Shown one piece after another: positions 1 to 64,000 of a stretch of 64,000 nucleotides of DNA. This DNA is from Chloroflexota bacterium (GTDB lineage Bacteria; Chloroflexota; Anaerolineae; Anaerolineales; Villigracilaceae): assembly GCA_016234495.1 (NCBI GenBank), contig JACRBI010000049.1, positions 1 to 64,000 of the forward strand, written 5' to 3'. How positions within the stretch are numbered: the first letter of the stretch is position 1; each line of letters begins with the position of its first letter. A program made the translations under genes and the position numbers. The notes under the pieces were generated by a model. The model made no database searches. It saw nothing but the letters and a program-made list of their open reading frames with translations, and was not told where the DNA came from.

Positions 1-141
1 AAACAGACATTTGTATTTACCGGCGGCGAGATCGTCAATGAGTTTCTCATGTCTACGGGGTATTTGGCCGGAGCGCACGAAGAGCAGTGTCCTGTTTTTC
101 GGACGGTGGCAAGCCTGCGTCCAGCGTGGATGCGAAAATAA
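1..141 (+). CDS. DNA-3-methyladenine glycosylase I-like, C-terminal fragment (5' end outside window)
   Basis: Frame 1 translation KQTFVFTGGEIVNEFLMSTGYLAGAHEEQCPVFRTVASLRPAWMRK* resembles the Tag C-terminus (FxFxGxxxxxxFMxxxGxxxxHxxxC). Confidence 0.6.
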   Translation, partial: KQTFVFTGGEIVNEFLMSTGYLAGAHEEQCPVFRTVASLRPAWMRK

Positions 142-147
142 TTCACC

Positions 148-1170
148 ATGACCGCGCAGCCAACCTTCATCATCGCCGGGAAACTTAATCGCGAATACAT
201 CCTGCCTCCGCTGGGGCTGGGTCATGCGCTTTTGGATTCGCCCGGCGGGAGTTTGCTTTATGCCGCGGGCGGGCTGGCCGTTTGGAATTCGAACGCGGGA
301 ATGATTGGACGCGTGGGTGAAGATTATCCGCATCAATGGCTGCGCGATCTCGAGGGGCGCGGTTTCGACACGCGCGGCATTCAGGTCATCCGCGATTCGC
401 AAAACATGGACCTGCGCGCTTTCATTGCATACACCGATAATTTTGAACGAAGCCAGTCCAACGCGGTTTCACATTTTGTGCGGCGGCAGCTTACATTTCC
501 CAAATCCCTGCTTGGTTATCAGGCGCCTGAATCTTCGCGCAAAGATTCGCGTGAACCCGAGCCAGCTTCGCCTGCCGCGCTGGATGTGCCAAAGGAATAT
601 TGGGATGTCTGCCATGTGCATCTCTGCCCCTTTGACTTTGTCAGCCAGAGTCAGATGGTCAACCTCTTCAAAGGCGGAGTCAACCAGACCGTCAGCCTGG
701 ATCCTGCTCCCGGCTATATGATGCCTTCCTTTTGGCGTGATCTGAGGCTGGTGCTGCAAGGCGTTACGATCTTCCAGCCATCGGAGGAGGAAATGCGCGC
801 GCTCTTTTGGGGCGAGACCAACGACCTGTGGGAGATGGCGCTCAAGATCAGCGAGTACGGTCCGCAGATCATCGTCATCAAGCGCGGCACGCACGGGCAG
901 ATGATTTACGATGTGGCGGGAAATCATCGTTATGAAGTGCCTGCCTATCCTTCGCGGGTGGCAGACCCAACCGGAATTGGCGATGCCTATTGCGGTGGAT
1001 TTTTGGCGGGCTTCCAATTAACGAATGATCCCTTAATGGCGGGGTTGTATGGAAGTGTCTCTGCTTCGCTAAAAATAGAAGGGAGCGGACCATTTTATCC
1101 GCTGGATGTGATGCCCGGTCTGGCCGAGGCGCGCCTGCGTTCCCTGAAAGATATGGCGAGGGAAGTTTAA
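148..1170 (+). CDS. PfkB-family carbohydrate/nucleoside kinase
   Basis: C-terminal DPTGIGDAYCGGFLAG signature (anion hole/catalytic Asp), IIVIKRGTHG. Confidence 0.85.
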   Translation: MTAQPTFIIAGKLNREYILPPLGLGHALLDSPGGSLLYAAGGLAVWNSNAGMIGRVGEDYPHQWLRDLEGRGFDTRGIQVIRDSQNMDLRAFIAYTDNFERSQSNAVSHFVRRQLTFPKSLLGYQAPESSRKDSREPEPASPAALDVPKEYWDVCHVHLCPFDFVSQSQMVNLFKGGVNQTVSLDPAPGYMMPSFWRDLRLVLQGVTIFQPSEEEMRALFWGETNDLWEMALKISEYGPQIIVIKRGTHGQMIYDVAGNHRYEVPAYPSRVADPTGIGDAYCGGFLAGFQLTNDPLMAGLYGSVSASLKIEGSGPFYPLDVMPGLAEARLRSLKDMAREV

Positions 1171-1256
1171 ATTCAAGGATGAAGGACAAAGTAATCTATT
1201 AAAAGTTTACGACTTCTCAAAATAGGTTGGCACGTTTTCAAATTTGAAGTAAAGCT

Positions 1257-1329
1257 TAACGCGAATTTCGCTAATGGGCGAATGACGCGAACGTTTAAAA
1301 AAAATGGCGAAATTCATCAAATTCGCTAA
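1257..1329. repeat. GCGAATT-type palindromic intergenic repeat (family A)
   Basis: TTAACGCGAATTTCGCTAATGGGCGAATGACGCGAACG...GGCGAAATTCATCAAATTCGCTAA. Confidence 0.7.
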
Positions 1330-1403
1330 AAAACCGTTCGATTGAAGAAATGAAAATTGTCATCACTTACAAAGTAACCACTACCGAATTATGATGGATA
1401 AAC

Positions 1404-2534
1404 ATGCAACCTGTAACCTTCCCACCTTCCAACTTAATCGACCTTGCGATTCAAGTTCAACAGATTCCCGCGCCTACATTTTCCGAAGGGCTGCGCGCTG
1501 AATTCGTGCGCGGACTTTTTGTCAACGAGGGGATTCAAGATATTTCGATTGATGCAACGGGGAATGTTTATGCGCGACTGGCGGGCAAACAGAAAAAAGC
1601 GAAACCGCTGATCGTCTCTGCCCATTTGGATACTGTCTTTCCAAACAGCATCAACTTGCAGGCGAAGAAGGAAGCGGGGAAGATCATTGCGCCGGGCATC
1701 GGAGATAATTCGCTGGGCGTGGCGGCGTTGATCGGAATCCTGTGGTCTTTGCGTGAAAGAAAAATTGACTTGCCGCATGATGTTTGGTTCGTGGCGAATG
1801 TCGGTGAGGAAGGTCTCGGTGACTTGTGCGGAATGCGCGCCGTTGTGGATCGTTTCGGCGACGACGTGATCGGCTATCTTGTTTTGGAGGGACTCGCGCT
1901 TGGGCACGTCTATCATCGCGCGATCGGGGTGCGGCGCTATCGCATCACTGCCAGAACCGCAGGCGGACATTCCTGGTCTGATTACGGTCAGCCTTCGGCG
2001 GTGCATGAACTGGCGGCGTTGATTACAAAATTGACGGCGATCCGTCTGCCGCGCGAGCCGCGCACCACGATGAACGTTGGCACGTTTGGCGGCGGGACGG
2101 GAATCAACGTGCTTGCTTCTGAAGCAAAATGCGACCTGGATCTGCGTTCGGAGGATTCGCAATTGCTGGAAAATCTAATTCATCAGGTGGAAGAATTATT
2201 CCGCCGTGCAGATCGTGACGGGGTGAAGGTTCTGGCAGAAATCATTGGTCAGCGCCCCGCAGGTGAAATTCCCGCCGCGCATCCGCTGGTGAAACTGGCG
2301 GTAAATTGCTTGCATGAACAGGGATTGAGCGCAGGGCTGACGGCAGGTTCAACTGACGCGAACATTCCGTTGAGTCGCGGCATTCCAGCCGTTGTCATGG
2401 GAATCACCAGCGGCGGCGGCGCTCATACCACTCACGAATACATTGATATTGACCCGATTGAAAAAGGCATGAAGAGTGTGATTCGGTTTGTGGAATTAGT
2501 TGGGGGAGAAAAGGGATTAGGAATTAGGGATTAG
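1404..2534 (+). CDS. M20 family metallopeptidase
   Basis: SAHLDTVFP, GDNSLGVAAL, GEEGLGDLCG motifs; dimerisation-domain pattern GGHSW. Confidence 0.88.
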   Translation: MQPVTFPPSNLIDLAIQVQQIPAPTFSEGLRAEFVRGLFVNEGIQDISIDATGNVYARLAGKQKKAKPLIVSAHLDTVFPNSINLQAKKEAGKIIAPGIGDNSLGVAALIGILWSLRERKIDLPHDVWFVANVGEEGLGDLCGMRAVVDRFGDDVIGYLVLEGLALGHVYHRAIGVRRYRITARTAGGHSWSDYGQPSAVHELAALITKLTAIRLPREPRTTMNVGTFGGGTGINVLASEAKCDLDLRSEDSQLLENLIHQVEELFRRADRDGVKVLAEIIGQRPAGEIPAAHPLVKLAVNCLHEQGLSAGLTAGSTDANIPLSRGIPAVVMGITSGGGAHTTHEYIDIDPIEKGMKSVIRFVELVGGEKGLGIRD

Positions 2535-2577
2535 GAGTTGTAAATCGCCGTAGCAGTCTTCCGCACTTTGCCTTCCG

Positions 2578-4290
2578 CTATTTCAATCCCGTTACTTCAA
2601 AAACATCGATTCGATGGGTCTTGCCTTTCAGATCCATTTCCTCATGAGGCACAACCCTGACATCTTCTTTGACCCGCTCATAGGCTTCCTTGCTGATTAG
2701 AATTTGATTCTTCGCCGAGTTTTCCTGAATGCGTTTTGCCACATTGACGTTGTCACTGATTGCGGTGTATTCAAGCCGTTTTTCGGTTCCGATCAAACCC
2801 AGGACCGCTTCGCCAAAATGGATGCCCGCGCCAAAAGAAAGATGTTCGTCTTCGGGCAAAACTTTGTAAAGCTCCTCGACCGAGTCGCGTAATGCCAGCG
2901 CGGCTTTGACAGCGCGCAGGGTGTGATCTTCCTGTTGAATGGGGGCGTTGAACCATGCCATGATCGCATCGCCCATGAACTTGTCAATTGTGCCTTCCTG
3001 TGAAAGCACAGCATCTGCCATGGCGGCGAGATAACGGTTCAAAGTCAGCACCAATTTTTCAGGTGATAACTTTTCGCTGTAGGTGGTAAATCCGCGGATG
3101 TCTGCAAACAGCACGGTGATGTTTGCGCGTTTGCCGCCAAGCTGCAAACTGTTCGGGTCGAGTTGTTCGATCACAGCCGGCGAGACCATGCGCTCGAAGA
3201 GTCTGCGCTGGGCTTCAAGTTTTTTGCGCTCGGTCAGGTCGTCGAGGACGATGGCGACGCCCTGCGTCTTCTGGCTTGAATCTTTGAGCGGCGAAAAATT
3301 CAAACGCCAGTTTACATTTCCGCGCGAAGGCAGGTTGTGGCTGACCTCAAGGTCAATGATGGGTCTTTCGGTTGCGCGCACCTCCCTCAGATGCGGCGCG
3401 ATGAATCTCGAAACGGAAGCAAGCACCTCGTTAAGATGATGACCGAGAATCTCCGGCGCGGTATGTCCGATGATGGTCTGCGCGGCTCGATTCGCCAGCG
3501 TGACCTGGTCCTGCACATCGGCGGTGATGACTCCGCTGGCGATGGATGCGAAAACCGATTCCATCAAATTCTTGAGTCCGGTTACTTCTTCGAGCGAATG
3601 TTTGAGCGAGGAAAATAAACGCGCGTTCTCGATGGCGACCGCGGCCTGATTTGCAAATGCCACCAAAAGGTCTTTTTCAGAATCGGCAAAGATGCCCGCG
3701 CGGATGCGGTTGTCGGCATAGATCACACCGATGAGTTCGTTCTTTGCTTTGAGCGGCACGCATAAAATGGAACGCAGGTTGAAGGCCACGATGCTTTCCT
3801 GCCCGATGAAGCGATTGTCTTCCTGCGCATTCGTGGTGAGGATCGGCTCGCCGCTTTCGATGACGCGTCCCACGATCGAACGGCTGACGGTCAACTCGGA
3901 CGGGTTGATGGATTCCATTTCCCAGTTGCGTCCCATGCGCGTGACCATGTCGCCTTTGTCGTCGCGCAGCATTAGGAAGCCGCGTTCGGCGCGTGTCAGG
4001 CGCACGATATTGTCCATCACGATCCGCAGTACTTCGTCGAGTTCGAGCGATGAGTTGATGACCTGTCCCGTATCGGCCAGCGCCAGCATGTTGCTGTGTT
4101 CTTTTTGGAAGGCTTCGATCTTTCCGCTGATGATCGGAAGCGTGGTTTCCAGGAAGTGTAATTCTTCGATCGTGCCTCTGGGCAGTCTGAGCCTGCTTGC
4201 TTCGAGTTCGACGCGAATTTTTTCCGCCAGCAGGCCGAGGGAATGTAGTTGTTCGTGGACAGTTGTAGGGCGGGTTTGATCTGGGTTCAT
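2578..4290 (-). CDS. GAF-PAS-adenylate/guanylate cyclase (class III) signalling protein
   Basis: GAF (FANQAAVAIENARLF), PAS, and cyclase motifs ITVLFADIRGFTTYSE, DKFMGDAIMAWFNAP. Confidence 0.9.
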   Translation of the reverse strand: MNPDQTRPTTVHEQLHSLGLLAEKIRVELEASRLRLPRGTIEELHFLETTLPIISGKIEAFQKEHSNMLALADTGQVINSSLELDEVLRIVMDNIVRLTRAERGFLMLRDDKGDMVTRMGRNWEMESINPSELTVSRSIVGRVIESGEPILTTNAQEDNRFIGQESIVAFNLRSILCVPLKAKNELIGVIYADNRIRAGIFADSEKDLLVAFANQAAVAIENARLFSSLKHSLEEVTGLKNLMESVFASIASGVITADVQDQVTLANRAAQTIIGHTAPEILGHHLNEVLASVSRFIAPHLREVRATERPIIDLEVSHNLPSRGNVNWRLNFSPLKDSSQKTQGVAIVLDDLTERKKLEAQRRLFERMVSPAVIEQLDPNSLQLGGKRANITVLFADIRGFTTYSEKLSPEKLVLTLNRYLAAMADAVLSQEGTIDKFMGDAIMAWFNAPIQQEDHTLRAVKAALALRDSVEELYKVLPEDEHLSFGAGIHFGEAVLGLIGTEKRLEYTAISDNVNVAKRIQENSAKNQILISKEAYERVKEDVRVVPHEEMDLKGKTHRIDVFEVTGLK

Positions 4291-4356
4291 GGAGTGTTCA
4301 GTTGAAATTTCAGAGGTTGATTCTTATCTTAGGACTTACGCAGTTCAAAATATTTT

Positions 4357-4428
4357 AGCCACTAATTTCGCGAATTTGCACGAATTATTTAAGAAATTAG
4401 CGAAAATTCGTGTAATTCGCGGCTGGCC
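4357..4428. repeat. GCGAATT-type palindromic intergenic repeat (family A)
   Basis: GCCACTAATTTCGCGAATTTGCACGAATT...AAATTCGTGTAATTCGCGGCTGGC. Confidence 0.75.
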
Positions 4429-4451
4429 TTGTGGTCTTGCGTATATCCCGT

Positions 4452-6767
4452 CTAATTGTATCCCAAGATGAAGAACTTAACCCGCAGGAACAATATCTGA
4501 TACAGGATGCGCCACGCCGAGCGGCGGGTGAGCGATGCGTCGCCGGCGCGGCGGCTGAACATGGCGGATTGATGCTCGCGCAATAAAATTTCTATGGCGG
4601 GCGCGGCTGAGGGGAGAATCTCCGTCAGGGTTTTGGCGCGCTCTGCCGGCGTGGCGTGAAGCGGCTGCGGCTTTTCCATCCAGCGCAGGGCAGTGTTGAC
4701 GCTTTGAAATGACCGTTCGATCGAGGTCAGGGAATTCCAACGGATCCAGCGATTCAGCCAGGCTGGCGTCTCCCATCCATTTCGTTCGGCCACATTTTTG
4801 AGGATCTGCGCTGTTTGCACGTTTGGCGCGAAGCGTCTCTTGAGGAGGAAGGCGATCAGCGCCAGAGATGCCGCGCCTGCCGCGAGACTGATCCAGATGA
4901 TTTGAACGCGCGTCAGGGCTATGACGGGTTGGTTGGTTTCTTCGCCTGACAGAGGCTTGTCCTGTGTGATCGGGTCAACTTCAGGCGCGGCTGGCAGAGG
5001 AGGAATTGCGAGTACAGGATCGATCCGTTCTGCCGGGCGGTCGAGCGGCTCCTGGTTGCCGGTCGGCTCGAACTCGACCCAGCCATAATTTGGAAAATAA
5101 ACTTCAGGCCAGGCGTGCGCGTCACGCTCGCGGACGGTGTAAAAGGTGTTTTGTAAATTCGCTTCGCCCTGCGCAAATCCCACCGCCAGCCGCGCGGGGA
5201 TGCCGATGGAGCGCAGCATCAAAACTTCTGTGCTGGCGTAATAATTGCAAAAGCCCTGTTTAACGTCAAATAAAAAATATTCCAGGGCGTCGGTGGTTCC
5301 TTCGGGGAAAGAGATGGAAGGCTTGTATTCGATCTCTGAGCGCAGATAGTTTGTGATCGCCGCCGCCTTGTCGTAGGGCGTTTCTTTATTGGCTGTGATG
5401 TCAAAAGCCAGCGATTGAATCCGTACCGAGAAATTCGGCGGTAGCTGCAAATATCTGTCCGTCACCCAGGCGGGATATTCCTCACCGCTTGTCCGCAGAT
5501 CGGCAATGGTCGGATTTGCCATGAGCGCTTTGACATGATAACTGTCCCCCGCTTCCAACTTCGGCGACGCCTGCACCGCCAAAATATCCAGAGTCTCCGC
5601 TGCGGGGATTTGCTTGTAAACGATGTTGGCAGGGTGACTGACAAACAACGGCTGCGCGGCAGAGTAAAGGATGGTCTGTCCCTTGAGGTACACATTGAAT
5701 GTAAAGTTCAAACTTGAACGATGATCCATATCGGGGATGCTGAAATCGCCGTCCTGCGGTTCGTAGTTCAAGCCCCCTACATCCGTTGTGACCCAGCGTC
5801 CGTTTTCAAAGGTGTCATACACTCTGCCGCGCCAGTACAGCCGCGGATATTCCGTCACAGCCGCCGGCACATAAACAAGGAACGCCACCGCCGCGCTTTG
5901 TTTTGCGCGCGTGCCCAGCGACAATTCATTGCGATAAAAATCGCTGACGGGCAGGTTCTCCTTTTTTGCCGCCGCGAAAATATTTTCCATGCGTTCGTTC
6001 TTCGGGAAAATTTTGTTGGATATCCTTTGCCAGGCTGTCCGCGCCTGTGTGTTGTACGTCAGGGCGGATGGGGCAGCCCATGCCAGCAGAATCAAGACCG
6101 CCGCGCTGACCATGATCGTGTTGTTAAAATCCATTCCGCTTTCGGCGGAGATTTGCACATGCCGCTCGCGCCAGTTTTTTTGGTCAACCAGATATTTTTG
6201 CCGTCCCAGCAAAAGCAACGCCACGAAAATATACAGCCCAAACATCCAGCTAAAATCCCGCGTGGTGTAGTGATTGAGGTAAATTACGAACATCAAAATG
6301 CCGCTTGGCAGAACAGCAGCCAGCGCGTTGGCATAGCGCGTCAGATAATAACCGCTGACGAGCGCGGCGAACCAATACGGGATGCAGAACATCGCCACAA
6401 AGAACAGCGGATCTTTGACCGGTCTGCCGGCGCTGAATTCGCTCAGCCCGAGCAGAATCCGCCCGGCCAGCACAGCCAGCCTGTCACCGAGGTAGGCTTC
6501 CTCCTCCCCAAACTCGATCATGCCAAGCAACTGCCATGTCAAAAGCGCGAGCATGTACCCGACTGCCAGAATATTCACGCCGCGCTTTTGAAATTTACTT
6601 TGCCCCAGCGCCAGCCCAACCAGCAAACCGAGCAGCGCAACACTGCGGACGTATTCAAGTCCATCTGTCCAGCCAGTGGACTGCAAACGCCAGGCGGAGA
6701 ACAGAGTTGCCAGAAATAAAAATACGGCAGAAGGCAGATCCCACCAGCGCGCGGATGATTTTTCCAT
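4452..6767 (-). CDS. Transglutaminase-like membrane protein (TgpA-like)
   Basis: N-terminal TM helices; GFCNYYASTEVLMLRSIGIPARLAVGF...HAWPEVYFPNYGWVEFEPT; likely start MEKSSARW at 6767 rather than 6803. Confidence 0.87.
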   Translation of the reverse strand: MEKSSARWWDLPSAVFLFLATLFSAWRLQSTGWTDGLEYVRSVALLGLLVGLALGQSKFQKRGVNILAVGYMLALLTWQLLGMIEFGEEEAYLGDRLAVLAGRILLGLSEFSAGRPVKDPLFFVAMFCIPYWFAALVSGYYLTRYANALAAVLPSGILMFVIYLNHYTTRDFSWMFGLYIFVALLLLGRQKYLVDQKNWRERHVQISAESGMDFNNTIMVSAAVLILLAWAAPSALTYNTQARTAWQRISNKIFPKNERMENIFAAAKKENLPVSDFYRNELSLGTRAKQSAAVAFLVYVPAAVTEYPRLYWRGRVYDTFENGRWVTTDVGGLNYEPQDGDFSIPDMDHRSSLNFTFNVYLKGQTILYSAAQPLFVSHPANIVYKQIPAAETLDILAVQASPKLEAGDSYHVKALMANPTIADLRTSGEEYPAWVTDRYLQLPPNFSVRIQSLAFDITANKETPYDKAAAITNYLRSEIEYKPSISFPEGTTDALEYFLFDVKQGFCNYYASTEVLMLRSIGIPARLAVGFAQGEANLQNTFYTVRERDAHAWPEVYFPNYGWVEFEPTGNQEPLDRPAERIDPVLAIPPLPAAPEVDPITQDKPLSGEETNQPVIALTRVQIIWISLAAGAASLALIAFLLKRRFAPNVQTAQILKNVAERNGWETPAWLNRWIRWNSLTSIERSFQSVNTALRWMEKPQPLHATPAERAKTLTEILPSAAPAIEILLREHQSAMFSRRAGDASLTRRSAWRILYQILFLRVKFFILGYN

Positions 6768-6829
6768 CCTTTGAGTGTACAATAAATGCCGCAGGTACGT
6801 CAATTCAAAAAGCAGTTCTGGAGGATGGT

Positions 6830-7804
6830 ATGCAATCGTTAATCGACTTTGGCATTTCTCTCATCGTCGCACTTCAAAGCATGGGCGATTGGCTGATCGC
6901 CCCCATGAAATTTTTTAGTTACCTCGGCAACGAGGAATTCTTTTTGCTTGTCCTGCCGCTGCTCTACTGGAGCGTTGATTCCGCGCTTGGCTTGCGGGTC
7001 GGCGTGATTCTTGTGACGAGTAATCTATTCAACAATGTCTTCAAACTGATCTTTGCCGGGCCGCGCCCGTATTGGGTCAGTTCGCATGTTCGCGCGCTGT
7101 GGACAGAAACATCCTTCGGCATTCCCTCCGGGCACGCGCAAAATGCGGTCACTGTTTGGGGGATGATCGCCGCCTATTACAAGCGGACCTGGGTCTGGGC
7201 GACTGCCATCGCGCTCATCTTCCTGATCGGTTTTTCGCGCATCTTCCTCGCCGCGCATTTCCCGCACGACGTGGTCTTCGGTTGGCTGTTAGGCGCGATT
7301 CTCCTGTGGGCATTCATGCGTTTCTGGGAGCCGATTGCAGCCCGTGTCAACCAAAAAACTTTGGCGCAAAAAATATTAATTGCTTTCATTACATCCATGC
7401 TTTTCATCGCACTTGGATTTGGCGCGACGAGTTTGCGGAGCGGATTTCAAATCCCTCAAACGTGGATGGATAATGCGCGCCTCGCCGGCGACGAATTGCC
7501 TGATCCTGTTGACCCAAACAGTACCTTCACCTCAGCAGGGACTTTCTTCGGGCTGGCAGCCGGCGCAGCGTGGATCCTGTCTCTTGGCGGGTATCAGGCC
7601 GCAGGTCCGATTCAGAAGCGCGCCATTCGTTACGTCATCGGCCTGGTCGGAGTCCTCATCCTTTATATGGGACTTGGTCAAATCTTCCCGCGCGATCCCG
7701 ACCTGATTTCCTACGCCCTGCGCTTTGTGCGTTACACGCTGATCGGTTTTTGGGTGGCGGGCGGCGCGCCGTGGGTCTTCAAGAAAATTAAACTCGCGGA
7801 GTGA
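6830..7804 (+). CDS. Phosphatase PAP2 family protein
   Basis: FGIPSGHAQNAV...SRIFLAAHFPHDVVFGWLLG PAP2 motifs; start MQSLIDFG at 6830 chosen over the ORF-track start 6536. Confidence 0.85.
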   Translation: MQSLIDFGISLIVALQSMGDWLIAPMKFFSYLGNEEFFLLVLPLLYWSVDSALGLRVGVILVTSNLFNNVFKLIFAGPRPYWVSSHVRALWTETSFGIPSGHAQNAVTVWGMIAAYYKRTWVWATAIALIFLIGFSRIFLAAHFPHDVVFGWLLGAILLWAFMRFWEPIAARVNQKTLAQKILIAFITSMLFIALGFGATSLRSGFQIPQTWMDNARLAGDELPDPVDPNSTFTSAGTFFGLAAGAAWILSLGGYQAAGPIQKRAIRYVIGLVGVLILYMGLGQIFPRDPDLISYALRFVRYTLIGFWVAGGAPWVFKKIKLAE

Positions 7805-7818
7805 TTCGAAGTTCATTC

Positions 7819-9045
7819 ATGAAAATTTTGCTGCTCAACCAAGCCTTCGTCTCGCCGGACGAGCCGGGGCATACGCGCCATTTTGAGATGGCGCAATTCT
7901 TGCGCGCGCGCGGACATGAGTTGGTGATCGTCGCCAGTGATTTGAATTATCAAACGGGACAGCGCACGGTGGAGCGGCGCGGACTCTTTGCCGAGCAGGT
8001 CATTGACGGCGTGCGGATTCTGCGCGCGTATATTTTCCCCGCGCTGCATCGCAGTTATTTTTGGCGCATCATTTCGTTCTTTAGTTTTATGTTCAGCTCG
8101 GTGTGGACTGCGCTGACCGTGAAAGATGCGGACATCATCATGGGCACCACGCCGCCAATCTTTCAGGCTGTCTCTGCCTGGGTCGTGGCTTTGATTCGGC
8201 GCAAGCCGTTCCTGCTCGAAGTGCGCGACCTGTGGCCTGAGTTCGGCGTCAGCATGGGCGTGCTGAAGAATCCGATCGTGATCGCGCTCGCGCGCTGGCT
8301 TGAAAACTTTTTGTATGCGCGCGCCACACATATTCTCGTCAATTCACCGGCGTACAAGGAATATATGCTCGGCAAAGGCGTGCCTGAAAACAAAGTCACC
8401 TACATTCCCTACGGCACAGATGTGGATATGTTCAACCCCGATGTGGACGGTTCATCCATTCGCGCGAAGTTGGAGTTGGAAAATAAATTTGTTGTGCTTT
8501 ACGCGGGCGCGCTCGGGCAGGCGAATGACATTGATACCATTCTGCGCGCGGCAGAAAGATTGAAGCCGCACGACAAAATTTGCTTTGTCCTGTTTGGCGA
8601 TGGCAAGGAACGTACGCGGCTCGAATCTGAATCAAGGCGAAAGAATTTATCGAATGTCATCTTTGCCGGTGTTTGCCCCAAGAAGGAAATGCCGCTCGTG
8701 ATCGCCTCTTCTGATGTGTGCCTCGCGATCCTTCAGGATATTCCCATGTTCCGCACCACCTACCCGAACAAGGTTTTTGATTACATGGCCGCTGCGCGCG
8801 CGACTGTGCTGGTCATTGACGGTGTTGTGCGTGATGTGATCGAATCTTCCGACGGTGGTGTGTTCATCCAGCCGGGCGACGATGAGCAGCTTGCTGAAAC
8901 GATCCGCGATCTGGCAAATGCTCCGCAGCGCGTGAAGCAAATGGGATTGAACGCGCGCGCATACCTGGTGAAGCATCTTGACCGCCGCGATAAATTAGAT
9001 GAAACGCTCACCTTGCTTAAATCATTAACCACAAAGGAGCACTAA
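7819..9045 (+). CDS. Glycosyltransferase family 4 (WbuB-like)
   Basis: MKILLLNQAFVSPDEPGHTRHFEMAQFL start; GT-B pattern with YAGALGQANDIDTILRAAERL and PNKVFDYMAAAR. Confidence 0.87.
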   Translation: MKILLLNQAFVSPDEPGHTRHFEMAQFLRARGHELVIVASDLNYQTGQRTVERRGLFAEQVIDGVRILRAYIFPALHRSYFWRIISFFSFMFSSVWTALTVKDADIIMGTTPPIFQAVSAWVVALIRRKPFLLEVRDLWPEFGVSMGVLKNPIVIALARWLENFLYARATHILVNSPAYKEYMLGKGVPENKVTYIPYGTDVDMFNPDVDGSSIRAKLELENKFVVLYAGALGQANDIDTILRAAERLKPHDKICFVLFGDGKERTRLESESRRKNLSNVIFAGVCPKKEMPLVIASSDVCLAILQDIPMFRTTYPNKVFDYMAAARATVLVIDGVVRDVIESSDGGVFIQPGDDEQLAETIRDLANAPQRVKQMGLNARAYLVKHLDRRDKLDETLTLLKSLTTKEH

Positions 9046-9093
9046 GGGTCACAAAGAAAACCTTTGTGTTACTTCGTGACCCTTCGTGGTTGA
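9028..9093. repeat. ACCACAAAGG...CCTTCGTGGT palindromic repeat (family B)
   Basis: AACCACAAAGGAGCACTAAGGGTCACAAAGAAAACCTTTGTGTTACTTCGTGACCCTTCGTGGTT. Confidence 0.8.
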
Positions 9094-9100
9094 TTCTTTT

Positions 9101-9958
9101 ATGAAAATATTTGTCACAGGCGCGACGGGATTTACCGGCTCACGTGTCATCCCCATATTATTGCAAAACGGATTTGAAGTCCGCTGTCTTTACCGCGCGA
9201 CGAGTGACCGCTCGCTTCTTCCCCAGCCCGAAATTGAGTGGGCGTTAGGGGATGTCTCCGACACTCAAGCCTTATCCGCTTCGATGCGCGGCATGGATGC
9301 CCTCGTCAATATTGCCTCGCTCGGCTTCGGCCACGCGGATTCGATCATCGCGTCTGCCAAAGCGGCCGGGGTCAAGCGCGCGCTCTTCATCAGCACCACA
9401 GCCATCTTCACACAGTTGAATGCGGACAGTAAATCCGTGCGCATGGCAGCCGAGACAGCCATCCAAAACAGCGGACTGGACTTCACCATCCTGCGCCCGA
9501 CCATGATCTACGGCAGCCCGCGCGACCGCAACATGTGGCGGCTGATTCGCCTGCTACGAATTACGCCCATCATGCCCATCTTCGGCGACGGCGAGTCTTT
9601 GCAGCAGCCCATCTATGTGGACGATGTGGCGCAAGCCGTGCTTCGCGCCTTGCAAACGGATGCAACCATCGGCAAAAGTTATAACATCGCCGGCAAAGAT
9701 TCTCTGACCTACAACCAGGTGATTGACACAGTAGCGTCTGCTCTCGGTAGGCGCGTCTGGAAACTTCACCTGCCGTTTATGCCGATTGTCCGTGTGTTGC
9801 AATTTACTGAACGGTTGGGCCTTCGCCTGCCCATCAAATCTGAGCAGGTGTTGCGCCTGAACGAGAACAAGGATTTTTCCTACGCAGAAGCGCAAAGGGA
9901 CTTTGGGTTTAGTCCGCGCGAGTTTGAACAGGGGATAAAACTGGAGTTGACGGGTTAG
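9101..9958 (+). CDS. NAD(P)-dependent epimerase/dehydratase (extended SDR)
   Basis: MKIFVTGATGFTGSRVIPILL Rossmann motif; ILRPTMIYG. Confidence 0.87.
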   Translation: MKIFVTGATGFTGSRVIPILLQNGFEVRCLYRATSDRSLLPQPEIEWALGDVSDTQALSASMRGMDALVNIASLGFGHADSIIASAKAAGVKRALFISTTAIFTQLNADSKSVRMAAETAIQNSGLDFTILRPTMIYGSPRDRNMWRLIRLLRITPIMPIFGDGESLQQPIYVDDVAQAVLRALQTDATIGKSYNIAGKDSLTYNQVIDTVASALGRRVWKLHLPFMPIVRVLQFTERLGLRLPIKSEQVLRLNENKDFSYAEAQRDFGFSPREFEQGIKLELTG

Positions 9959-9985
9959 TCCGCTTGAGCGGGCTTGGTAGGAATA

Positions 9986-10027
9986 GCCCGACGGTTTTGC
10001 AAAGCACCCTTTAGGGCATCGTCGGGC
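9986..10027. repeat. Palindromic intergenic hairpin GCCCGACG...CGTCGGGC
   Basis: GCCCGACGGTTTTGCAAAGCACCCTTTAGGGCATCGTCGGGC. Confidence 0.65.
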
Positions 10028-10113
10028 GGGATCAACGGGCGGATCAATGCTTGTCGAAACAGAATCAACTTCCAGTTAATCGCGAGCCGAAAATCTCGTT
10101 TACAATAATTCCA

Positions 10114-11133
10114 ATGAATCAAATCATCATCTTTATCCTCCTCACCATCCTTTCCTACATCCTCGTTCATTTGATTCGCCGCCGGGTGGTGAAGGGACAA
10201 CTGCTTGACCATCCCAACGACCGCAGTATGCACCTGATGCCCACACCGCGCGGCGGTGGGCTGGCGATCGTTGTCATTGTTTTGGTGACGGCCATTTGGT
10301 TTGCGCGCGAAACCGACCTGACTCACAGCCTGATCTATATCACCTGCGGCGTGGTCATCGCGTGGATGGGCTGGCGCGATGATGTCCAATCGCTTTCACA
10401 TAGATTTCGTTTTGCGGTGCAGGGAATGATCGCGGTGATTTCCATTTTAGGGATGGGATATTTCAAGTCGGTTACGATCCCGTTGTTCGGCGTGCTGCAA
10501 CTTGGCGTGGTTGGAATCATCATCACATTTTTGTGGATCGTTGGTTTGACAAACGCCTATAACTTCATGGACGGCATTGACGGCATGGCAGGCGGCGTTG
10601 CGTTCAGTGCCGGGCTGGGCTGGATGATGCTTTCTTCCGCAGGCGGGCAGTGGGGAAACCCCTTTGTATTTTGGCTCGCGCTCTCGATTGCCGCAGGCAG
10701 TTTTGGTTTTCTCGGACACAACTGGCAGCCGGCAAAAATATTCATGGGCGACGTTGCCAGCACATTTCTCGGTTACAGTTTTGCAGTGTTGCCATTGCTC
10801 TCTGCTGACAAGGGCGGCGATGCCCTGATGCTCGGCACGCTGCTGATGTGGACCTTCATCATGGATGCGGGTCTGACGTTCATCAACCGCCTGCTCAAAG
10901 GTGAAAAAGTTTTTTCGGCGCATCGCTCGCATTTATTTCAATGCCTCGTCATCGGCGGTTATTCACACGCAATGGTCAGCTCGTTGTATATTCTTTTGAC
11001 CTTGTTCGCGGGTTTACTTTCGTACGTCTGGGCGCGCGGACATCAGATCGCCGCGCCGTTCATCTTTTTGGGATTACCGCTTATTTGGATTTTCCTGTCC
11101 CGTCACGCTTCCCGATTAAGAAATGTTAACTAA
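10114..11133 (+). CDS. Undecaprenyl-phosphate sugar-1-phosphate transferase (WecA/MraY-like GT4 family)
   Basis: DHPNDRSMHLMPTPRGGGLAI, NAYNFMDGIDGMAGG, FMGDVASTFLGY, AHRSHLFQ. Confidence 0.9.
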   Translation: MNQIIIFILLTILSYILVHLIRRRVVKGQLLDHPNDRSMHLMPTPRGGGLAIVVIVLVTAIWFARETDLTHSLIYITCGVVIAWMGWRDDVQSLSHRFRFAVQGMIAVISILGMGYFKSVTIPLFGVLQLGVVGIIITFLWIVGLTNAYNFMDGIDGMAGGVAFSAGLGWMMLSSAGGQWGNPFVFWLALSIAAGSFGFLGHNWQPAKIFMGDVASTFLGYSFAVLPLLSADKGGDALMLGTLLMWTFIMDAGLTFINRLLKGEKVFSAHRSHLFQCLVIGGYSHAMVSSLYILLTLFAGLLSYVWARGHQIAAPFIFLGLPLIWIFLSRHASRLRNVN

Positions 11134-13273
11134 GCTCCGAACACTCGCTTCGCTCTACCGTCAGCTTGGCCTGCGCTGGTTGACATTTCGCCTCACTTAC
11201 GCATTCCGCCTCCGTAGCGGACTCGTCCGCCTGCAAACGCCGCAATACAAATGGGCAGACCGCCCGCTCAAGTATTGGCTCAGACCGAGCATCCCCTCCG
11301 AGCCAGGTGCCTATGCCGGATGGCGCAAACAAAATGCCCCCAATTTTTTTGCGTCTGTAGGAGCAAGTTTACCCCGCCCAAATTACGGTAACAACGCCAT
11401 CGAAGAAGCCGACCGAATTCTCAACGGCGAAATCAAATACTTTTCCCACAAATACCATCAAGCGGGCTTTCCACCTAACTGGAATGATGTCACCCTGAGC
11501 GATAGTGAAGAGTCACTACCGACATCAAAAGAGATTCTTCGGTCGCGAAGAACGCTCCCTCAGAATGACAAGAATAGACACTGGTCGCAAATCTCCGACG
11601 ACTCTGAAACCGATATCAAATTCACCTGGGAGCCGAACCGCTTTGCCTTCGTCTATACCCTCGTCCGCGCCCACGCCGCCACAGGTGACGAAAAATATCC
11701 GCAAGCCTTCTGGCAGTTGATTCAAGACTGGGCAAAGCACAACCCGCCCAACACCGGCGCCAACTGGAAAGACGGGCAGGAGATCGCGCTGCGCCTCATG
11801 GCATGGACATTCGGCTTTTACGCATTTATCAATTCCCCTTCGACGACACCTGAACGAATTTCCCAATTTGCCCTGTACGTCGCCGCCCAGGCCGAGCGGA
11901 TTAATAAAAACATCGCCTACGCCATATCCACGCGCAGCAACCACAGCGTCAGCGAAGCCTTTGGTCTGTGGCTGGTGGGACTGCTCTTCCCTGAATTGAA
12001 AGACGCCGAAAAATATTTTTCAACAGGTCGTGACCTGCTTGAACATGAAGCCGTCAATCAAATTTTCCCCGATGGCAGTTATTCGATGTACTCGCTCAAC
12101 TATCATCGCTTCATTTTGCATATTTATTTGTATGCCATCCAACTAGGCAACCTCAACAAATCTCCATTCTCTAATCATCTACTCTCTTCTCTTTCCAACT
12201 CCATCGCTTATCTTTCCCGCCTCATTGACCCGCAGACAGGGCAAATGCCTGTTTACGGCTCGAACGATGGCGCGCTCGTCCTGCCGTTGAACAACTGCGA
12301 CTCCACCGATTACCGTCCGCTGCTACAGTTGGGTTCCGTCACCATCAATGGTCAGCGCATGTTCGAGGCCGGCGAATGGGATGAGGATGTGTTTTGGTTA
12401 TGCGGAGAGCAGTTTACCGCGAAGGACGCGAAGGATTCGAAGAAAGAAGAAAGCGATGTCCTGAGTTTACCGAAGGAAAGAAAGAATCCTGACGACCTTC
12501 GCGTGCTTCGCGGTGAATCATCTTTCCCCAATGGCGGCACATACATCCTGCGCGGCGCGAACAGCAAAGCCGTCATCCGCTGCACAGACTTTCAAGAACG
12601 CCCCTCCCACGCGGACCAACTCCATGTTGACCTGTGGATGGGAAAACATAACATCGCCTGTGATGCAGGGACATATTTATACAGCGGCGAAGGTATCTGG
12701 CGCAACGGACTCGCGCGCACCTCCACCCACAACACGGTCACTGTGGATGGAAAAGACCAAATGACAATGGTCAGCCGCTTCACATGGACGAACTGGGCGA
12801 AGGGCAATGTCTTCGAGCACACCGATAATCTCTGGCAGGGCGGGCACGATGGCTATAAACCTGTCACACACAAGCGCACGGTCATGGCGCTTGATGGGGA
12901 TCGCTGGCTGGTGATCGATGAACTCGATTCAAACGAGCCGCATCATTATTCTTTGCACTGGCTGCTGAATGATGCGCCCTTTGAAGAAAATAAAAACTCG
13001 ATTCACTTAAAGTATGAATCGAGCGTCTTCAAAATTCAAACAGGTTTATTGAACGGCGAAGGAAAATTTTCCATCGTCCGCGCCGACCCGAACAGCACAC
13101 GCGGCTGGCGCTCAAAATATTACGGTCACAAAGAACCTGCCATTTCTGCGATGCTGGAGACAGATCAATCCCATGCGGTCTTTTGGACTTTCTTTGGATT
13201 TGAAAACGATGCAGTTGAATTGAACGGATCTTCGCTGCAAGTAAACTCACGACGATGGACGATTGACCATTGA
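11123..13273 (+). CDS. Alginate lyase/heparinase II/III-like polysaccharide lyase
   Basis: FTWEPNRF..., YAISTRSNHSVSEAFGLW, C-terminal heparinase_II_III-like HADQLHVDLWMGKHNIACDAGTYLYSG; contains two repeat-derived in-frame segments. Confidence 0.85.
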   Translation: MLTKLRTLASLYRQLGLRWLTFRLTYAFRLRSGLVRLQTPQYKWADRPLKYWLRPSIPSEPGAYAGWRKQNAPNFFASVGASLPRPNYGNNAIEEADRILNGEIKYFSHKYHQAGFPPNWNDVTLSDSEESLPTSKEILRSRRTLPQNDKNRHWSQISDDSETDIKFTWEPNRFAFVYTLVRAHAATGDEKYPQAFWQLIQDWAKHNPPNTGANWKDGQEIALRLMAWTFGFYAFINSPSTTPERISQFALYVAAQAERINKNIAYAISTRSNHSVSEAFGLWLVGLLFPELKDAEKYFSTGRDLLEHEAVNQIFPDGSYSMYSLNYHRFILHIYLYAIQLGNLNKSPFSNHLLSSLSNSIAYLSRLIDPQTGQMPVYGSNDGALVLPLNNCDSTDYRPLLQLGSVTINGQRMFEAGEWDEDVFWLCGEQFTAKDAKDSKKEESDVLSLPKERKNPDDLRVLRGESSFPNGGTYILRGANSKAVIRCTDFQERPSHADQLHVDLWMGKHNIACDAGTYLYSGEGIWRNGLARTSTHNTVTVDGKDQMTMVSRFTWTNWAKGNVFEHTDNLWQGGHDGYKPVTHKRTVMALDGDRWLVIDELDSNEPHHYSLHWLLNDAPFEENKNSIHLKYESSVFKIQTGLLNGEGKFSIVRADPNSTRGWRSKYYGHKEPAISAMLETDQSHAVFWTFFGFENDAVELNGSSLQVNSRRWTIDH

Positions 13274-13313
13274 CCATCAAGCCACCGTCCATCGTCTGTT
13301 GTCAATCGTCTGC
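13252..13313. repeat. Palindromic ACGATGGACGATTGACC repeat (family D)
   Basis: ACGATGGACGATTGACCATTGACC...CCGTCCATCGTCTGTTGTCAATCGTC; related copy at 50997-51055. Confidence 0.7.
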
Positions 13314-14477
13314 CCGCTGCAAAATATGACTGACCGCAGTGGATGCCGGCCCGCCAAGCGACTGGATGAGTCCATAGGTTGCGCCTGCAATCTGGTTCGC
13401 TCCTGCCTGACCCCGTAACTGGGTCACTGCTTCGACGGCTTGATACACCCCGGCAGCGCCGCCGGGGAATCCGCGCGCTTTCATGCCGCCCATCGTGGCG
13501 CAGGGAATCTTTCCTTTCAAGCCAATTTCATTTTCTGCGGCGAGCTTCCAGCCTTTGCCTTTAATTGCAAACCCGACCGCTTCCAAAGATAGCGCGGCGA
13601 AAATGCTGAACGCGTCGTGATATTCGAAGAAGTCGATTTGATCCAAAATGATTCCCGCCTGTTTCATGGCTTTGCCTGCGGAAATTTGCGCGGTGTCAAA
13701 ATATAAAATATCTTTTCTATCGTGCAATGCCAATGTGTCAGAGGATGCGGCGGAGCCGGCGATCTTCACGAGTGGACGCGAAGCGTGCCAATTGGACGGA
13801 AGCAGCTCGCGGCGAGTCAGAACGAGCGCGGCAGCGCCATCCGCATTGGGGGCTACGTCAAACATATTGATCGGGTCGCTGACCATATCCGCTTTGTGAT
13901 ATGTCTCAGGCTTGATCGCTTTTCTAAACATGGCATTTTTATTTGCAACGCCGTTCGTGTGGGCGGTCAATGCAAAATTTGCAAACCCATCGGCGGGAAC
14001 ATTGTTTTCAAACATGTAACGCTTCATCAACAGCGCGGCTTGCGCGGTGGGGTTCATGCCTTGCACGGCTTCAAAATCAGAATCGGATGTAGTGGCAAGC
14101 GCCTCATCAACCACTGCGCCGATCTTGTCTGTGAATTTTTCAACACCGACGACGAGCGCCGCATCGACCATGCCGCTGGCAACTGCGAGGTAACCCTGAC
14201 GGAGTGCCGCCCCGCCGGATGCTCCCGCGGCTTCAAGGGTGACGGCTTCGATGCCGGTCAGCCCGGCGTAATCCGCGATGAGCGCGCCAAGGTGTGCCTG
14301 CCCTGAAAGATTCGGCGCGAGCATATTGCCGACGAATAATGCCTGCGGTTTGATGCCGCCCGCGTCCGCGTCTTTAAGCGCGGCTTGAATGGCGTCGAGA
14401 GCGAGATCGCGCAGACTGATCTCCCAATGCTCGCCGACTTCTGTTTGTCCGATACCTGCGATGACGACTTCTGTCAT
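13302..14477 (-). CDS. Archaeal-type thiolase-like protein lacking canonical catalytic residues
   Basis: Thiolase fold motifs TLEAAGASGGAALRQGYLAVASG, EYHDAFSIFAAL, GGMKARGFPGGAAGVYQ; next to HMG-CoA synthase. Confidence 0.8.
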   Translation of the reverse strand: MTEVVIAGIGQTEVGEHWEISLRDLALDAIQAALKDADAGGIKPQALFVGNMLAPNLSGQAHLGALIADYAGLTGIEAVTLEAAGASGGAALRQGYLAVASGMVDAALVVGVEKFTDKIGAVVDEALATTSDSDFEAVQGMNPTAQAALLMKRYMFENNVPADGFANFALTAHTNGVANKNAMFRKAIKPETYHKADMVSDPINMFDVAPNADGAAALVLTRRELLPSNWHASRPLVKIAGSAASSDTLALHDRKDILYFDTAQISAGKAMKQAGIILDQIDFFEYHDAFSIFAALSLEAVGFAIKGKGWKLAAENEIGLKGKIPCATMGGMKARGFPGGAAGVYQAVEAVTQLRGQAGANQIAGATYGLIQSLGGPASTAVSHILQRADD

Positions 14478-14561
14478 GAATGCTCCGTTGAAAAAGGTAA
14501 TTAGTAATTGGGTAATTAGGGTTTTCCTAATAGCTTGGTTACTAATCCCTAATTACCTGAT

Positions 14562-15641
14562 TTACTTCATTGCCAACTTGCCGCGATAGCGGACATAGGT
14601 TGCGTAATCAATTTCAGTTCTGCGGGAAATATATTCCTGCGTTTTCGCGGCGAGACTCTGGCGGGCGGACACTTTGTCAGTGACGAGAATATCGAAGGCG
14701 TCGGACCCTGCGCCAGAGCCGAAAGAGACGACGAGGATTCTGTCACCGGGCTGGGCGATGTCGAGAGTCGCAGTCAGGCCGATCATGGCTGCGCCGGCGT
14801 AGGTATTCCCGATCGTGTGGACTAAAAGCCCGGGCTGAATCTGCTCGGCAGAAAATCCGAGTTGACCTGCGACACGCTGCGGAAATTTTGTATTCGGCTG
14901 GTGAAAGACCGCCCACTTGTAATCTTTGGCGGTTGTGCCAGATGCTTCCATCAAATGAGTTGCGGCTTCGGTGATGTGCTTGAAGTAGGCAGGCTCGCCT
15001 GTGAAGCGCATTCCGTGCTCGGGATATTTCTGGTATTCGCGCCGCCAGAAATCGGGCGTGTCGGTGACGTAGGAATACGAGGCATTGATGATTGCCAGCG
15101 ACTCTTCGGCGGGGCCGAGGATGTACGCGCCGCCGCCTGCGCCGGCGGTGTATTCGAGCGCGTCACCGGGCTTGCCTTGCGCCGTGTCCATGCCGATGGC
15201 CATGGCGTAACGTCCCATGCCTGAGCCGACCAAGCCCATTGCGGCGACAAGGGCTTCGGTGCCGGCTTTGCAGGCGAATTCCCAGTCGGCGGCTTGCGTG
15301 TTGGGGACGGCGCCAATCGCTTCGGCAACCAACGTTGAAGTTGGTTTGACCGCATATGGATGCGACTCTGACCCGACCCAGACCGCCCGCAGTTCTGTCG
15401 GGTCAATTTGTGCGCGGAGCATGGCATTGCGCGCCGCTTCGATCGACATGGTGATGACGTCTTCATCGAGGCCGGGCACAGCTTTCTCTTTGATGGGAAG
15501 TCCTGTGGTTTTGCCTGTCCATACGCGTGCGACTTCTTTGGCGGGCAGGCGGTATCGTGGCACGTATGCGCCATAGCCGATAATGCCGACGGGTTTGACG
15601 GGTTTTAGGAGGGTGGGGGAGTGAGGTTGAGGGGTTGTCAT
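14562..15641 (-). CDS. Hydroxymethylglutaryl-CoA synthase (archaeal-type)
   Basis: [45 protein letters not shown] (catalytic Cys), [10 protein letters not shown] (catalytic His). Confidence 0.9.
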
Positions 15642-15854
15642 TAAATATCCTTGCGTTGATCGCTTTGCTTTATAAGAATGGTTTTTATAAGTTCTTCTTT
15701 TTTTCGGATTGCTTTACACATACCAAAACTTTGAGGTCAACCTTGCCTGCCTGAAAGACCTGACAGGTCTCCACGAGGGGCTGGTCAATCGTGACTTGTG
15801 TTCGCACAAGAATTGCGGTCGGCACGGTACTGATGAAACCTGTCAGGTCTGTGG

Positions 15855-16532
15855 TTACACATACCAAAACTTTGACTTCAACCCCGCCTGCTTGAAAACC
15901 TCTGCCACCTGTTCAACGCTTCGCCCATGAAAATCCACGGACAGGCGGTTGTGATACCAGAGTTTGGACAAGTCCCAAACTTGTTGAATGGTCAGGATTT
16001 CTCCGCGTTTGAGATTGTTTCGCTTACACCACTTGTCAATTAATTCCTCCGACTGGAAGAGAAGCATCGTCGCTCAGGTGAAGACCAAGTCATCGTACCA
16101 GCGGGCGAAGGGCAGGGGGAAATGCACGAGTAATTGGTGATTGGTAATTGGAGATTGAGTAAGTTCTCCATTTTTAATTTCCAGGAGAATTGTTTCGTCG
16201 CTTTCCGTGCAAACCGCGTCAATGACCGCGTCGCAATGCAGAGCGGCAGGGATTCCAAGCATGTCCCAGGCGCAATTGGCGAAGTAGGTCTTCCCGTTCG
16301 CATGGACTTTGAAATCCGTGGGAATGCCAGAGAACGGGTTTGCCATGCGAATGGTCAAGGTGTTTGGTTCAAGGAAGAAGGCATGGCGGTTATGTAATTC
16401 TTTGTAGTATTCGCTGGCTTCTTCGGTTGAAATGTCAAAGTGCGCGGCGGTAACGTCCACGCTTGGCGGATGGGTGGTGTCCGCGAAGTGACTGTAGATA
16501 AAAGCGCGAGTTTGCCAGAGAAGGTCTACCAT
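15855..16532 (-). CDS. Alkylmercury lyase (MerB)-like protein, probable selenoprotein; TGA at 16074-16076 proposed as selenocysteine
   Basis: ORFs 16074..16532 and 15855..16067 lie in one frame separated only by TGA-GCG-ACG; joined WYDDLVFT-U-ATMLLFQSEELIDKWC aligns with the MerB C-terminal catalytic Cys region; SECIS-like hairpin after TGA; selA in window. Confidence 0.72.
16045..16060 (-). promoter_or_regulatory. Candidate bacterial SECIS upper stem-loop
   Basis: RNA UGA-GCGACGAUGCUUC-UCUUCC-AGUC-GGAGGA: 6-bp stem, AGUC apical loop beginning 20 nt after the UGA, with G in the first two loop positions. Confidence 0.55.
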
Positions 16533-16717
16533 TTTCGCGGTGTATCTCCTTTTTCGATTTCTTCTTTTGCTCGGGCGAGTGTTTTATTCCACATAATGTC
16601 AAAAGTTACTCGGGTAATGCCGAATGGATAGCCGCCAAATGCGCCGACAATCATATAGGACGCGCCGATTTCATCCAATGCCTTGACGATTTGCACATAA
16701 AACGAAACTGCCGTCAT
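16526..16717 (-). pseudogene. Internally deleted nucleotidyltransferase-like (MNT/AbiEii-type) remnant
   Basis: N-terminus FYVQIVKALDEIGASYMIVGAFGGYPFGITRVTFDI matches the family start, then jumps to a C-terminal-like WNKTLARAKEEIEKGD; only 63 aa. Confidence 0.5.
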
Positions 16718-16977
16718 TTGACCTCCATTCGGACGGGCGTTAAGTATGCCAATACTTTCATGTTGATTTCAGACATGGATAATTCAGGGAATTTTTTTTG
16801 AAACGTGCCGCGCAATGCGGCCATTGCAAACTCCTGCGCGTTCAAACCAGGGATCAGGCGTTTTTCAAACGGCATGTTTGCCAGCAACTTCATTTGCACC
16901 CAATCAATGGGATCGAATCCATCCACGATAGCGGAGATTTCTTCGGGAGTGAGGGGTTTTCTTTCGGTCATCTTCAA
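16714..16977 (-). CDS. Hypothetical protein, translationally coupled to the nucleotidyltransferase remnant
   Basis: 87-aa ORF overlapping the start of the downstream ORF; stop/start overlap with HMG-CoA reductase. Confidence 0.6.
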   Translation of the reverse strand: MKMTERKPLTPEEISAIVDGFDPIDWVQMKLLANMPFEKRLIPGLNAQEFAMAALRGTFQKKFPELSMSEINMKVLAYLTPVRMEVK

Positions 16978-18263
16978 CCTTCAACCTTCAACTCTTTCAG
17001 AATCTCTTCCGCACGATCCACACGCACGACCTTCTCCATCACCATTTGACTGGCAACCTTCTCGATCAACTCGCCGGATGCGCCAGCGGCGATGGCAACC
17101 TGCCTTGCGTGCAGGGACATATGTCCGCGTTGGATGCCTTCGGTGGCGAGCGCGCGCAGGGCTGCCATGTTTTGCGCGAGGCCGACCGAGACGATGATCT
17201 CAGCCAATTCGGAGGCGGTCTTGACGCCCATTAACTTGACTGCAGCTTGCGCCGCCGGGTGGACTTTGGTCGCGCCGCCGACGATTCCCACTGCCATTGG
17301 CATTTCCAGCGTGCCGACGAGGTTGCCGTCTTTGTCCTTGCCCCACGTGGACAGGGAAGTGTATCTACCAGAACGGGCGGCGTATGCGTGCGCACCTGCC
17401 TCTATGGCGCGCCAGTCATTGCCGGTGGCGATGACGACCGAGTCCACGCCGTTCATGATGCCCTTGTTATGGGTTGCCGCGCGATAGGGGTCTGACGCGG
17501 CGAAGGCATACGCGGCGATAATGCCGTCGCGCACGGTCTCGCCTTTGAAGGATTCAAAACCGACGGTCAACTCACTGACGGGGATGGTACAGCGCACACG
17601 GGCAATTCTTCTGTCAGCCAGATTGGACAAAATCTTCAGGTGAACTTTTCCGCCGGTGATTTCTTCAATTCGCGGCGCGAGTTTTTCACAAGCCGTGTTG
17701 ACCGCGTTCGCGCCCATCGCGTCGCGCACATCATAGATGAGGTGAATGACGATGAACGGCCCAATGGCGGATTCTTCGATCATACGCACTTCAAGGTCAC
17801 GCGCGCCGCCGCCGAATTTTTTCAGGATCGGGTCAATCGCATCGGCGACAGCGAGTAATTCGGCTTTGTGCTCGTATATTTTCAGCCGCGCTTCGTTCAT
17901 GTTGACCACGTTGATTAACTGCATCTGACCGATCATCAGCGGCTCGGTGGTGGTGGCTGTAAATCCGCCGCCGGCGCGGGCGAGCTTTGCCATGAAGGAC
18001 GCGCCTGCCACAACGGACGGTTCCTCCACCACGAAGGGCACCAGCACGTCGCGCCCGTTGACCAAGAAGTTCAGTCCGATACCGACGGGCAGCGCGTACA
18101 TGCCGATCACATTTTCGATCATGTGGTCGGCTGATTCAGCGGAGAGTCCGCCGGTGGTAAACGGGAGCAGGTCTTCGGGCGTCCGATGCGCTGCGTCTGC
18201 AAGTTTGGCGCGGCGTTCGTCGAGGGTCAGGTTGTAAAATCCAGAGATGCGGGAATTGGTCAT
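16974..18263 (-). CDS. Hydroxymethylglutaryl-CoA reductase, class II (degradative type)
   Basis: ISGFYNLTLDERRAKL, ENVIGMYALPVGIGLNFLVNGRD, NKGIMNGVDSVVIATGNDWRAIEAGAHAYA; start MTNSRIS at 18263 preferred. Confidence 0.9.
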   Translation of the reverse strand: MTNSRISGFYNLTLDERRAKLADAAHRTPEDLLPFTTGGLSAESADHMIENVIGMYALPVGIGLNFLVNGRDVLVPFVVEEPSVVAGASFMAKLARAGGGFTATTTEPLMIGQMQLINVVNMNEARLKIYEHKAELLAVADAIDPILKKFGGGARDLEVRMIEESAIGPFIVIHLIYDVRDAMGANAVNTACEKLAPRIEEITGGKVHLKILSNLADRRIARVRCTIPVSELTVGFESFKGETVRDGIIAAYAFAASDPYRAATHNKGIMNGVDSVVIATGNDWRAIEAGAHAYAARSGRYTSLSTWGKDKDGNLVGTLEMPMAVGIVGGATKVHPAAQAAVKLMGVKTASELAEIIVSVGLAQNMAALRALATEGIQRGHMSLHARQVAIAAGASGELIEKVASQMVMEKVVRVDRAEEILKELKVEG

Positions 18264-18339
18264 GTGAGTTGATTCCAAGTATAGGTTTGGCCGCCTTTCA
18301 AATTCTATCAAAAAGCAACGGATTGATTATAATGTCTGT

Positions 18340-20043
18340 ATGCTGCTCACCCGTGAACAATTGCAGGATCGTTTATTTGCGCTTCACCGCGCAAGTTTGG
18401 AATTGGTAAGGGATGTTTCGCTTGAGAGCCTGCTTGAGCGAATTGCGACCACGGCTTGTGAGCAGGCCGGCGCGCGTTATGCTGCGCTGGGGGTTTTGGA
18501 TGACAATGGCGACCTAAAGCAATTCATCTCGGTCGGCATGACCGATTCGCAAATTAAAAAAATATCACATCCGCCTGTCGGGCATGGGTTGATCGGCGAG
18601 TTGATGGATACCGAAATTCCCCTGCGCATCCCGGTCATCTCGGAGCACCCGCATTCTGTGGGGTTTCCCGCACATCACCCAAAGATGAATTCTTTTTTGG
18701 GCGTCCCGATTCGCGCGGGTGATATTCAACTTGGGCAGATCTACCTGACCGATAAAGTAGACTCTTTTGAATTTTCTGCGGATGATGAAATGATCATCCA
18801 GATGCTTGCCACATACGCCGCCACTGCGCTGCAAAATGCGCGGCTGTATGAGCAGATGCGGGAACGCGACCTGGCATTGACCCGCCGCAATGTGGATATG
18901 GGCCTGCTCAATGGCATCGCATCCACCCTGACCTCGAGCCTGGAACTGGACGAGATTCTTAACAAGACCCTTGGGCTTGTGATGAATTATATGAAAGTCG
19001 AAGCGGGTGAGATTTTTCTTTTGGAAGAGGATAAGACAACCCTGCGCATGGTGCTGCATCGCGGGCAGGCGGCAGAGGCTTTCTGGACGGCGAATGTTTT
19101 TCAGGTGGGCGAGGGCTATCCCGGAATTGTTGCGCGGAATCGCAAACCGATGATCGGCACGCATCTGGCGAGCGATACGAACTTCCTGCGCGAGAAAGTG
19201 GTGCAGGCGGGCTTTCAGCAGATCGCGTGCATTCCGCTGCTTTCCGGCGAAAACCTGATGGGCGTGATGAGCGTCGCCACCCGCGCCACAGACCCGTTCG
19301 ATGAAAGAAATATCCAACTGCTGACGGCCGTCGGCACCTGGGCGGGGCTTGCGATAGAAAATGCGCGGCTGCACGCCAATGCGCGCCGCCTCGCCGTGCT
19401 CGAAGAACGCGACCGCATCGGCATGGATCTGCACGACGGCATCATTCAATCCATTTATGGGGTGGGGCTGGCGCTTGAAGGCGCAAAGCTTTCATTGAGC
19501 GATGATCCGAAATCTGCAAAGGAGCAGATTCGGCATTCGATCAACGGATTGAATCAGGCGATACGCGATATCCGCGCATACATCCTTGACCTGCGTCCCC
19601 GTCAGCTTGGCAACGAAGGTTTGCTGATGGGCATCAAGCGCCTGATCGCGGAGTACCGCGCGCATACTTTTTCTGAGGTGAACTTCACCGGCCCTGATTC
19701 AGATATGAAGGATTTGCCGCACACGCAATCGCTCGCGCTGTTCCATATTTGTCAGGAGGCATTGGCAAACGCGGCGAAACATGCCAAGGCAAAGAATGTG
19801 CAAATTGTAGTATGGACTACCAATGACCGCGCTTTGCTGGAAATAAAAGATGACGGCAAAGGCTTTGACCTGGATAAAATGCAGGCGTCCATTGGGCATG
19901 GCCTGGCGAATATGCAAACGCGCGCACATGCTGTCGGCGGGGATATTGATATTTCGTCTGTAAAGGGGGAGGGAACGACCATTCTGGTGTGGGTTCCGCG
20001 CACAGTGGGGCATCATTCAGCGCGCACAGATTCAAGCCTTTAG
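18340..20043 (+). CDS. GAF-domain sensor histidine kinase (HisKA_3/NarL-type)
   Basis: Two GAF domains; ERDRIGMDLHDGIIQSIYGVGLALE phospho-acceptor, HICQEALANAAKHAKA and DDGKGFD HATPase motifs. Confidence 0.92.
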   Translation: MLLTREQLQDRLFALHRASLELVRDVSLESLLERIATTACEQAGARYAALGVLDDNGDLKQFISVGMTDSQIKKISHPPVGHGLIGELMDTEIPLRIPVISEHPHSVGFPAHHPKMNSFLGVPIRAGDIQLGQIYLTDKVDSFEFSADDEMIIQMLATYAATALQNARLYEQMRERDLALTRRNVDMGLLNGIASTLTSSLELDEILNKTLGLVMNYMKVEAGEIFLLEEDKTTLRMVLHRGQAAEAFWTANVFQVGEGYPGIVARNRKPMIGTHLASDTNFLREKVVQAGFQQIACIPLLSGENLMGVMSVATRATDPFDERNIQLLTAVGTWAGLAIENARLHANARRLAVLEERDRIGMDLHDGIIQSIYGVGLALEGAKLSLSDDPKSAKEQIRHSINGLNQAIRDIRAYILDLRPRQLGNEGLLMGIKRLIAEYRAHTFSEVNFTGPDSDMKDLPHTQSLALFHICQEALANAAKHAKAKNVQIVVWTTNDRALLEIKDDGKGFDLDKMQASIGHGLANMQTRAHAVGGDIDISSVKGEGTTILVWVPRTVGHHSARTDSSL

Positions 20044-21867
20044 TTTTTCCAACTCTTCCCAGCGGTGATACGCATTTGCAAGTTCATCGTGTAATTGATT
20101 TAACTTGTCCACTGTGGATGTGATCTCGGCACCGTCGCGTTGATAGAAGGATGCATCGGCCATTGCTGCTGTAAGTTCATGAATTTCTGTTTCCAGTGAT
20201 TCGATGCGCTGGGGGAGTTCGGCGAGTTCCTGCTGTTGCGCTTCGAGCGCGCGTTGTTCCTTGTACGTTAATTTGCGCGGAGCGGACGAATCTTTCGGCG
20301 CTGATTCTGTTTGGGATGTTGAAGCAGGATTCGGCGCGCGCGACGCGGTCTTTTCCAACGGGTCAGCCTGTTTCTTCCACTCATCATATCCGCCCACTGT
20401 TTCTGTGACTTTGCCATTTCCATCCATTGCAAGCGTGCTGGTGACGATGTTATTTAAAAATGCGCGGTCGTGGCTGACCAGTAAAAGTGTGCCATCATAT
20501 TCAAGCAAAAGTTCTTCGAGGATTTCCAGCGTTTCCACATCGAGGTCGTTGGTGGGTTCATCCAGCACGAGCAGATTCGCGGAACGGGCAAAGAGCCGCG
20601 CCAAAAGCAGACGATTGCGCTCGCCGCCCGAAAGCGCGCTGATGGGCGCGTTGACCCGCTCACGCGTGAAAAGAAAATCTTCGAGATAGCCCATCAGGTT
20701 GCGCGCGCGCCCATTGATCGTGACCGTGTCGCGTCCCTGCCCGACGTTATCCAAAATGGATTTGCTGTCATCGAGCTGCGCGCGCAGTTGATCGAAATAC
20801 GCGATCTCCAAATTCGTGCCGTATTCAACATTTCCAGTTTGCGGAGTTAATTCGTTGAGCAGTAAACGCAGCAATGTAGTTTTGCCCGAACCGTTCGGGC
20901 CAATGATGCCGACCTTGTCGCCGCGTTGAATCGTTGTAGTGAAATCACTGACGATGGGCTGATCCCCAAATGAATAGCTGACGTTCTCAACTTCAATCAC
21001 AAGTTTGCCCGAACGCTTCTCGGCTTGAATTTGCATCTTCACTTTGCCGGGGCGTTCACGCCGCTCAAGCCTTTGTTCGCGCAGACGTTTCAATGCGCGG
21101 ACTCGTCCTTCGTTGCGCGTGCGCCGCGCTTCGATGCCTTTGCGAATCCACGCTTCTTCCTGCGCCAGTTTTTTATCGAAGAGGATGTTCTGCTCCGCTT
21201 CGGCATTGAGCATGGCTTCCCTGCGTTCAAGGAAGGTGGTGTAACTGCAATCCCAATCGAAGAGATGACCGCGATCGAGTTCAATGATGCGGGTGGTTAA
21301 CTTTTGCAGAAAGACGCGGTCATGCGTGACGAATAATAATGTGCCGCCCCAGCGCTTTAGAAAATCTTCGAGCCATTGGATCGAGTCAATGTCGAGGTGA
21401 TTGGTGGGTTCATCGAGCAGAAGCAGTTCGGGCTTGCGGACAAGTCCGCGCGCGAGCATGACGCGGCGTTTCATGCCAGCAGACAGCGTTTCAAAACGCG
21501 AGTCAGAATGCGCGTCCAAATTCATGCGCGAGATGACCTGCTCCACTTGCAGTTGTCCCTGCCAGTGATGGTCGTCTGTTTTCTTGGGAGAGTCGAGTCC
21601 GCTTGCGACGATGTCGAATACTTTGCCTGACACATTCGCGGGAACTTCCTGCGGTAAATATGCTGTGCGTAAATTTTGCTGGCGGGCGATGGTTCCGCTT
21701 AACGGTGAAATATCCCCATTGACCAACTTGAGCAAAGTGGATTTTCCCGCGCCGTTGTGTCCCAACAGACCGACCCATTCGCCCTGTTCGATCTGCAAGT
21801 TGATCTCGTCCAGTAGGCGCGGTCCGCCAAAGCCGAGACTCACATCCTGTAAACTGATTAATGCCAT
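20032..21867 (-). CDS. ABC-F family ATP-binding protein
   Basis: Two Walker A (GHNGAGKST, GPNGSGKTT), two signature/Walker B regions, coiled-coil C-terminus. Confidence 0.93.
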   Translation of the reverse strand: MALISLQDVSLGFGGPRLLDEINLQIEQGEWVGLLGHNGAGKSTLLKLVNGDISPLSGTIARQQNLRTAYLPQEVPANVSGKVFDIVASGLDSPKKTDDHHWQGQLQVEQVISRMNLDAHSDSRFETLSAGMKRRVMLARGLVRKPELLLLDEPTNHLDIDSIQWLEDFLKRWGGTLLFVTHDRVFLQKLTTRIIELDRGHLFDWDCSYTTFLERREAMLNAEAEQNILFDKKLAQEEAWIRKGIEARRTRNEGRVRALKRLREQRLERRERPGKVKMQIQAEKRSGKLVIEVENVSYSFGDQPIVSDFTTTIQRGDKVGIIGPNGSGKTTLLRLLLNELTPQTGNVEYGTNLEIAYFDQLRAQLDDSKSILDNVGQGRDTVTINGRARNLMGYLEDFLFTRERVNAPISALSGGERNRLLLARLFARSANLLVLDEPTNDLDVETLEILEELLLEYDGTLLLVSHDRAFLNNIVTSTLAMDGNGKVTETVGGYDEWKKQADPLEKTASRAPNPASTSQTESAPKDSSAPRKLTYKEQRALEAQQQELAELPQRIESLETEIHELTAAMADASFYQRDGAEITSTVDKLNQLHDELANAYHRWEELEKLKA

Positions 21868-21982
21868 AGGGGGGAGAATATACTATGAAAAATGAAAGAA
21901 TGGATAAAAAAAAGTGGTCAGGGCCGCTGCTTGATTAGAAGAGAAAAAGGAATAGAAATATTTCCACCCACCCAATGCGTGC

Positions 21983-23023
21983 TTATTCGCCTCTCTTATT
22001 TCTGGAAATATTGTAATTTGCACTTCCGTTTGAAATTATTATGGAATTGCCTTGCCATTCAAGTGAAATTTTTTGTGGCGATTGGATTTCTAAATCATCT
22101 ACAAGTTTGATTGCGGGCTTAATATAGTTCTCAATAAAGATTGACATGACATTACCAGCTTGTTGCTCCATATGTTCCCATGCCTGTTCCCCTTGAAAAA
22201 GGAAACCACCGCATTCAATATATTTTTCAGATAATTCTGCAAGCCTGTTCGATGGGGTTGGGTCTAAAACCAATAATACAGGCGTATAACCTGCGGCTTG
22301 ACATTCCACAGGAAAAGATAATTCTTCCGTAAACCTGCCTTGACCGCTGGCGGCAATGGTTACTCGTAATTTAAGTTCGTAGGCTGTGTTCGTATCTGCG
22401 ATGAGACAATCAACTTGCCTTCCGTTATTTGTAGGATTTCCGTTTTCGTCAATTCGTTTGACTGGCGAGTTTTTTGCCCCGACTGTTTCACCGCCTAAAC
22501 TGCTGGCTAAAATCGGCTCGAATAAATAACCCGTTTCTTGTGCAGACCGATTGTCAATATCGTAAATCCATTTTCTCCAAGTCATCCAATTGGCTAATAG
22601 TTCGATATCGCACGCGCCATACTCCAAAAGAATTCTTGGTCCTATTTGTTCCATTGTTGGAATCGGCTGATTTGATAATATCCTTTTGAATTTGATTCGC
22701 CTTCTGTGCAAAGCGCATAAGTTACCAATGAACAAAGCAAAGTCTGGGTCTTTGTTGAAACAGGCTGACAACATTGAGAGAATATTTTCTGAGGCAATAT
22801 CGGTTGCAAGATATTCAAACCAGTCCAAATTAATTTCATAATAATTTAGTGATGGAAGAGAGATTTGTTCGATACCCAATTCGTCAAATGACCAGTTGAG
22901 GTCATGAAGTGCCAGAGTAATTAATGCGTAAATTTCACTATCAGAAATAGCAACCTGCGCTTCACCAGTCCCGTGAATTCTGCATTTTGTGTATAGGTTC
23001 TTGATGAAAACGGAGTTGCTCAT
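21983..23023 (-). CDS. Putative type II restriction endonuclease
   Basis: Directly downstream of a C5-cytosine methyltransferase; VDCLIADTNTAYELKLRV fits the PD-(D/E)xK pattern. Confidence 0.7.
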   Translation of the reverse strand: MSNSVFIKNLYTKCRIHGTGEAQVAISDSEIYALITLALHDLNWSFDELGIEQISLPSLNYYEINLDWFEYLATDIASENILSMLSACFNKDPDFALFIGNLCALHRRRIKFKRILSNQPIPTMEQIGPRILLEYGACDIELLANWMTWRKWIYDIDNRSAQETGYLFEPILASSLGGETVGAKNSPVKRIDENGNPTNNGRQVDCLIADTNTAYELKLRVTIAASGQGRFTEELSFPVECQAAGYTPVLLVLDPTPSNRLAELSEKYIECGGFLFQGEQAWEHMEQQAGNVMSIFIENYIKPAIKLVDDLEIQSPQKISLEWQGNSIIISNGSANYNISRNKRGE

Positions 23024-23033
23024 AGCCTGCCTT

Positions 23034-24308
23034 TTAAAATAACGTGAGCTGTAGTTCTTTGCTTTTCAATGTCTCAAGCAATTCTTTTGTTTTAAGTAAT
23101 GCAGGACTCATGCCTTCAGTCTTTGTAAGTGAAAAGTCTATAAGCTCACCGCCATCATTCACATTGCCTTCGTTCGCAAATCCATAATCATTTTTGATAT
23201 GTTCCGCGAAAATTCTAGCGAGAAGGGGAGGGATGGCATTTCCAATCTGCTGGATTTTTTCAGCGTCGCTGCCTTCAAAAACAAATGAATCTGGAAAGGT
23301 CTGAATTCTTGCAGATTCCCGAATTGTTAATGGGCGATTTTGGACAGGGTGAATGAATTCTCTTGTAGATGCTCCAGTAATGGTAAGGCTTGGCTCGTCA
23401 TATATCAACCTTTTAATACCAGAAGGCGCTCCACCACGTTTAGCACTTGGCGTACCATCTTGTACCCTTCGGTTTGCTCGTCTTTGGAAAGATTCGTGTT
23501 GTAACTCCAAGGGCAAGTCTTTCATGGTTTGACCTTGCTTTAAGAGTCTGATGCGTTCAAGTTGAATCTTGGTTAAATAAACTGCAAAATGGTCGGTTAC
23601 AAATTTTGCGTCATTTCTCAGTTGTTCATCCCACTCGCTGATGGGGGCGGCGGGGTAATTGATTAACTGTTTGCTTCCTTTTGTGGGTTCTGGCAATCCT
23701 GAAATTGTATGTTTTAGGGTAATGTCCGAATTTCTAAAAATTTTCCCTTTAACTTTTATGGTTGGCTCTGGTAAATCAAAATCAATTCCTAATCTATTTC
23801 CGATGACAAATACTCTTTTCCTTCGTTGAGGAACACCATATTCATGGGCGTATATCTTTTCAACTCTGATTTTGTATCCCAAGTCAATAAAGGCTTTCGT
23901 CGCTTCATATAGATAATTTCCATTATCTGCTGTTAATAAGCCTTCCACATTTTCCATCAAAAACCATTTTGGCTTGATTCTATCTAACGCGCTTACATAA
24001 CTTTTTAGTAAAGTATTACGCGGGTCATCCCAAAATCTTAATCCTGCGGTGGAAAACCCCTGACATGGGGGACCGCCAATTAAAAAATCCAATTCCCCTA
24101 CACCTATATTCAAATCGTTTAATAATTTGTCAAAATCAATTTGGTTAATATCTGCCGCTAAAATTTTTGTTGTAGGGAAATTTCTTTTGTACGTTTCAAG
24201 AGCGGCATTATCAATATCTGTGGCAAAAATAATGTCATAATCGGCTTTTTCAAAGCCTAACGAACAACCACCTGCGCCACAAAATAAACTTATTGCCTTG
24301 GGTTTCAT
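23034..24308 (-). CDS. DNA (cytosine-5-)-methyltransferase
   Basis: LFCGAGGCSLGFEKA, GGPPCQGFSTAG, FLMENVEGLL, ESARIQTFPDSFVF...QIGNAIPPLLA. Confidence 0.96.
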   Translation of the reverse strand: MKPKAISLFCGAGGCSLGFEKADYDIIFATDIDNAALETYKRNFPTTKILAADINQIDFDKLLNDLNIGVGELDFLIGGPPCQGFSTAGLRFWDDPRNTLLKSYVSALDRIKPKWFLMENVEGLLTADNGNYLYEATKAFIDLGYKIRVEKIYAHEYGVPQRRKRVFVIGNRLGIDFDLPEPTIKVKGKIFRNSDITLKHTISGLPEPTKGSKQLINYPAAPISEWDEQLRNDAKFVTDHFAVYLTKIQLERIRLLKQGQTMKDLPLELQHESFQRRANRRVQDGTPSAKRGGAPSGIKRLIYDEPSLTITGASTREFIHPVQNRPLTIRESARIQTFPDSFVFEGSDAEKIQQIGNAIPPLLARIFAEHIKNDYGFANEGNVNDGGELIDFSLTKTEGMSPALLKTKELLETLKSKELQLTLF

Positions 24309-24477
24309 GTTTTTACTGATTCCTGAAAAAGTTTTCTGCTTTCTTTCAATAATAAAGCGTTTTTGCAGAGTGGTTACTAACTTTGCAATATACCAAATAC
24401 AAACTTATGCGGAATCACCATTTCCTGCGCTGACGCCAACTATACAACCAATCCAATTGCTTGGCAACACTTCTTAC

Positions 24478-24600
24478 TTTTTACTTCTCACTCCCCAACT
24501 CCTTCAAAAACTTTTCCTTATTCGCTGAGCGCGCCGCCTTTCCGCTGGACGTTTTCGCGATCCATTTTTCGCCAAACACCTTGGCAAGCCTCAATCGCGA
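24478..24600 (-). pseudogene. 3'-terminal fragment copy of the fatty acyl-AMP ligase gene (copy C)
   Basis: Reverse-strand translation RLRLAKVFGEKWIAKTSSGKAARSANKEKFLKELGSEK* matches the FAAL C-terminus ALRHVRVVGEKWIVKTSSGKTARSANKEKFLRELGSGK*. Confidence 0.85.
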
Positions 24601-24989
24601 TAATCCCCGACATAAAACTCAACTTGAATATTATCCGGGTCGCGGAAGCAAACATAGTCGCTTTGCCCGTCCGGGTCAAATTCGATGCCCGCTGTGTGAA
24701 TCCCCAACTCCTTGAGTATTACCATCAAGCCATGTAATTGCTCGTGTGATTCGACTGCAAATCCCACGTGATCAAGCCCAAGGCGATTTTCATCAAAACG
24801 GTCATTTTCAAATACGGGCTTTAGGGAACGTTGAAAACAAAGCAGAAAATTTCCGCACGAGATCCAACGCACCTGTGGGTTTTCGCGCGAGGCTTTCACG
24901 CCGAGAATTTTTTCATAAAATTCGGCAGAACGGTTTGGGTCTGAAACCGTCAGAACAATATGATGAACACCGCGAATTTGCAGAGTCAT
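24591..24989 (-). CDS. VOC/glyoxalase-fold family protein
   Basis: IRGVHHIVLTVSDPNRSAEFYEKILGVK...LDHVGFAV...FRDPDNIQVEFY. Confidence 0.9.
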   Translation of the reverse strand: MTLQIRGVHHIVLTVSDPNRSAEFYEKILGVKASRENPQVRWISCGNFLLCFQRSLKPVFENDRFDENRLGLDHVGFAVESHEQLHGLMVILKELGIHTAGIEFDPDGQSDYVCFRDPDNIQVEFYVGDYRD

Positions 24990-25189
24990 TGAATCACGGC
25001 CTGTTTTCCCAACTCCCTCAAAAACTTTTCCTTATTCGCCGACCTTGCCGTCTTGCCGCTGGAAGTTTTCACGATCCATTTTTCTCCAACCACCCTCACG
25101 TGCCTCAGCGCGATGGCTTCCTGCTCTGCGGGGTCGTCGCTTGCAAGAAAAAAGCGCAAGCCTAAATTCAGCCTGCGCTCACGGTTCAT
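24986..25189 (-). pseudogene. 3'-terminal fragment copy of the fatty acyl-AMP ligase gene (copy B)
   Basis: ORF contains DPAEQEAIALRHVRVVGEKWIVKTSSGKTARSANKEKFLRELG, nearly identical to the end of 25855..27540. Confidence 0.85.
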
Positions 25190-25398
25190 TGCGCGGCCTT
25201 ACGCCTTTTTTCGATCTCGCTCACAATATCATCAAGGGATTTATCCGCAAAAAGGACTTCCCGTTCCTGCGTATAATTTCCGTACCCTTGAGTAAATTGT
25301 TTGAGGAAGCGGACAGCATCAACTACGCCTAATTCTTTATAGAGCAGGCTGATTGCTTGTTGATTAATTTCGATTAGGGGTCTTGCGTCAGTAATCAT
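25186..25398 (-). CDS. Putative antitoxin partner of PIN-domain protein
   Basis: 70-aa ORF overlapping the adjacent PIN gene by 4 nt; acidic/basic C-terminus SLDDIVSEIEKRRKAAQ. Confidence 0.6.
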   Translation of the reverse strand: MITDARPLIEINQQAISLLYKELGVVDAVRFLKQFTQGYGNYTQEREVLFADKSLDDIVSEIEKRRKAAQ

Positions 25399-25835
25399 TT
25401 TTCAATCTCCTGAACCAAATCAACAGGATTTACCACTTTTACCATTAAATCCTGGACTCGCTTTGAACTTCGTAGTAATTTGTCATCGCATGTACAGAGA
25501 TAATCGGCGTTTCCTGCTTCTGCCAAAGCCAAGTGAAGTGCGTCAAGCGGCTTAATGCCAATTGTCATTAAATCTACCGCACGCAGCTTTTCCTTTTCAG
25601 TGACATTGATAACACTTTTTGCTTTTGCCAGGACAGCGAGTGTATGTTCTTTTCGTGTTGGCATTGAACTTTGTTCGCTTTCATAGAGCAAAGCTTCTGA
25701 TGAAAGCAATTCAACCTGTCCAATATCACAAAAGGTGATAATTCCAAGAACGGCTTCTGACTCTAATGCAATCCGAACTTGATTCGGGGTGTCAAGTGGT
25801 CTCTGAATAGCGCATAGGTCAAGGTAAATCTTCAC
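25395..25835 (-). CDS. PIN domain protein (putative VapC-like toxin)
   Basis: KIYLDLCAIQRP, IGIKPLDALHLALAEAGNADYLCTCDDKLL. Confidence 0.8.
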   Translation of the reverse strand: MKIYLDLCAIQRPLDTPNQVRIALESEAVLGIITFCDIGQVELLSSEALLYESEQSSMPTRKEHTLAVLAKAKSVINVTEKEKLRAVDLMTIGIKPLDALHLALAEAGNADYLCTCDDKLLRSSKRVQDLMVKVVNPVDLVQEIEK

Positions 25836-25854
25836 GGCGTTATTTTAACACTTT

Positions 25855-27540
25855 TTACTTTCCACTCCCCAACTCCCTCAAAAACTTCTCCTTATTCGCC
25901 GAACGCGCCGTCTTGCCGCTGGATGTTTTCACGATCCATTTTTCTCCAACCACCCTCACATGCCTCAGCGCGATGGCGGAGCTTTTTGTCACATGCTTGC
26001 GGATCGCGTCCGCGATGACTTCCTGCTCCGCGGGTTCTTCGCTGTCCACTTCGGCGATGATGACAACTTCCTCCGTCCCTGCGTCTTCATCGTACATGCC
26101 AAACGCCACCGTGCGGCCTGGGTGTACGCCGGGCACTTCACTGGTCAGCGCTTCGAGGTCCTGCGGATAAATATTTTTTCCGCCGACGATGATCATGTCC
26201 TTTTTGCGGCCCGAGACATACAACTCGCCGTCCGCGAGAAAACCGTAATCGCCGGTCATGTACCAGCCATCGCGCAGCGCCAACTCGGTCGCATCGGGAC
26301 GGTTGTAGTAACCTGTCAACATGCAGTCACTTTGCAGCATGATCTCACCGACGACTCGTTCGGGAATATCCATGCCATTTGAATCCACCACGCGGATTTT
26401 TGTGTTGGAGAGCGGACGTCCCGACGACATCACTTTCATTGACGAGCGACCAGCCACCGGCGGAGTCACGATGCGCTCCATCATGAAGGACTCGCGGTCG
26501 ATCTCAACGACAGTTGGTCCGGCTTCCAACAAGCTTTGAGTCACCCCGAAGACATTCTCCGCCATGGCATAGGATGTCTGTAAAGCCAGCGGATTCAGCC
26601 TGAACTTCTCGAACTTCTCCGCAAAGAGACGATGGCTTTCGGCGTGGACAGGCTCGGAGCAATTGATGATCGCGCGCCACGTGGAGAGATCGACGCCTTC
26701 GAGGTTTCGCTCGCGGATCTTGTTGGCGCAAAAGTTGTAGGCGAAATTTGGAAGCCAGCTTAATGTCCCTTTGTATTGCGAGACAGATTGCAGCAGCTTG
26801 TACGGAGCGCGCACCCAATCGAAAGGCGACAACTCAACGACTGGCACGCGCAGAAGGACTGGCATGAGGAAGCACGAGATCAATCCCATATCGTGATAGA
26901 GTGGCAGCCACGAAACGATGACATCTTTTTCAGGGTCAAGTTGAATGGCTGTGCTGTACGCCTCAAGTTGATTGAGAACAGCTTTGTGCGAGAGCGCCAC
27001 ACCTTTTTGCAGACCGGTTGTCCCCGAAGAATGCTGCAAGATGACAATATCTTCGGGCGCGGCCTGCATGCCTTGTAGAGAATCGAAATCAGGTTCAGCT
27101 TGCGGCTCAATGGTATTGGTTACGATGACTTTACGAATCGAGTCGCCGGGCGCGAGCGCCGAGCGCGCTTCAGATTCAAACTCTGCGGAGGTGATGATCG
27201 CAACTGGTTTTGTAATTGAGATTAGCGAAGCCAGATCGGCGCGGTATCTTTCGGGCGAAAGTTTTTCGCTCAAGAACGGCATGATCGCGGGAATCGCGCC
27301 GTGCAGAATCGCACCCCAAAAAGAGAAGACCAGATCCTGTCCGTGCTGAAGAATTAAGAGCACAACCTCGCCGGGCTTTATATCTTCGCGCGCATAAGTC
27401 AATGCATATTGATTCGCGCCGAGGATCAACTGGCGAAAGGTCAACTCCTGATCGGGCTGACTTGCGTGCTGCAAAACAATGCTCCTTTTTTCAGGGATTT
27501 CCAAAAAGGAGCGGTGTAGTAGGTTTGAGAGTGTGGTCAT
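25855..27540 (-). CDS. Fatty acyl-AMP ligase-like (FAAL) adenylating enzyme
   Basis: ILQHSSGTTGLQKGVALSH, SWLPLYHDMGLI, YAMAENVFGVTQS, YMTGDYGFLADGELYVSGRKKDMIIVGGKNIYPQDLE. Confidence 0.92.
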   Translation of the reverse strand: MTTLSNLLHRSFLEIPEKRSIVLQHASQPDQELTFRQLILGANQYALTYAREDIKPGEVVLLILQHGQDLVFSFWGAILHGAIPAIMPFLSEKLSPERYRADLASLISITKPVAIITSAEFESEARSALAPGDSIRKVIVTNTIEPQAEPDFDSLQGMQAAPEDIVILQHSSGTTGLQKGVALSHKAVLNQLEAYSTAIQLDPEKDVIVSWLPLYHDMGLISCFLMPVLLRVPVVELSPFDWVRAPYKLLQSVSQYKGTLSWLPNFAYNFCANKIRERNLEGVDLSTWRAIINCSEPVHAESHRLFAEKFEKFRLNPLALQTSYAMAENVFGVTQSLLEAGPTVVEIDRESFMMERIVTPPVAGRSSMKVMSSGRPLSNTKIRVVDSNGMDIPERVVGEIMLQSDCMLTGYYNRPDATELALRDGWYMTGDYGFLADGELYVSGRKKDMIIVGGKNIYPQDLEALTSEVPGVHPGRTVAFGMYDEDAGTEEVVIIAEVDSEEPAEQEVIADAIRKHVTKSSAIALRHVRVVGEKWIVKTSSGKTARSANKEKFLRELGSGK

Positions 27541-27570
27541 ATTTCGTTGGGGCGACGCAATGCGTCGCCC

Positions 27571-27816
27571 TTACATGCGCGAAGCGATCAACTCTGTCAG
27601 CTGGGATAAATTATCGAATGTCTGGGCATTCAACTCGGTATCCTCGATCCGCACCCCGAAGGTATCTTCCACAAATAATGCCAGGTCCATCAAACTAAAT
27701 GAATCAATTAATCCGCTGGAGATCAGGGCTTCGTCAGGTTTGATAACTTTGTTCGGCTGCTTCAAAATTTTTTCAGCAATGAATTTTGCCAGCGCCGATG
27801 TGATGTTTCCGGTCAT
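27571..27816 (-). CDS. Acyl carrier protein
   Basis: 81 aa; DEALISSGLIDSFSLMDLALFVEDTFGVRI, with DSFS carrying the phosphopantetheine Ser. Confidence 0.88.
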   Translation of the reverse strand: MTGNITSALAKFIAEKILKQPNKVIKPDEALISSGLIDSFSLMDLALFVEDTFGVRIEDTELNAQTFDNLSQLTELIASRM

Positions 27817-27837
27817 GTGTTCTCCTATTTGTTATAT

Positions 27838-27930
27838 GTCATTGCGAGGGCATTCTTGGTCTTTGCCCGAAGCAATCTCCTACTCAATGGGAGATTGCTT
27901 CGTCGTGAAGAGCACCCTCCTCGCAACGAC
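27838..27930. repeat. Palindromic GTCATTGCGAGG...CCTCGCAACGAC intergenic repeat (family C copy 1)
   Basis: Outer inverted arms plus inner GAAGCAATCTCC/GGGAGATTGCTTC hairpin; second copy at 54143-54233. Confidence 0.85.
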
Positions 27931-27935
27931 ATTGT

Positions 27936-28883
27936 TTATTTATTCAACCCGTTCCGCACGGCATCCAGCGTTTGCAAGGCAGTGAGATTCCTCCACGGCC
28001 AGGCGCGTTCCATGTTCGCGGGGTCGTCAAAGTAATAGCTTTTACCGATGGACAAATGGAACCCGTCATTCAGACTCAGGTCAAATCCGTTGTTGGGCAG
28101 GGGATGAGCCGCCGCCCAGAAATTCCAAAGTGGAATATCGTATTCGTTGGCGATCGCGGCGATCTCGGCATTGATGCTGTGATTGCCTTCAATATTATCC
28201 GCTTTGGTGGCGAGAATCGGCACCACGCCCTGCGAAATGCTGTACTCCACGATCTGCCGCATGTAGGTCCCATATTTTTCAGCGGACTGCTGATTGAAAT
28301 TCGTCTCCATGCTGATGACGATCACAGACGGGTGATTCAATCGAATCTCGCAAGCCAGCGGGTTTTCACTTTTCTCGCATTGATCTGGATCAGCCCGCAG
28401 CGGAGAGAGAACCGCCGCCACATTGAATCCATCTTTAACCGCCAAACTCTGCCGCGAGAATGAGCCGTGATAATAATCAATCGTGGATTGCAGGTAGGCA
28501 TAATCTGATCCGAGGCTGTATTGTTTGGGATGGTCGAAGCCGACCAGAAAGAAGTCAGTGCTGACCTGGCAGTCGCCAACTTTTGAAAAGGCGTTGGGAT
28601 CATTGCCGAGTTTAAGCCCGCGGCGATAGATTTCGATCACTGTCTCGCTGACCGACGGGACGATTGGAAGAGTCATCCATTCATCCGCTGCGAGTGTCGG
28701 GCGCGGCGCGGAAGTGGGCGCTGCCGCCTTCGTCGCTGATTGAACAACTGTCGGCGCAGATTGACCCGGCGTGGCGGTCTTGTCTTTGTGAACCGGCGCG
28801 ACTGTTGTTTGAATTGCATCCGCGCCGCAGGCAGAGATCAGCAAGGCCGCCGCGCACAGAATCAAGAATTTAACTTTAAACAT
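27936..28883 (-). CDS. SGNH/GDSL-like lipoprotein in acylation operon
   Basis: Signal peptide with lipobox-like LLISACGAD; DGFHLSIGKSYY C-terminal D-x-x-H-like motif. Confidence 0.65.
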   Translation of the reverse strand: MFKVKFLILCAAALLISACGADAIQTTVAPVHKDKTATPGQSAPTVVQSATKAAAPTSAPRPTLAADEWMTLPIVPSVSETVIEIYRRGLKLGNDPNAFSKVGDCQVSTDFFLVGFDHPKQYSLGSDYAYLQSTIDYYHGSFSRQSLAVKDGFNVAAVLSPLRADPDQCEKSENPLACEIRLNHPSVIVISMETNFNQQSAEKYGTYMRQIVEYSISQGVVPILATKADNIEGNHSINAEIAAIANEYDIPLWNFWAAAHPLPNNGFDLSLNDGFHLSIGKSYYFDDPANMERAWPWRNLTALQTLDAVRNGLNK

Positions 28884-28897
28884 TCCTACTCCAAAAT

Positions 28898-29992
28898 TTA
28901 TTTACATGCCGCTGTAATGACAGGTGCAATTTTCCATGTCAGCACAGCCTCGCCCTGCGGCGTGAGATGGATCGCGCTGTTGGTAAATTCTCCCGCAGGC
29001 ACGGCATCCCAAAGATCGACATAAGCCCAATTATTCTTCAGGCTCAATTCGCTCATCATCGAACGATATTGATCATACGCCCAGCGCGGATAAAAGAAAT
29101 TATAGCGGATGTCGCTGTTTTTTCCTGCGCTGATCATCATCGGCTCATTGACAATGACGATCGGCGTATCGCCCGCCATTTTGATTCCAGTTTCGAGCGC
29201 ATTGAGCGCAAGCGAATTTTTGTCCAGCACGGGCGGCTCGAACCCGTGAAATTTCTGGTCGGCTTCAAGGTCAGTTTGCGCGGGTTCATAATCCGGCGGG
29301 TAAACCTGGTCAATGCCGGTCGCAGCCCACATCACGCCGTAGATCTGCAGGCGGAAGACATCTGCAAGCGCTCTCTGCTTCCCGATGATGGTACTCTCCC
29401 AAAATGAGTCCCGGCTAAAAGCAGGGTCATTCGCATCTACCTTAAGCCCGGAGCTGTTTGCCAGACGAAGGAGAGACTCCTCGTTGTTGGCGACCAACGG
29501 CGAAGCGATCTGCTTCTCCATTGGGAATGCTTCCAATGTCGTCAGCCAGATGACAAGGTCTGGCTGATACTCCAGCGCGCGCGAAAGAAGCAGCAGGTCT
29601 TTCGTCAACGAAATGGTCGGATACCCAAGGTTGTAAACACGGACATTTTTCCCGCAGGCAGAAATCTTCGCAGAATTAAGCTGGCCGGCGAGAGTCTCTT
29701 CGGGCTTGAGCAGCGTCCCCCAAACAGATGAATCGCCGATGAGTATCACGCGGAAATCATCATCTTGCTTTTCATCGCCGTTGATCTTGTGCGAAGCGAA
29801 CATCGCGTCCAGGTCAAACAAGCTGAGGTTATACGCTTCGGCGGAGTTCTCACCGAATGGCAATCGCTCCCGCCCGGGGAAGAGGATGTTATAGGCAGAC
29901 AACTTCCCCATTGCCGGCGGGAAGAAAGCGAACAACAGGTTGAGGATAATAAAAAGGGACAAGCCTTTGAGGATGATATTAAGTGTTTTCAT
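28898..29992 (-). CDS. SGNH-hydrolase-like membrane-anchored protein (AlgX/DltD-like role)
   Basis: N-terminal TM; VILIGDSSVWGTLLKPEETL block I; NSAIHLTPQGEAVL block V. Confidence 0.75.
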   Translation of the reverse strand: MKTLNIILKGLSLFIILNLLFAFFPPAMGKLSAYNILFPGRERLPFGENSAEAYNLSLFDLDAMFASHKINGDEKQDDDFRVILIGDSSVWGTLLKPEETLAGQLNSAKISACGKNVRVYNLGYPTISLTKDLLLLSRALEYQPDLVIWLTTLEAFPMEKQIASPLVANNEESLLRLANSSGLKVDANDPAFSRDSFWESTIIGKQRALADVFRLQIYGVMWAATGIDQVYPPDYEPAQTDLEADQKFHGFEPPVLDKNSLALNALETGIKMAGDTPIVIVNEPMMISAGKNSDIRYNFFYPRWAYDQYRSMMSELSLKNNWAYVDLWDAVPAGEFTNSAIHLTPQGEAVLTWKIAPVITAACK

Positions 29993-30050
29993 AAAATCTC
30001 ATTTACGCAGGTCACAGTCACTTTCGCGAAGCGTGTGACTGTCACCTTGA

Positions 30051-31496
30051 TTAACGTAAACCAAATAATTTCAAAAATACCTGCATCGAAGTGGAAGTTG
30101 ACGACAGGGCAAAGAATATCCAGCCAAGTGAGACGAAGTGAAAGGTAACGACAACTCCGACGGCATTCAACAGCGACTTGCGAAACGGAGTCACAGCCCA
30201 CTCCCCAGCGCGGACTTTGGTCATGTCGCCCCAGCGGTTGTGGATGAACAAGCCAAGCCCGTGCCACAGCCCCCACAGCGTGAAATTCCATGTGACGCCG
30301 TGCCAGAAGCCGATCAACAGCATCGTGGCGACTTGGGTCAGCGCGATCATGGCCGGCGCGGGCAACGGCTTTTCCCACGACCTCAGCCAGCGCGTGACCG
30401 GGTTGAAAAAATAAGCGCGGAACCATTGCGTCAATGTCATGTGCCAGTTGTTCCAGAACTGGGTCAGGTTGGGTTTGAGATATGGGGAGGCGAAGTTTTC
30501 GGGCAGGTTGATTCCGAGCAGGCGGGCAATGCCGAGCGCGATGTCGGTATAGCCGCTGAAGTCGAAGTAGATCTGGAATGCGTACGCGTAAAGCACAATC
30601 CACATCCAGCCGACAGATTTAACTTGCAGCGCATTCGTTTCGTTCAAGGCGATTAAGGCGAGAGCATCGGCCACGACAAATTTTTTGAACAAGCCAAGCA
30701 TGAAGCGCTGGCTTGCAATTAATAGTTCATCGTTTCCAAGCGCAGATGGTTTGCGCAGGTCTTTGATGAATCGTTCAATGCGGTCAATGGGACCGGCGGT
30801 GAAGGCCGGGTAGAAAATAACGTAGGTCACGTACTCGGCCAGGTCAACTGCGGGAAGGCGCCCCATTTGCCGGTCGCGCAATGTGTGGATGATACGGAAT
30901 GCTACGTAGGAGAATCCAAGCCAGCGGAAGTCAGTAATGCGCGACGAGAAAACGTCCTGTCCCGTGAGCGAGCGGAGAAAGTAAACGAGCCAGTAGGATA
31001 GGTCGGGAATTTTGATGAGCAGGAAAAGCCCAATGGTCAGGAGCAGACCGGCCGTCACCCACAGGGGGCTGCGCCAGAATGATGCGCTGAACTTCGTCAG
31101 ACGAGATAAGGCTGAGAGAGTCAGTCCGGCCACGAAAAGAATCGCGATGGTAATTTCGATTTGAGGCGGGCGGGATGGGGTGAGGAGCGAGACGAAAGGC
31201 AGGAAGCGGGTCAGGTTGAGGAGCAGAATTGTGCAGGCCAGAATTCCAGCGGTGATCCAGTTCTTTTTTTCGCGGCGCGATTCTTCGGCGGCAGTGATGT
31301 GCCAACTGAAAACTGTGATGATGAGCGTCGCAACGGGAATCCAAAAATCGAATCCGCGCAGGGGCAGGGACGGCTGCAGCCAGAAGATGACGAGTGTGCT
31401 TGCAATAAGCAGGAAGTACACGCGGCCGCGTTCGCGCATGACCAGCCCCCAGAATAATGCCGCCGCCGCGACGATCAGGATTTGAACGATCGTCAT
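30051..31496 (-). CDS. MBOAT family O-acyltransferase (AlgI/DltB-like)
   Basis: Polytopic; FDFSGYTDIALGIARLLGINLPENF, FWNNWHMTLTQWFRAYFFNP, GFWHGVTWNFTLWGLWHGLGL. Confidence 0.93.
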   Translation of the reverse strand: MTIVQILIVAAAALFWGLVMRERGRVYFLLIASTLVIFWLQPSLPLRGFDFWIPVATLIITVFSWHITAAEESRREKKNWITAGILACTILLLNLTRFLPFVSLLTPSRPPQIEITIAILFVAGLTLSALSRLTKFSASFWRSPLWVTAGLLLTIGLFLLIKIPDLSYWLVYFLRSLTGQDVFSSRITDFRWLGFSYVAFRIIHTLRDRQMGRLPAVDLAEYVTYVIFYPAFTAGPIDRIERFIKDLRKPSALGNDELLIASQRFMLGLFKKFVVADALALIALNETNALQVKSVGWMWIVLYAYAFQIYFDFSGYTDIALGIARLLGINLPENFASPYLKPNLTQFWNNWHMTLTQWFRAYFFNPVTRWLRSWEKPLPAPAMIALTQVATMLLIGFWHGVTWNFTLWGLWHGLGLFIHNRWGDMTKVRAGEWAVTPFRKSLLNAVGVVVTFHFVSLGWIFFALSSTSTSMQVFLKLFGLR

Positions 31497-31497
31497 G

Positions 31498-31614
31498 CTA
31501 AAAGCCCTGATAGATCCAGGTTGGGCTGCTGTCTGCGGTGAAGATGACGAGCGCGATCAGAATCAGGCAGAAGAGGAGGGCGAAGAGGTTTTCGCGGGAA
31601 AGGATGCGTTTCAT
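31498..31614 (-). CDS. 38-aa single-TM protein, DltX-like acyl-relay candidate
   Basis: Hand translation MKRILSRENLFALLFCLILIALVIFTADSSPTWIYQGF*; stop separated by 1 nt from the MBOAT start; C-terminal WIYQGF resembles the DltX C-terminal FIYxxF motif; absent from the supplied ORF track (too short). Confidence 0.75.
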   Translation of the reverse strand: MKRILSRENLFALLFCLILIALVIFTADSSPTWIYQGF

Positions 31615-31625
31615 AAAAAATTCTT

Positions 31626-31698
31626 AACCACGAAGAGCACAAAGTGACACGAAGGAAAACCTTAAAACCTTTGTGACCCTTAGTGACCCTTTGTGGTG
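31626..31698. repeat. Palindromic ACCACGAAG...CTTTGTGGT repeat (family B)
   Basis: Inverted arms; related copies at 9028-9093, 32986-33044, 36041-36103, 52937-53006 and intragenic 12415-12513. Confidence 0.8.
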
Positions 31699-31704
31699 AT
31701 GCTC

Positions 31705-32085
31705 TTAACGGACTCCGCAGACAAGCCAGTCGCCGCCCTGTTCAACGACCTGATAGGTGCGGGTGGACAGGTCGAGTTCTTGATTCTCGCCGTTGTAGCT
31801 GAGGATCATTTTACCCGCGCAATTGACGAGGGTCATCTGGCCATCTGTGCCCATTTCCTGACAGGCAAATCCTTCCAGAGTTGATGTCACAGCCTGGAGT
31901 GAATCCAGTTCGATCAGCGCATCCGATTCCCATTCGGCGCAGGATAGCGCGGACAGTTTATCGGCGTCGTTGGCAACGATCGCATTGACGTAGCCTTCGA
32001 CTGCTCCGACCGCAGGGTTTGACGACGCGCAGGCTGATAACATGATGCCAAGTCCGACTATACAAACGATTAAAAGTTTTTTCAT
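31705..32085 (-). CDS. Hypothetical lipoprotein
   Basis: Lipobox LGIMLSACAS at the N-terminus; no family recognised. Confidence 0.75.
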   Translation of the reverse strand: MKKLLIVCIVGLGIMLSACASSNPAVGAVEGYVNAIVANDADKLSALSCAEWESDALIELDSLQAVTSTLEGFACQEMGTDGQMTLVNCAGKMILSYNGENQELDLSTRTYQVVEQGGDWLVCGVR

Positions 32086-32208
32086 GAAATTCTCCGTGAT
32101 TGTTGAAAAACAATGGCGGATTATAGCATGGAGATATTTGCGGGAATATCTTTTCCCTTCTGTGTGGGTTTTACTACCAGACTACCAAACTAAACCAGGA
32201 GTTTCCCC

Positions 32209-32910
32209 TTGAATAATTACATCGCCCTCGTCATTACCTTTGCCCTGTCGCTGATATTTCTGCGCTCAATGGACTTCATCGCCCACCGCGGATGGATGGA
32301 CAGCAAACTCAGCCGCAAGATCATCCACATCGGCACGGGGCTGCTGTTCGTGCTGTGCTGGCTGCTTTTCAAAGACACGCCCGATGCGCGCTGGCTGGCG
32401 GCGCTCGTGCCGTTTGCAATCACTGTCCAATTTGCGTTGATCGGGCTGGGCGTCATCAAGGATGAAGCCTCTGTCAAATCCATGTCCCGCACAGGCGACC
32501 CGCGGGAAATTTTACGCGGTCCGCTATTTTACGGGATCATGTTCGTGGCGCTGACCTTGATCTACTGGAAGGATTCTCCCATTGGCATCATCGCCTTAAT
32601 GATGATGTGCGGCGGCGATGGCATTGCCGACATCGTCGGGCGGCGCGTCGCTTCGCCGAAACTGGCATGGAGCGCAGAAAAGTCCATTGCGGGAACTGTC
32701 GGCGTTTTTGCAGGCGGCTGGGTGATGTCGGTTGTAATCATCTTTGTATATATTCAAGCCGGCGTTTTCCCCGCGCCAATCACCGCTTACATTTTCCCAA
32801 TTACGGCCATTGCGCTGGCAGGCTCGTTGATCGAGTCACTGCACTTCAAGGATATTGACAACGTCACAATGACTCTGGCTTCGGCGCTGATCGGGAGTTT
32901 GTTTTTCTAA
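32209..32910 (+). CDS. Diacylglycerol/polyprenol (dolichol) kinase family membrane protein
   Basis: SRKIIHIGTGLLFVLCW, GGDGIADIVGRRVASPKLAWSAEKSIAGTVGVFAGG. Confidence 0.8.
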   Translation: MNNYIALVITFALSLIFLRSMDFIAHRGWMDSKLSRKIIHIGTGLLFVLCWLLFKDTPDARWLAALVPFAITVQFALIGLGVIKDEASVKSMSRTGDPREILRGPLFYGIMFVALTLIYWKDSPIGIIALMMMCGGDGIADIVGRRVASPKLAWSAEKSIAGTVGVFAGGWVMSVVIIFVYIQAGVFPAPITAYIFPITAIALAGSLIESLHFKDIDNVTMTLASALIGSLFF

Positions 32911-32985
32911 CGAACCTGTGCCGCGACATTTTGTACTTTTCCAAATTAAACGAGCAATAAACCTAATCTGTAAAACCCGATGCCT

Positions 32986-33044
32986 AACCACGGAGGCACG
33001 GAGAAAACCTATTAAAAACTCCGTGCCTCAGTGTCTCCGTGGTT
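32986..33044. repeat. AACCACGGAGGCACGGAG...CTCCGTGGTT palindromic repeat (family B)
   Basis: Near-perfect inverted arms between convergent genes. Confidence 0.8.
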
Positions 33045-33114
33045 CAAAATGAATTGAAAGGATTGCTCGATTTAATTGTTAATCTGCAATATGTCGCGAT
33101 TTTTGCGCAAGGCG

Positions 33115-33849
33115 CTACTCTTCATCATTCTTCAAAATCATCACCCGAAAGGCCTCGGCGAACTCGAGGCCTTTTTCTTTGCCTTCTTCCATAGCCCACT
33201 CGCGAATCCATTGATCCACTTCGTGCGTATCCGACTGGCTGATGTGCTTCTTCAGCGCTTCGATCTTGATGTCAATCGTCCCGCTGATATCCACCCACGT
33301 ATCGGATTTTTCTGCGCCGTGGATGTACAGCCGTTTGACATCATGCGGATCATGCCCCGCTTCGAGCAGGTCGGTGAAAATAAGCCTTGTTCCAGCGGAC
33401 GGGAAGACCGCGTACACGGCGGCTTCTGCGGCGGCGCGATGGTCCGGGTGGTTGATGTATCCGTTCCCGTAGAACCAGCCCGCAGGGTCGCCGGTGACGA
33501 CTGCGTCAGGTTTATAGATGCGGATGAGCCGAGTCAACTCCTTGCGTAATGCAAGGCTCGCGACGAGTTCTCCATCCGGATAATGCAGGAAGACCGTTTC
33601 AGAAATTCCAAGCACGGCATTCGCGGCTTGCTGTTCCGCCTCGCGCAGTTTTGCAAGTTCGGGTTTATAGTCTGCGCCTTTGGTGACATTGTTCGACCCG
33701 GCGTCGCCGCTGGTGATGACGACCGAAATGACCTTGCATCCCGCTTTGGCCCATTTCGCCAGAGTGCCCGCAACGGTAAAATCCTGGTCGTCAGGGTGGG
33801 CTTGAATGGACATTGCAATTTTTGGGAGATATTCTTTTTCGTTGGACAT
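33115..33849 (-). CDS. PIG-L family deacetylase
   Basis: IQAHPDDQDFTVAGTLAKWAKAG, INHPDHRAAAEAAVYAVF. Confidence 0.9.
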   Translation of the reverse strand: MSNEKEYLPKIAMSIQAHPDDQDFTVAGTLAKWAKAGCKVISVVITSGDAGSNNVTKGADYKPELAKLREAEQQAANAVLGISETVFLHYPDGELVASLALRKELTRLIRIYKPDAVVTGDPAGWFYGNGYINHPDHRAAAEAAVYAVFPSAGTRLIFTDLLEAGHDPHDVKRLYIHGAEKSDTWVDISGTIDIKIEALKKHISQSDTHEVDQWIREWAMEEGKEKGLEFAEAFRVMILKNDEE

Positions 33850-33997
33850 GGGCGTGATTTTACCCGAAGTAACGCAGGGGCGGCCCGCCCGCCAATAACA
33901 AGTTCGCCTGCATAATCATGAAGGGTCGCCCTTGCAAATCAGGAATTGAATCGTAGTAAAATAGAACGTACATTCTACTGACCCTGCGCCAGAATCG

Positions 33998-34034
33998 AAA
34001 GAGCCGGGGTCGCCTGCCCCGGCTCTTTCTTCTT
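33998..34034 (+). terminator. Strong terminator-like hairpin in the leader of the ABC transporter operon
   Basis: AAAGAGCCGGGGTCGCCTGCCCCGGCTCTTTCTTCTT. Confidence 0.7.
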
Positions 34035-34165
34035 ACAAAGGAGGAGAAGAGAAATCACCTTACGCCCGTAACTTTATCACGCGTCATCAAATAGTGCTTG
34101 ACGCATACCCTACGCCAATCAAACGATTACACAACGGTTTTTATTAACCTTTTCTAAGGAGAAAC

Positions 34166-35185
34166 ATGTCCAACTCGCTCGCAATTGAAACCCAGGGGCT
34201 TGGCCGCATCTACAAACTGCGCGGCAGTAAAAAGGAAAAGCGCAAGGAACTCGTCGCTTTGCAGGATGTCAGCTTGACGGTTCAACGCGGAGAATTGTTC
34301 GGACTCCTTGGCCCGAACGGCGCCGGCAAAACGACCCTGATCAAAGTGCTGACCACGCTTCTTTCTCCGACCTCGGGCTGGGCGCGCGTTGCAGGAGCAG
34401 ACGTCCACGCTGAACCAAACCTTGTGCGCCCGCGCATCAACATGGTTTCAGGCGGCGAGTCTTCCGGTTATGGGCTGCTGACCGTCAAAGAGAATCTGTG
34501 GATGTTCTCGCAGTTTTACGGCGCGCCGTCAAAGGAAGCCAATGAACGAATCGAAGCCCTGCTGGAAATGGTCGGCATGAAAGACAGGATGCACACAAAA
34601 TCATCCGACCTCTCGACAGGCCTGCGCCAGAAGATGAACATCGTGCGCGGATTTCTGACCGACCCCGAGGTCTTGTTCCTCGACGAGCCGACACTTGGGC
34701 TTGATGTGGGCGCATCGCGCGATGTGCGCAAATTCATCCTCGAGTGGCTGAAAGCAGACAGGGAACGCACGCTCCTGCTCACTACGCATTACATGGTCGA
34801 AGCGGACGAGTTGTGCGACCGCGTGGCCATCATCAACAAGGGACGTGTGCTGGCTTGCGATACGCCGTCCGCGTTGAAACAACGGCTGCAAAAGGATGTG
34901 ACCTTCGAGATCGAGACGAGTCCGCTCAATGGGCTGACTCCGCAAATGATGGAGTCCCAGCCCGAGGTTAAGAAAGCCGCGCTGACCGACATCGAAGGCG
35001 GCGCGCGTTGGAAGTTGTCGCTCGTGGAAGAATCCGCACTGGCGCGAGTCTTTAATCTATTTGCACAAAAAGAGATCAAGGTAATGAATCTCAACAAACG
35101 CCAGCCGACGCTCGAAGATGTGTTCGTGGATTTGGTCGGGCGCAGCATGGCAGAGGAGGAGAGCAATGAACAATCAGCAGGGTAG
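34166..35185 (+). CDS. ABC transporter ATP-binding protein
   Basis: GLLGPNGAGKTTLIKVL, LSTGLRQKMNIVRGF, LFLDEPTLGLD. Confidence 0.95.
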   Translation: MSNSLAIETQGLGRIYKLRGSKKEKRKELVALQDVSLTVQRGELFGLLGPNGAGKTTLIKVLTTLLSPTSGWARVAGADVHAEPNLVRPRINMVSGGESSGYGLLTVKENLWMFSQFYGAPSKEANERIEALLEMVGMKDRMHTKSSDLSTGLRQKMNIVRGFLTDPEVLFLDEPTLGLDVGASRDVRKFILEWLKADRERTLLLTTHYMVEADELCDRVAIINKGRVLACDTPSALKQRLQKDVTFEIETSPLNGLTPQMMESQPEVKKAALTDIEGGARWKLSLVEESALARVFNLFAQKEIKVMNLNKRQPTLEDVFVDLVGRSMAEEESNEQSAG

Positions 35186-36035
35186 GGGCGAGGCATTGAC
35201 TCGCCCGTATTCGCGCAAAGATATTGGCTGGCGCTTGTTTTTGAAGACCATCATCGCCCGCGCCTATCCGCGTTTGATCGGGCAGCAACGCGAAGTTTCG
35301 TGGCTTGTCTTCGATGTGGTCATGCCGATGCTGGGCGTGATCGCTTATGTGCTGGTCTACCGCGCATTGAACGCTCCCGAGGACTATATCGGCTTCGTGG
35401 TGATGGGCGGCGCAATGACCGCCTTTTGGATGAACGTGCTGTGGAGCATGTCCAGCCAGTTGTATTGGGAAAAGGAACAAGGCAACCTCGCGTTGTACAT
35501 CATGGCGCCGAATTCGATGATGGCGATTCTGCTCGGCATGGCGTTGGGCGGAATGCTGGCAACCGCCATGCGCGCCGTGGCTGTGACCCTGCTTGGCTCA
35601 TTCATGTTCGGTGTGACGTATGAAGTGACAAGTTACTTTCAATTGTTTTCTGTTTTCATGCTGGCGATGGCGGCATTGTACGGCATGGGCATGATGATGG
35701 CTTCAGCGTTCCTGCTGTTTGGGCGCGAAGCCTGGCACATGGCGAACCTCGCGCAGGAGCCGATCTTCCTTGCTTCGGGATTTTACTTCCCGATCAAGTC
35801 GCTGCCGTTCTGGGTGGCGGCGGGCGCTTCGATCATCCCGCTTACGCTCGGAATGGATGCGATGCGCCAGTTGATCTTCCCTTCGGGATTCCAGTTTGGC
35901 TTCATGACCGTGCGGCTGGAGATCATCATTCTGGCTGTGCTTTCGGTGGTGTTCATTGTGACGGCAAAAGTGCTGCTGGCTTACATCGAAAAAATCGCAG
36001 TCAGAGAAGGAAGAATTACGGAGAGTAGAAGATAG
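35166..36035 (+). CDS. ABC transporter permease (ABC-2 type)
   Basis: Polytopic ORF following the ATPase; start MNNQQG at 35166. Confidence 0.88.
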   Translation: MNNQQGRGEALTRPYSRKDIGWRLFLKTIIARAYPRLIGQQREVSWLVFDVVMPMLGVIAYVLVYRALNAPEDYIGFVVMGGAMTAFWMNVLWSMSSQLYWEKEQGNLALYIMAPNSMMAILLGMALGGMLATAMRAVAVTLLGSFMFGVTYEVTSYFQLFSVFMLAMAALYGMGMMMASAFLLFGREAWHMANLAQEPIFLASGFYFPIKSLPFWVAAGASIIPLTLGMDAMRQLIFPSGFQFGFMTVRLEIIILAVLSVVFIVTAKVLLAYIEKIAVREGRITESRR

Positions 36036-36040
36036 TTCTT

Positions 36041-36103
36041 AACCACGAAGGTACACAAAGGTTTAATGGTTTTCCTTAGTGACACTTTGTGTCCTTTGTG
36101 GTG
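36041..36103. repeat. AACCACGAAGG...CCTTTGTGGT palindromic repeat (family B)
   Basis: Between the two ABC permease genes. Confidence 0.8.
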
Positions 36104-36116
36104 AGAAAGGATAATT

Positions 36117-36971
36117 ATGCAAACATCAACTTCATGGCGTTCGTTTCGGATGGCGGCCTGGCTGGGCTGGCTGATCGAGTCCAATTGGACTGACCCATTC
36201 CTGTTCGCGATCTATTCCATCGTCAAGCCGCTTTCGGGCGCGGCGATTCTGGTCATCATGTACGGCATCATTTCGGGCGGCAACTTCAACACGCCGTTGT
36301 TCCCGTACATTTACCTCGGCAATGCCTTTTACATTTACGTCGGCGCGGTGATGACGGGAGTCTCCTGGGCGGTGGTGGATGACCGCGAGCATTACAAAAC
36401 TCTCAAATACATGTACATCGCCCCGATCTATATTCCCGTTTATCTTTTGGGGCGGGGCGTGGCGCGTTTTATCACCGGTTCGATCGCGGTGTTCATTACG
36501 ATCGTGGCGGGCGTATTATTTTTGAAAGTGCCGCTGCACTGGGCGGAAATAAACTGGGGACTCTTCTTCGTGACCTTGATCCTCGGGGTGGTGATGCTCG
36601 CGCTGCTGGGCCTGCTGTTGGCTGGCATCACGTTGACGGTGGCCCGCCACGAAGGCTTTATCGGCGAGGCGACTGCCGGCGCGTTGTATATTTTCAGCGG
36701 CGCTGTCTTCCCGCTGGATGTGCTGCCCGAGTGGATTCGTCCGATCGGGTATTTCATGCCGACCACCTACTGGCTCGAACTGCTGCGCCGCTCGCTGGTC
36801 GGGAACGTGGCGCAGGCCTTCCCGACTCTCGCAAATTTCAGCAACCTGCAGATCCTCGGCATCCTGCTGGGGTTGAGCATCTTCTTCGGCGTGGTCAGCA
36901 TTTGGGTGTTCAGGTATTGTGACAGCGTCGCGCGCGAACGCGGGCTGATCGACCGCACGACGAATTATTAG
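36117..36971 (+). CDS. ABC transporter permease (ABC-2 type)
   Basis: Polytopic, ABC-2 pattern IFSGAVFPLDVLPEWIRPIGYFMPTTYWLELLR. Confidence 0.9.
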   Translation: MQTSTSWRSFRMAAWLGWLIESNWTDPFLFAIYSIVKPLSGAAILVIMYGIISGGNFNTPLFPYIYLGNAFYIYVGAVMTGVSWAVVDDREHYKTLKYMYIAPIYIPVYLLGRGVARFITGSIAVFITIVAGVLFLKVPLHWAEINWGLFFVTLILGVVMLALLGLLLAGITLTVARHEGFIGEATAGALYIFSGAVFPLDVLPEWIRPIGYFMPTTYWLELLRRSLVGNVAQAFPTLANFSNLQILGILLGLSIFFGVVSIWVFRYCDSVARERGLIDRTTNY

Positions 36972-36988
36972 CGGCTGAAAAAATAAAC

Positions 36989-37026
36989 AAAAAGACTCCC
37001 GTCTTTGAAAACGGGAGTCTTTTTTT
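36989..37026. terminator. Rho-independent terminator
   Basis: AAAAAGACTCCCGTCTTTGAAAACGGGAGTCTTTTTTTG between convergent genes; A/T tracts on both sides suggest it is bidirectional. Confidence 0.9.
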
Positions 37027-37027
37027 G

Positions 37028-40000
37028 TTATTCACTTGCAGGACGCTCCATAAACTTTTCGATCATTTGTTTCAGCACCTTCAAGCGGACGGGTTTGCTC
37101 AGGTACTCGTTCATGCCTGCGGCGAGACAGCGCTCACGGTCGCCGGGCATGGCAAAGGCGGTGAGCGCGATGATCGGAACAGAATCAAACCTCGGGTCGG
37201 AGCGGAGGCGGTGCGTGGCTTCGAATCCGTTAACGCGCGGCATTTGCAGGTCCATTAAAATGACATCCGGTAAAATTTCCGCGGCTTTGGCGAGCGTTTC
37301 TTCTCCGTCTCTGGTCGTGAAAACCTGATAGCCGCAATGTCCGAGGTAATCTTCCACGATCATCACGTTGGCATCGTTGTCATCTGCGAGCAACACCTTC
37401 CCCAAAAAGACCGGCGCCGCAGTTTCAATCACAATGTTTCTGCTTTCATCGCTGATTGGATCAAGTGCCTCCTTTTCTTCGGGAGTTTGTTTCCACGGCA
37501 GGGTAAAGGCAAAGCAGCTTCCCACGCCGACTTCACTTTGCAGGGTGATCGTCCCGCCGTGCATCTCAACCAGTTTTTTCACCAGCATCAATCCCAACCC
37601 TGTGCCTTCATACTGACGTGACAAACTGCTGTCCACCTGTACAAAAGGCTTGAATAATTTTTGCATGTCTCCGGAGGCGATGCCAATGCCAGTATCTGTG
37701 ACGGAAAAGCGCATCAGTCCTGCTTTTGCATCGGCTTGCACATCGAGTTTGACCGTGCCGTTTTCCGGGGTGAACTTGACTGCGTTGTTCAGCAGGTTGA
37801 CGAGAATCTGTTTCAGGCGTTTTGAATCAGCGAAGACGGTTGACGCGGCCGGCGCGACGGTATGTTCCAGAGTAATGGATTTCTTGCCCGCCAGATGTTT
37901 GACAAAGACCAGACTCGCGAGGCAGATATCATTGACTGCGATGTTTTCCGGACGCAATTCAAACTTGCCCGATTCGATCTTGGACACATCGAGAATGTCG
38001 TTGATCAACCCGAGCAGATGCTCGCCGCTCGAGCGGATCATATCCAGCGCCTGTTCCTGCCTCTGGTTCAACGGGCCGCGCACTCCCTCCAGCAGGGTCT
38101 CGGAAAAACCGATGATGCCGTTGAGCGGCGTGCGCAATTCATGGCTCATGTTGGCGAGGAACTCGTCCTTGGCGCGGTTGGCGCGGACCAGTTCAATGGT
38201 ACGTTCCTCCACCCGTAATTCCAATTCATTGGCGTATTGACGGATCAAATCCTCATTATGCTTGCGTTCGGTAACATCCTGAAGAAATCCAATCGAACTG
38301 ATGGCAATGCCGTTCTCATCGAAGATTGGGATGGATAGATCGGTGATCCAGCGTTTTGTTCCATCCTTGGCGAGGATGAGGTTGTCACAGCGCCAGTTAG
38401 GTAGTTGACCCGCCAGCATTAATTTGGCGGCGTCATTGATGGATAAATGAGACACTTCTCCAAGCATACGGGCTTCCAGTTCGAGCGAAGTGTAAAGCTC
38501 CGGGGTCATTTCTTCCGCAGGGTATCCAGTCAATGCAAGGATTCCCTCCCCCATATAGGAATATGAAAACGTCTTAAAGTCCATCTGGTAGGGCACGGAG
38601 CCGGATGCCTCGGCAGCCCGCCGGAAGCGATCTTCACTTTCCTTGATGGCTTTCTCAGCCCGCCTGCGTTCGGTGATATCTTCCAACATGCACAGGTGGC
38701 GCGGATGATGTTGATCTTCAAACTTTAACGGGGCAATGATCATATTTACCCAGACGGCTGTTTCATCGGGGCGGAGGAAGCGCTTTTCCATCTGGTATCC
38801 GTTTATCTTGCCCTGATTCAACAAGGCCATTTTATTCAAGTCAGCCTGCACATCGTCGGGGTGGGTGATTTTCATCCAGTCAATATTCGGCACTTCCTCC
38901 ATTGACATGCCGATAATCTCCGTGAAGCGGGGATTGACCTCGTCAATTCTTCCCGTGATCGAGTCGGTCAAGGCGATACCCAAAGGCGCCTGCAGGAACA
39001 TGGTTCTGAATCGTTCTTCGCTTGACTTCAGCGCCTCCTCTGCCAGCTTGCGCTCGGTGATATCCTGTGCCGCGCCAATGAAATGTGTCACCAGCCCGCT
39101 TTCGTCGCGCACCGATCCCCCAATATTATTTAACCAACGTATCTCGCCATCTTTTCGAATGATACGGTATGCAATTGCGTCAACCTTTTCGCCGGTATCA
39201 TTGCGACGGTTGCGCTCTTCTAATATGTGGCGATCGTCGGGATGAACAATGGAACCCATTCCGTTTTTAAATTCCGGGTCGGTGGATACATAACCAGTGA
39301 TTTTTGAAAACGCCTCAGTTGTCCATTCGCGGTTATAGGTCCCGTCTGACTCGAGGCGGAAGGAATAAGCATAATCGGAAGTCAGGTTTGAAACAACGCG
39401 ATAGCGCTGCTCACTTTGTTTGAGCGCATCCTCCGCCTGCTTGCGCTCGGTGGTGTCGATCATTGAAATGATCACCCTGGATAAGGGATTTTCGCGGTCA
39501 GGGACGGCCCGCCAGTTCAGGTCAATATTGCGCGACCCGCCGTCCACCGTGCGAATAACTCCCTCCCACCCGAAATTGGTCTTGCCTTCGGCCACATTGA
39601 CAAGCTCATTTTGGAATTGTTGAATGGGCTCCCCTTTTAATAATTCTGCTATATTCCCGAGCAGGTCGCCTTTATTCTGCGCGTTAAATAATTTTAATGC
39701 CGCCTTGTTGACATCCAACACTTTCACAAGGGATGCGAATTCAAGCACCAATTGGGGGCGCAGGTCAAAATATTCTTTGAAGTCTGTCACCCCTGACTCG
39801 CGCAAATGGTCGAAGCGTTGCTTGATGTCTGTAAAATCCTCTTCCCAAAGCGCGATGGGCGAGTCTTCAAACAAACTGCGGTAGCGCGTTTCGTTTGCGC
39901 TTAATGCCAACTCTGCCTGCTTGCGCTCGGTGATGTCCACGTACATGGCGCGCGTGCCGAGGATGTTTCCCTGCGAATCGTTTTCAGCCACCGCAGTCAG

Positions 40001-43000
40001 CATGGTATGGATCAGCCGTCCGTCGCGGGTGACGAGCTCGCGCTCCTCGGCGTGCAGGAAGGATGTCATTGCGCGCTGGTAACCGCCGCCCTCCATCAGC
40101 GCCATGCGCGAATCGGGTGAGTAAAAATCACCCAGAGGACGTCCCATCACTTCGGCGCGGGAGTATCCCGTCGCTTGTAAAAAGGCCTGATTACATTCAG
40201 TAATGATCGGGGTGCCCGCTTCGCTGCGTGTGCTGATGTACATCAGCGGCGCCTCTTCAAACAGGCTGTGATATCGCTCCTCAGCCCAACGCAATGCCTC
40301 CTCTGCCTGTTTGCGCTCGGTGACATCGCGCGCCACGGCAATGATGACTTTCTTTCCAAAATATGTGCCGGCTGTCAGGCTCACATCCTTGGGGAAGATC
40401 GAACCGTCCTTGCGTAATCCCCAAAATTCAAATTGCTGCGGTTCGCCCTCGTACGCTTTGCGCACACATTCCACAACTGCGGCCAGGTCGTTTTTACCCG
40501 GCGCAGAGAGAAATTCCGGGGTGTGCCCGATGAACTCGCTTTTTGGGTATCCATACAGTTTTTCAGAAGACAGGTTCACGTCAAGGAAAAGCCCGTTCTC
40601 ATCCTGAATATAGACCGCCTCTGTGACGCTGTTGATGATCCCTTGATAGGTGGATTGCGACAGGCGCAGCTGCTCCTCGGCCTGCTTGCGGGCTGAAATA
40701 TCTTCGACCATGCCCTCGAAATAGAGCAGATTCCCTTCTGCATCCAGCACCGAGCGGACACTTTCCGAAACCCAGATCACGCTTCCATCTTTACGACGGG
40801 CCTGATACTCGAACCCGGAGAGATTCCCACCCTGTTCTTTTAACAAGCGGACATGTTCAGCGCGTATCTCGGGGCTGGTGTACACCTGTCGCGCAGTATC
40901 GGTGACGCCTGCGATCAGGTCTGACGGAGAATCATAGCCCCACATGCGCGCCAGCGCCGGGTTGGCGATAAGGAAGCGCCCTTCAGGCGTGCTTTGAAAT
41001 ATTCCTTCCAAAGAATTCTCGAAGATGGCGCGGTATTTTTCTTCAACCTGCCTGCGCGCGGCAAGTTCGTCCTGAAGTTTTTGCATCAATCCCACATTTT
41101 GCAAACTGACAGCCACCTGCGAGGCGAATGCTTCCACCGATGGCAGGTCATTTTCAGTTAAGTTCGAGCCGCCGATGGTCATCATTCCCAAAGCTAAATC
41201 GCTCACATGCAAAGGAGCCATAATCCCCCGCTCAATTTGCAGCACACGTGTCAGTTGTCCTGCCAGCGGGCGGAAAATCCCCGGCAGCGCCTCTGCGATC
41301 ATGTCGCCTGTCCAATCCACAAATCTTGGCTTCCTTGAGGCAATGACTTGTCCGTAAGCAGATTCTTCCGAAATTGGCAGGCGATAATCTTGCAGCGAAA
41401 TCCCCAGCAGTTTCTCGCCAGAGGCGATGATCTTCGAGGCAAAGGCGGTGTAATTGATTGCCAGATGGCTGGTATCCTGATCAAAGGTAAGGATGGTGAC
41501 CGTAAGTCCGAGCCTTTTCAATTGCTCGCCCACAGCCTGATATATCTCTTCAGGCGTGCGCGCCTGTTGGATGGGCTGCGCAGCCTGGCTGAGCGCCAGC
41601 AAAAGTTCATGGCTGTGGTGCAAGGCCTCCTCTGCTCGTTTGCGCTCGGTGATATCCTCCACCATGCCTTCGTAAAATATTTCCCTGCTGACCTCATCTT
41701 GAATGGCACGGGCGCTTTCGCGCACAAAAATGAAAGAGCCGTCTTTGCGCTTCCAGGCAGATTCCATGCCACGCACGACCCCATCCTGTTTGATCCTGCG
41801 CAGGAATTCAGAGCGGGGGTGGTTTGGATCGTAGCCGGTTTTCTCAAGGTCGCGGCTGGCAAGTTCCTCAAAACTTTCATATCCCAACATGCGCACCAAA
41901 GCCGGATTGGCCATCAAAATGCGGCCGTCAACCGTGGTACGGTACATGCCAATAGTGGCGTTTTCATACAGCCCCCGGTAGCGTTCTTCGCTTTCTTTGA
42001 GCAGGCGCTCAGCCTGTTCGCGTTTGGTGATGTCGCGTCCGCCGAAAATGGCACCACCTCTTTGACCGCGTTCATCCAGAAGGGGATTAATGGTCGTCTC
42101 AAGCCAGAGGTAATGTCCAGCCGCGTGACGGAAGCGAAATTTAACCAACTCCGGTAATTTCCCTGATGTCAATTCTTTTCTGGCAGCAAGCGCTCTTTCC
42201 AAATCTTCCGGGTGAATATAACCAAGGAGCTCCCTGCCCAATAAATCTTCCGGCAAGTATCCCAGTACAGTTTTATGTGAAGGGCTGACGTATCGAAAGA
42301 TTCCACCCGTATCCACTTGGCTGACCATATCAAGCATGTTATCGGTTATGAGCCGCAGGCGTTCTTCATTCCTGCGCAGCGTTTCCTCCATCTGCTTGCG
42401 CTCGGTCAAGTCAATGCCGATCGATTGGAATTCGATTAGCCTGCCATCGACATCCAGAATGGGGGTATCAATCCACTGATAATAGCGCTCGCTGCCACCC
42501 TCAACCTTTACGGTGTGTTCATAGGTGACTGTTTCCGGGTTTTCAACCACTTTTCTATAAAAAGCGGCAGTGGTTTCGCGGGTTTCTTCGGGTAAATAAT
42601 CAACCCATTTTTGCCCTGCCACATCGCCTTGAACACTGAATATCCCGCGGTAGCTTTCGTTGGCATAGATCAGGGTGGTATCAGGCAGCCAGCGGCAAAG
42701 GCTGACATCCATGGCGTTCACGAGGCTGCGATACAGTTCTTCACTCTCGCGCAGGGTTTTCTCCGCAGTCTTGTGCCCGGTAATATCCCTGAGTACTGAT
42801 TGTGTGCCGGTAATTTTCCCCGTTTCGTCTGTAATCGCAATGACATCCACTTCGATCCAAAATTTTTCCCCGCTCTTTCGGATACCCTCATATTCAAAAT
42901 GTGATGGGACATCCTCCCCGCGTACACGGCGGTTGTGTCGCTCGCGCAGTTCAGCCCGCCACTCGGGTGCAATGTAATCTTCAAGCCTGACATGATGCAG

Positions 43001-44062
43001 TTCATCCTGCTGGAAACCGTACAGGTCACAGAACCGTTCATTGGCAAAGATAATATTTCCGTCAATATCATCCACGATCAAGGCATCATTAATATGCTCA
43101 ACCACCCGGCGGAATTTTTCCTCGCTGGCTTTGAGCGCCTCTTCCGCCAATTTGCGCTCGCTGATATCGCGCGCAATACTTTGAATGTGAAGCGGCTGTC
43201 CGCCTGCATCGCGCACCAATTCCAAATTAATCTCAACCGGCAGCAAGGCTCCATCCTTGCGGCGGAAGACACGTTCATATACCGGTATTTGCTCACCGTT
43301 TAATAACCGCTCAAGTTTCTGCCTGCTTTGTGGTAATTCATTGGATGTGTCAACAACTGAAATCTGCTGAATTTCATCAAGACCGTACCCGAGCATTTCT
43401 GCAGCGCGGCGGTTGGCCGCCTGATGCCGCCCCTGCAGATCCAAAATGAAAACCGCATCATGCGATTGGTCAAATAATGAACGATACCGAATTTCAGCCT
43501 GGCGCTGGGCATCCTCAGCCTGCCTGCGCTCGGTAATATCGCGGGCAATGGCATGTACAAGCGGAGCCGGCAGCCCCTCAACTTGCAGGGTGTTGTTATA
43601 TTCCAAATAGCGGATTTCCCCTTCGGCGGTTTGAATTTTAAGAACGCCGCGCGCCTGTTTATTCAATTTCACATGCTCGAGGTACGCGCCAAATTTATGA
43701 CGCACATCCGGCGCAAGCACCTCACGCAGATTCATTTTCAACAAGGCTTTATTCGAGTACCCCGAAAGGCGCGTTCCAGCCTCGTTGACAAAGAGCAGCT
43801 TTCCGTCCATGTCGTGCGTGCAGATCAGGTCCTGACTGTGCTTCATCAAATCCGTTAATTGACGAAGAACCGCATCAGACTTAACCCGCGCCTGATTCAG
43901 CGCTTCAATTTGAGTCTTTAATTGAGCCTGATTCTCCTGCGGCTCATGCGCGTACTGTGGACCGTCCCGGCTGGCTTTGGGGAGAGCTTGCGCGGATTCC
44001 TTTTTTTTCGGTTTTGGGCGGCGTTCACCTGTATTTGTTTTTTTGTCAGCCTTCATGAGCAC
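37028..44062 (-). CDS. Giant multi-PAS/GAF hybrid sensor histidine kinase with C-terminal receiver
   Basis: About 13 PAS repeats with DITERK(Q/R)AE linkers, one GAF, HisKA NMSHELRTPLNGIIGFSETLL, HATPase, REC (VLLADDNDANVMIVEDYL...DVILMDLQMP). Confidence 0.95.
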   Translation of the reverse strand: MLMKADKKTNTGERRPKPKKKESAQALPKASRDGPQYAHEPQENQAQLKTQIEALNQARVKSDAVLRQLTDLMKHSQDLICTHDMDGKLLFVNEAGTRLSGYSNKALLKMNLREVLAPDVRHKFGAYLEHVKLNKQARGVLKIQTAEGEIRYLEYNNTLQVEGLPAPLVHAIARDITERRQAEDAQRQAEIRYRSLFDQSHDAVFILDLQGRHQAANRRAAEMLGYGLDEIQQISVVDTSNELPQSRQKLERLLNGEQIPVYERVFRRKDGALLPVEINLELVRDAGGQPLHIQSIARDISERKLAEEALKASEEKFRRVVEHINDALIVDDIDGNIIFANERFCDLYGFQQDELHHVRLEDYIAPEWRAELRERHNRRVRGEDVPSHFEYEGIRKSGEKFWIEVDVIAITDETGKITGTQSVLRDITGHKTAEKTLRESEELYRSLVNAMDVSLCRWLPDTTLIYANESYRGIFSVQGDVAGQKWVDYLPEETRETTAAFYRKVVENPETVTYEHTVKVEGGSERYYQWIDTPILDVDGRLIEFQSIGIDLTERKQMEETLRRNEERLRLITDNMLDMVSQVDTGGIFRYVSPSHKTVLGYLPEDLLGRELLGYIHPEDLERALAARKELTSGKLPELVKFRFRHAAGHYLWLETTINPLLDERGQRGGAIFGGRDITKREQAERLLKESEERYRGLYENATIGMYRTTVDGRILMANPALVRMLGYESFEELASRDLEKTGYDPNHPRSEFLRRIKQDGVVRGMESAWKRKDGSFIFVRESARAIQDEVSREIFYEGMVEDITERKRAEEALHHSHELLLALSQAAQPIQQARTPEEIYQAVGEQLKRLGLTVTILTFDQDTSHLAINYTAFASKIIASGEKLLGISLQDYRLPISEESAYGQVIASRKPRFVDWTGDMIAEALPGIFRPLAGQLTRVLQIERGIMAPLHVSDLALGMMTIGGSNLTENDLPSVEAFASQVAVSLQNVGLMQKLQDELAARRQVEEKYRAIFENSLEGIFQSTPEGRFLIANPALARMWGYDSPSDLIAGVTDTARQVYTSPEIRAEHVRLLKEQGGNLSGFEYQARRKDGSVIWVSESVRSVLDAEGNLLYFEGMVEDISARKQAEEQLRLSQSTYQGIINSVTEAVYIQDENGLFLDVNLSSEKLYGYPKSEFIGHTPEFLSAPGKNDLAAVVECVRKAYEGEPQQFEFWGLRKDGSIFPKDVSLTAGTYFGKKVIIAVARDVTERKQAEEALRWAEERYHSLFEEAPLMYISTRSEAGTPIITECNQAFLQATGYSRAEVMGRPLGDFYSPDSRMALMEGGGYQRAMTSFLHAEERELVTRDGRLIHTMLTAVAENDSQGNILGTRAMYVDITERKQAELALSANETRYRSLFEDSPIALWEEDFTDIKQRFDHLRESGVTDFKEYFDLRPQLVLEFASLVKVLDVNKAALKLFNAQNKGDLLGNIAELLKGEPIQQFQNELVNVAEGKTNFGWEGVIRTVDGGSRNIDLNWRAVPDRENPLSRVIISMIDTTERKQAEDALKQSEQRYRVVSNLTSDYAYSFRLESDGTYNREWTTEAFSKITGYVSTDPEFKNGMGSIVHPDDRHILEERNRRNDTGEKVDAIAYRIIRKDGEIRWLNNIGGSVRDESGLVTHFIGAAQDITERKLAEEALKSSEERFRTMFLQAPLGIALTDSITGRIDEVNPRFTEIIGMSMEEVPNIDWMKITHPDDVQADLNKMALLNQGKINGYQMEKRFLRPDETAVWVNMIIAPLKFEDQHHPRHLCMLEDITERRRAEKAIKESEDRFRRAAEASGSVPYQMDFKTFSYSYMGEGILALTGYPAEEMTPELYTSLELEARMLGEVSHLSINDAAKLMLAGQLPNWRCDNLILAKDGTKRWITDLSIPIFDENGIAISSIGFLQDVTERKHNEDLIRQYANELELRVEERTIELVRANRAKDEFLANMSHELRTPLNGIIGFSETLLEGVRGPLNQRQEQALDMIRSSGEHLLGLINDILDVSKIESGKFELRPENIAVNDICLASLVFVKHLAGKKSITLEHTVAPAASTVFADSKRLKQILVNLLNNAVKFTPENGTVKLDVQADAKAGLMRFSVTDTGIGIASGDMQKLFKPFVQVDSSLSRQYEGTGLGLMLVKKLVEMHGGTITLQSEVGVGSCFAFTLPWKQTPEEKEALDPISDESRNIVIETAAPVFLGKVLLADDNDANVMIVEDYLGHCGYQVFTTRDGEETLAKAAEILPDVILMDLQMPRVNGFEATHRLRSDPRFDSVPIIALTAFAMPGDRERCLAAGMNEYLSKPVRLKVLKQMIEKFMERPASE

Positions 44063-44486
44063 ACCTCTTGCCTGTTTTGGAACTATTAATCAAGTGGAAG
44101 AAGTTAAGAGTTAAGAAGAATAAACACCGAAAATAACCATTGCTGTGAAAATAAATCTTGAGCCCGCTTTTTTATATGCAAATTCTGAAGATATTACCCG
44201 CAGTTGCTGAAAAATACCCTCACAAAAATCGCTTAAAGCGAGTATAGCACCAATGAAGTTACAGTGAGTATTCCTCCATATAAAAATTCCCTAAACTTTA
44301 ATTGCGCAGATTTTTTTTTCAATTCCAGCCGCCTCAGCCCTCGGAGCAGGGAGTCGAACGCTACGCGTCCTGGCTTTCGGGCAAAATCGTTAGGTTTTGC
44401 AGCCCAGGCTGACAACCTTTGCATGAATACTTCATGGACATGGTTTTTCCAAGGTCGCTTGACATCTTTTTAATTTTATAGCAAGG

Positions 44487-44545
44487 CTTAACGCGAAAAG
44501 CGCAAATTTGGCGAATGTTCGCGAAAATCAATAAGAAATTCGCGT
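44487..44545. repeat. GCGAATT-type palindromic intergenic repeat (family A)
   Basis: GGCTTAACGCGAAAAGCGCAAATTTGGCGAATG...AAATTCGCGTCAC. Confidence 0.65.
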
Positions 44546-44704
44546 CACACCGCATGATTTGCCTGGCAAATCACGCGCGGCGCACACTTGCCCCTTCGGC
44601 ATCGCTCCGCGAATGCGAAGCCGATGTGGCGGGCAGTGCCAGGGAGTGTTCGCGTTAAGATTTTCCTGACCTTGAAAAAGCCATGCTTCAGGGAAATTTG
44701 TGTA

Positions 44705-44733
44705 TTGGCAAAGAAAAACTTTTGTAGTAATAT
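44705..44733 (+). promoter_or_regulatory. Predicted sigma70-type promoter upstream of the ammonia-lyase gene
   Basis: TTGGCA-17 nt-TAATAT. Confidence 0.6.
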
Positions 44734-44740
44734 TTGTCTG

Positions 44741-44785
44741 CCCGTCGTTAGGATGCCCCCCTCATCCTGGCGACGGGTATTTTGT
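44741..44785 (+). terminator. Terminator/attenuator-like hairpin between promoter and ammonia-lyase gene
   Basis: CCCGTCG-TT-AGGATG-CCCCCCT-CATCCT-GG-CGACGGG followed by TATTTTGTTT. Confidence 0.6.
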
Positions 44786-44834
44786 TTGCCTGCGGTGGGA
44801 GTACAATTAAGCCATCCCATTCAGGAGAACATCC

Positions 44835-46358
44835 ATGACCATCGTACTTGACGGCTCGTCTCTCACGATTGAAAAACTTGTCTCTATTGCACGCTTCAAT
44901 GAAAAGGTTGCACTTGCCCCCGAAGCTTTGGAACGCATCAAAATTTGCCGCGCCATGCTCGAGGATAAACTCGCCAAAAAAGAGATCATGTACGGCACGA
45001 ACACCGGTATCGGCGAATTCTCTGAAACGATGCTCACCGATGAGCAGGTAAAGGAATTTCAAAAGTACCTCGTCTACAACCATGCGGCTGGGATCGGAGA
45101 CCCGGCGCCCATTGAACATGTCCGCGCGGCGCTGGCGGGAAGAATCAATGTTCATGCCCACGGGAATTCCGGCTGCAGACCCGAGATCACTCTAACACTG
45201 GTGGAGATGCTTAATAAAGGCGTCACACCAGTTGTTTGTCAAAAAGGATCAGTAGGCGCAAGCGGCGATCTTGCGCCGATGGCGCAAGCGGCCCTGCTCC
45301 TCATGGGTGAAGGAGAAGCCTTTTTTAACGGCGAACGACTCACAGGTCACGAAGCGATGCGCAAGGCTGGGATCGAAGTCCCCGGCTTGCAGGCAAGAGA
45401 CGGTCTGGCCGCGATCAATGGATCGAATCTGCTGACAGCCATGTCCGCGATTCATATTTTTGACATGGAAAGATTCCTCAGGCAGGCAGAGATCGCCGCA
45501 GCGATGTCGATTGAGGCGCTGCTTGGAAACATGAAACCGTATAACACCAAACTGCATGAACTGCGCGGATTTGCCGGCGCGATCACGTCTGCAAAAAATA
45601 TTGCGAAGGTGATCGAAGGCTCAGACTTGACGACCGGCAAAATGAAAACAAAAGTGCAGGATGCCTACTCGATGCGTTCGTCGCCGCAGGTGATCGGCAC
45701 GGCGCGCGATGCGATCGCGTTTGCGCGCACGCAGGTTGAAATTGAATTGAACGGCGTGGGCGATAACCCGATCTTCGTGCCCGAGATGAATCTCACTTTG
45801 ACCGGCGCGAACTTTCAGGGTTCGCCTGTTTCGCTTCCAATGGACATGGCAGGCGCGGCCATCACGATGATCTGTGTTTTATCTGAACGCAGGCTTAATC
45901 GTTTGACCAACCCCGCGCTGTCACAAGGCTTGCCTGATTTTCTGGCGCATGAGCCGGGTTTCTACTCTGGCATGATGCTCAGCCAATACACCGCCGATCA
46001 TTTGATCGTCGAACAAAGGATTTTGTCTGCGCCTGCTTCGATCCAATCCATCCCCGCCGCGGCAGACCAGGAGGATTTTGTTTCGATGGGCATGAACACC
46101 GCGCTCAAGAATGGACAGATTCTCGATAACGCCTACGGCGTGCTGGGCATTGAATTCATGGCCGCCGCGCAGGCGCTTGACTTCCGTGAGTTCACGCCCG
46201 GCAAGGGGTCGCTCAAAGCGCGCGAAGTGATTCGCCGTCATGTGGACCATCTCGAAGTGGATCGCCCGCTTTACAACGACCATAATAAGATGAAAGCTCT
46301 GGTAAAGTCTGGTGAGATTTTGGAAGAAGTGGAAAAAACAATTGGAAGTTTGGGATAG
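44835..46358 (+). CDS. Aromatic amino acid ammonia-lyase / histidine ammonia-lyase family (MIO enzyme)
   Basis: GSVGASGDLAPMAQ MIO-forming ASG motif; YGTNTGIGEFSE; QDAYSMRSSPQVIG. Confidence 0.92.
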   Translation: MTIVLDGSSLTIEKLVSIARFNEKVALAPEALERIKICRAMLEDKLAKKEIMYGTNTGIGEFSETMLTDEQVKEFQKYLVYNHAAGIGDPAPIEHVRAALAGRINVHAHGNSGCRPEITLTLVEMLNKGVTPVVCQKGSVGASGDLAPMAQAALLLMGEGEAFFNGERLTGHEAMRKAGIEVPGLQARDGLAAINGSNLLTAMSAIHIFDMERFLRQAEIAAAMSIEALLGNMKPYNTKLHELRGFAGAITSAKNIAKVIEGSDLTTGKMKTKVQDAYSMRSSPQVIGTARDAIAFARTQVEIELNGVGDNPIFVPEMNLTLTGANFQGSPVSLPMDMAGAAITMICVLSERRLNRLTNPALSQGLPDFLAHEPGFYSGMMLSQYTADHLIVEQRILSAPASIQSIPAAADQEDFVSMGMNTALKNGQILDNAYGVLGIEFMAAAQALDFREFTPGKGSLKAREVIRRHVDHLEVDRPLYNDHNKMKALVKSGEILEEVEKTIGSLG

Positions 46359-46429
46359 TCCCCAATTTATCTGGGCGCAGAAGAACAAGGCGAAAAGATG
46401 AGATTTATTCTACGGGTATAATTCGTTCA

Positions 46430-46846
46430 ATGGACACGCACAAAAACACATTTCGCTTTTATCTGCCATCCACGCTCGCCCTCGCCATCTCCGGCTGGGG
46501 CGGGCTGGCTGCGCTGTTTTATTTTTCACTTCCATTCGTCTGGTCACGCTGGGGATTCTTTGTTCTGGGCATCATGGCGCTGACCGGCACCGCGCTGCCG
46601 ATCGTATTTTTCCTGAACCAGCGATTCCCAAGCGACCCGCCGGCCGAATCAAATGTCATCCTGCGCGAAGCGGTCTGGGTGGGCGTGTACTTCGCCACGC
46701 TTGCGTGGCTTCAACTGGGGCGGCTTGTTACAATTTATGTGATCCTCGGTCTCGCAGCCGGCTTGATCGCCACCGAATATTTCATCCGCCTGCGTGAAAA
46801 AGCAAATTGGAAACAACCCGCAATTCCCGATGACAAATCTTCGTGA
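46430..46846 (+). CDS. Small hypothetical membrane protein
   Basis: Several TM segments; overlaps the selA start. Confidence 0.65.
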   Translation: MDTHKNTFRFYLPSTLALAISGWGGLAALFYFSLPFVWSRWGFFVLGIMALTGTALPIVFFLNQRFPSDPPAESNVILREAVWVGVYFATLAWLQLGRLVTIYVILGLAAGLIATEYFIRLREKANWKQPAIPDDKSS

Positions 46847-48188
46847 CCTTCCTTCTGTTGAACAATTATTACAGACCCAAACCGCCGCGGAATTGATCGC
46901 GCGCTTCGGCAGACCTTTGACATTGACTGCCATCCGTTCGACATTGGACGAAGCCCGCGCGCGCTTCAAACTTAACCCCGAGCCTGCCCTGCCCTCAAGT
47001 GAATTGATCCTCGCCCAAACAGAATCGGCCCTGGCCGCGTGGACGAAGCCGACCCTGCTCCCGGTCATCAACGCCACGGGCGTCATTCTGCACACGAACC
47101 TCGGGCGCGCACCGCTCAGCACGGCAACCATCCACGCCATGGATGTGGTCTCGCGCGGGTATTCCAACCTTGAATACGATCTCGAAAAAGGCGCGCGCGG
47201 TTCACGGCTGATCCATGCCGAAGCTGTTTTGCAAAAGTTGACAGGTGCGGAATCCGCGCTGGTGGTGAACAACAATGCCTCCGCTGTCTTGCTGGTCTTA
47301 TCGGCGCTGGCGAATAAACAGCGCGTCATCATTTCGCGCTCGCAACTGGTGGAGATCGGCGGCGGCTTCCGCGTGCCGGATGTGATGAAACAGTCCGGCG
47401 CAAAACTCGTGGAAGTGGGTACGACCAACCGCGTCCACTTGCGGGACTACGCAGATGCCTTGAATGAATCGACTGCGCTCGTCATGCGGGCTCATCCGTC
47501 CAACTTTAAGATCGTCGGCTTTACCGAAGAACCGGAATTAAAGGAAATTGTCGAAGCTGCACATCAAGCAGGCGTCTTCGTTGTAGACGACCTCGGTTCC
47601 GGAGCGCTGCTCGATACCGCCAAATACGGTCTCGCCCACGAGCCAACCGTGCAAGAGTCGCTCTCCGCTGGTGTGGATATCGTCTGCTTTTCGGGCGATA
47701 AACTGATTGGCGGTCCGCAGGCGGGGATCATCGTTGGGAAGAAGGTACTGATCGACAGGATAAAGAAACATCCGCTGGCGCGCGCTGTCCGCGCGGACAA
47801 GGTTTGCCTGGCGGGAGTCAGCGCTACGCTTTTGCATTACCTCAAGGATGACGCGGAGCGGGAAATCCCGATCTGGAAGATGATGTCGCTGACGCTGAAT
47901 CAGGTCAAAGGGCGGGCGGAAGCGTGGAAAAATGAATTAGGTCAGGGCGATGTTGTGGAGGGCGAATCCACTGTGGGAGGAGGCAGTCTCCCGGGTGAAT
48001 CATTCAAAACGTATTTGCTCTCGCTGGAAGTAAAATCGCCGGACAAGTTTTTGAAGAAACTGCGCAAACAGCATCCGCCGATCGTAGCGCGGACTGAAAA
48101 TGACAGGGTGCTGCTCGACCCGCGCACGGTTTTACCGGAGCAGGAAGGCGCCTTGCTGGTTGGGTTGAAAAACGCACTAAAGGCTTAA
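46830..48188 (+). CDS. selA: L-seryl-tRNA(Sec) selenium transferase
   Basis: LPVINATGVILHTNLGRAPLS, NNNASAVLLVLSALA, SRSQLVEIGGGFRVPDVMKQSGA, VCFSGDKLIGGPQAGIIVG (PLP Lys). Confidence 0.97.
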   Translation: MTNLRDLPSVEQLLQTQTAAELIARFGRPLTLTAIRSTLDEARARFKLNPEPALPSSELILAQTESALAAWTKPTLLPVINATGVILHTNLGRAPLSTATIHAMDVVSRGYSNLEYDLEKGARGSRLIHAEAVLQKLTGAESALVVNNNASAVLLVLSALANKQRVIISRSQLVEIGGGFRVPDVMKQSGAKLVEVGTTNRVHLRDYADALNESTALVMRAHPSNFKIVGFTEEPELKEIVEAAHQAGVFVVDDLGSGALLDTAKYGLAHEPTVQESLSAGVDIVCFSGDKLIGGPQAGIIVGKKVLIDRIKKHPLARAVRADKVCLAGVSATLLHYLKDDAEREIPIWKMMSLTLNQVKGRAEAWKNELGQGDVVEGESTVGGGSLPGESFKTYLLSLEVKSPDKFLKKLRKQHPPIVARTENDRVLLDPRTVLPEQEGALLVGLKNALKA

Positions 48189-48226
48189 CGCGAATTACAC
48201 GAATTTTCGAATTTCGCGAAAGGAGT
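48185..48226. repeat. GCGAATT-type palindromic repeat, left arm flanking the GxxExxY gene (family A)
   Basis: TTAACGCGAATTACACGAATTTTCGAATTTCGCGAA; inverted counterpart at 48654-48694. Confidence 0.75.
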
Positions 48227-48230
48227 TTTT

Positions 48231-48656
48231 GTGGGTGAGATTATAGAAAAAGATTTATCATATTTGATTATGCAAGCTGCATATGAAGCGCATAATAATT
48301 TAGGGCCGGGATTTCCAGAAAAGATTTACGAAGAGGCTATGGTTAGAGAATTAATGGCACGAAAGATCGAAGTACAAAGACAGAAAAAAGTTGTAGTAAA
48401 TTACAAAGGAGAACCGCTCGGCGAATTTGCTTTGGATTTACTTGCCAACCAAAGAATTATCCTTGAATTGAAAGCAGTTTCTGAAATTTTGCGAGTCCAT
48501 GAACAACAGGCATTATCATATCTCAAGGCAACGGAACTTCTGCTTGCCATTGTCATCAACTTTGGCGCAGAAAGTGTTCAATCGAGTCGTGTCGTGAATA
48601 CAAAAGGCAAAGCCGCCCTTCCGCGCAAGCCTCAAATTCGGCATATCCTAAAATAA
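48231..48656 (+). CDS. GxxExxY protein (PD-(D/E)xK nuclease-like family)
   Basis: AAYEAHNNLGPGFPEKIYEEAMVRELMARKIEV...IILELKAVSEILRVHEQQALSYLKATELLLAIVINFG. Confidence 0.92.
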   Translation: MGEIIEKDLSYLIMQAAYEAHNNLGPGFPEKIYEEAMVRELMARKIEVQRQKKVVVNYKGEPLGEFALDLLANQRIILELKAVSEILRVHEQQALSYLKATELLLAIVINFGAESVQSSRVVNTKGKAALPRKPQIRHILK

Positions 48657-48694
48657 ATTCGCGCCATTCGCTAATTCGAGAAATTCGCGTTAAA
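48654..48694. repeat. GCGAATT-type palindromic repeat, right arm flanking the GxxExxY gene (family A)
   Basis: ATTCGCGCCATTCGCTAATTCGAGAAATTCGCGTTAA, reverse complement begins TTAACGCGAATTTCTCGAATT. Confidence 0.75.
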
Positions 48695-48720
48695 GAATTG
48701 TTGAATTAAAAAGGAAAACT

Positions 48721-49974
48721 ATGAAATCAGATCTTGATGCCCTCATGAAAGCCAGAAATCTGGATGCGATCATTGTGTTCGGGAATGCCGAGCACAATCC
48801 GCCGATGTATTATTTGACCGGCGGCGGACACGTCAGCCATGCGACGATCATCAAAAAACGCGGTGAAGAAGCCGTCTTCTTTTTCGGCGACATGGAACGC
48901 GATGAAGCCGCCAAAAGCGGATTGAAGTTGATTCCCTACAGCAAATATGATTATGTGGCCTTAATGAAAAAAGCGGACGGTGACGGTCTGCTGGCGGGTG
49001 CATTGCGCTGCGAGTTGATGCTCAACGATGCAGGTGTGACCTCGGGCCGCGTCGGAATTTACGGGACGTACGACCTCAGCGCAACCTTTGGGATGCTCTC
49101 GCATTTGCAAAGACTGCTGCCGGGCATTGAGTTTGTCGGTGAGGCACGCGAAGATTCGATCTTCATGCGCGTGATGGAAACCAAGGACGAAGCCGAAGTG
49201 GAGCGCATCCGCAGGATGGGGAAGGTCACAACAACTGTGGTCGGCAAGGTCGCAAACTTCCTGACTTCGTGCAATGTCAACGCGGACGAAGTTTTACTGA
49301 ACGAAGACGGCTCCCTGCTGACGGTTGGAGATGTCCACTCGAAGGTCCGTTTGTGGGTGGCAGAACAGGGCGCAGAATTGCCCTCGGGCTTCATTTTCGC
49401 CATCGGACGCGATGCGGGCGTGCCGCACTCTGCCGGCAACCCAACCGACTTGATGAAACTCGGACAGACCATCGTCTTCGATATTTATCCCGCCGAAGCG
49501 GGCGGCGGATATTATTACGACTTCACCCGCACCTGGAGTTTGGGATATGCAACTCCCGAAGCGCAGGCTCTCTTTGACCAGGTGAAGGAAATCTTCGAAA
49601 AACTGAACGACAACTTCGACCTGAACGCGCCGTTCAAAAACTACCACCAAATGACCTGTGAATATTTTGAGTCAAAAGGGCACCAGACGCCGCTGAACAC
49701 CAAAGCGCCCGTGGAAGGTTATGTCCACAGTCTGGGGCACGGCGTGGGATTAAACATCCACGAACGTCCATTCAGCAGCCTGTTGAACAGCGATGACCAC
49801 CGGCTCAAGCCCGGTGTTGTCATCACTTCCGAACCGGGTTTGTATTACCCGGAAAAAGGCATGGGCTTCCGCATTGAAGACACGCTTTGGGTGCGTCCCG
49901 ATGGAAAGATGGAAACCCTCGCCGAGTACCCATATGATTTTGTCCTGCCGATGAAGAAGTGGAAAAAGAAATGA
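48721..49974 (+). CDS. M24 family metallopeptidase (Xaa-Pro aminopeptidase-like)
   Basis: VFDIYPAEAGGGYYYDFTRTWSLG, HSLGHGVGLNIHERP, VITSEPGLYYPEKGMGFRIEDT. Confidence 0.92.
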   Translation: MKSDLDALMKARNLDAIIVFGNAEHNPPMYYLTGGGHVSHATIIKKRGEEAVFFFGDMERDEAAKSGLKLIPYSKYDYVALMKKADGDGLLAGALRCELMLNDAGVTSGRVGIYGTYDLSATFGMLSHLQRLLPGIEFVGEAREDSIFMRVMETKDEAEVERIRRMGKVTTTVVGKVANFLTSCNVNADEVLLNEDGSLLTVGDVHSKVRLWVAEQGAELPSGFIFAIGRDAGVPHSAGNPTDLMKLGQTIVFDIYPAEAGGGYYYDFTRTWSLGYATPEAQALFDQVKEIFEKLNDNFDLNAPFKNYHQMTCEYFESKGHQTPLNTKAPVEGYVHSLGHGVGLNIHERPFSSLLNSDDHRLKPGVVITSEPGLYYPEKGMGFRIEDTLWVRPDGKMETLAEYPYDFVLPMKKWKKK

Positions 49975-50996
49975 ATCTAAAACCCGCCCGCGTGCTCGCT
50001 GTTGAAACCTCCTGTGACGAAACCGCCTGCGCCATCATTGAAAATGGCCGCGCACTGCTTTCATCCGTTGTCGCCTCGCAAATGGAAATCCATGCGCGTT
50101 ATGGCGGAGTCTTTCCCGAGGTCGCATCGCGCCAGCACGTGCTGAGCATCACGCCCGTCGTGGAGCAGGCGCTCGCGCAGGCGCACATGACCCTCACCGA
50201 CATTGACGCGCTGGCCGTCACGCAGGGACCCGGCCTCGCGGGTTCGCTGGTGGTAGGCATGAACATGGCCAAAGGACTCGCGCTTGGCACGGGGCTTCCG
50301 CTTGTAGGCGTGAATCATTTGGAAGGGCATCTTTACTCGGCCTGGGTCTACAACTCGGACGACATTGTCCCGCCCGAGCCGCAATTCCCTTTGATGGTAC
50401 TGCTCGTCTCAGGCGGACACTCTGAACTGAATCTCATGACCGATCATTTGACATATCAAAGGCTCGGATCAACCCTCGACGATGCGGCTGGTGAAGCCTT
50501 CGACAAAGTTGCCCGCCTGTTGGAACTCGGCTACCCCGGCGGACCCGCCGTTCAAAAAGCCGCCGAAGACGGCGACCCAAATCGGTTTAAATTTCCGCGC
50601 GCATGGCTGGAAGGTTCATGGGATTTTTCGTTCAGCGGATTGAAGACATCGGTCTTGTATGAAGTGCGTGAGTTGCAGAAGAAAAGCAGCACCCTGCCAG
50701 TTGCTGACCTGGCCGCGTCCTTCCAAAAGGCTGTGATCGATGTGCTTTTCACGAAGACCATGAATGCCGCGCGCGAGTTCGGGGCAAAGGAAATTCTGGT
50801 TGCCGGCGGGGTTTCGGCGAACCGTCCGCTGCGCCAGATATTCAAATCTCAAACTGAATTCCCGGTTCATATTCCCCCGTTGGCGCTTTGCACCGATAAC
50901 GCCGCCATGATCGCATCGGCCGGTTATTTCCGCTTTGCGCTTGGTCACGTCTCGCAAATGGATATGGATGTTTTGCCGACCTGGCCGCTTTCTTGA
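49971..50996 (+). CDS. tsaD: tRNA N6-adenosine threonylcarbamoyltransferase
   Basis: VLAVETSCDETACAI, PGLAGSLVVGMNMAKGLA, GVNHLEGHLYSAW, LVSGGHSEL; start MNLKPARVLAVE preferred. Confidence 0.97.
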   Translation: MNLKPARVLAVETSCDETACAIIENGRALLSSVVASQMEIHARYGGVFPEVASRQHVLSITPVVEQALAQAHMTLTDIDALAVTQGPGLAGSLVVGMNMAKGLALGTGLPLVGVNHLEGHLYSAWVYNSDDIVPPEPQFPLMVLLVSGGHSELNLMTDHLTYQRLGSTLDDAAGEAFDKVARLLELGYPGGPAVQKAAEDGDPNRFKFPRAWLEGSWDFSFSGLKTSVLYEVRELQKKSSTLPVADLAASFQKAVIDVLFTKTMNAAREFGAKEILVAGGVSANRPLRQIFKSQTEFPVHIPPLALCTDNAAMIASAGYFRFALGHVSQMDMDVLPTWPLS

Positions 50997-51055
50997 CCGC
51001 AGACGATGGACGATGATACAGATGGTCTATCGTCAACCGTCCATGATCAAAGAAT
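50997..51055. repeat. Palindromic GACGATGGACGATG...CATC/CCGTCCATG repeat (family D)
   Basis: GCAGACGATGGACGATGATACAGATGGTCTATCGTCAACCGTCCATGATC. Confidence 0.6.
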
Positions 51056-51060
51056 AAAAA

Positions 51061-51180
51061 CACTGAACCGCCTTTGACTTGCCCAAGTCATCGGCGGTTC
51101 TGTATGGAGAATGTAATTCATATTATATGGGGCGACTTTAGCACAACCTGAGCCTTTATTAAGAATTGGATGAGAGAATT
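51061..51180. ncRNA. Tandem structured element, unit 1 (hairpin plus minus-strand TATAAT promoter-like core)
   Basis: GAACCGCC-TTT-GACTTG-CC-CAAGTC-ATC-GGCGGTTC at 51065-51100; conserved downstream blocks GGAGAATGTAATT, TATTATAT, GCGACTTTAGC, GGATGAGAG shared with unit 2. Confidence 0.5.
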
Positions 51181-51250
51181 TCTCAAATTTTCACACGGCC
51201 AGTAATCGTAGATGGTCTCAGAAGGATTTCGCGTTGTCGGATTTAAAGCT

Positions 51251-51372
51251 CAAACCCCGCTTCAGACTTGCCCAAGTCTGTCACGAGGTTTGTTGAGGGG
51301 AGAATGTAATTGTTATTATATCCAGCGACTTTAGCCAGACCTGAATAAAACTTAAATATCGGATGAGAGTTT
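51251..51372. ncRNA. Tandem structured element, unit 2
   Basis: CAAACCCCG-CTTC-AGACTTG-CC-CAAGTCT-GTCA-CGAGGTTTG at 51251-51292; same blocks at the same spacing as unit 1; stems differ but stay paired. Confidence 0.5.
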
Positions 51373-51981
51373 TTACTTCAAAGCCGCCACCAATTCATCC
51401 AATGAAATTGGACCTTCGCGTAATATGACTGGAATATGTCCCGTGCAATCCACCAGCGTGGATGGGACTCCGCCCGGAGTCGTTCCGCCATCAAGGATCA
51501 ATGGGATGCGCCCGTTGAGTTGTTCGTAAACTTCCTGTGCAGAAGTTGGGTTTGCTCCGCCTGAAATGTTGGCCGAGGTGACTGCCATTGGACCGGCGGC
51601 GCGTAATAGCGCGAGCGCATCCGCATGATTTGGGATGCGGACTGCGACGGTGGAGGTGGCAGAAACTGCCAAAGGGAGAGTCTGCTTTTTGGGGACGATG
51701 CAGGTCAAGGGTCCGGGCCAGAAGCGGGCGGCAAAACGGATAGCCATGTCTGGGGTATTGTCCGCAACTTTTTCGAGGTCGCTCAAATCTCCGATCAAAA
51801 TTGGAATGGCTTTTTCGATGGGACGATTCTTTGCCAGGTAAATGCTGTTGATTGCGTCGTTGTTGAATGCGAGCGCGCCAAGCCCGTAGACGGTGTCGGT
51901 GGGGAAGGCGACGATGCCGCCGCTTCGTAAAATATTGAGCGCGGATCGAATCTCACTGGCAGGGATGATTTCTGTTTTCAT
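51373..51981 (-). CDS. Threonylcarbamoyl-AMP synthase (Sua5/YrdC/TsaC family)
   Basis: LRSGGIVAFPTDTVYGLGALAF, NRPIEKAIPILIGDL, MAVTSANISGGANPTSAQEV. Confidence 0.94.
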   Translation of the reverse strand: MKTEIIPASEIRSALNILRSGGIVAFPTDTVYGLGALAFNNDAINSIYLAKNRPIEKAIPILIGDLSDLEKVADNTPDMAIRFAARFWPGPLTCIVPKKQTLPLAVSATSTVAVRIPNHADALALLRAAGPMAVTSANISGGANPTSAQEVYEQLNGRIPLILDGGTTPGGVPSTLVDCTGHIPVILREGPISLDELVAALK

Positions 51982-52862
51982 GGAAAGATGATTTCAAGCA
52001 GGCGGTCGCGGCCTGTCAGGTCTTGATGCAAATGGATGGTGACATCGGAAAAGGAATCGTAAGCGAGGCTGAGGGCTTGAACTCCGAGCGTGGCTTCGAT
52101 CTCGAGCAGCATCATGCCGTGCGGTGCGAGCCAGTCGGGGGCGAGTTTGAAAAGGCGGCGATATATTTCAAGACCGTCCGCGCCGCCGTCGAGAGCGAGC
52201 GTGGGTTCGCGGCCAAAGATGGGAAGTTGATGCAGCGTTTCGGTGGGGATGTAGGGCAGGTTGGCGCAAAGAAGATCAAATGCGGAATGCGGAATGCGGA
52301 ATGAAGAATTTGGGTATTCTGCATTCTGCATTTTGCGTTCTGACTTTGGGAGCAGATCACATTCCACAAAATTTATCTGGTGATGGACGTGGAATTTTTG
52401 CGCATTGCGCTTTGCCACTTCGAGCGCGGCAGGCGAAATGTCGGTGGCGAGGATTTGCGCATCTTCGATGTGCATGGCGATGGATGCGGCGATGATGCCG
52501 GAGCCTGTGCCAATATCTGCCACGCTTCGGGCTTCGGGACGGCTGGTCAGCCACGAGATTGCTTTTTCAACCAGCAGTTCGGTTTCGGGGCGCGGGATGA
52601 GGACGTCTTTGGTGATGTCGAAATCGAGGCCGAAGAATTCCCAGTGACCGAGGATGTAGGGCAGCGGCTCGCCCGCCGTCAGCCTTGAAAATGCCTCTGT
52701 CGCTGAATCAATTTGCGGCTGGGTCAGATGCGTTTCAAGATGGGCCAGCAGCCACGTGCGCGGATGTCCGATGACATGCGCGAGAATCAATTGCGCGTCG
52801 AGGTCAGTCGAATCGTTTTTAAGTTGGGAATTGAATTGCGTGAGCAGTTCACCGGCGTTCAT
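51978..52862 (-). CDS. prmC: Peptide chain release factor N(5)-glutamine methyltransferase
   Basis: PLPYILGHWEFFGLDFDITKDVLIPRPETELLVE, VADIGTGSGIIAASIA, DLLCANLPYIP; contains a repeat-derived insertion. Confidence 0.92.
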   Translation of the reverse strand: MNAGELLTQFNSQLKNDSTDLDAQLILAHVIGHPRTWLLAHLETHLTQPQIDSATEAFSRLTAGEPLPYILGHWEFFGLDFDITKDVLIPRPETELLVEKAISWLTSRPEARSVADIGTGSGIIAASIAMHIEDAQILATDISPAALEVAKRNAQKFHVHHQINFVECDLLPKSERKMQNAEYPNSSFRIPHSAFDLLCANLPYIPTETLHQLPIFGREPTLALDGGADGLEIYRRLFKLAPDWLAPHGMMLLEIEATLGVQALSLAYDSFSDVTIHLHQDLTGRDRLLEIIFP

Positions 52863-52936
52863 ATTATTTCTTTGATGGCAAGCCTGCGCCGAATGCGGGA
52901 TTATTATTCATTTTGTTCTCCTGATCATTAAAGAAT

Positions 52937-53006
52937 TACCACGGAGGGCACAGAGTTCACGGAGATTCTTTCTAAAAATCTCAGTGCTCCCCGTGATCTC
53001 TGTGGC
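52937..53006. repeat. ACCACGGAGGGCACAGAG...CTCTGTGGC palindromic repeat (family B)
   Basis: Inverted arms between prmC and prfA. Confidence 0.75.
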
Positions 53007-53026
53007 GAAAATGAACACGCTTATCG

Positions 53027-54103
53027 CTATTCGTCGTCGTCCACGCCGGTGGCGGCGAGACGTTCCGATTCGTCGCGGGTGGAGAGTTCGTCAATGAACT
53101 GGTCGATCGCGCCGTCCATGACCACGGGCAGGTTGTAATTGGACATGCCAATGCGGTGATCGGTGACGCGGCTCTGCGGATAATTATAGGTGCGGATCTT
53201 TTCCGAACGTTCGCCTGTGCCGACCTGTGAGCGGCGATCCGCTTCGAGTTCGGCGCGGCGTTTTTGTTCCTCGATCTCGTACAGGCGCGCGCGTAAAATG
53301 CTCAGGGCGCGTAATTTATTTTGCAGCTGCGAGCGTTCATCCTGACAGGTGACGATCATGCCGGTCGGTTTGTGATACAGGCGCACAGCGGTGGAATTCT
53401 TCTGCACGTTCTGCCCGCCTGCGCCGGAGGAGCGATAGACTTCGATCACGATGTCGCTTTCGGGGATGTCAATCTCTACGTCGTCCACTTCCGCGAGCAC
53501 GGTCACTGTGGCGGTGGAGGTGTGGATGCGTCCCTGCGATTCAGTTGTCGGCACGCGCTGAACGCGATGCACGCCTGACTCGTATTTTAGTTTTGAGTAC
53601 GCGCCTTTTCCCTTGACTTCAAAGATCACTTCCTTGAATCCGCCCACGCCAATGGCGCTTTCAGACATCAGTTCGATCTTCCATTTTTTGCCGTCTGCAT
53701 AGCGCGTGTACATGCGGAACAAGTCCGCCGCGAAGATGGCGGCTTCATCGCCGCCCGCGCCTGCGCGAATTTCAAAGATGACGTTCCTGTCATCGCGCGG
53801 GTCTTTGGGAATCAGCAACCCCTTGATCTCTTTTTCAAGGATGACGATCTTTGGGTTGAGTTCCTCCACATCGGCTTTTGCCAGCGCGATCAGCTCCGCA
53901 TCATTTTCGTTGATGATGATGGCTCTGGCTTCCTCGAGGCTTTTCATCGCCTGACGGTATTCGCGCGCCTTGGCGATCAGCGGCTCCAGGTCCACGCGCT
54001 CCTTGTTGATCTCACCTGCACGTTGATAGTCGCTGCCCACTTCGAGCAGTTCACTGCCTAGTTGTTCAAATCGTTCTTCGATGGCTTGTAATTTATCGAG
54101 CAT
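53027..54103 (-). CDS. prfA: Peptide chain release factor 1
   Basis: EIRAGAGGDEAAIFAADLFRMYTRYA, RSSGAGGQNVQKNSTAVRLYHKPTGM (GGQ), PxT-like motif region. Confidence 0.95.
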   Translation of the reverse strand: MLDKLQAIEERFEQLGSELLEVGSDYQRAGEINKERVDLEPLIAKAREYRQAMKSLEEARAIIINENDAELIALAKADVEELNPKIVILEKEIKGLLIPKDPRDDRNVIFEIRAGAGGDEAAIFAADLFRMYTRYADGKKWKIELMSESAIGVGGFKEVIFEVKGKGAYSKLKYESGVHRVQRVPTTESQGRIHTSTATVTVLAEVDDVEIDIPESDIVIEVYRSSGAGGQNVQKNSTAVRLYHKPTGMIVTCQDERSQLQNKLRALSILRARLYEIEEQKRRAELEADRRSQVGTGERSEKIRTYNYPQSRVTDHRIGMSNYNLPVVMDGAIDQFIDELSTRDESERLAATGVDDDE

Positions 54104-54142
54104 GAAAATTCCTCACACTTGCACCGTACGCCAGTGCGGCGT

Positions 54143-54233
54143 GTCATTGCGAGGAGTGTTTTTGCGACGAAGCAATCTCCTTGTTGGTTGGAGGTTGCCT
54201 CGGGCTAAAAACAAGAGCACCCTCGCAACGACA
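54143..54233. repeat. Palindromic GTCATTGCGAGG...CCTCGCAACGAC intergenic repeat (family C copy 2)
   Basis: Same arms as 27838-27930, including GAAGCAATCTCC. Confidence 0.85.
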
Positions 54234-54303
54234 TTTTTATATTTTTACGAAATAAAGCGCGGCATATCAAGCCGCGCGTGAAGAGGTAACACCTTGGGGC
54301 GGG

Positions 54304-54447
54304 CTAGTAATTTGCTACTGCCGAAAGCACCATGGAGAGAATGAGAAGGATCGCAAAAACTGCAAACAGAATCTGTGCTGATTTGTTTGCCCGCGGATTC
54401 TCTGCGATTTTGGTTTGTTTTTTGTTTTTAGAAATTTTTCCAGACAT
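54304..54447 (-). CDS. 47-aa small single-TM protein
   Basis: Hand translation MSGKISKNKKQTKIAENPRANKSAQILFAVFAILLILSMVLSAVANY*; below ORF-track length cutoff. Confidence 0.55.
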   Translation of the reverse strand: MSGKISKNKKQTKIAENPRANKSAQILFAVFAILLILSMVLSAVANY

Positions 54448-54465
54448 GTTGTACTCGCTTGCTTA

Positions 54466-54843
54466 TTAAATGATATGTTTGTAAAAGGCCTGTGACATTA
54501 CCTTTTCAAGTTCCTCAATTGTAACAGGCTTCATCACGTATCCGTCCGCGCCGAGCAGCATAGCCTTATCCACGGTCACATCGGCGGCTTCGGAGGAAAG
54601 CATGATGACCGGCAGGCTCTTCCACTCCCGGCGCCGGCGCAAAAACTCCAGCATATCCAGCCCGCTGACTTCCGGCATGTTGATGTCGAGGATCATCATG
54701 TCCGGTCTGCCGCCTGCAAGCAACGCCTGCGCGGCAATGCGCGCATGGAGGAAATGCCTCGTTTCGCAGTCCAGCAGGCTGAGCATCAGAGTGATCGCGC
54801 GGCCCATTTCTTCGTCATCATCAACGATCCAGATTTTTTTCAT
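54466..54843 (-). CDS. Single-domain response regulator
   Basis: KKIWIVDDDEEMGRAITLML, DMMILDINMPEVSGLDML, VIMLSSEA, GYVMKPV. Confidence 0.93.
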   Translation of the reverse strand: MKKIWIVDDDEEMGRAITLMLSLLDCETRHFLHARIAAQALLAGGRPDMMILDINMPEVSGLDMLEFLRRRREWKSLPVIMLSSEAADVTVDKAMLLGADGYVMKPVTIEELEKVMSQAFYKHII

Positions 54844-56717
54844 TCGAGGTGTGCCTTAATGCTTTCCGCCGCGCTGATATTCATACCTTTGACCGCGGCC
54901 AGGTCTTCAATGCCTGCCTCTCTAATCTTATCCATGGAACCGAAATGTTTCAAGAGCGCTTTTCGGCGCGCAGGCCCAATGCCCGGGATAGAATCAAGCT
55001 GCGAAGCAAGACCCTGCTTCGAGCGGCGTGCGCGATGCGCCGTGATCCCAAAGCGATGCGCCTCGTCGCGAATCCGCTGCACGAGATACAGTCCCTGCGA
55101 ATGACGCGGCAAAATCAACGGCTGGCTGTTGTGCGGGAAGAAAATTTCCTCCTCCTGTTTGGCAAGGCCGACTACCGGCACTTTGCCAAACAAATCAAAT
55201 TCTTCGAGGACTTTGACCACACGTCCGAGTTGACCTTTACCGCCGTCAATGATGATGAGATCGGGGAGGAAGGAAAACGACGCATCCTTTTTCGCACCCG
55301 GGCTTGGTTCGGTTTCTTCGGCAGATCGCCACCTTTTGAATCGGCGCGTAAGCATTTCCTCCATCGACGCAAAGTCGTCGGGCGCGCCGATGCTCGTGCT
55401 GTCAATATTGAATTTGCGATAGAGATTCTTGGCGGGCGTGCCCTGCTCAAAGACGACCATCGCGCCGACAGTTGCCACGCCCTGCGTGTGACTGACATCG
55501 TAACACTCAATGCGGTTCGGCGGCGCGGACAATTTCAACGCTGTCTGTAATTCGCCCAGCGCCTGTTCCTGTTTGTGGGCATCTGCCTGCCATTGCGCGC
55601 GCAACGACTGTAAGGTTTCAGTTGCATTCTCGGCGGCCATGTTCACCAGGTCGTGCGGCTGACCATCCTTTGGCACGAAGAATTCCATTTTCCTGCCGCC
55701 GCGTTTTGAGCGGAGCCACTGGCTGATGATGCTGGCTTCCTCCACTTCAATTTCAGAGGGCAGCATCACTTGTTCGGGAATGTTCGCGGCTTCGGTATAA
55801 AACTGCTTGACGAACTCGGCCATCACTTCCTGGTCGGCTGTGTCTTCGGTGCCTTCGAGGATGAAGTATTCGCGGCCGATCAATTTCCCGCCGCGGATGA
55901 AGAAGATCTGCACGCAGGCTTCGCCATCAGAGCGCGCCATTGCCAAAACATCCGAGTCTTTGTAATCTGTCGCAAAGACGATCTTCTGCCTTTCGATAAT
56001 GGTCTGCATCGACTTGAGCTGGTCGCGCAGAGCGGCGGCTTTTTCAAAGCGCATGTCGTCGGCAGCCTTTTGCATTTCCGCTTGCAGGCGCATGACAATG
56101 CCTTCGCTGTTGCCGCTCAGGAACTCCATCAGGTCAGAGATCATTTGGCGGTAGCCTGCCTGAGTGACCGCCGCGATACAAGGGGCAGTACACAGCTTGA
56201 TGTCAAGATAAAGACACGCGCGTTTGTCGAGGCCGGTAATTTCGCGGTCACATGTCAGGTAGGGGAAGATTCGCCGCAGGGCTTCCAGTGTTTGATAAAC
56301 CGCCCATGCCGAAGTGTACGGCCCAAAATAGCGCGAGCCATCTTCAACCATTTGGCGGGTGACCGTCACTTTTGGATACGGTTCGTTCCAATGAATTTTT
56401 ATGTACGGATAGCGCTTGTCGTCTTTGAGGCGGATATTGTATTTGGGGCGGTGCTTCTTGATCAGGTTCATCTCAAGGATGAGCGCCTCAAGCTCCGAGC
56501 CGACCACGATCCATTCAATATCCACAATGTCGCGCACGAGACGGCGCGTCTTCGCATCGTGACTCGAGTCAGAATGGAAATACGACCGCACGCGGTTTTT
56601 CAAGCTGATGGCTTTGCCGACGTAAATAATTGTCCCCTCGGCGTTGCGGTAGAGATAACAGCCCGGTTTGGAAGGCAGTGTGGCAAGGATGCCTTGCAGT
56701 TTTTCAGAAATTTCCAT
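54840..56717 (-). CDS. uvrC: Excinuclease ABC subunit C
   Basis: GIY-YIG PGCYLYRNAEGTIIYVGKAISLKNRVRSYF, UVR motif, C-terminal HhH SIPGIGPARRKALLKHFGS; start MEISEKL at 56717 preferred over 57002. Confidence 0.96.
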   Translation of the reverse strand: MEISEKLQGILATLPSKPGCYLYRNAEGTIIYVGKAISLKNRVRSYFHSDSSHDAKTRRLVRDIVDIEWIVVGSELEALILEMNLIKKHRPKYNIRLKDDKRYPYIKIHWNEPYPKVTVTRQMVEDGSRYFGPYTSAWAVYQTLEALRRIFPYLTCDREITGLDKRACLYLDIKLCTAPCIAAVTQAGYRQMISDLMEFLSGNSEGIVMRLQAEMQKAADDMRFEKAAALRDQLKSMQTIIERQKIVFATDYKDSDVLAMARSDGEACVQIFFIRGGKLIGREYFILEGTEDTADQEVMAEFVKQFYTEAANIPEQVMLPSEIEVEEASIISQWLRSKRGGRKMEFFVPKDGQPHDLVNMAAENATETLQSLRAQWQADAHKQEQALGELQTALKLSAPPNRIECYDVSHTQGVATVGAMVVFEQGTPAKNLYRKFNIDSTSIGAPDDFASMEEMLTRRFKRWRSAEETEPSPGAKKDASFSFLPDLIIIDGGKGQLGRVVKVLEEFDLFGKVPVVGLAKQEEEIFFPHNSQPLILPRHSQGLYLVQRIRDEAHRFGITAHRARRSKQGLASQLDSIPGIGPARRKALLKHFGSMDKIREAGIEDLAAVKGMNISAAESIKAHLE

Positions 56718-56740
56718 CGCGGTTGATTTTATCAAACAAG

Positions 56741-56795
56741 TAGGGGCGCAACACCTGCACTGCGCGCAGGCGCAAGTGTATATTGCGCCCCTACG
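56741..56795. repeat. GTAGGGGCGCAA...TTGCGCCCCTAC palindromic repeat
   Basis: Inverted arms between uvrC and the histidine kinase. Confidence 0.75.
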
Positions 56796-57843
56796 TTGGC
56801 AAATCAATAATGAACGTCGCGCCTTTGCCCACTTCACTTTGCGCTTCGATCGCCCCGTGATGCGCGAGGACAAGCTGCTTGGCGATGGCGAGGCCGAGCC
56901 CGGAGTTTGCCCGTTCTGTTCTGGATTTATCGCCGCGCCAGAATCTGTCGAAGATGAAGGGCAGATTCTCCGCGGGGATGCCTTGACCTGTATCTCGTAC
57001 AACGAATCTTACCCCGCCGTCAGTTGATTCTGTTTCGATTGAAATTCTTCCGCCCTGCGGTGTGTGTCGAATCGCGTTCGAGATTAAATTGGACAGCACT
57101 TGATTCAGACGGTCATAGTCCGCGGTCAATTCTTTGGCAGGGTCGTGAATCTTTGTTTGCAGGTCAATGCCGAGGGATGCAGCCTGGGCGGAAAAACTCG
57201 AAGTGAGATCAGTCAACAGGTCAGCCAGCAGGAAGCGGGTGGGGTGAAGCGGAAGTTGTCCCGCCTCCGCAAGCGACAGAGTCTGCAAGTCGTTCACGAG
57301 CCGCGCTAGGAATTTGGTTTCATCTAGCGTGTTATTGATGTGCGCGGGGGTCGGCTGATAAACGCCGTCAATGATGCCTTCGAGGTTGCCTTGAATGATG
57401 TGCAGCGGCGTGCGGAGTTCGTGCGCGATGTCGGCGGTCAGGTTGCGTCGCTGTTGGTCGGCGCGTTCGAGTTCGCCGACCATTTTGTTGAAGCGCTTGG
57501 TCAATTCATTAAACTGAGGCGAATCGCTTACGGGTACGCGTACGCTGAGATTTCCCTCTGCGATGGAGTCGATGGCGTTGAATATTTGGCCCATCGGTTT
57601 GCCGAAGCGAGTGTATAAATTGAAAGCTGTGAAGATCGCGAGGAGCGCCACTGCGAACGGCGCGCCGCACAGCAGAAGCCATATATTTTTAACTCCCGCG
57701 TATTCCGAAAAAATTAAATAGAGAGCGGCGGCGCTGCCTCCAATAAAAAGCGAGATGACGCTAAACAAGAAAAAGACAAACGGAATAAATCGACGACCGC
57801 CGCGCCATTTTCTTGGGGAGTGTGGGGGAGGGTGAGTGGACAT
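56791..57843 (-). CDS. HAMP-domain sensor histidine kinase
   Basis: TM helices, HAMP, LTADIAHELRTPLHIIQGNLEGI, LSNLISNAIRHTPQGG, DTGQGIPAENLPFIFDRFWRGD. Confidence 0.94.
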   Translation of the reverse strand: MSTHPPPHSPRKWRGGRRFIPFVFFLFSVISLFIGGSAAALYLIFSEYAGVKNIWLLLCGAPFAVALLAIFTAFNLYTRFGKPMGQIFNAIDSIAEGNLSVRVPVSDSPQFNELTKRFNKMVGELERADQQRRNLTADIAHELRTPLHIIQGNLEGIIDGVYQPTPAHINNTLDETKFLARLVNDLQTLSLAEAGQLPLHPTRFLLADLLTDLTSSFSAQAASLGIDLQTKIHDPAKELTADYDRLNQVLSNLISNAIRHTPQGGRISIETESTDGGVRFVVRDTGQGIPAENLPFIFDRFWRGDKSRTERANSGLGLAIAKQLVLAHHGAIEAQSEVGKGATFIIDLPT

Positions 57844-57850
57844 GGGGAGT

Positions 57851-57900
57851 GTTGGTAAAAGGTAATTGGTAAGTGGTAATTACCAATTACCTTTTACCTT
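57851..57900. repeat. GGTAAAAGGTAATTGGTAA...TTACCTTTTACC palindromic repeat (family F)
   Basis: Inverted arms; related sequence at 14496-14560 and within 16128-16165. Confidence 0.75.
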
Positions 57901-58571
57901 TCTATAAAACGATAGCCAATTCCATATACCGTCTCGATCATGGATTCGCCTGATGCGGTTTCAAGTTTTTTGCGCAGGTTCTTGATGTGCGAGTCGACGC
58001 TGCGGTCAATGCTGGATGCGCCGCCGTGCAGGTCTTCGATCAACTGCTCGCGGGTGAGGGTTTGCCCGGGGCGGGCTGCCAGCAATTGCAGAAGTTTGAA
58101 TTCGTTGGGCGTGAGTTTGATCGGCGCGCCATTAACCGTAACGGAATATTTTTCCGAGTCGATCTCAAGCCCGCCGATGCGAATGATGGATGGTAATTTG
58201 ATCTCTCCGCGTGTTCTGCGCAGGAGAGCGCGCACACGCGCCACAAGCGTGCGCGGTGAAAATGGCTTGGTGATGTAATCGTCCGCGCCGATTTCGAGGC
58301 CGGTGACCTGATCCACCTCTTCAGCGAGGGCGGTCAGCATGATGATGGGCACGTCGCTTTCGCGGCGCAGGATACGGCAGACTTCGCGCCCGTCCATGCC
58401 GGGCAGCATCAGGTCGAGGATGATGAGATCGGGTTTTTCGCGGCGGGCAGTTGTCAGCGCAGATTGACCGTCACCTGCTGTGACGACTCGATAGCCGTTC
58501 TTCTCCAGATAGTCGCGTGTCAGGCGGACGATCTTGGGTTCGTCATCTACAACGAGAATGAGTTCGGTCAT
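57894..58571 (-). CDS. OmpR/PhoB-family response regulator
   Basis: REC DLIILDLMLPGMDG; winged-helix LTPNEFKLLQLLAARPGQTLTREQL. Confidence 0.95.
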   Translation of the reverse strand: MTELILVVDDEPKIVRLTRDYLEKNGYRVVTAGDGQSALTTARREKPDLIILDLMLPGMDGREVCRILRRESDVPIIMLTALAEEVDQVTGLEIGADDYITKPFSPRTLVARVRALLRRTRGEIKLPSIIRIGGLEIDSEKYSVTVNGAPIKLTPNEFKLLQLLAARPGQTLTREQLIEDLHGGASSIDRSVDSHIKNLRKKLETASGESMIETVYGIGYRFIER

Positions 58572-58667
58572 GGGGAAAGTATAAAGGACACTTGCGCCGT
58601 ACGCCAGTGCAGGTGTGAGGGATGAAAGATGAAGGATGAAGAAAGAGGAAAGAGGGTTTGGAAAACC

Positions 58668-59630
58668 TCATGCGATTTTGATCACCACTTTTCCTCGGGC
58701 ATGTTCGGTCATCAGATATTTGATCGCTTTGGCTGTTTCGCTCAACGGGTAACTTTTGTCAATAATCGGAACGAGCTTGCCTGTTTCAAGTAGTTCTTTG
58801 AGAATCAACAGGTCTTGTTTAGGGGTCGTCGCGATTCCCATGAAACAGATCGTCCTGCTGCCAAGCCGCGAGATTAATGACCCCAGAAACATTGCCTGCA
58901 GAACTTGAGAGAAGGAACCTCCAGCCACGATGCAGATTCCCGTTGGGCTTAACGCTCTCCGGTAATTCAAAATCGGATGGTATCCGTTTACGGCCAGAAT
59001 CAAGTCATACTGCCGCCCGTTTTTGGTAAAGTCTTCGCGAGTGTAATCAATGACATGATCAGCGCCGATGGAACGCGCCATGTCAAAATTCCGCGTGCGG
59101 CACACGGCGGTTACTTCTGCGCCGTAGGATTTGGCGATTTGCACGGCAAATGTGCCCACGCCGCCAGATGCCCCGTCAATGAGGACCTTTTGCCCCGGTT
59201 GAACCTGCCCCTTGTCGCGCAGAGCCTGCAATGCGGTGAACGCCGCCACAGGCACAGACGCCGCCTGTTCGAAGGAGACATTGGCTGGTTTCAGCGCGAA
59301 TTTACTTTCACCATTGCAGGCATACTCGGCAAACGAGCCCGGGGCAACCCCGAACACCGCGTCACCCGGCTTAAACTCGGTGACGCTGCCGCCTACCGCT
59401 TCAACCGTCCCTGCAACGTCAGTCCCCAATTTCGGATCTCTGGGTTTGCGAAATCCTCCAAACAAGCGGCGAATGAGCGGCGACATTGAGAAGCCTCGCC
59501 ATTCCATCGCATTGACGGATGCAGCGTGGACTTTGACCAGCACTTGCTTCTCTGTGGGGATAGGCTTTTCAACTTCTTCAACCTGCAGGATTTCGGGCGG
59601 TCCATATTCGGTGTAGAGTATCGCTTTCAT
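58668..59630 (-). CDS. NAD(P)-dependent alcohol dehydrogenase / quinone oxidoreductase (MDR)
   Basis: MKAILYTEYGPPEILQVEEVEKP, GTDVAGTVEAVG, KVLIDGASGGVGTFAVQIAKSYGAEVTAV. Confidence 0.93.
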   Translation of the reverse strand: MKAILYTEYGPPEILQVEEVEKPIPTEKQVLVKVHAASVNAMEWRGFSMSPLIRRLFGGFRKPRDPKLGTDVAGTVEAVGGSVTEFKPGDAVFGVAPGSFAEYACNGESKFALKPANVSFEQAASVPVAAFTALQALRDKGQVQPGQKVLIDGASGGVGTFAVQIAKSYGAEVTAVCRTRNFDMARSIGADHVIDYTREDFTKNGRQYDLILAVNGYHPILNYRRALSPTGICIVAGGSFSQVLQAMFLGSLISRLGSRTICFMGIATTPKQDLLILKELLETGKLVPIIDKSYPLSETAKAIKYLMTEHARGKVVIKIA

Positions 59631-59647
59631 GTTTGCCAGTCCATTAC

Positions 59648-60469
59648 CTATTTCTGCATCCAGACTTCCCATTTGCCGTTTCCATTCGTGGGCAGTCCTT
59701 CTCCGAGCCATTCATACAATGAGCCATCGTAGACCGCCACGTTTTCATGGCCTGTCATCAGATGTGCCGCCGCATTAACTGCCGCCGCGATCCCGCCGCC
59801 GCAGTAGGTGATGATGCGTTTACGCTGGGATATGTCGTTTAGTTGTTGCGCAAGTTTTTCATCAGGCTGGAAGTAATCCATACCCTGCATCATATCCCCC
59901 TGCATCAAATCCATGCAAGAGAGATTGATCGAGCCGGGGATGTGCCTGGCTTCAAAACTGACGGGCGGCAACACGTTCACGATGGCGACATCGCCATCAT
60001 CAGCGGATGCCAAAATCTCCTCTTTGACGGCGAACATACCCGGCCTGACCTGACCCTCAAAAGCGGACGGCTCATACTGACGGGACGCCTGCTCGATGTT
60101 TCCCCCGGCATTTTTCCACGCTGACAGTCCCCCGTTGAGAATCCGCACGTTATTGTGCCCCGCGTAGCGTAACACCCACCACGCGCGCACGGCATACGGA
60201 AGCATCCCGCACGCATACACAACCACCTCATCGTCATTCGAGATGCCGGCGTTTCCAATTTGCGTAGCCAGCAGTTCTTCGGGCGAAATTGTAGCCATAT
60301 ACGGGCTGTTGGGATCTGAAAACTTCGCGTGGTCAAAATATGCTGCGCCGGGAATGTGTCCCAGCAGATAGGCATCGTCGGTGATGGTCGCATCAAAGAT
60401 TCTGAGATTCTTATTTCCCAGCTTTTCCAACAGTTCATCGGCTTCGATCAGGATTTCTTTGCGGTTCAT
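59648..60469 (-). CDS. Sulfurtransferase (two-domain rhodanese)
   Basis: Two rhodanese domains; active-site loop RIITYCGGGIAAAVNAAAHL; start MNRKEIL at 60469. Confidence 0.9.
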   Translation of the reverse strand: MNRKEILIEADELLEKLGNKNLRIFDATITDDAYLLGHIPGAAYFDHAKFSDPNSPYMATISPEELLATQIGNAGISNDDEVVVYACGMLPYAVRAWWVLRYAGHNNVRILNGGLSAWKNAGGNIEQASRQYEPSAFEGQVRPGMFAVKEEILASADDGDVAIVNVLPPVSFEARHIPGSINLSCMDLMQGDMMQGMDYFQPDEKLAQQLNDISQRKRIITYCGGGIAAAVNAAAHLMTGHENVAVYDGSLYEWLGEGLPTNGNGKWEVWMQK

Positions 60470-60632
60470 GGTTGCTCCTCCATTGGTTGGTTTTGGATTG
60501 TGCCCAGAATATATCAACTCTTTGTGGAGGAAATGTGGGGTTTTCAGTGAGAGAATGTGGAAGTGTGGGAGGAATAAAAGCAGAAAGAGGAAAGAAGTGT
60601 TAACCTTCTTTCCTCTTTCCATTTACTGCCTA

Positions 60633-61097
60633 TTATTCACTCTTCTTTTCTTCGGCAGGCTTGTCACCGTCTGCTGCGGGGGTTTCGCCATGCGCGCGCT
60701 TGTGCCACTCATTGAACATGGACGGAGCGCCATCTTTCCAATGTTTGCCCCAGGGTCCGTGGTGACCGTGATGTCCGCCATGCCACATCATGCGGCGGAA
60801 GAACATCATCTTCATGAAGCCGAAGAACAGGAACAGGAAGAAGATGCCGAAGCAGATTCCGCCGAATGGGGAGAACCCGAAATGATGTCCGTATGGGCGG
60901 ATGCCATAGCCGTAACCGTACATCATCGGCGGGACGGGCGCGGCCTGTCCGTTTTCAGCGGCTTTGGATATGGCAGTTGCCACAGCCGGGGCTTGTGATA
61001 TTCCCTGCGCCATACCGGCTTTATAAGCGAAAGCCCCGGCGCCGAGGATCAGTCCGGCGACGATCAAAAAAGCAAAGATGCGAAATGCGATTTTCAT
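60633..61097 (-). CDS. Hypothetical membrane protein with Gly/His-rich segment
   Basis: Two hydrophobic segments; MWHGGHHGHHGPWGKHWKDG. Confidence 0.75.
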   Translation of the reverse strand: MKIAFRIFAFLIVAGLILGAGAFAYKAGMAQGISQAPAVATAISKAAENGQAAPVPPMMYGYGYGIRPYGHHFGFSPFGGICFGIFFLFLFFGFMKMMFFRRMMWHGGHHGHHGPWGKHWKDGAPSMFNEWHKRAHGETPAADGDKPAEEKKSE

Positions 61098-61335
61098 TTT
61101 TACCTCTCAAAATTGAATTGATTTGATTTGTTCTTACGCGCTAAATTTATCAATCCATTGTGGAGGAATTATGGATGAGCGCGGCAGGGTTTGTGGAGGC
61201 TGTGTAAGAGAAGTATCAGAAACCGGCCTGTAACTTTTCAGCCCAAATGGCATCTGATACAATGCGAGGCGGTAATAATGAACTTGAAAGCATCGTCTTG
61301 AAGATGGTTAAAAATAATTTCAGGAAAAAATAACA

Positions 61336-62277
61336 ATGTCCAACAACGAAAAACATGTAAAAGTACTGGTGCTCGGAGCAGGGCCGGCGGGACTATCCGC
61401 GGCGTTGTACGCGGCGCGCGCGGAACTTGAACCCGTGGTCTTGACCGGGATGCAGTTGGGCGGTCAGGCCGCGCTGACGCACACCATTGAAAACTACCCC
61501 GGCTTTCCCGAAGGCGTGGGCGGAGCGCAACTGGGCGAGTTGTTCCAGAAGCAGGCGGAACACTTCGGCGCGAAGGTTGAGTTTGACATGGCGCATGAAG
61601 TTGATTTTTCACAGCGCCCGTTCAAAGTGACAACCGACAATGGCGAGTACAAAGCCGACACCTTGATCCTCTCGACCGGCGCGAACCCGACTCACCTCAA
61701 CGTGCCCGGCGAAGTCGAGTTGACCGGCCGCGGCGTTTCCTACTGCGCCACCTGCGACGGCTGGTTTTTTAAAGACAAAAAAGTTGTCATCGTGGGCGGC
61801 GGCGACTCGGCGCTCGAAGAGGCGCTCTTCATCACGCGCTTCGCTTCCTCCGTGACCGTCATTCATCGCCGCGACGAATTCCGCGCCAGCACTATTTTGC
61901 AGAAACGCGCGAAGGAACACCCCAAGATGAACTTCATCCTCGACACCATCGTGACCGAAGTCGTCGGCACGGATAAAGTTGAAACGCTGAAGTTAAAGAA
62001 CGTGAAGACCGGCGCCGAATCCACTTTTGACACCGATGGCTTGTTCATCTTCATCGGCCACATCCCGAACTCGCAAATGTTCAAAGGCCAACTCGAAATG
62101 AGCGACCTCGGCTACGTCATCGTCAACGACAAAATGGAAACCAGTGTCGAGGGCGTGTACGCGGCAGGCGAGATTGCCGACCCGCATTTCCGGCAGGTGA
62201 TCACCTCGGCGGGGATGGGCGCCGCAGCAGCCATCCAGGCGACCAGACTCCTCGAAGCAGAATCAGAACAGGGCTAG
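61336..62277 (+). CDS. trxB: Thioredoxin-disulfide reductase
   Basis: VLGAGPAGLSAALYAARAEL, CATCDGWFFKDKKVVIVGGGDSALEEALFI, GVYAAGEIADP. Confidence 0.95.
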   Translation: MSNNEKHVKVLVLGAGPAGLSAALYAARAELEPVVLTGMQLGGQAALTHTIENYPGFPEGVGGAQLGELFQKQAEHFGAKVEFDMAHEVDFSQRPFKVTTDNGEYKADTLILSTGANPTHLNVPGEVELTGRGVSYCATCDGWFFKDKKVVIVGGGDSALEEALFITRFASSVTVIHRRDEFRASTILQKRAKEHPKMNFILDTIVTEVVGTDKVETLKLKNVKTGAESTFDTDGLFIFIGHIPNSQMFKGQLEMSDLGYVIVNDKMETSVEGVYAAGEIADPHFRQVITSAGMGAAAAIQATRLLEAESEQG

Positions 62278-62339
62278 GAAAGACCCGCATCAGACTTAGC
62301 CGGGAGCTGATCCCGTTTAAGAATCAGAATCCACACTGA

Positions 62340-63425
<1,086 letters not shown>

Positions 63426-63429
63426 TTTT

Positions 63430-63485
63430 GTTGAAGGTCGAAAGTCAAAGGTCATAGACCAGACTTTCGACCTTTGACTTTTGAC
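63430..63485. repeat. GGTCGAAAGTCAAAGGTC...GACTTTCGACCTTTGAC palindromic repeat
   Basis: Inverted arms between mdh and citrate synthase genes. Confidence 0.75.
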
Positions 63486-63503
63486 TAATAAAAATAGGAG
63501 TTC

Positions 63504-64000
63504 ATGATGATTCTTCACGAAAAAATGTCTGCCCAGTTGCCCGCATGGCGCGAACGAATTAAGTCCCTTTCAAAGGAACATGCCGAAGTAAAAGTTGCGG
63601 AAGTCAATGTGGGGCAGATCGTCGGCGGGATGCGCGACATCAAATCCCTGCTTTCTGATATTTCCTATGTGGATCCAGCCGAAGGGATTCGTTTCCGCGG
63701 TTTGTCCATCCCTGAGTTGTTGAAAGCTTTGCCCAAAGGACGCGGCAACAAAATGCCGTTGGTCGGCGGATTGTATTACCTGTTGATGATCGGCGAAGTT
63801 CCCACCAAGGAACAGGCGCTCGAAGTGGAAGCCGAATGGGCCAAGCGCTCCAGCGTGCCTGATTATGTGTTCAAGATGCTCAAGACGATGCCGAAAGAGA
63901 CTCATCCGATGACGCTCTTCTCGCAGGCAGTTCTCGCGCTGCAGAACGGCTCGGTCTTCGCCAGCAAATATCACTCGATGAAGAAGGATCAATACTGGGA
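63504..64000 (+). CDS. Citrate synthase, N-terminal part (runs off window)
   Basis: IVGGMRDIKSLLSDISYVDPAEGIRFRGLSIPELLKALPKG...LYYLLMIGEVPTKEQ...MTLFSQAVLALQNGS. Confidence 0.9.
   Translation, partial: MMILHEKMSAQLPAWRERIKSLSKEHAEVKVAEVNVGQIVGGMRDIKSLLSDISYVDPAEGIRFRGLSIPELLKALPKGRGNKMPLVGGLYYLLMIGEVPTKEQALEVEAEWAKRSSVPDYVFKMLKTMPKETHPMTLFSQAVLALQNGSVFASKYHSMKKDQYW

Follow-up and report, generated by a model that had tools for sequence, protein, structure and literature searches.

The envelope-stress small RNAs (sRNAs) of enterobacteria, MicA, RybB and CpxQ, repress many mRNAs for envelope proteins at the ribosome-binding site (RBS) under the control of an envelope-sensing regulator. Response regulators (RRs) of the OmpR/PhoB family typically use sites of four direct repeats, spaced at 11 bp, that reach almost to the −10 box and take the place of the −35 box; the Pho boxes of PhoB and SphR are tandem 11-bp direct repeats of this kind in place of a −35 box. 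Work with streptococci has described the CiaR site as a direct repeat, NTTAAG-N5-TTTAAG, with an 11-bp period and a location just upstream of TATAAT (PMC3091779). The window considered here, a stretch of 64,000 nucleotides of Chloroflexota DNA, contains members of a small RNA gene family that was previously undescribed and is conserved across an order of that phylum. The two units in question are probably paralogous, RR-activated anti-Shine-Dalgarno sRNA genes that would restrain envelope-protein synthesis, a reading that draws on sequence analysis. Searches of an open-access library turned up no work on trans-acting sRNAs in this phylum.

The units are imperfect copies that lie 193 nt apart between tsaD and a sua5-like gene (GGAGAATGTAATT at 51106 and 51299), where an earlier, sequence-only reading had placed them at a distance of about 190 nt. 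As that reading had also described, hairpins and sequence blocks, including GCGACTTTAGC and GGATGAGAG, recur in both units at matching spacing. Read on the minus strand, each unit runs from CTCTCATCC through TTTAAGT or CTTAAT, TTCAGGT, CTAAAGTCGC and TATAAT to AATTACATTCTCC, and then to a two-part hairpin with a GGGC loop and a run of T's (Table 1); AAUUACAUUCUCC is the conserved 5′ motif in each. In the RNA fold the 5′ part, including ACAUUCUCC, is unpaired and there is a single hairpin, which in both units is far more stable than shuffled sequences (z-scores in Table 1). Unit 1 ends in a strong T tract, while the hairpin of unit 2 is terminator-like and has a short T run (GAGCTTTAAA) to about 51244. 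A promoter and terminator scan of the window gave no match because the promoter lacks a −35 box. Within the window's family the GGGC loop of the hairpin is kept while the surrounding stem changes. At 52280-52340 of the window, an in-frame inverted-repeat insertion in prmC, with the run ATGCGGAATGCGGAATGAAGAAT...ATTCTGCATTCTGCATT, adds about 20 residues (KMQNAEYPNSSFRIPHSAF).

Table 1. Features of the two units and of the genes that flank them (positions in the window)
Feature	Position	Strand	Basis	Remark
tsaD	49959..50996	+	ORF, synteny	Convergent neighbour in the window's family
Unit 1 T-rich tail AGTGTTTTTATTCTTT	51049..51064	−	Direct reading	Terminator tract
Unit 1 hairpin, GGGC loop	51065..51100	−	Fold z −5.6, covariation	
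Unit 1 predicted RNA 5′ region AATTACATTCTCC, seed	51106..51118	−		
Unit 1 −10 box TATAAT	51122..51127	−		
Unit 1 putative operator, four 11-bp direct repeats	51132..51175	−	As for unit 2	
Unit 2 hairpin, two stacked helices, GGGC loop	51251..51292	−	Fold z −3.9, covariation	
Unit 2 RNA 5′ region AATTACATTCTCC, predicted RNA start and anti-Shine-Dalgarno seed	51299..51311	−	ACATTCTCC conserved, perfect complement of RBSs	
Unit 2 −10 box TATAAT	51315..51320	−	Near-invariant in homologues	
Unit 2 putative operator, TCTCATC.. / TTTAAGT.. / TTCAGGT.. / CTAAAGT..	51325..51368	−	Invariant T/A columns, 36 homologues	
sua5-like gene	51373..51981	−	ORF, synteny	Conserved neighbour upstream of the element

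Homologues were found by blastn in 46 of 151 relatives, and a covariance model located the element in 139 of the 349 genomes of the order that were searched, spread over nine families; the records scanned were, by their names, metagenome-assembled genomes (MAGs) of Anaerolineales/Chloroflexota. The structured units that the sequence-only reading had described thus have copies well beyond this locus, and Rfam covariance models run on the window and eight homologous loci matched no known family, giving chance microRNA matches only. Because the palindromic hairpin draws in reverse-strand matches, nhmmer was run with the promoter part, which is not a palindrome, and 42 copies were gathered and aligned. 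The usual place of the element is just downstream of prfA-prmC-sua5, often in two copies and sometimes elsewhere; in almost all loci checked it stands directly behind prmC-sua5 and opposite tsaD. Diverged copies in eight other families retain the repeats, the −10 box and CATTCTCC(TC), and usually TTTAA, while the hairpin sequence differs. Extra copies with operator, seed and hairpin were seen at L253-L255 (G735), L256, L258, L260 and L262, and one MAG gave up to six sRNA matches.

Compensatory changes in the outer stems, first noticed between the two units, are borne out by the homologues. Across 40 of them, 92.8% of cells pair versus 70.5% when shuffled, and the covariation score of the hairpin is 0.597, as against 0.198 for shuffles and at most 0.121 when slid, with double changes at all nine scored pairs (9/9). 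Counting of G-U pairs leans towards the minus strand as the transcribed one, though not significantly (30 versus 18, p=0.1). It is very improbable that these hairpins serve only to end the prfA-prmC-sua5 operon and the convergent tsaD, with the upstream blocks incidental. Their stability, the convergent intergenic position and the lack of any other terminator after sua5 would suit such a role, but it leaves the conserved 11-bp repeats, the −10 box and the seed unexplained; moreover, the further copies found at unrelated loci in some genomes have the whole architecture intact, which argues against a mere operon terminator. The original proposal of tandem minus-strand small RNA genes, each with its own promoter and terminator, is the one supported, as conservation covers the −10 box, the RNA 5′ end and the hairpin/terminator jointly, at loci away from sua5 too.

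Tandem copies, a hairpin and additional dispersed copies in some genomes could also bring to mind a mobile or REP-like repeat spread by transposition. This is hardly credible for an element that keeps a fixed locus in nine families, has two copies in its own genome and was seen in no association with a transposase. In a tree of the copies, the two from this locus fall into two lineages, which also split the paired copies of most same-genus relatives, and the duplication is therefore old.

The upstream blocks are a putative OmpR-type activator site, to judge from their layout. In 36 homologues the invariant operator columns T5/A7, T16/A18, T27/A29 and T38/A40 follow an exact 11-bp period, lags 11 and 22 stand out, and none of 5000 column permutations reaches the observed value; in unit 2 the repeats read towards lower coordinates. 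Of the promoter first proposed for each unit, CAGGTY-17-TATAAT, the near-invariant TATAAT stands, whereas CAGGTY as a −35 box has to be rejected, since it is the third of the four 11-bp repeats. The sequence-only reading had missed this activator site and the ACAUUCUCC anti-Shine-Dalgarno seed, and it had proposed neither a regulator nor targets, for both of which there are candidates.

A model built from the sRNA promoters alone, run on the window's own genome, recovered the two units and one further site, which ranked third (E 0.014). This site is in the stretch that separates an OmpR-type RR gene from the gene of its histidine kinase (HK), in the HK promoter and beside an ECF sigma factor. 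A combined model trained on both sRNA and HK promoters found only these three sites in the 4.1 Mb genome at E up to 10, and the motif is therefore not a general promoter. Of 28 readable HK upstream regions, from the own genome and same-genus relatives, 19 show the site, with TCAGGT-N5-TTAAACT-like repeats and a TANNNT box ahead of the HK start. The RR of this pair is likely the regulator of the sRNA genes, being the best candidate that the promoter sequences offer. It matches generic OmpR-type models, with none above its cut-off among the 25 listed, and PhoB, for which this RR alone was compared, was rejected as its identity (229.8 bits versus an equivalog cut-off of 296.2).

A regulated sRNA could conceivably answer to a different OmpR-family RR encoded elsewhere, of a phosphate or envelope type for example, that also controls the HK gene. 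Sites of 11-bp repeats are common to many OmpR-type RRs. The HK has an operator only in the window's genus, whereas 20 genomes of other families have the HK behind the RR and no such site before it, and another OmpR-type regulator could therefore own the site; the RR's own promoter in the genus, too, shows an extended −10 and no operator. We nevertheless consider a different RR rather unlikely, as three sites in a whole genome, one of them at a two-component gene, are the usual pattern of autoregulation.

Several observations were made around the candidate RR-HK pair. A conserved TATGGTATATTTT extended −10 promoter lies upstream of the RR gene at L070-L099, and at the same loci of the genus the HK −10 box is only a few nt before the ATG, which may leave the HK mRNA with almost no leader. 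The HK of most other families lies directly behind the RR. The RBS of the RR in many relatives, GGAGnAATGCC, could base-pair with the seed of the sRNA if one bulge is allowed, a possible feedback, and this pairing is not conserved in the own genome. At L112:7489-8834 (G000 contig 35), an ECF sigma factor gene and then a gene for a likely anti-sigma-type membrane protein are divergent to the pair, which suggests an envelope-stress island.

The 5′ end, AAUUACAUUCUCC, is the exact complement of GGAGAAUGUAAUU, and the motif is perfectly complementary to RBSs of the form GGAGAAUGUAA. The own genome has six non-self exact GGAGAATGTAA sites, four of which are RBSs 12-13 nt before an ATG. These four belong to predicted targets encoding a cytochrome c lipoprotein, a band-7/SPFH protein, a Yip1-domain protein and an unnamed membrane protein, with predicted duplexes of −15.7 to −17.2 kcal/mol. 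The pattern GGAGAATGTAA-N(1-4)-ATG occurs 45 times in 37 same-genus genomes, versus a single match to the reversed-pattern control. These sites are spread over 24 protein families, and their counts are not fully independent because orthologues recur among genomes. When one base was varied, G, the perfect complement, gave 45 sites, A 20, T 16 and C 3, against 17% G in the background RBS spacers of a 400 kb sample (binomial p about 3e-14).

The products of these genes have the look of membrane-bound or secreted proteins. A transmembrane-like segment occurs in 40 of 44 scored products and 20 of 24 families versus 42 of 105 GGAG-site genes of the background, drawn from the same 400 kb sample (Fisher p 3e-9 for products and 2e-4 for families). 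Among the products are a DUF4190 membrane protein, an ECF transporter S component, a PTS EIIC-GAT permease, a xanthine/uracil permease and NuoJ, together with multihaem cytochromes and a probable cytochrome oxidase subunit II that were picked out by eye. Most target families recur in few genomes only, and the target set therefore drifts. The comparison families are not a clean negative control, since some of their genomes have diverged sRNA homologues.

One further possibility is that the seed has another role, in protein binding or as a sponge of ribosomes or other RNA, and that its match to RBSs is a by-product of a common Shine-Dalgarno-spacer sequence. In fact, CAUUCUCCUC also resembles the anti-Shine-Dalgarno sequence of 16S rRNA, and the conserved GGGC loop is left without explanation by target pairing. 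Such a role is improbable all the same: in the one-base test the exact complement comes out ahead of the A/T variants that composition would predict, and membrane proteins are strongly over-represented among the products.

The anatomy of the units, their conservation and covariation, the period of the operator, the site held in common with the HK promoter, the enrichment of the perfect complement at start codons and that of membrane products are read directly from the DNA. From them we infer transcription, the identity of the RR, activation and the sign of control, pairing in the cell, and repression. Each unit would be a gene for a trans-acting sRNA of about 65-70 nt on the minus strand. Upon sensing of a signal by the membrane kinase, an OmpR/PhoB-family RR would bind the four 11-bp repeats that stand in for the −35 box and activate the TATAAT promoter of both sRNA genes. 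The RNA would begin at about AAUUACAUUCUCC and end in the hairpin terminator, and its single-stranded 5′ end could pair over 11-12 nt with GGAGAAUGUAA RBSs, the predicted targets being mostly membrane, lipoprotein, cytochrome and transporter genes. By occluding the Shine-Dalgarno sequence and spacer of envelope-protein mRNAs, the RNA would lower translation and so act as a brake on envelope-protein synthesis.

We give even chances to a wider proposal, an order-wide envelope-control circuit of Chloroflexota in which a two-component system switches on the gene of its own kinase together with an sRNA family of several copies, and in which a single 5′ seed of 11-12 nt silences membrane-protein mRNAs that share the GGAGAAUGUAA RBS and whose set drifts. 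Such a circuit would have evolved independently of streptococcal and enterobacterial counterparts. If true, the tie between an envelope-sensing two-component system and an anti-Shine-Dalgarno sRNA would have arisen again in a distant phylum, and its target code, GGAGAAUGUAA before an AUG, would be predictable. With anatomy, regulator site and target signature all legible in this way, the network is directly testable.

Each of the known systems shares part of this design. The repeat layout is like that of the Pho boxes of PhoB and SphR, while the candidate RR falls below the PhoB cut-off. With MicA, RybB and CpxQ the predicted output is held in common, namely repression of envelope-protein mRNAs at the RBS; the sequences, however, are unrelated, and there is no sign here of sigma-E or Cpx control. 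The streptococcal csRNAs consist of two stem-loops flanking an unpaired region, whereas the Chloroflexota element has one hairpin and a 5′-terminal unpaired seed, four repeats of which one is TCAGGT, target AUGs that lie beyond the seed, and a host in a different phylum. Neither membership in the csRNA family nor a relation by sequence is accordingly claimed. What the element does share with these CiaR-dependent RNAs is an OmpR-type direct repeat that has an 11-bp period and precedes a −10 box, several similar copies, an unpaired anti-Shine-Dalgarno sequence with CAU (here ACAUUCUCC, the complement of RBSs) and a terminator hairpin (PMC3091779), and the best reading is that it would work in the manner of the csRNAs.
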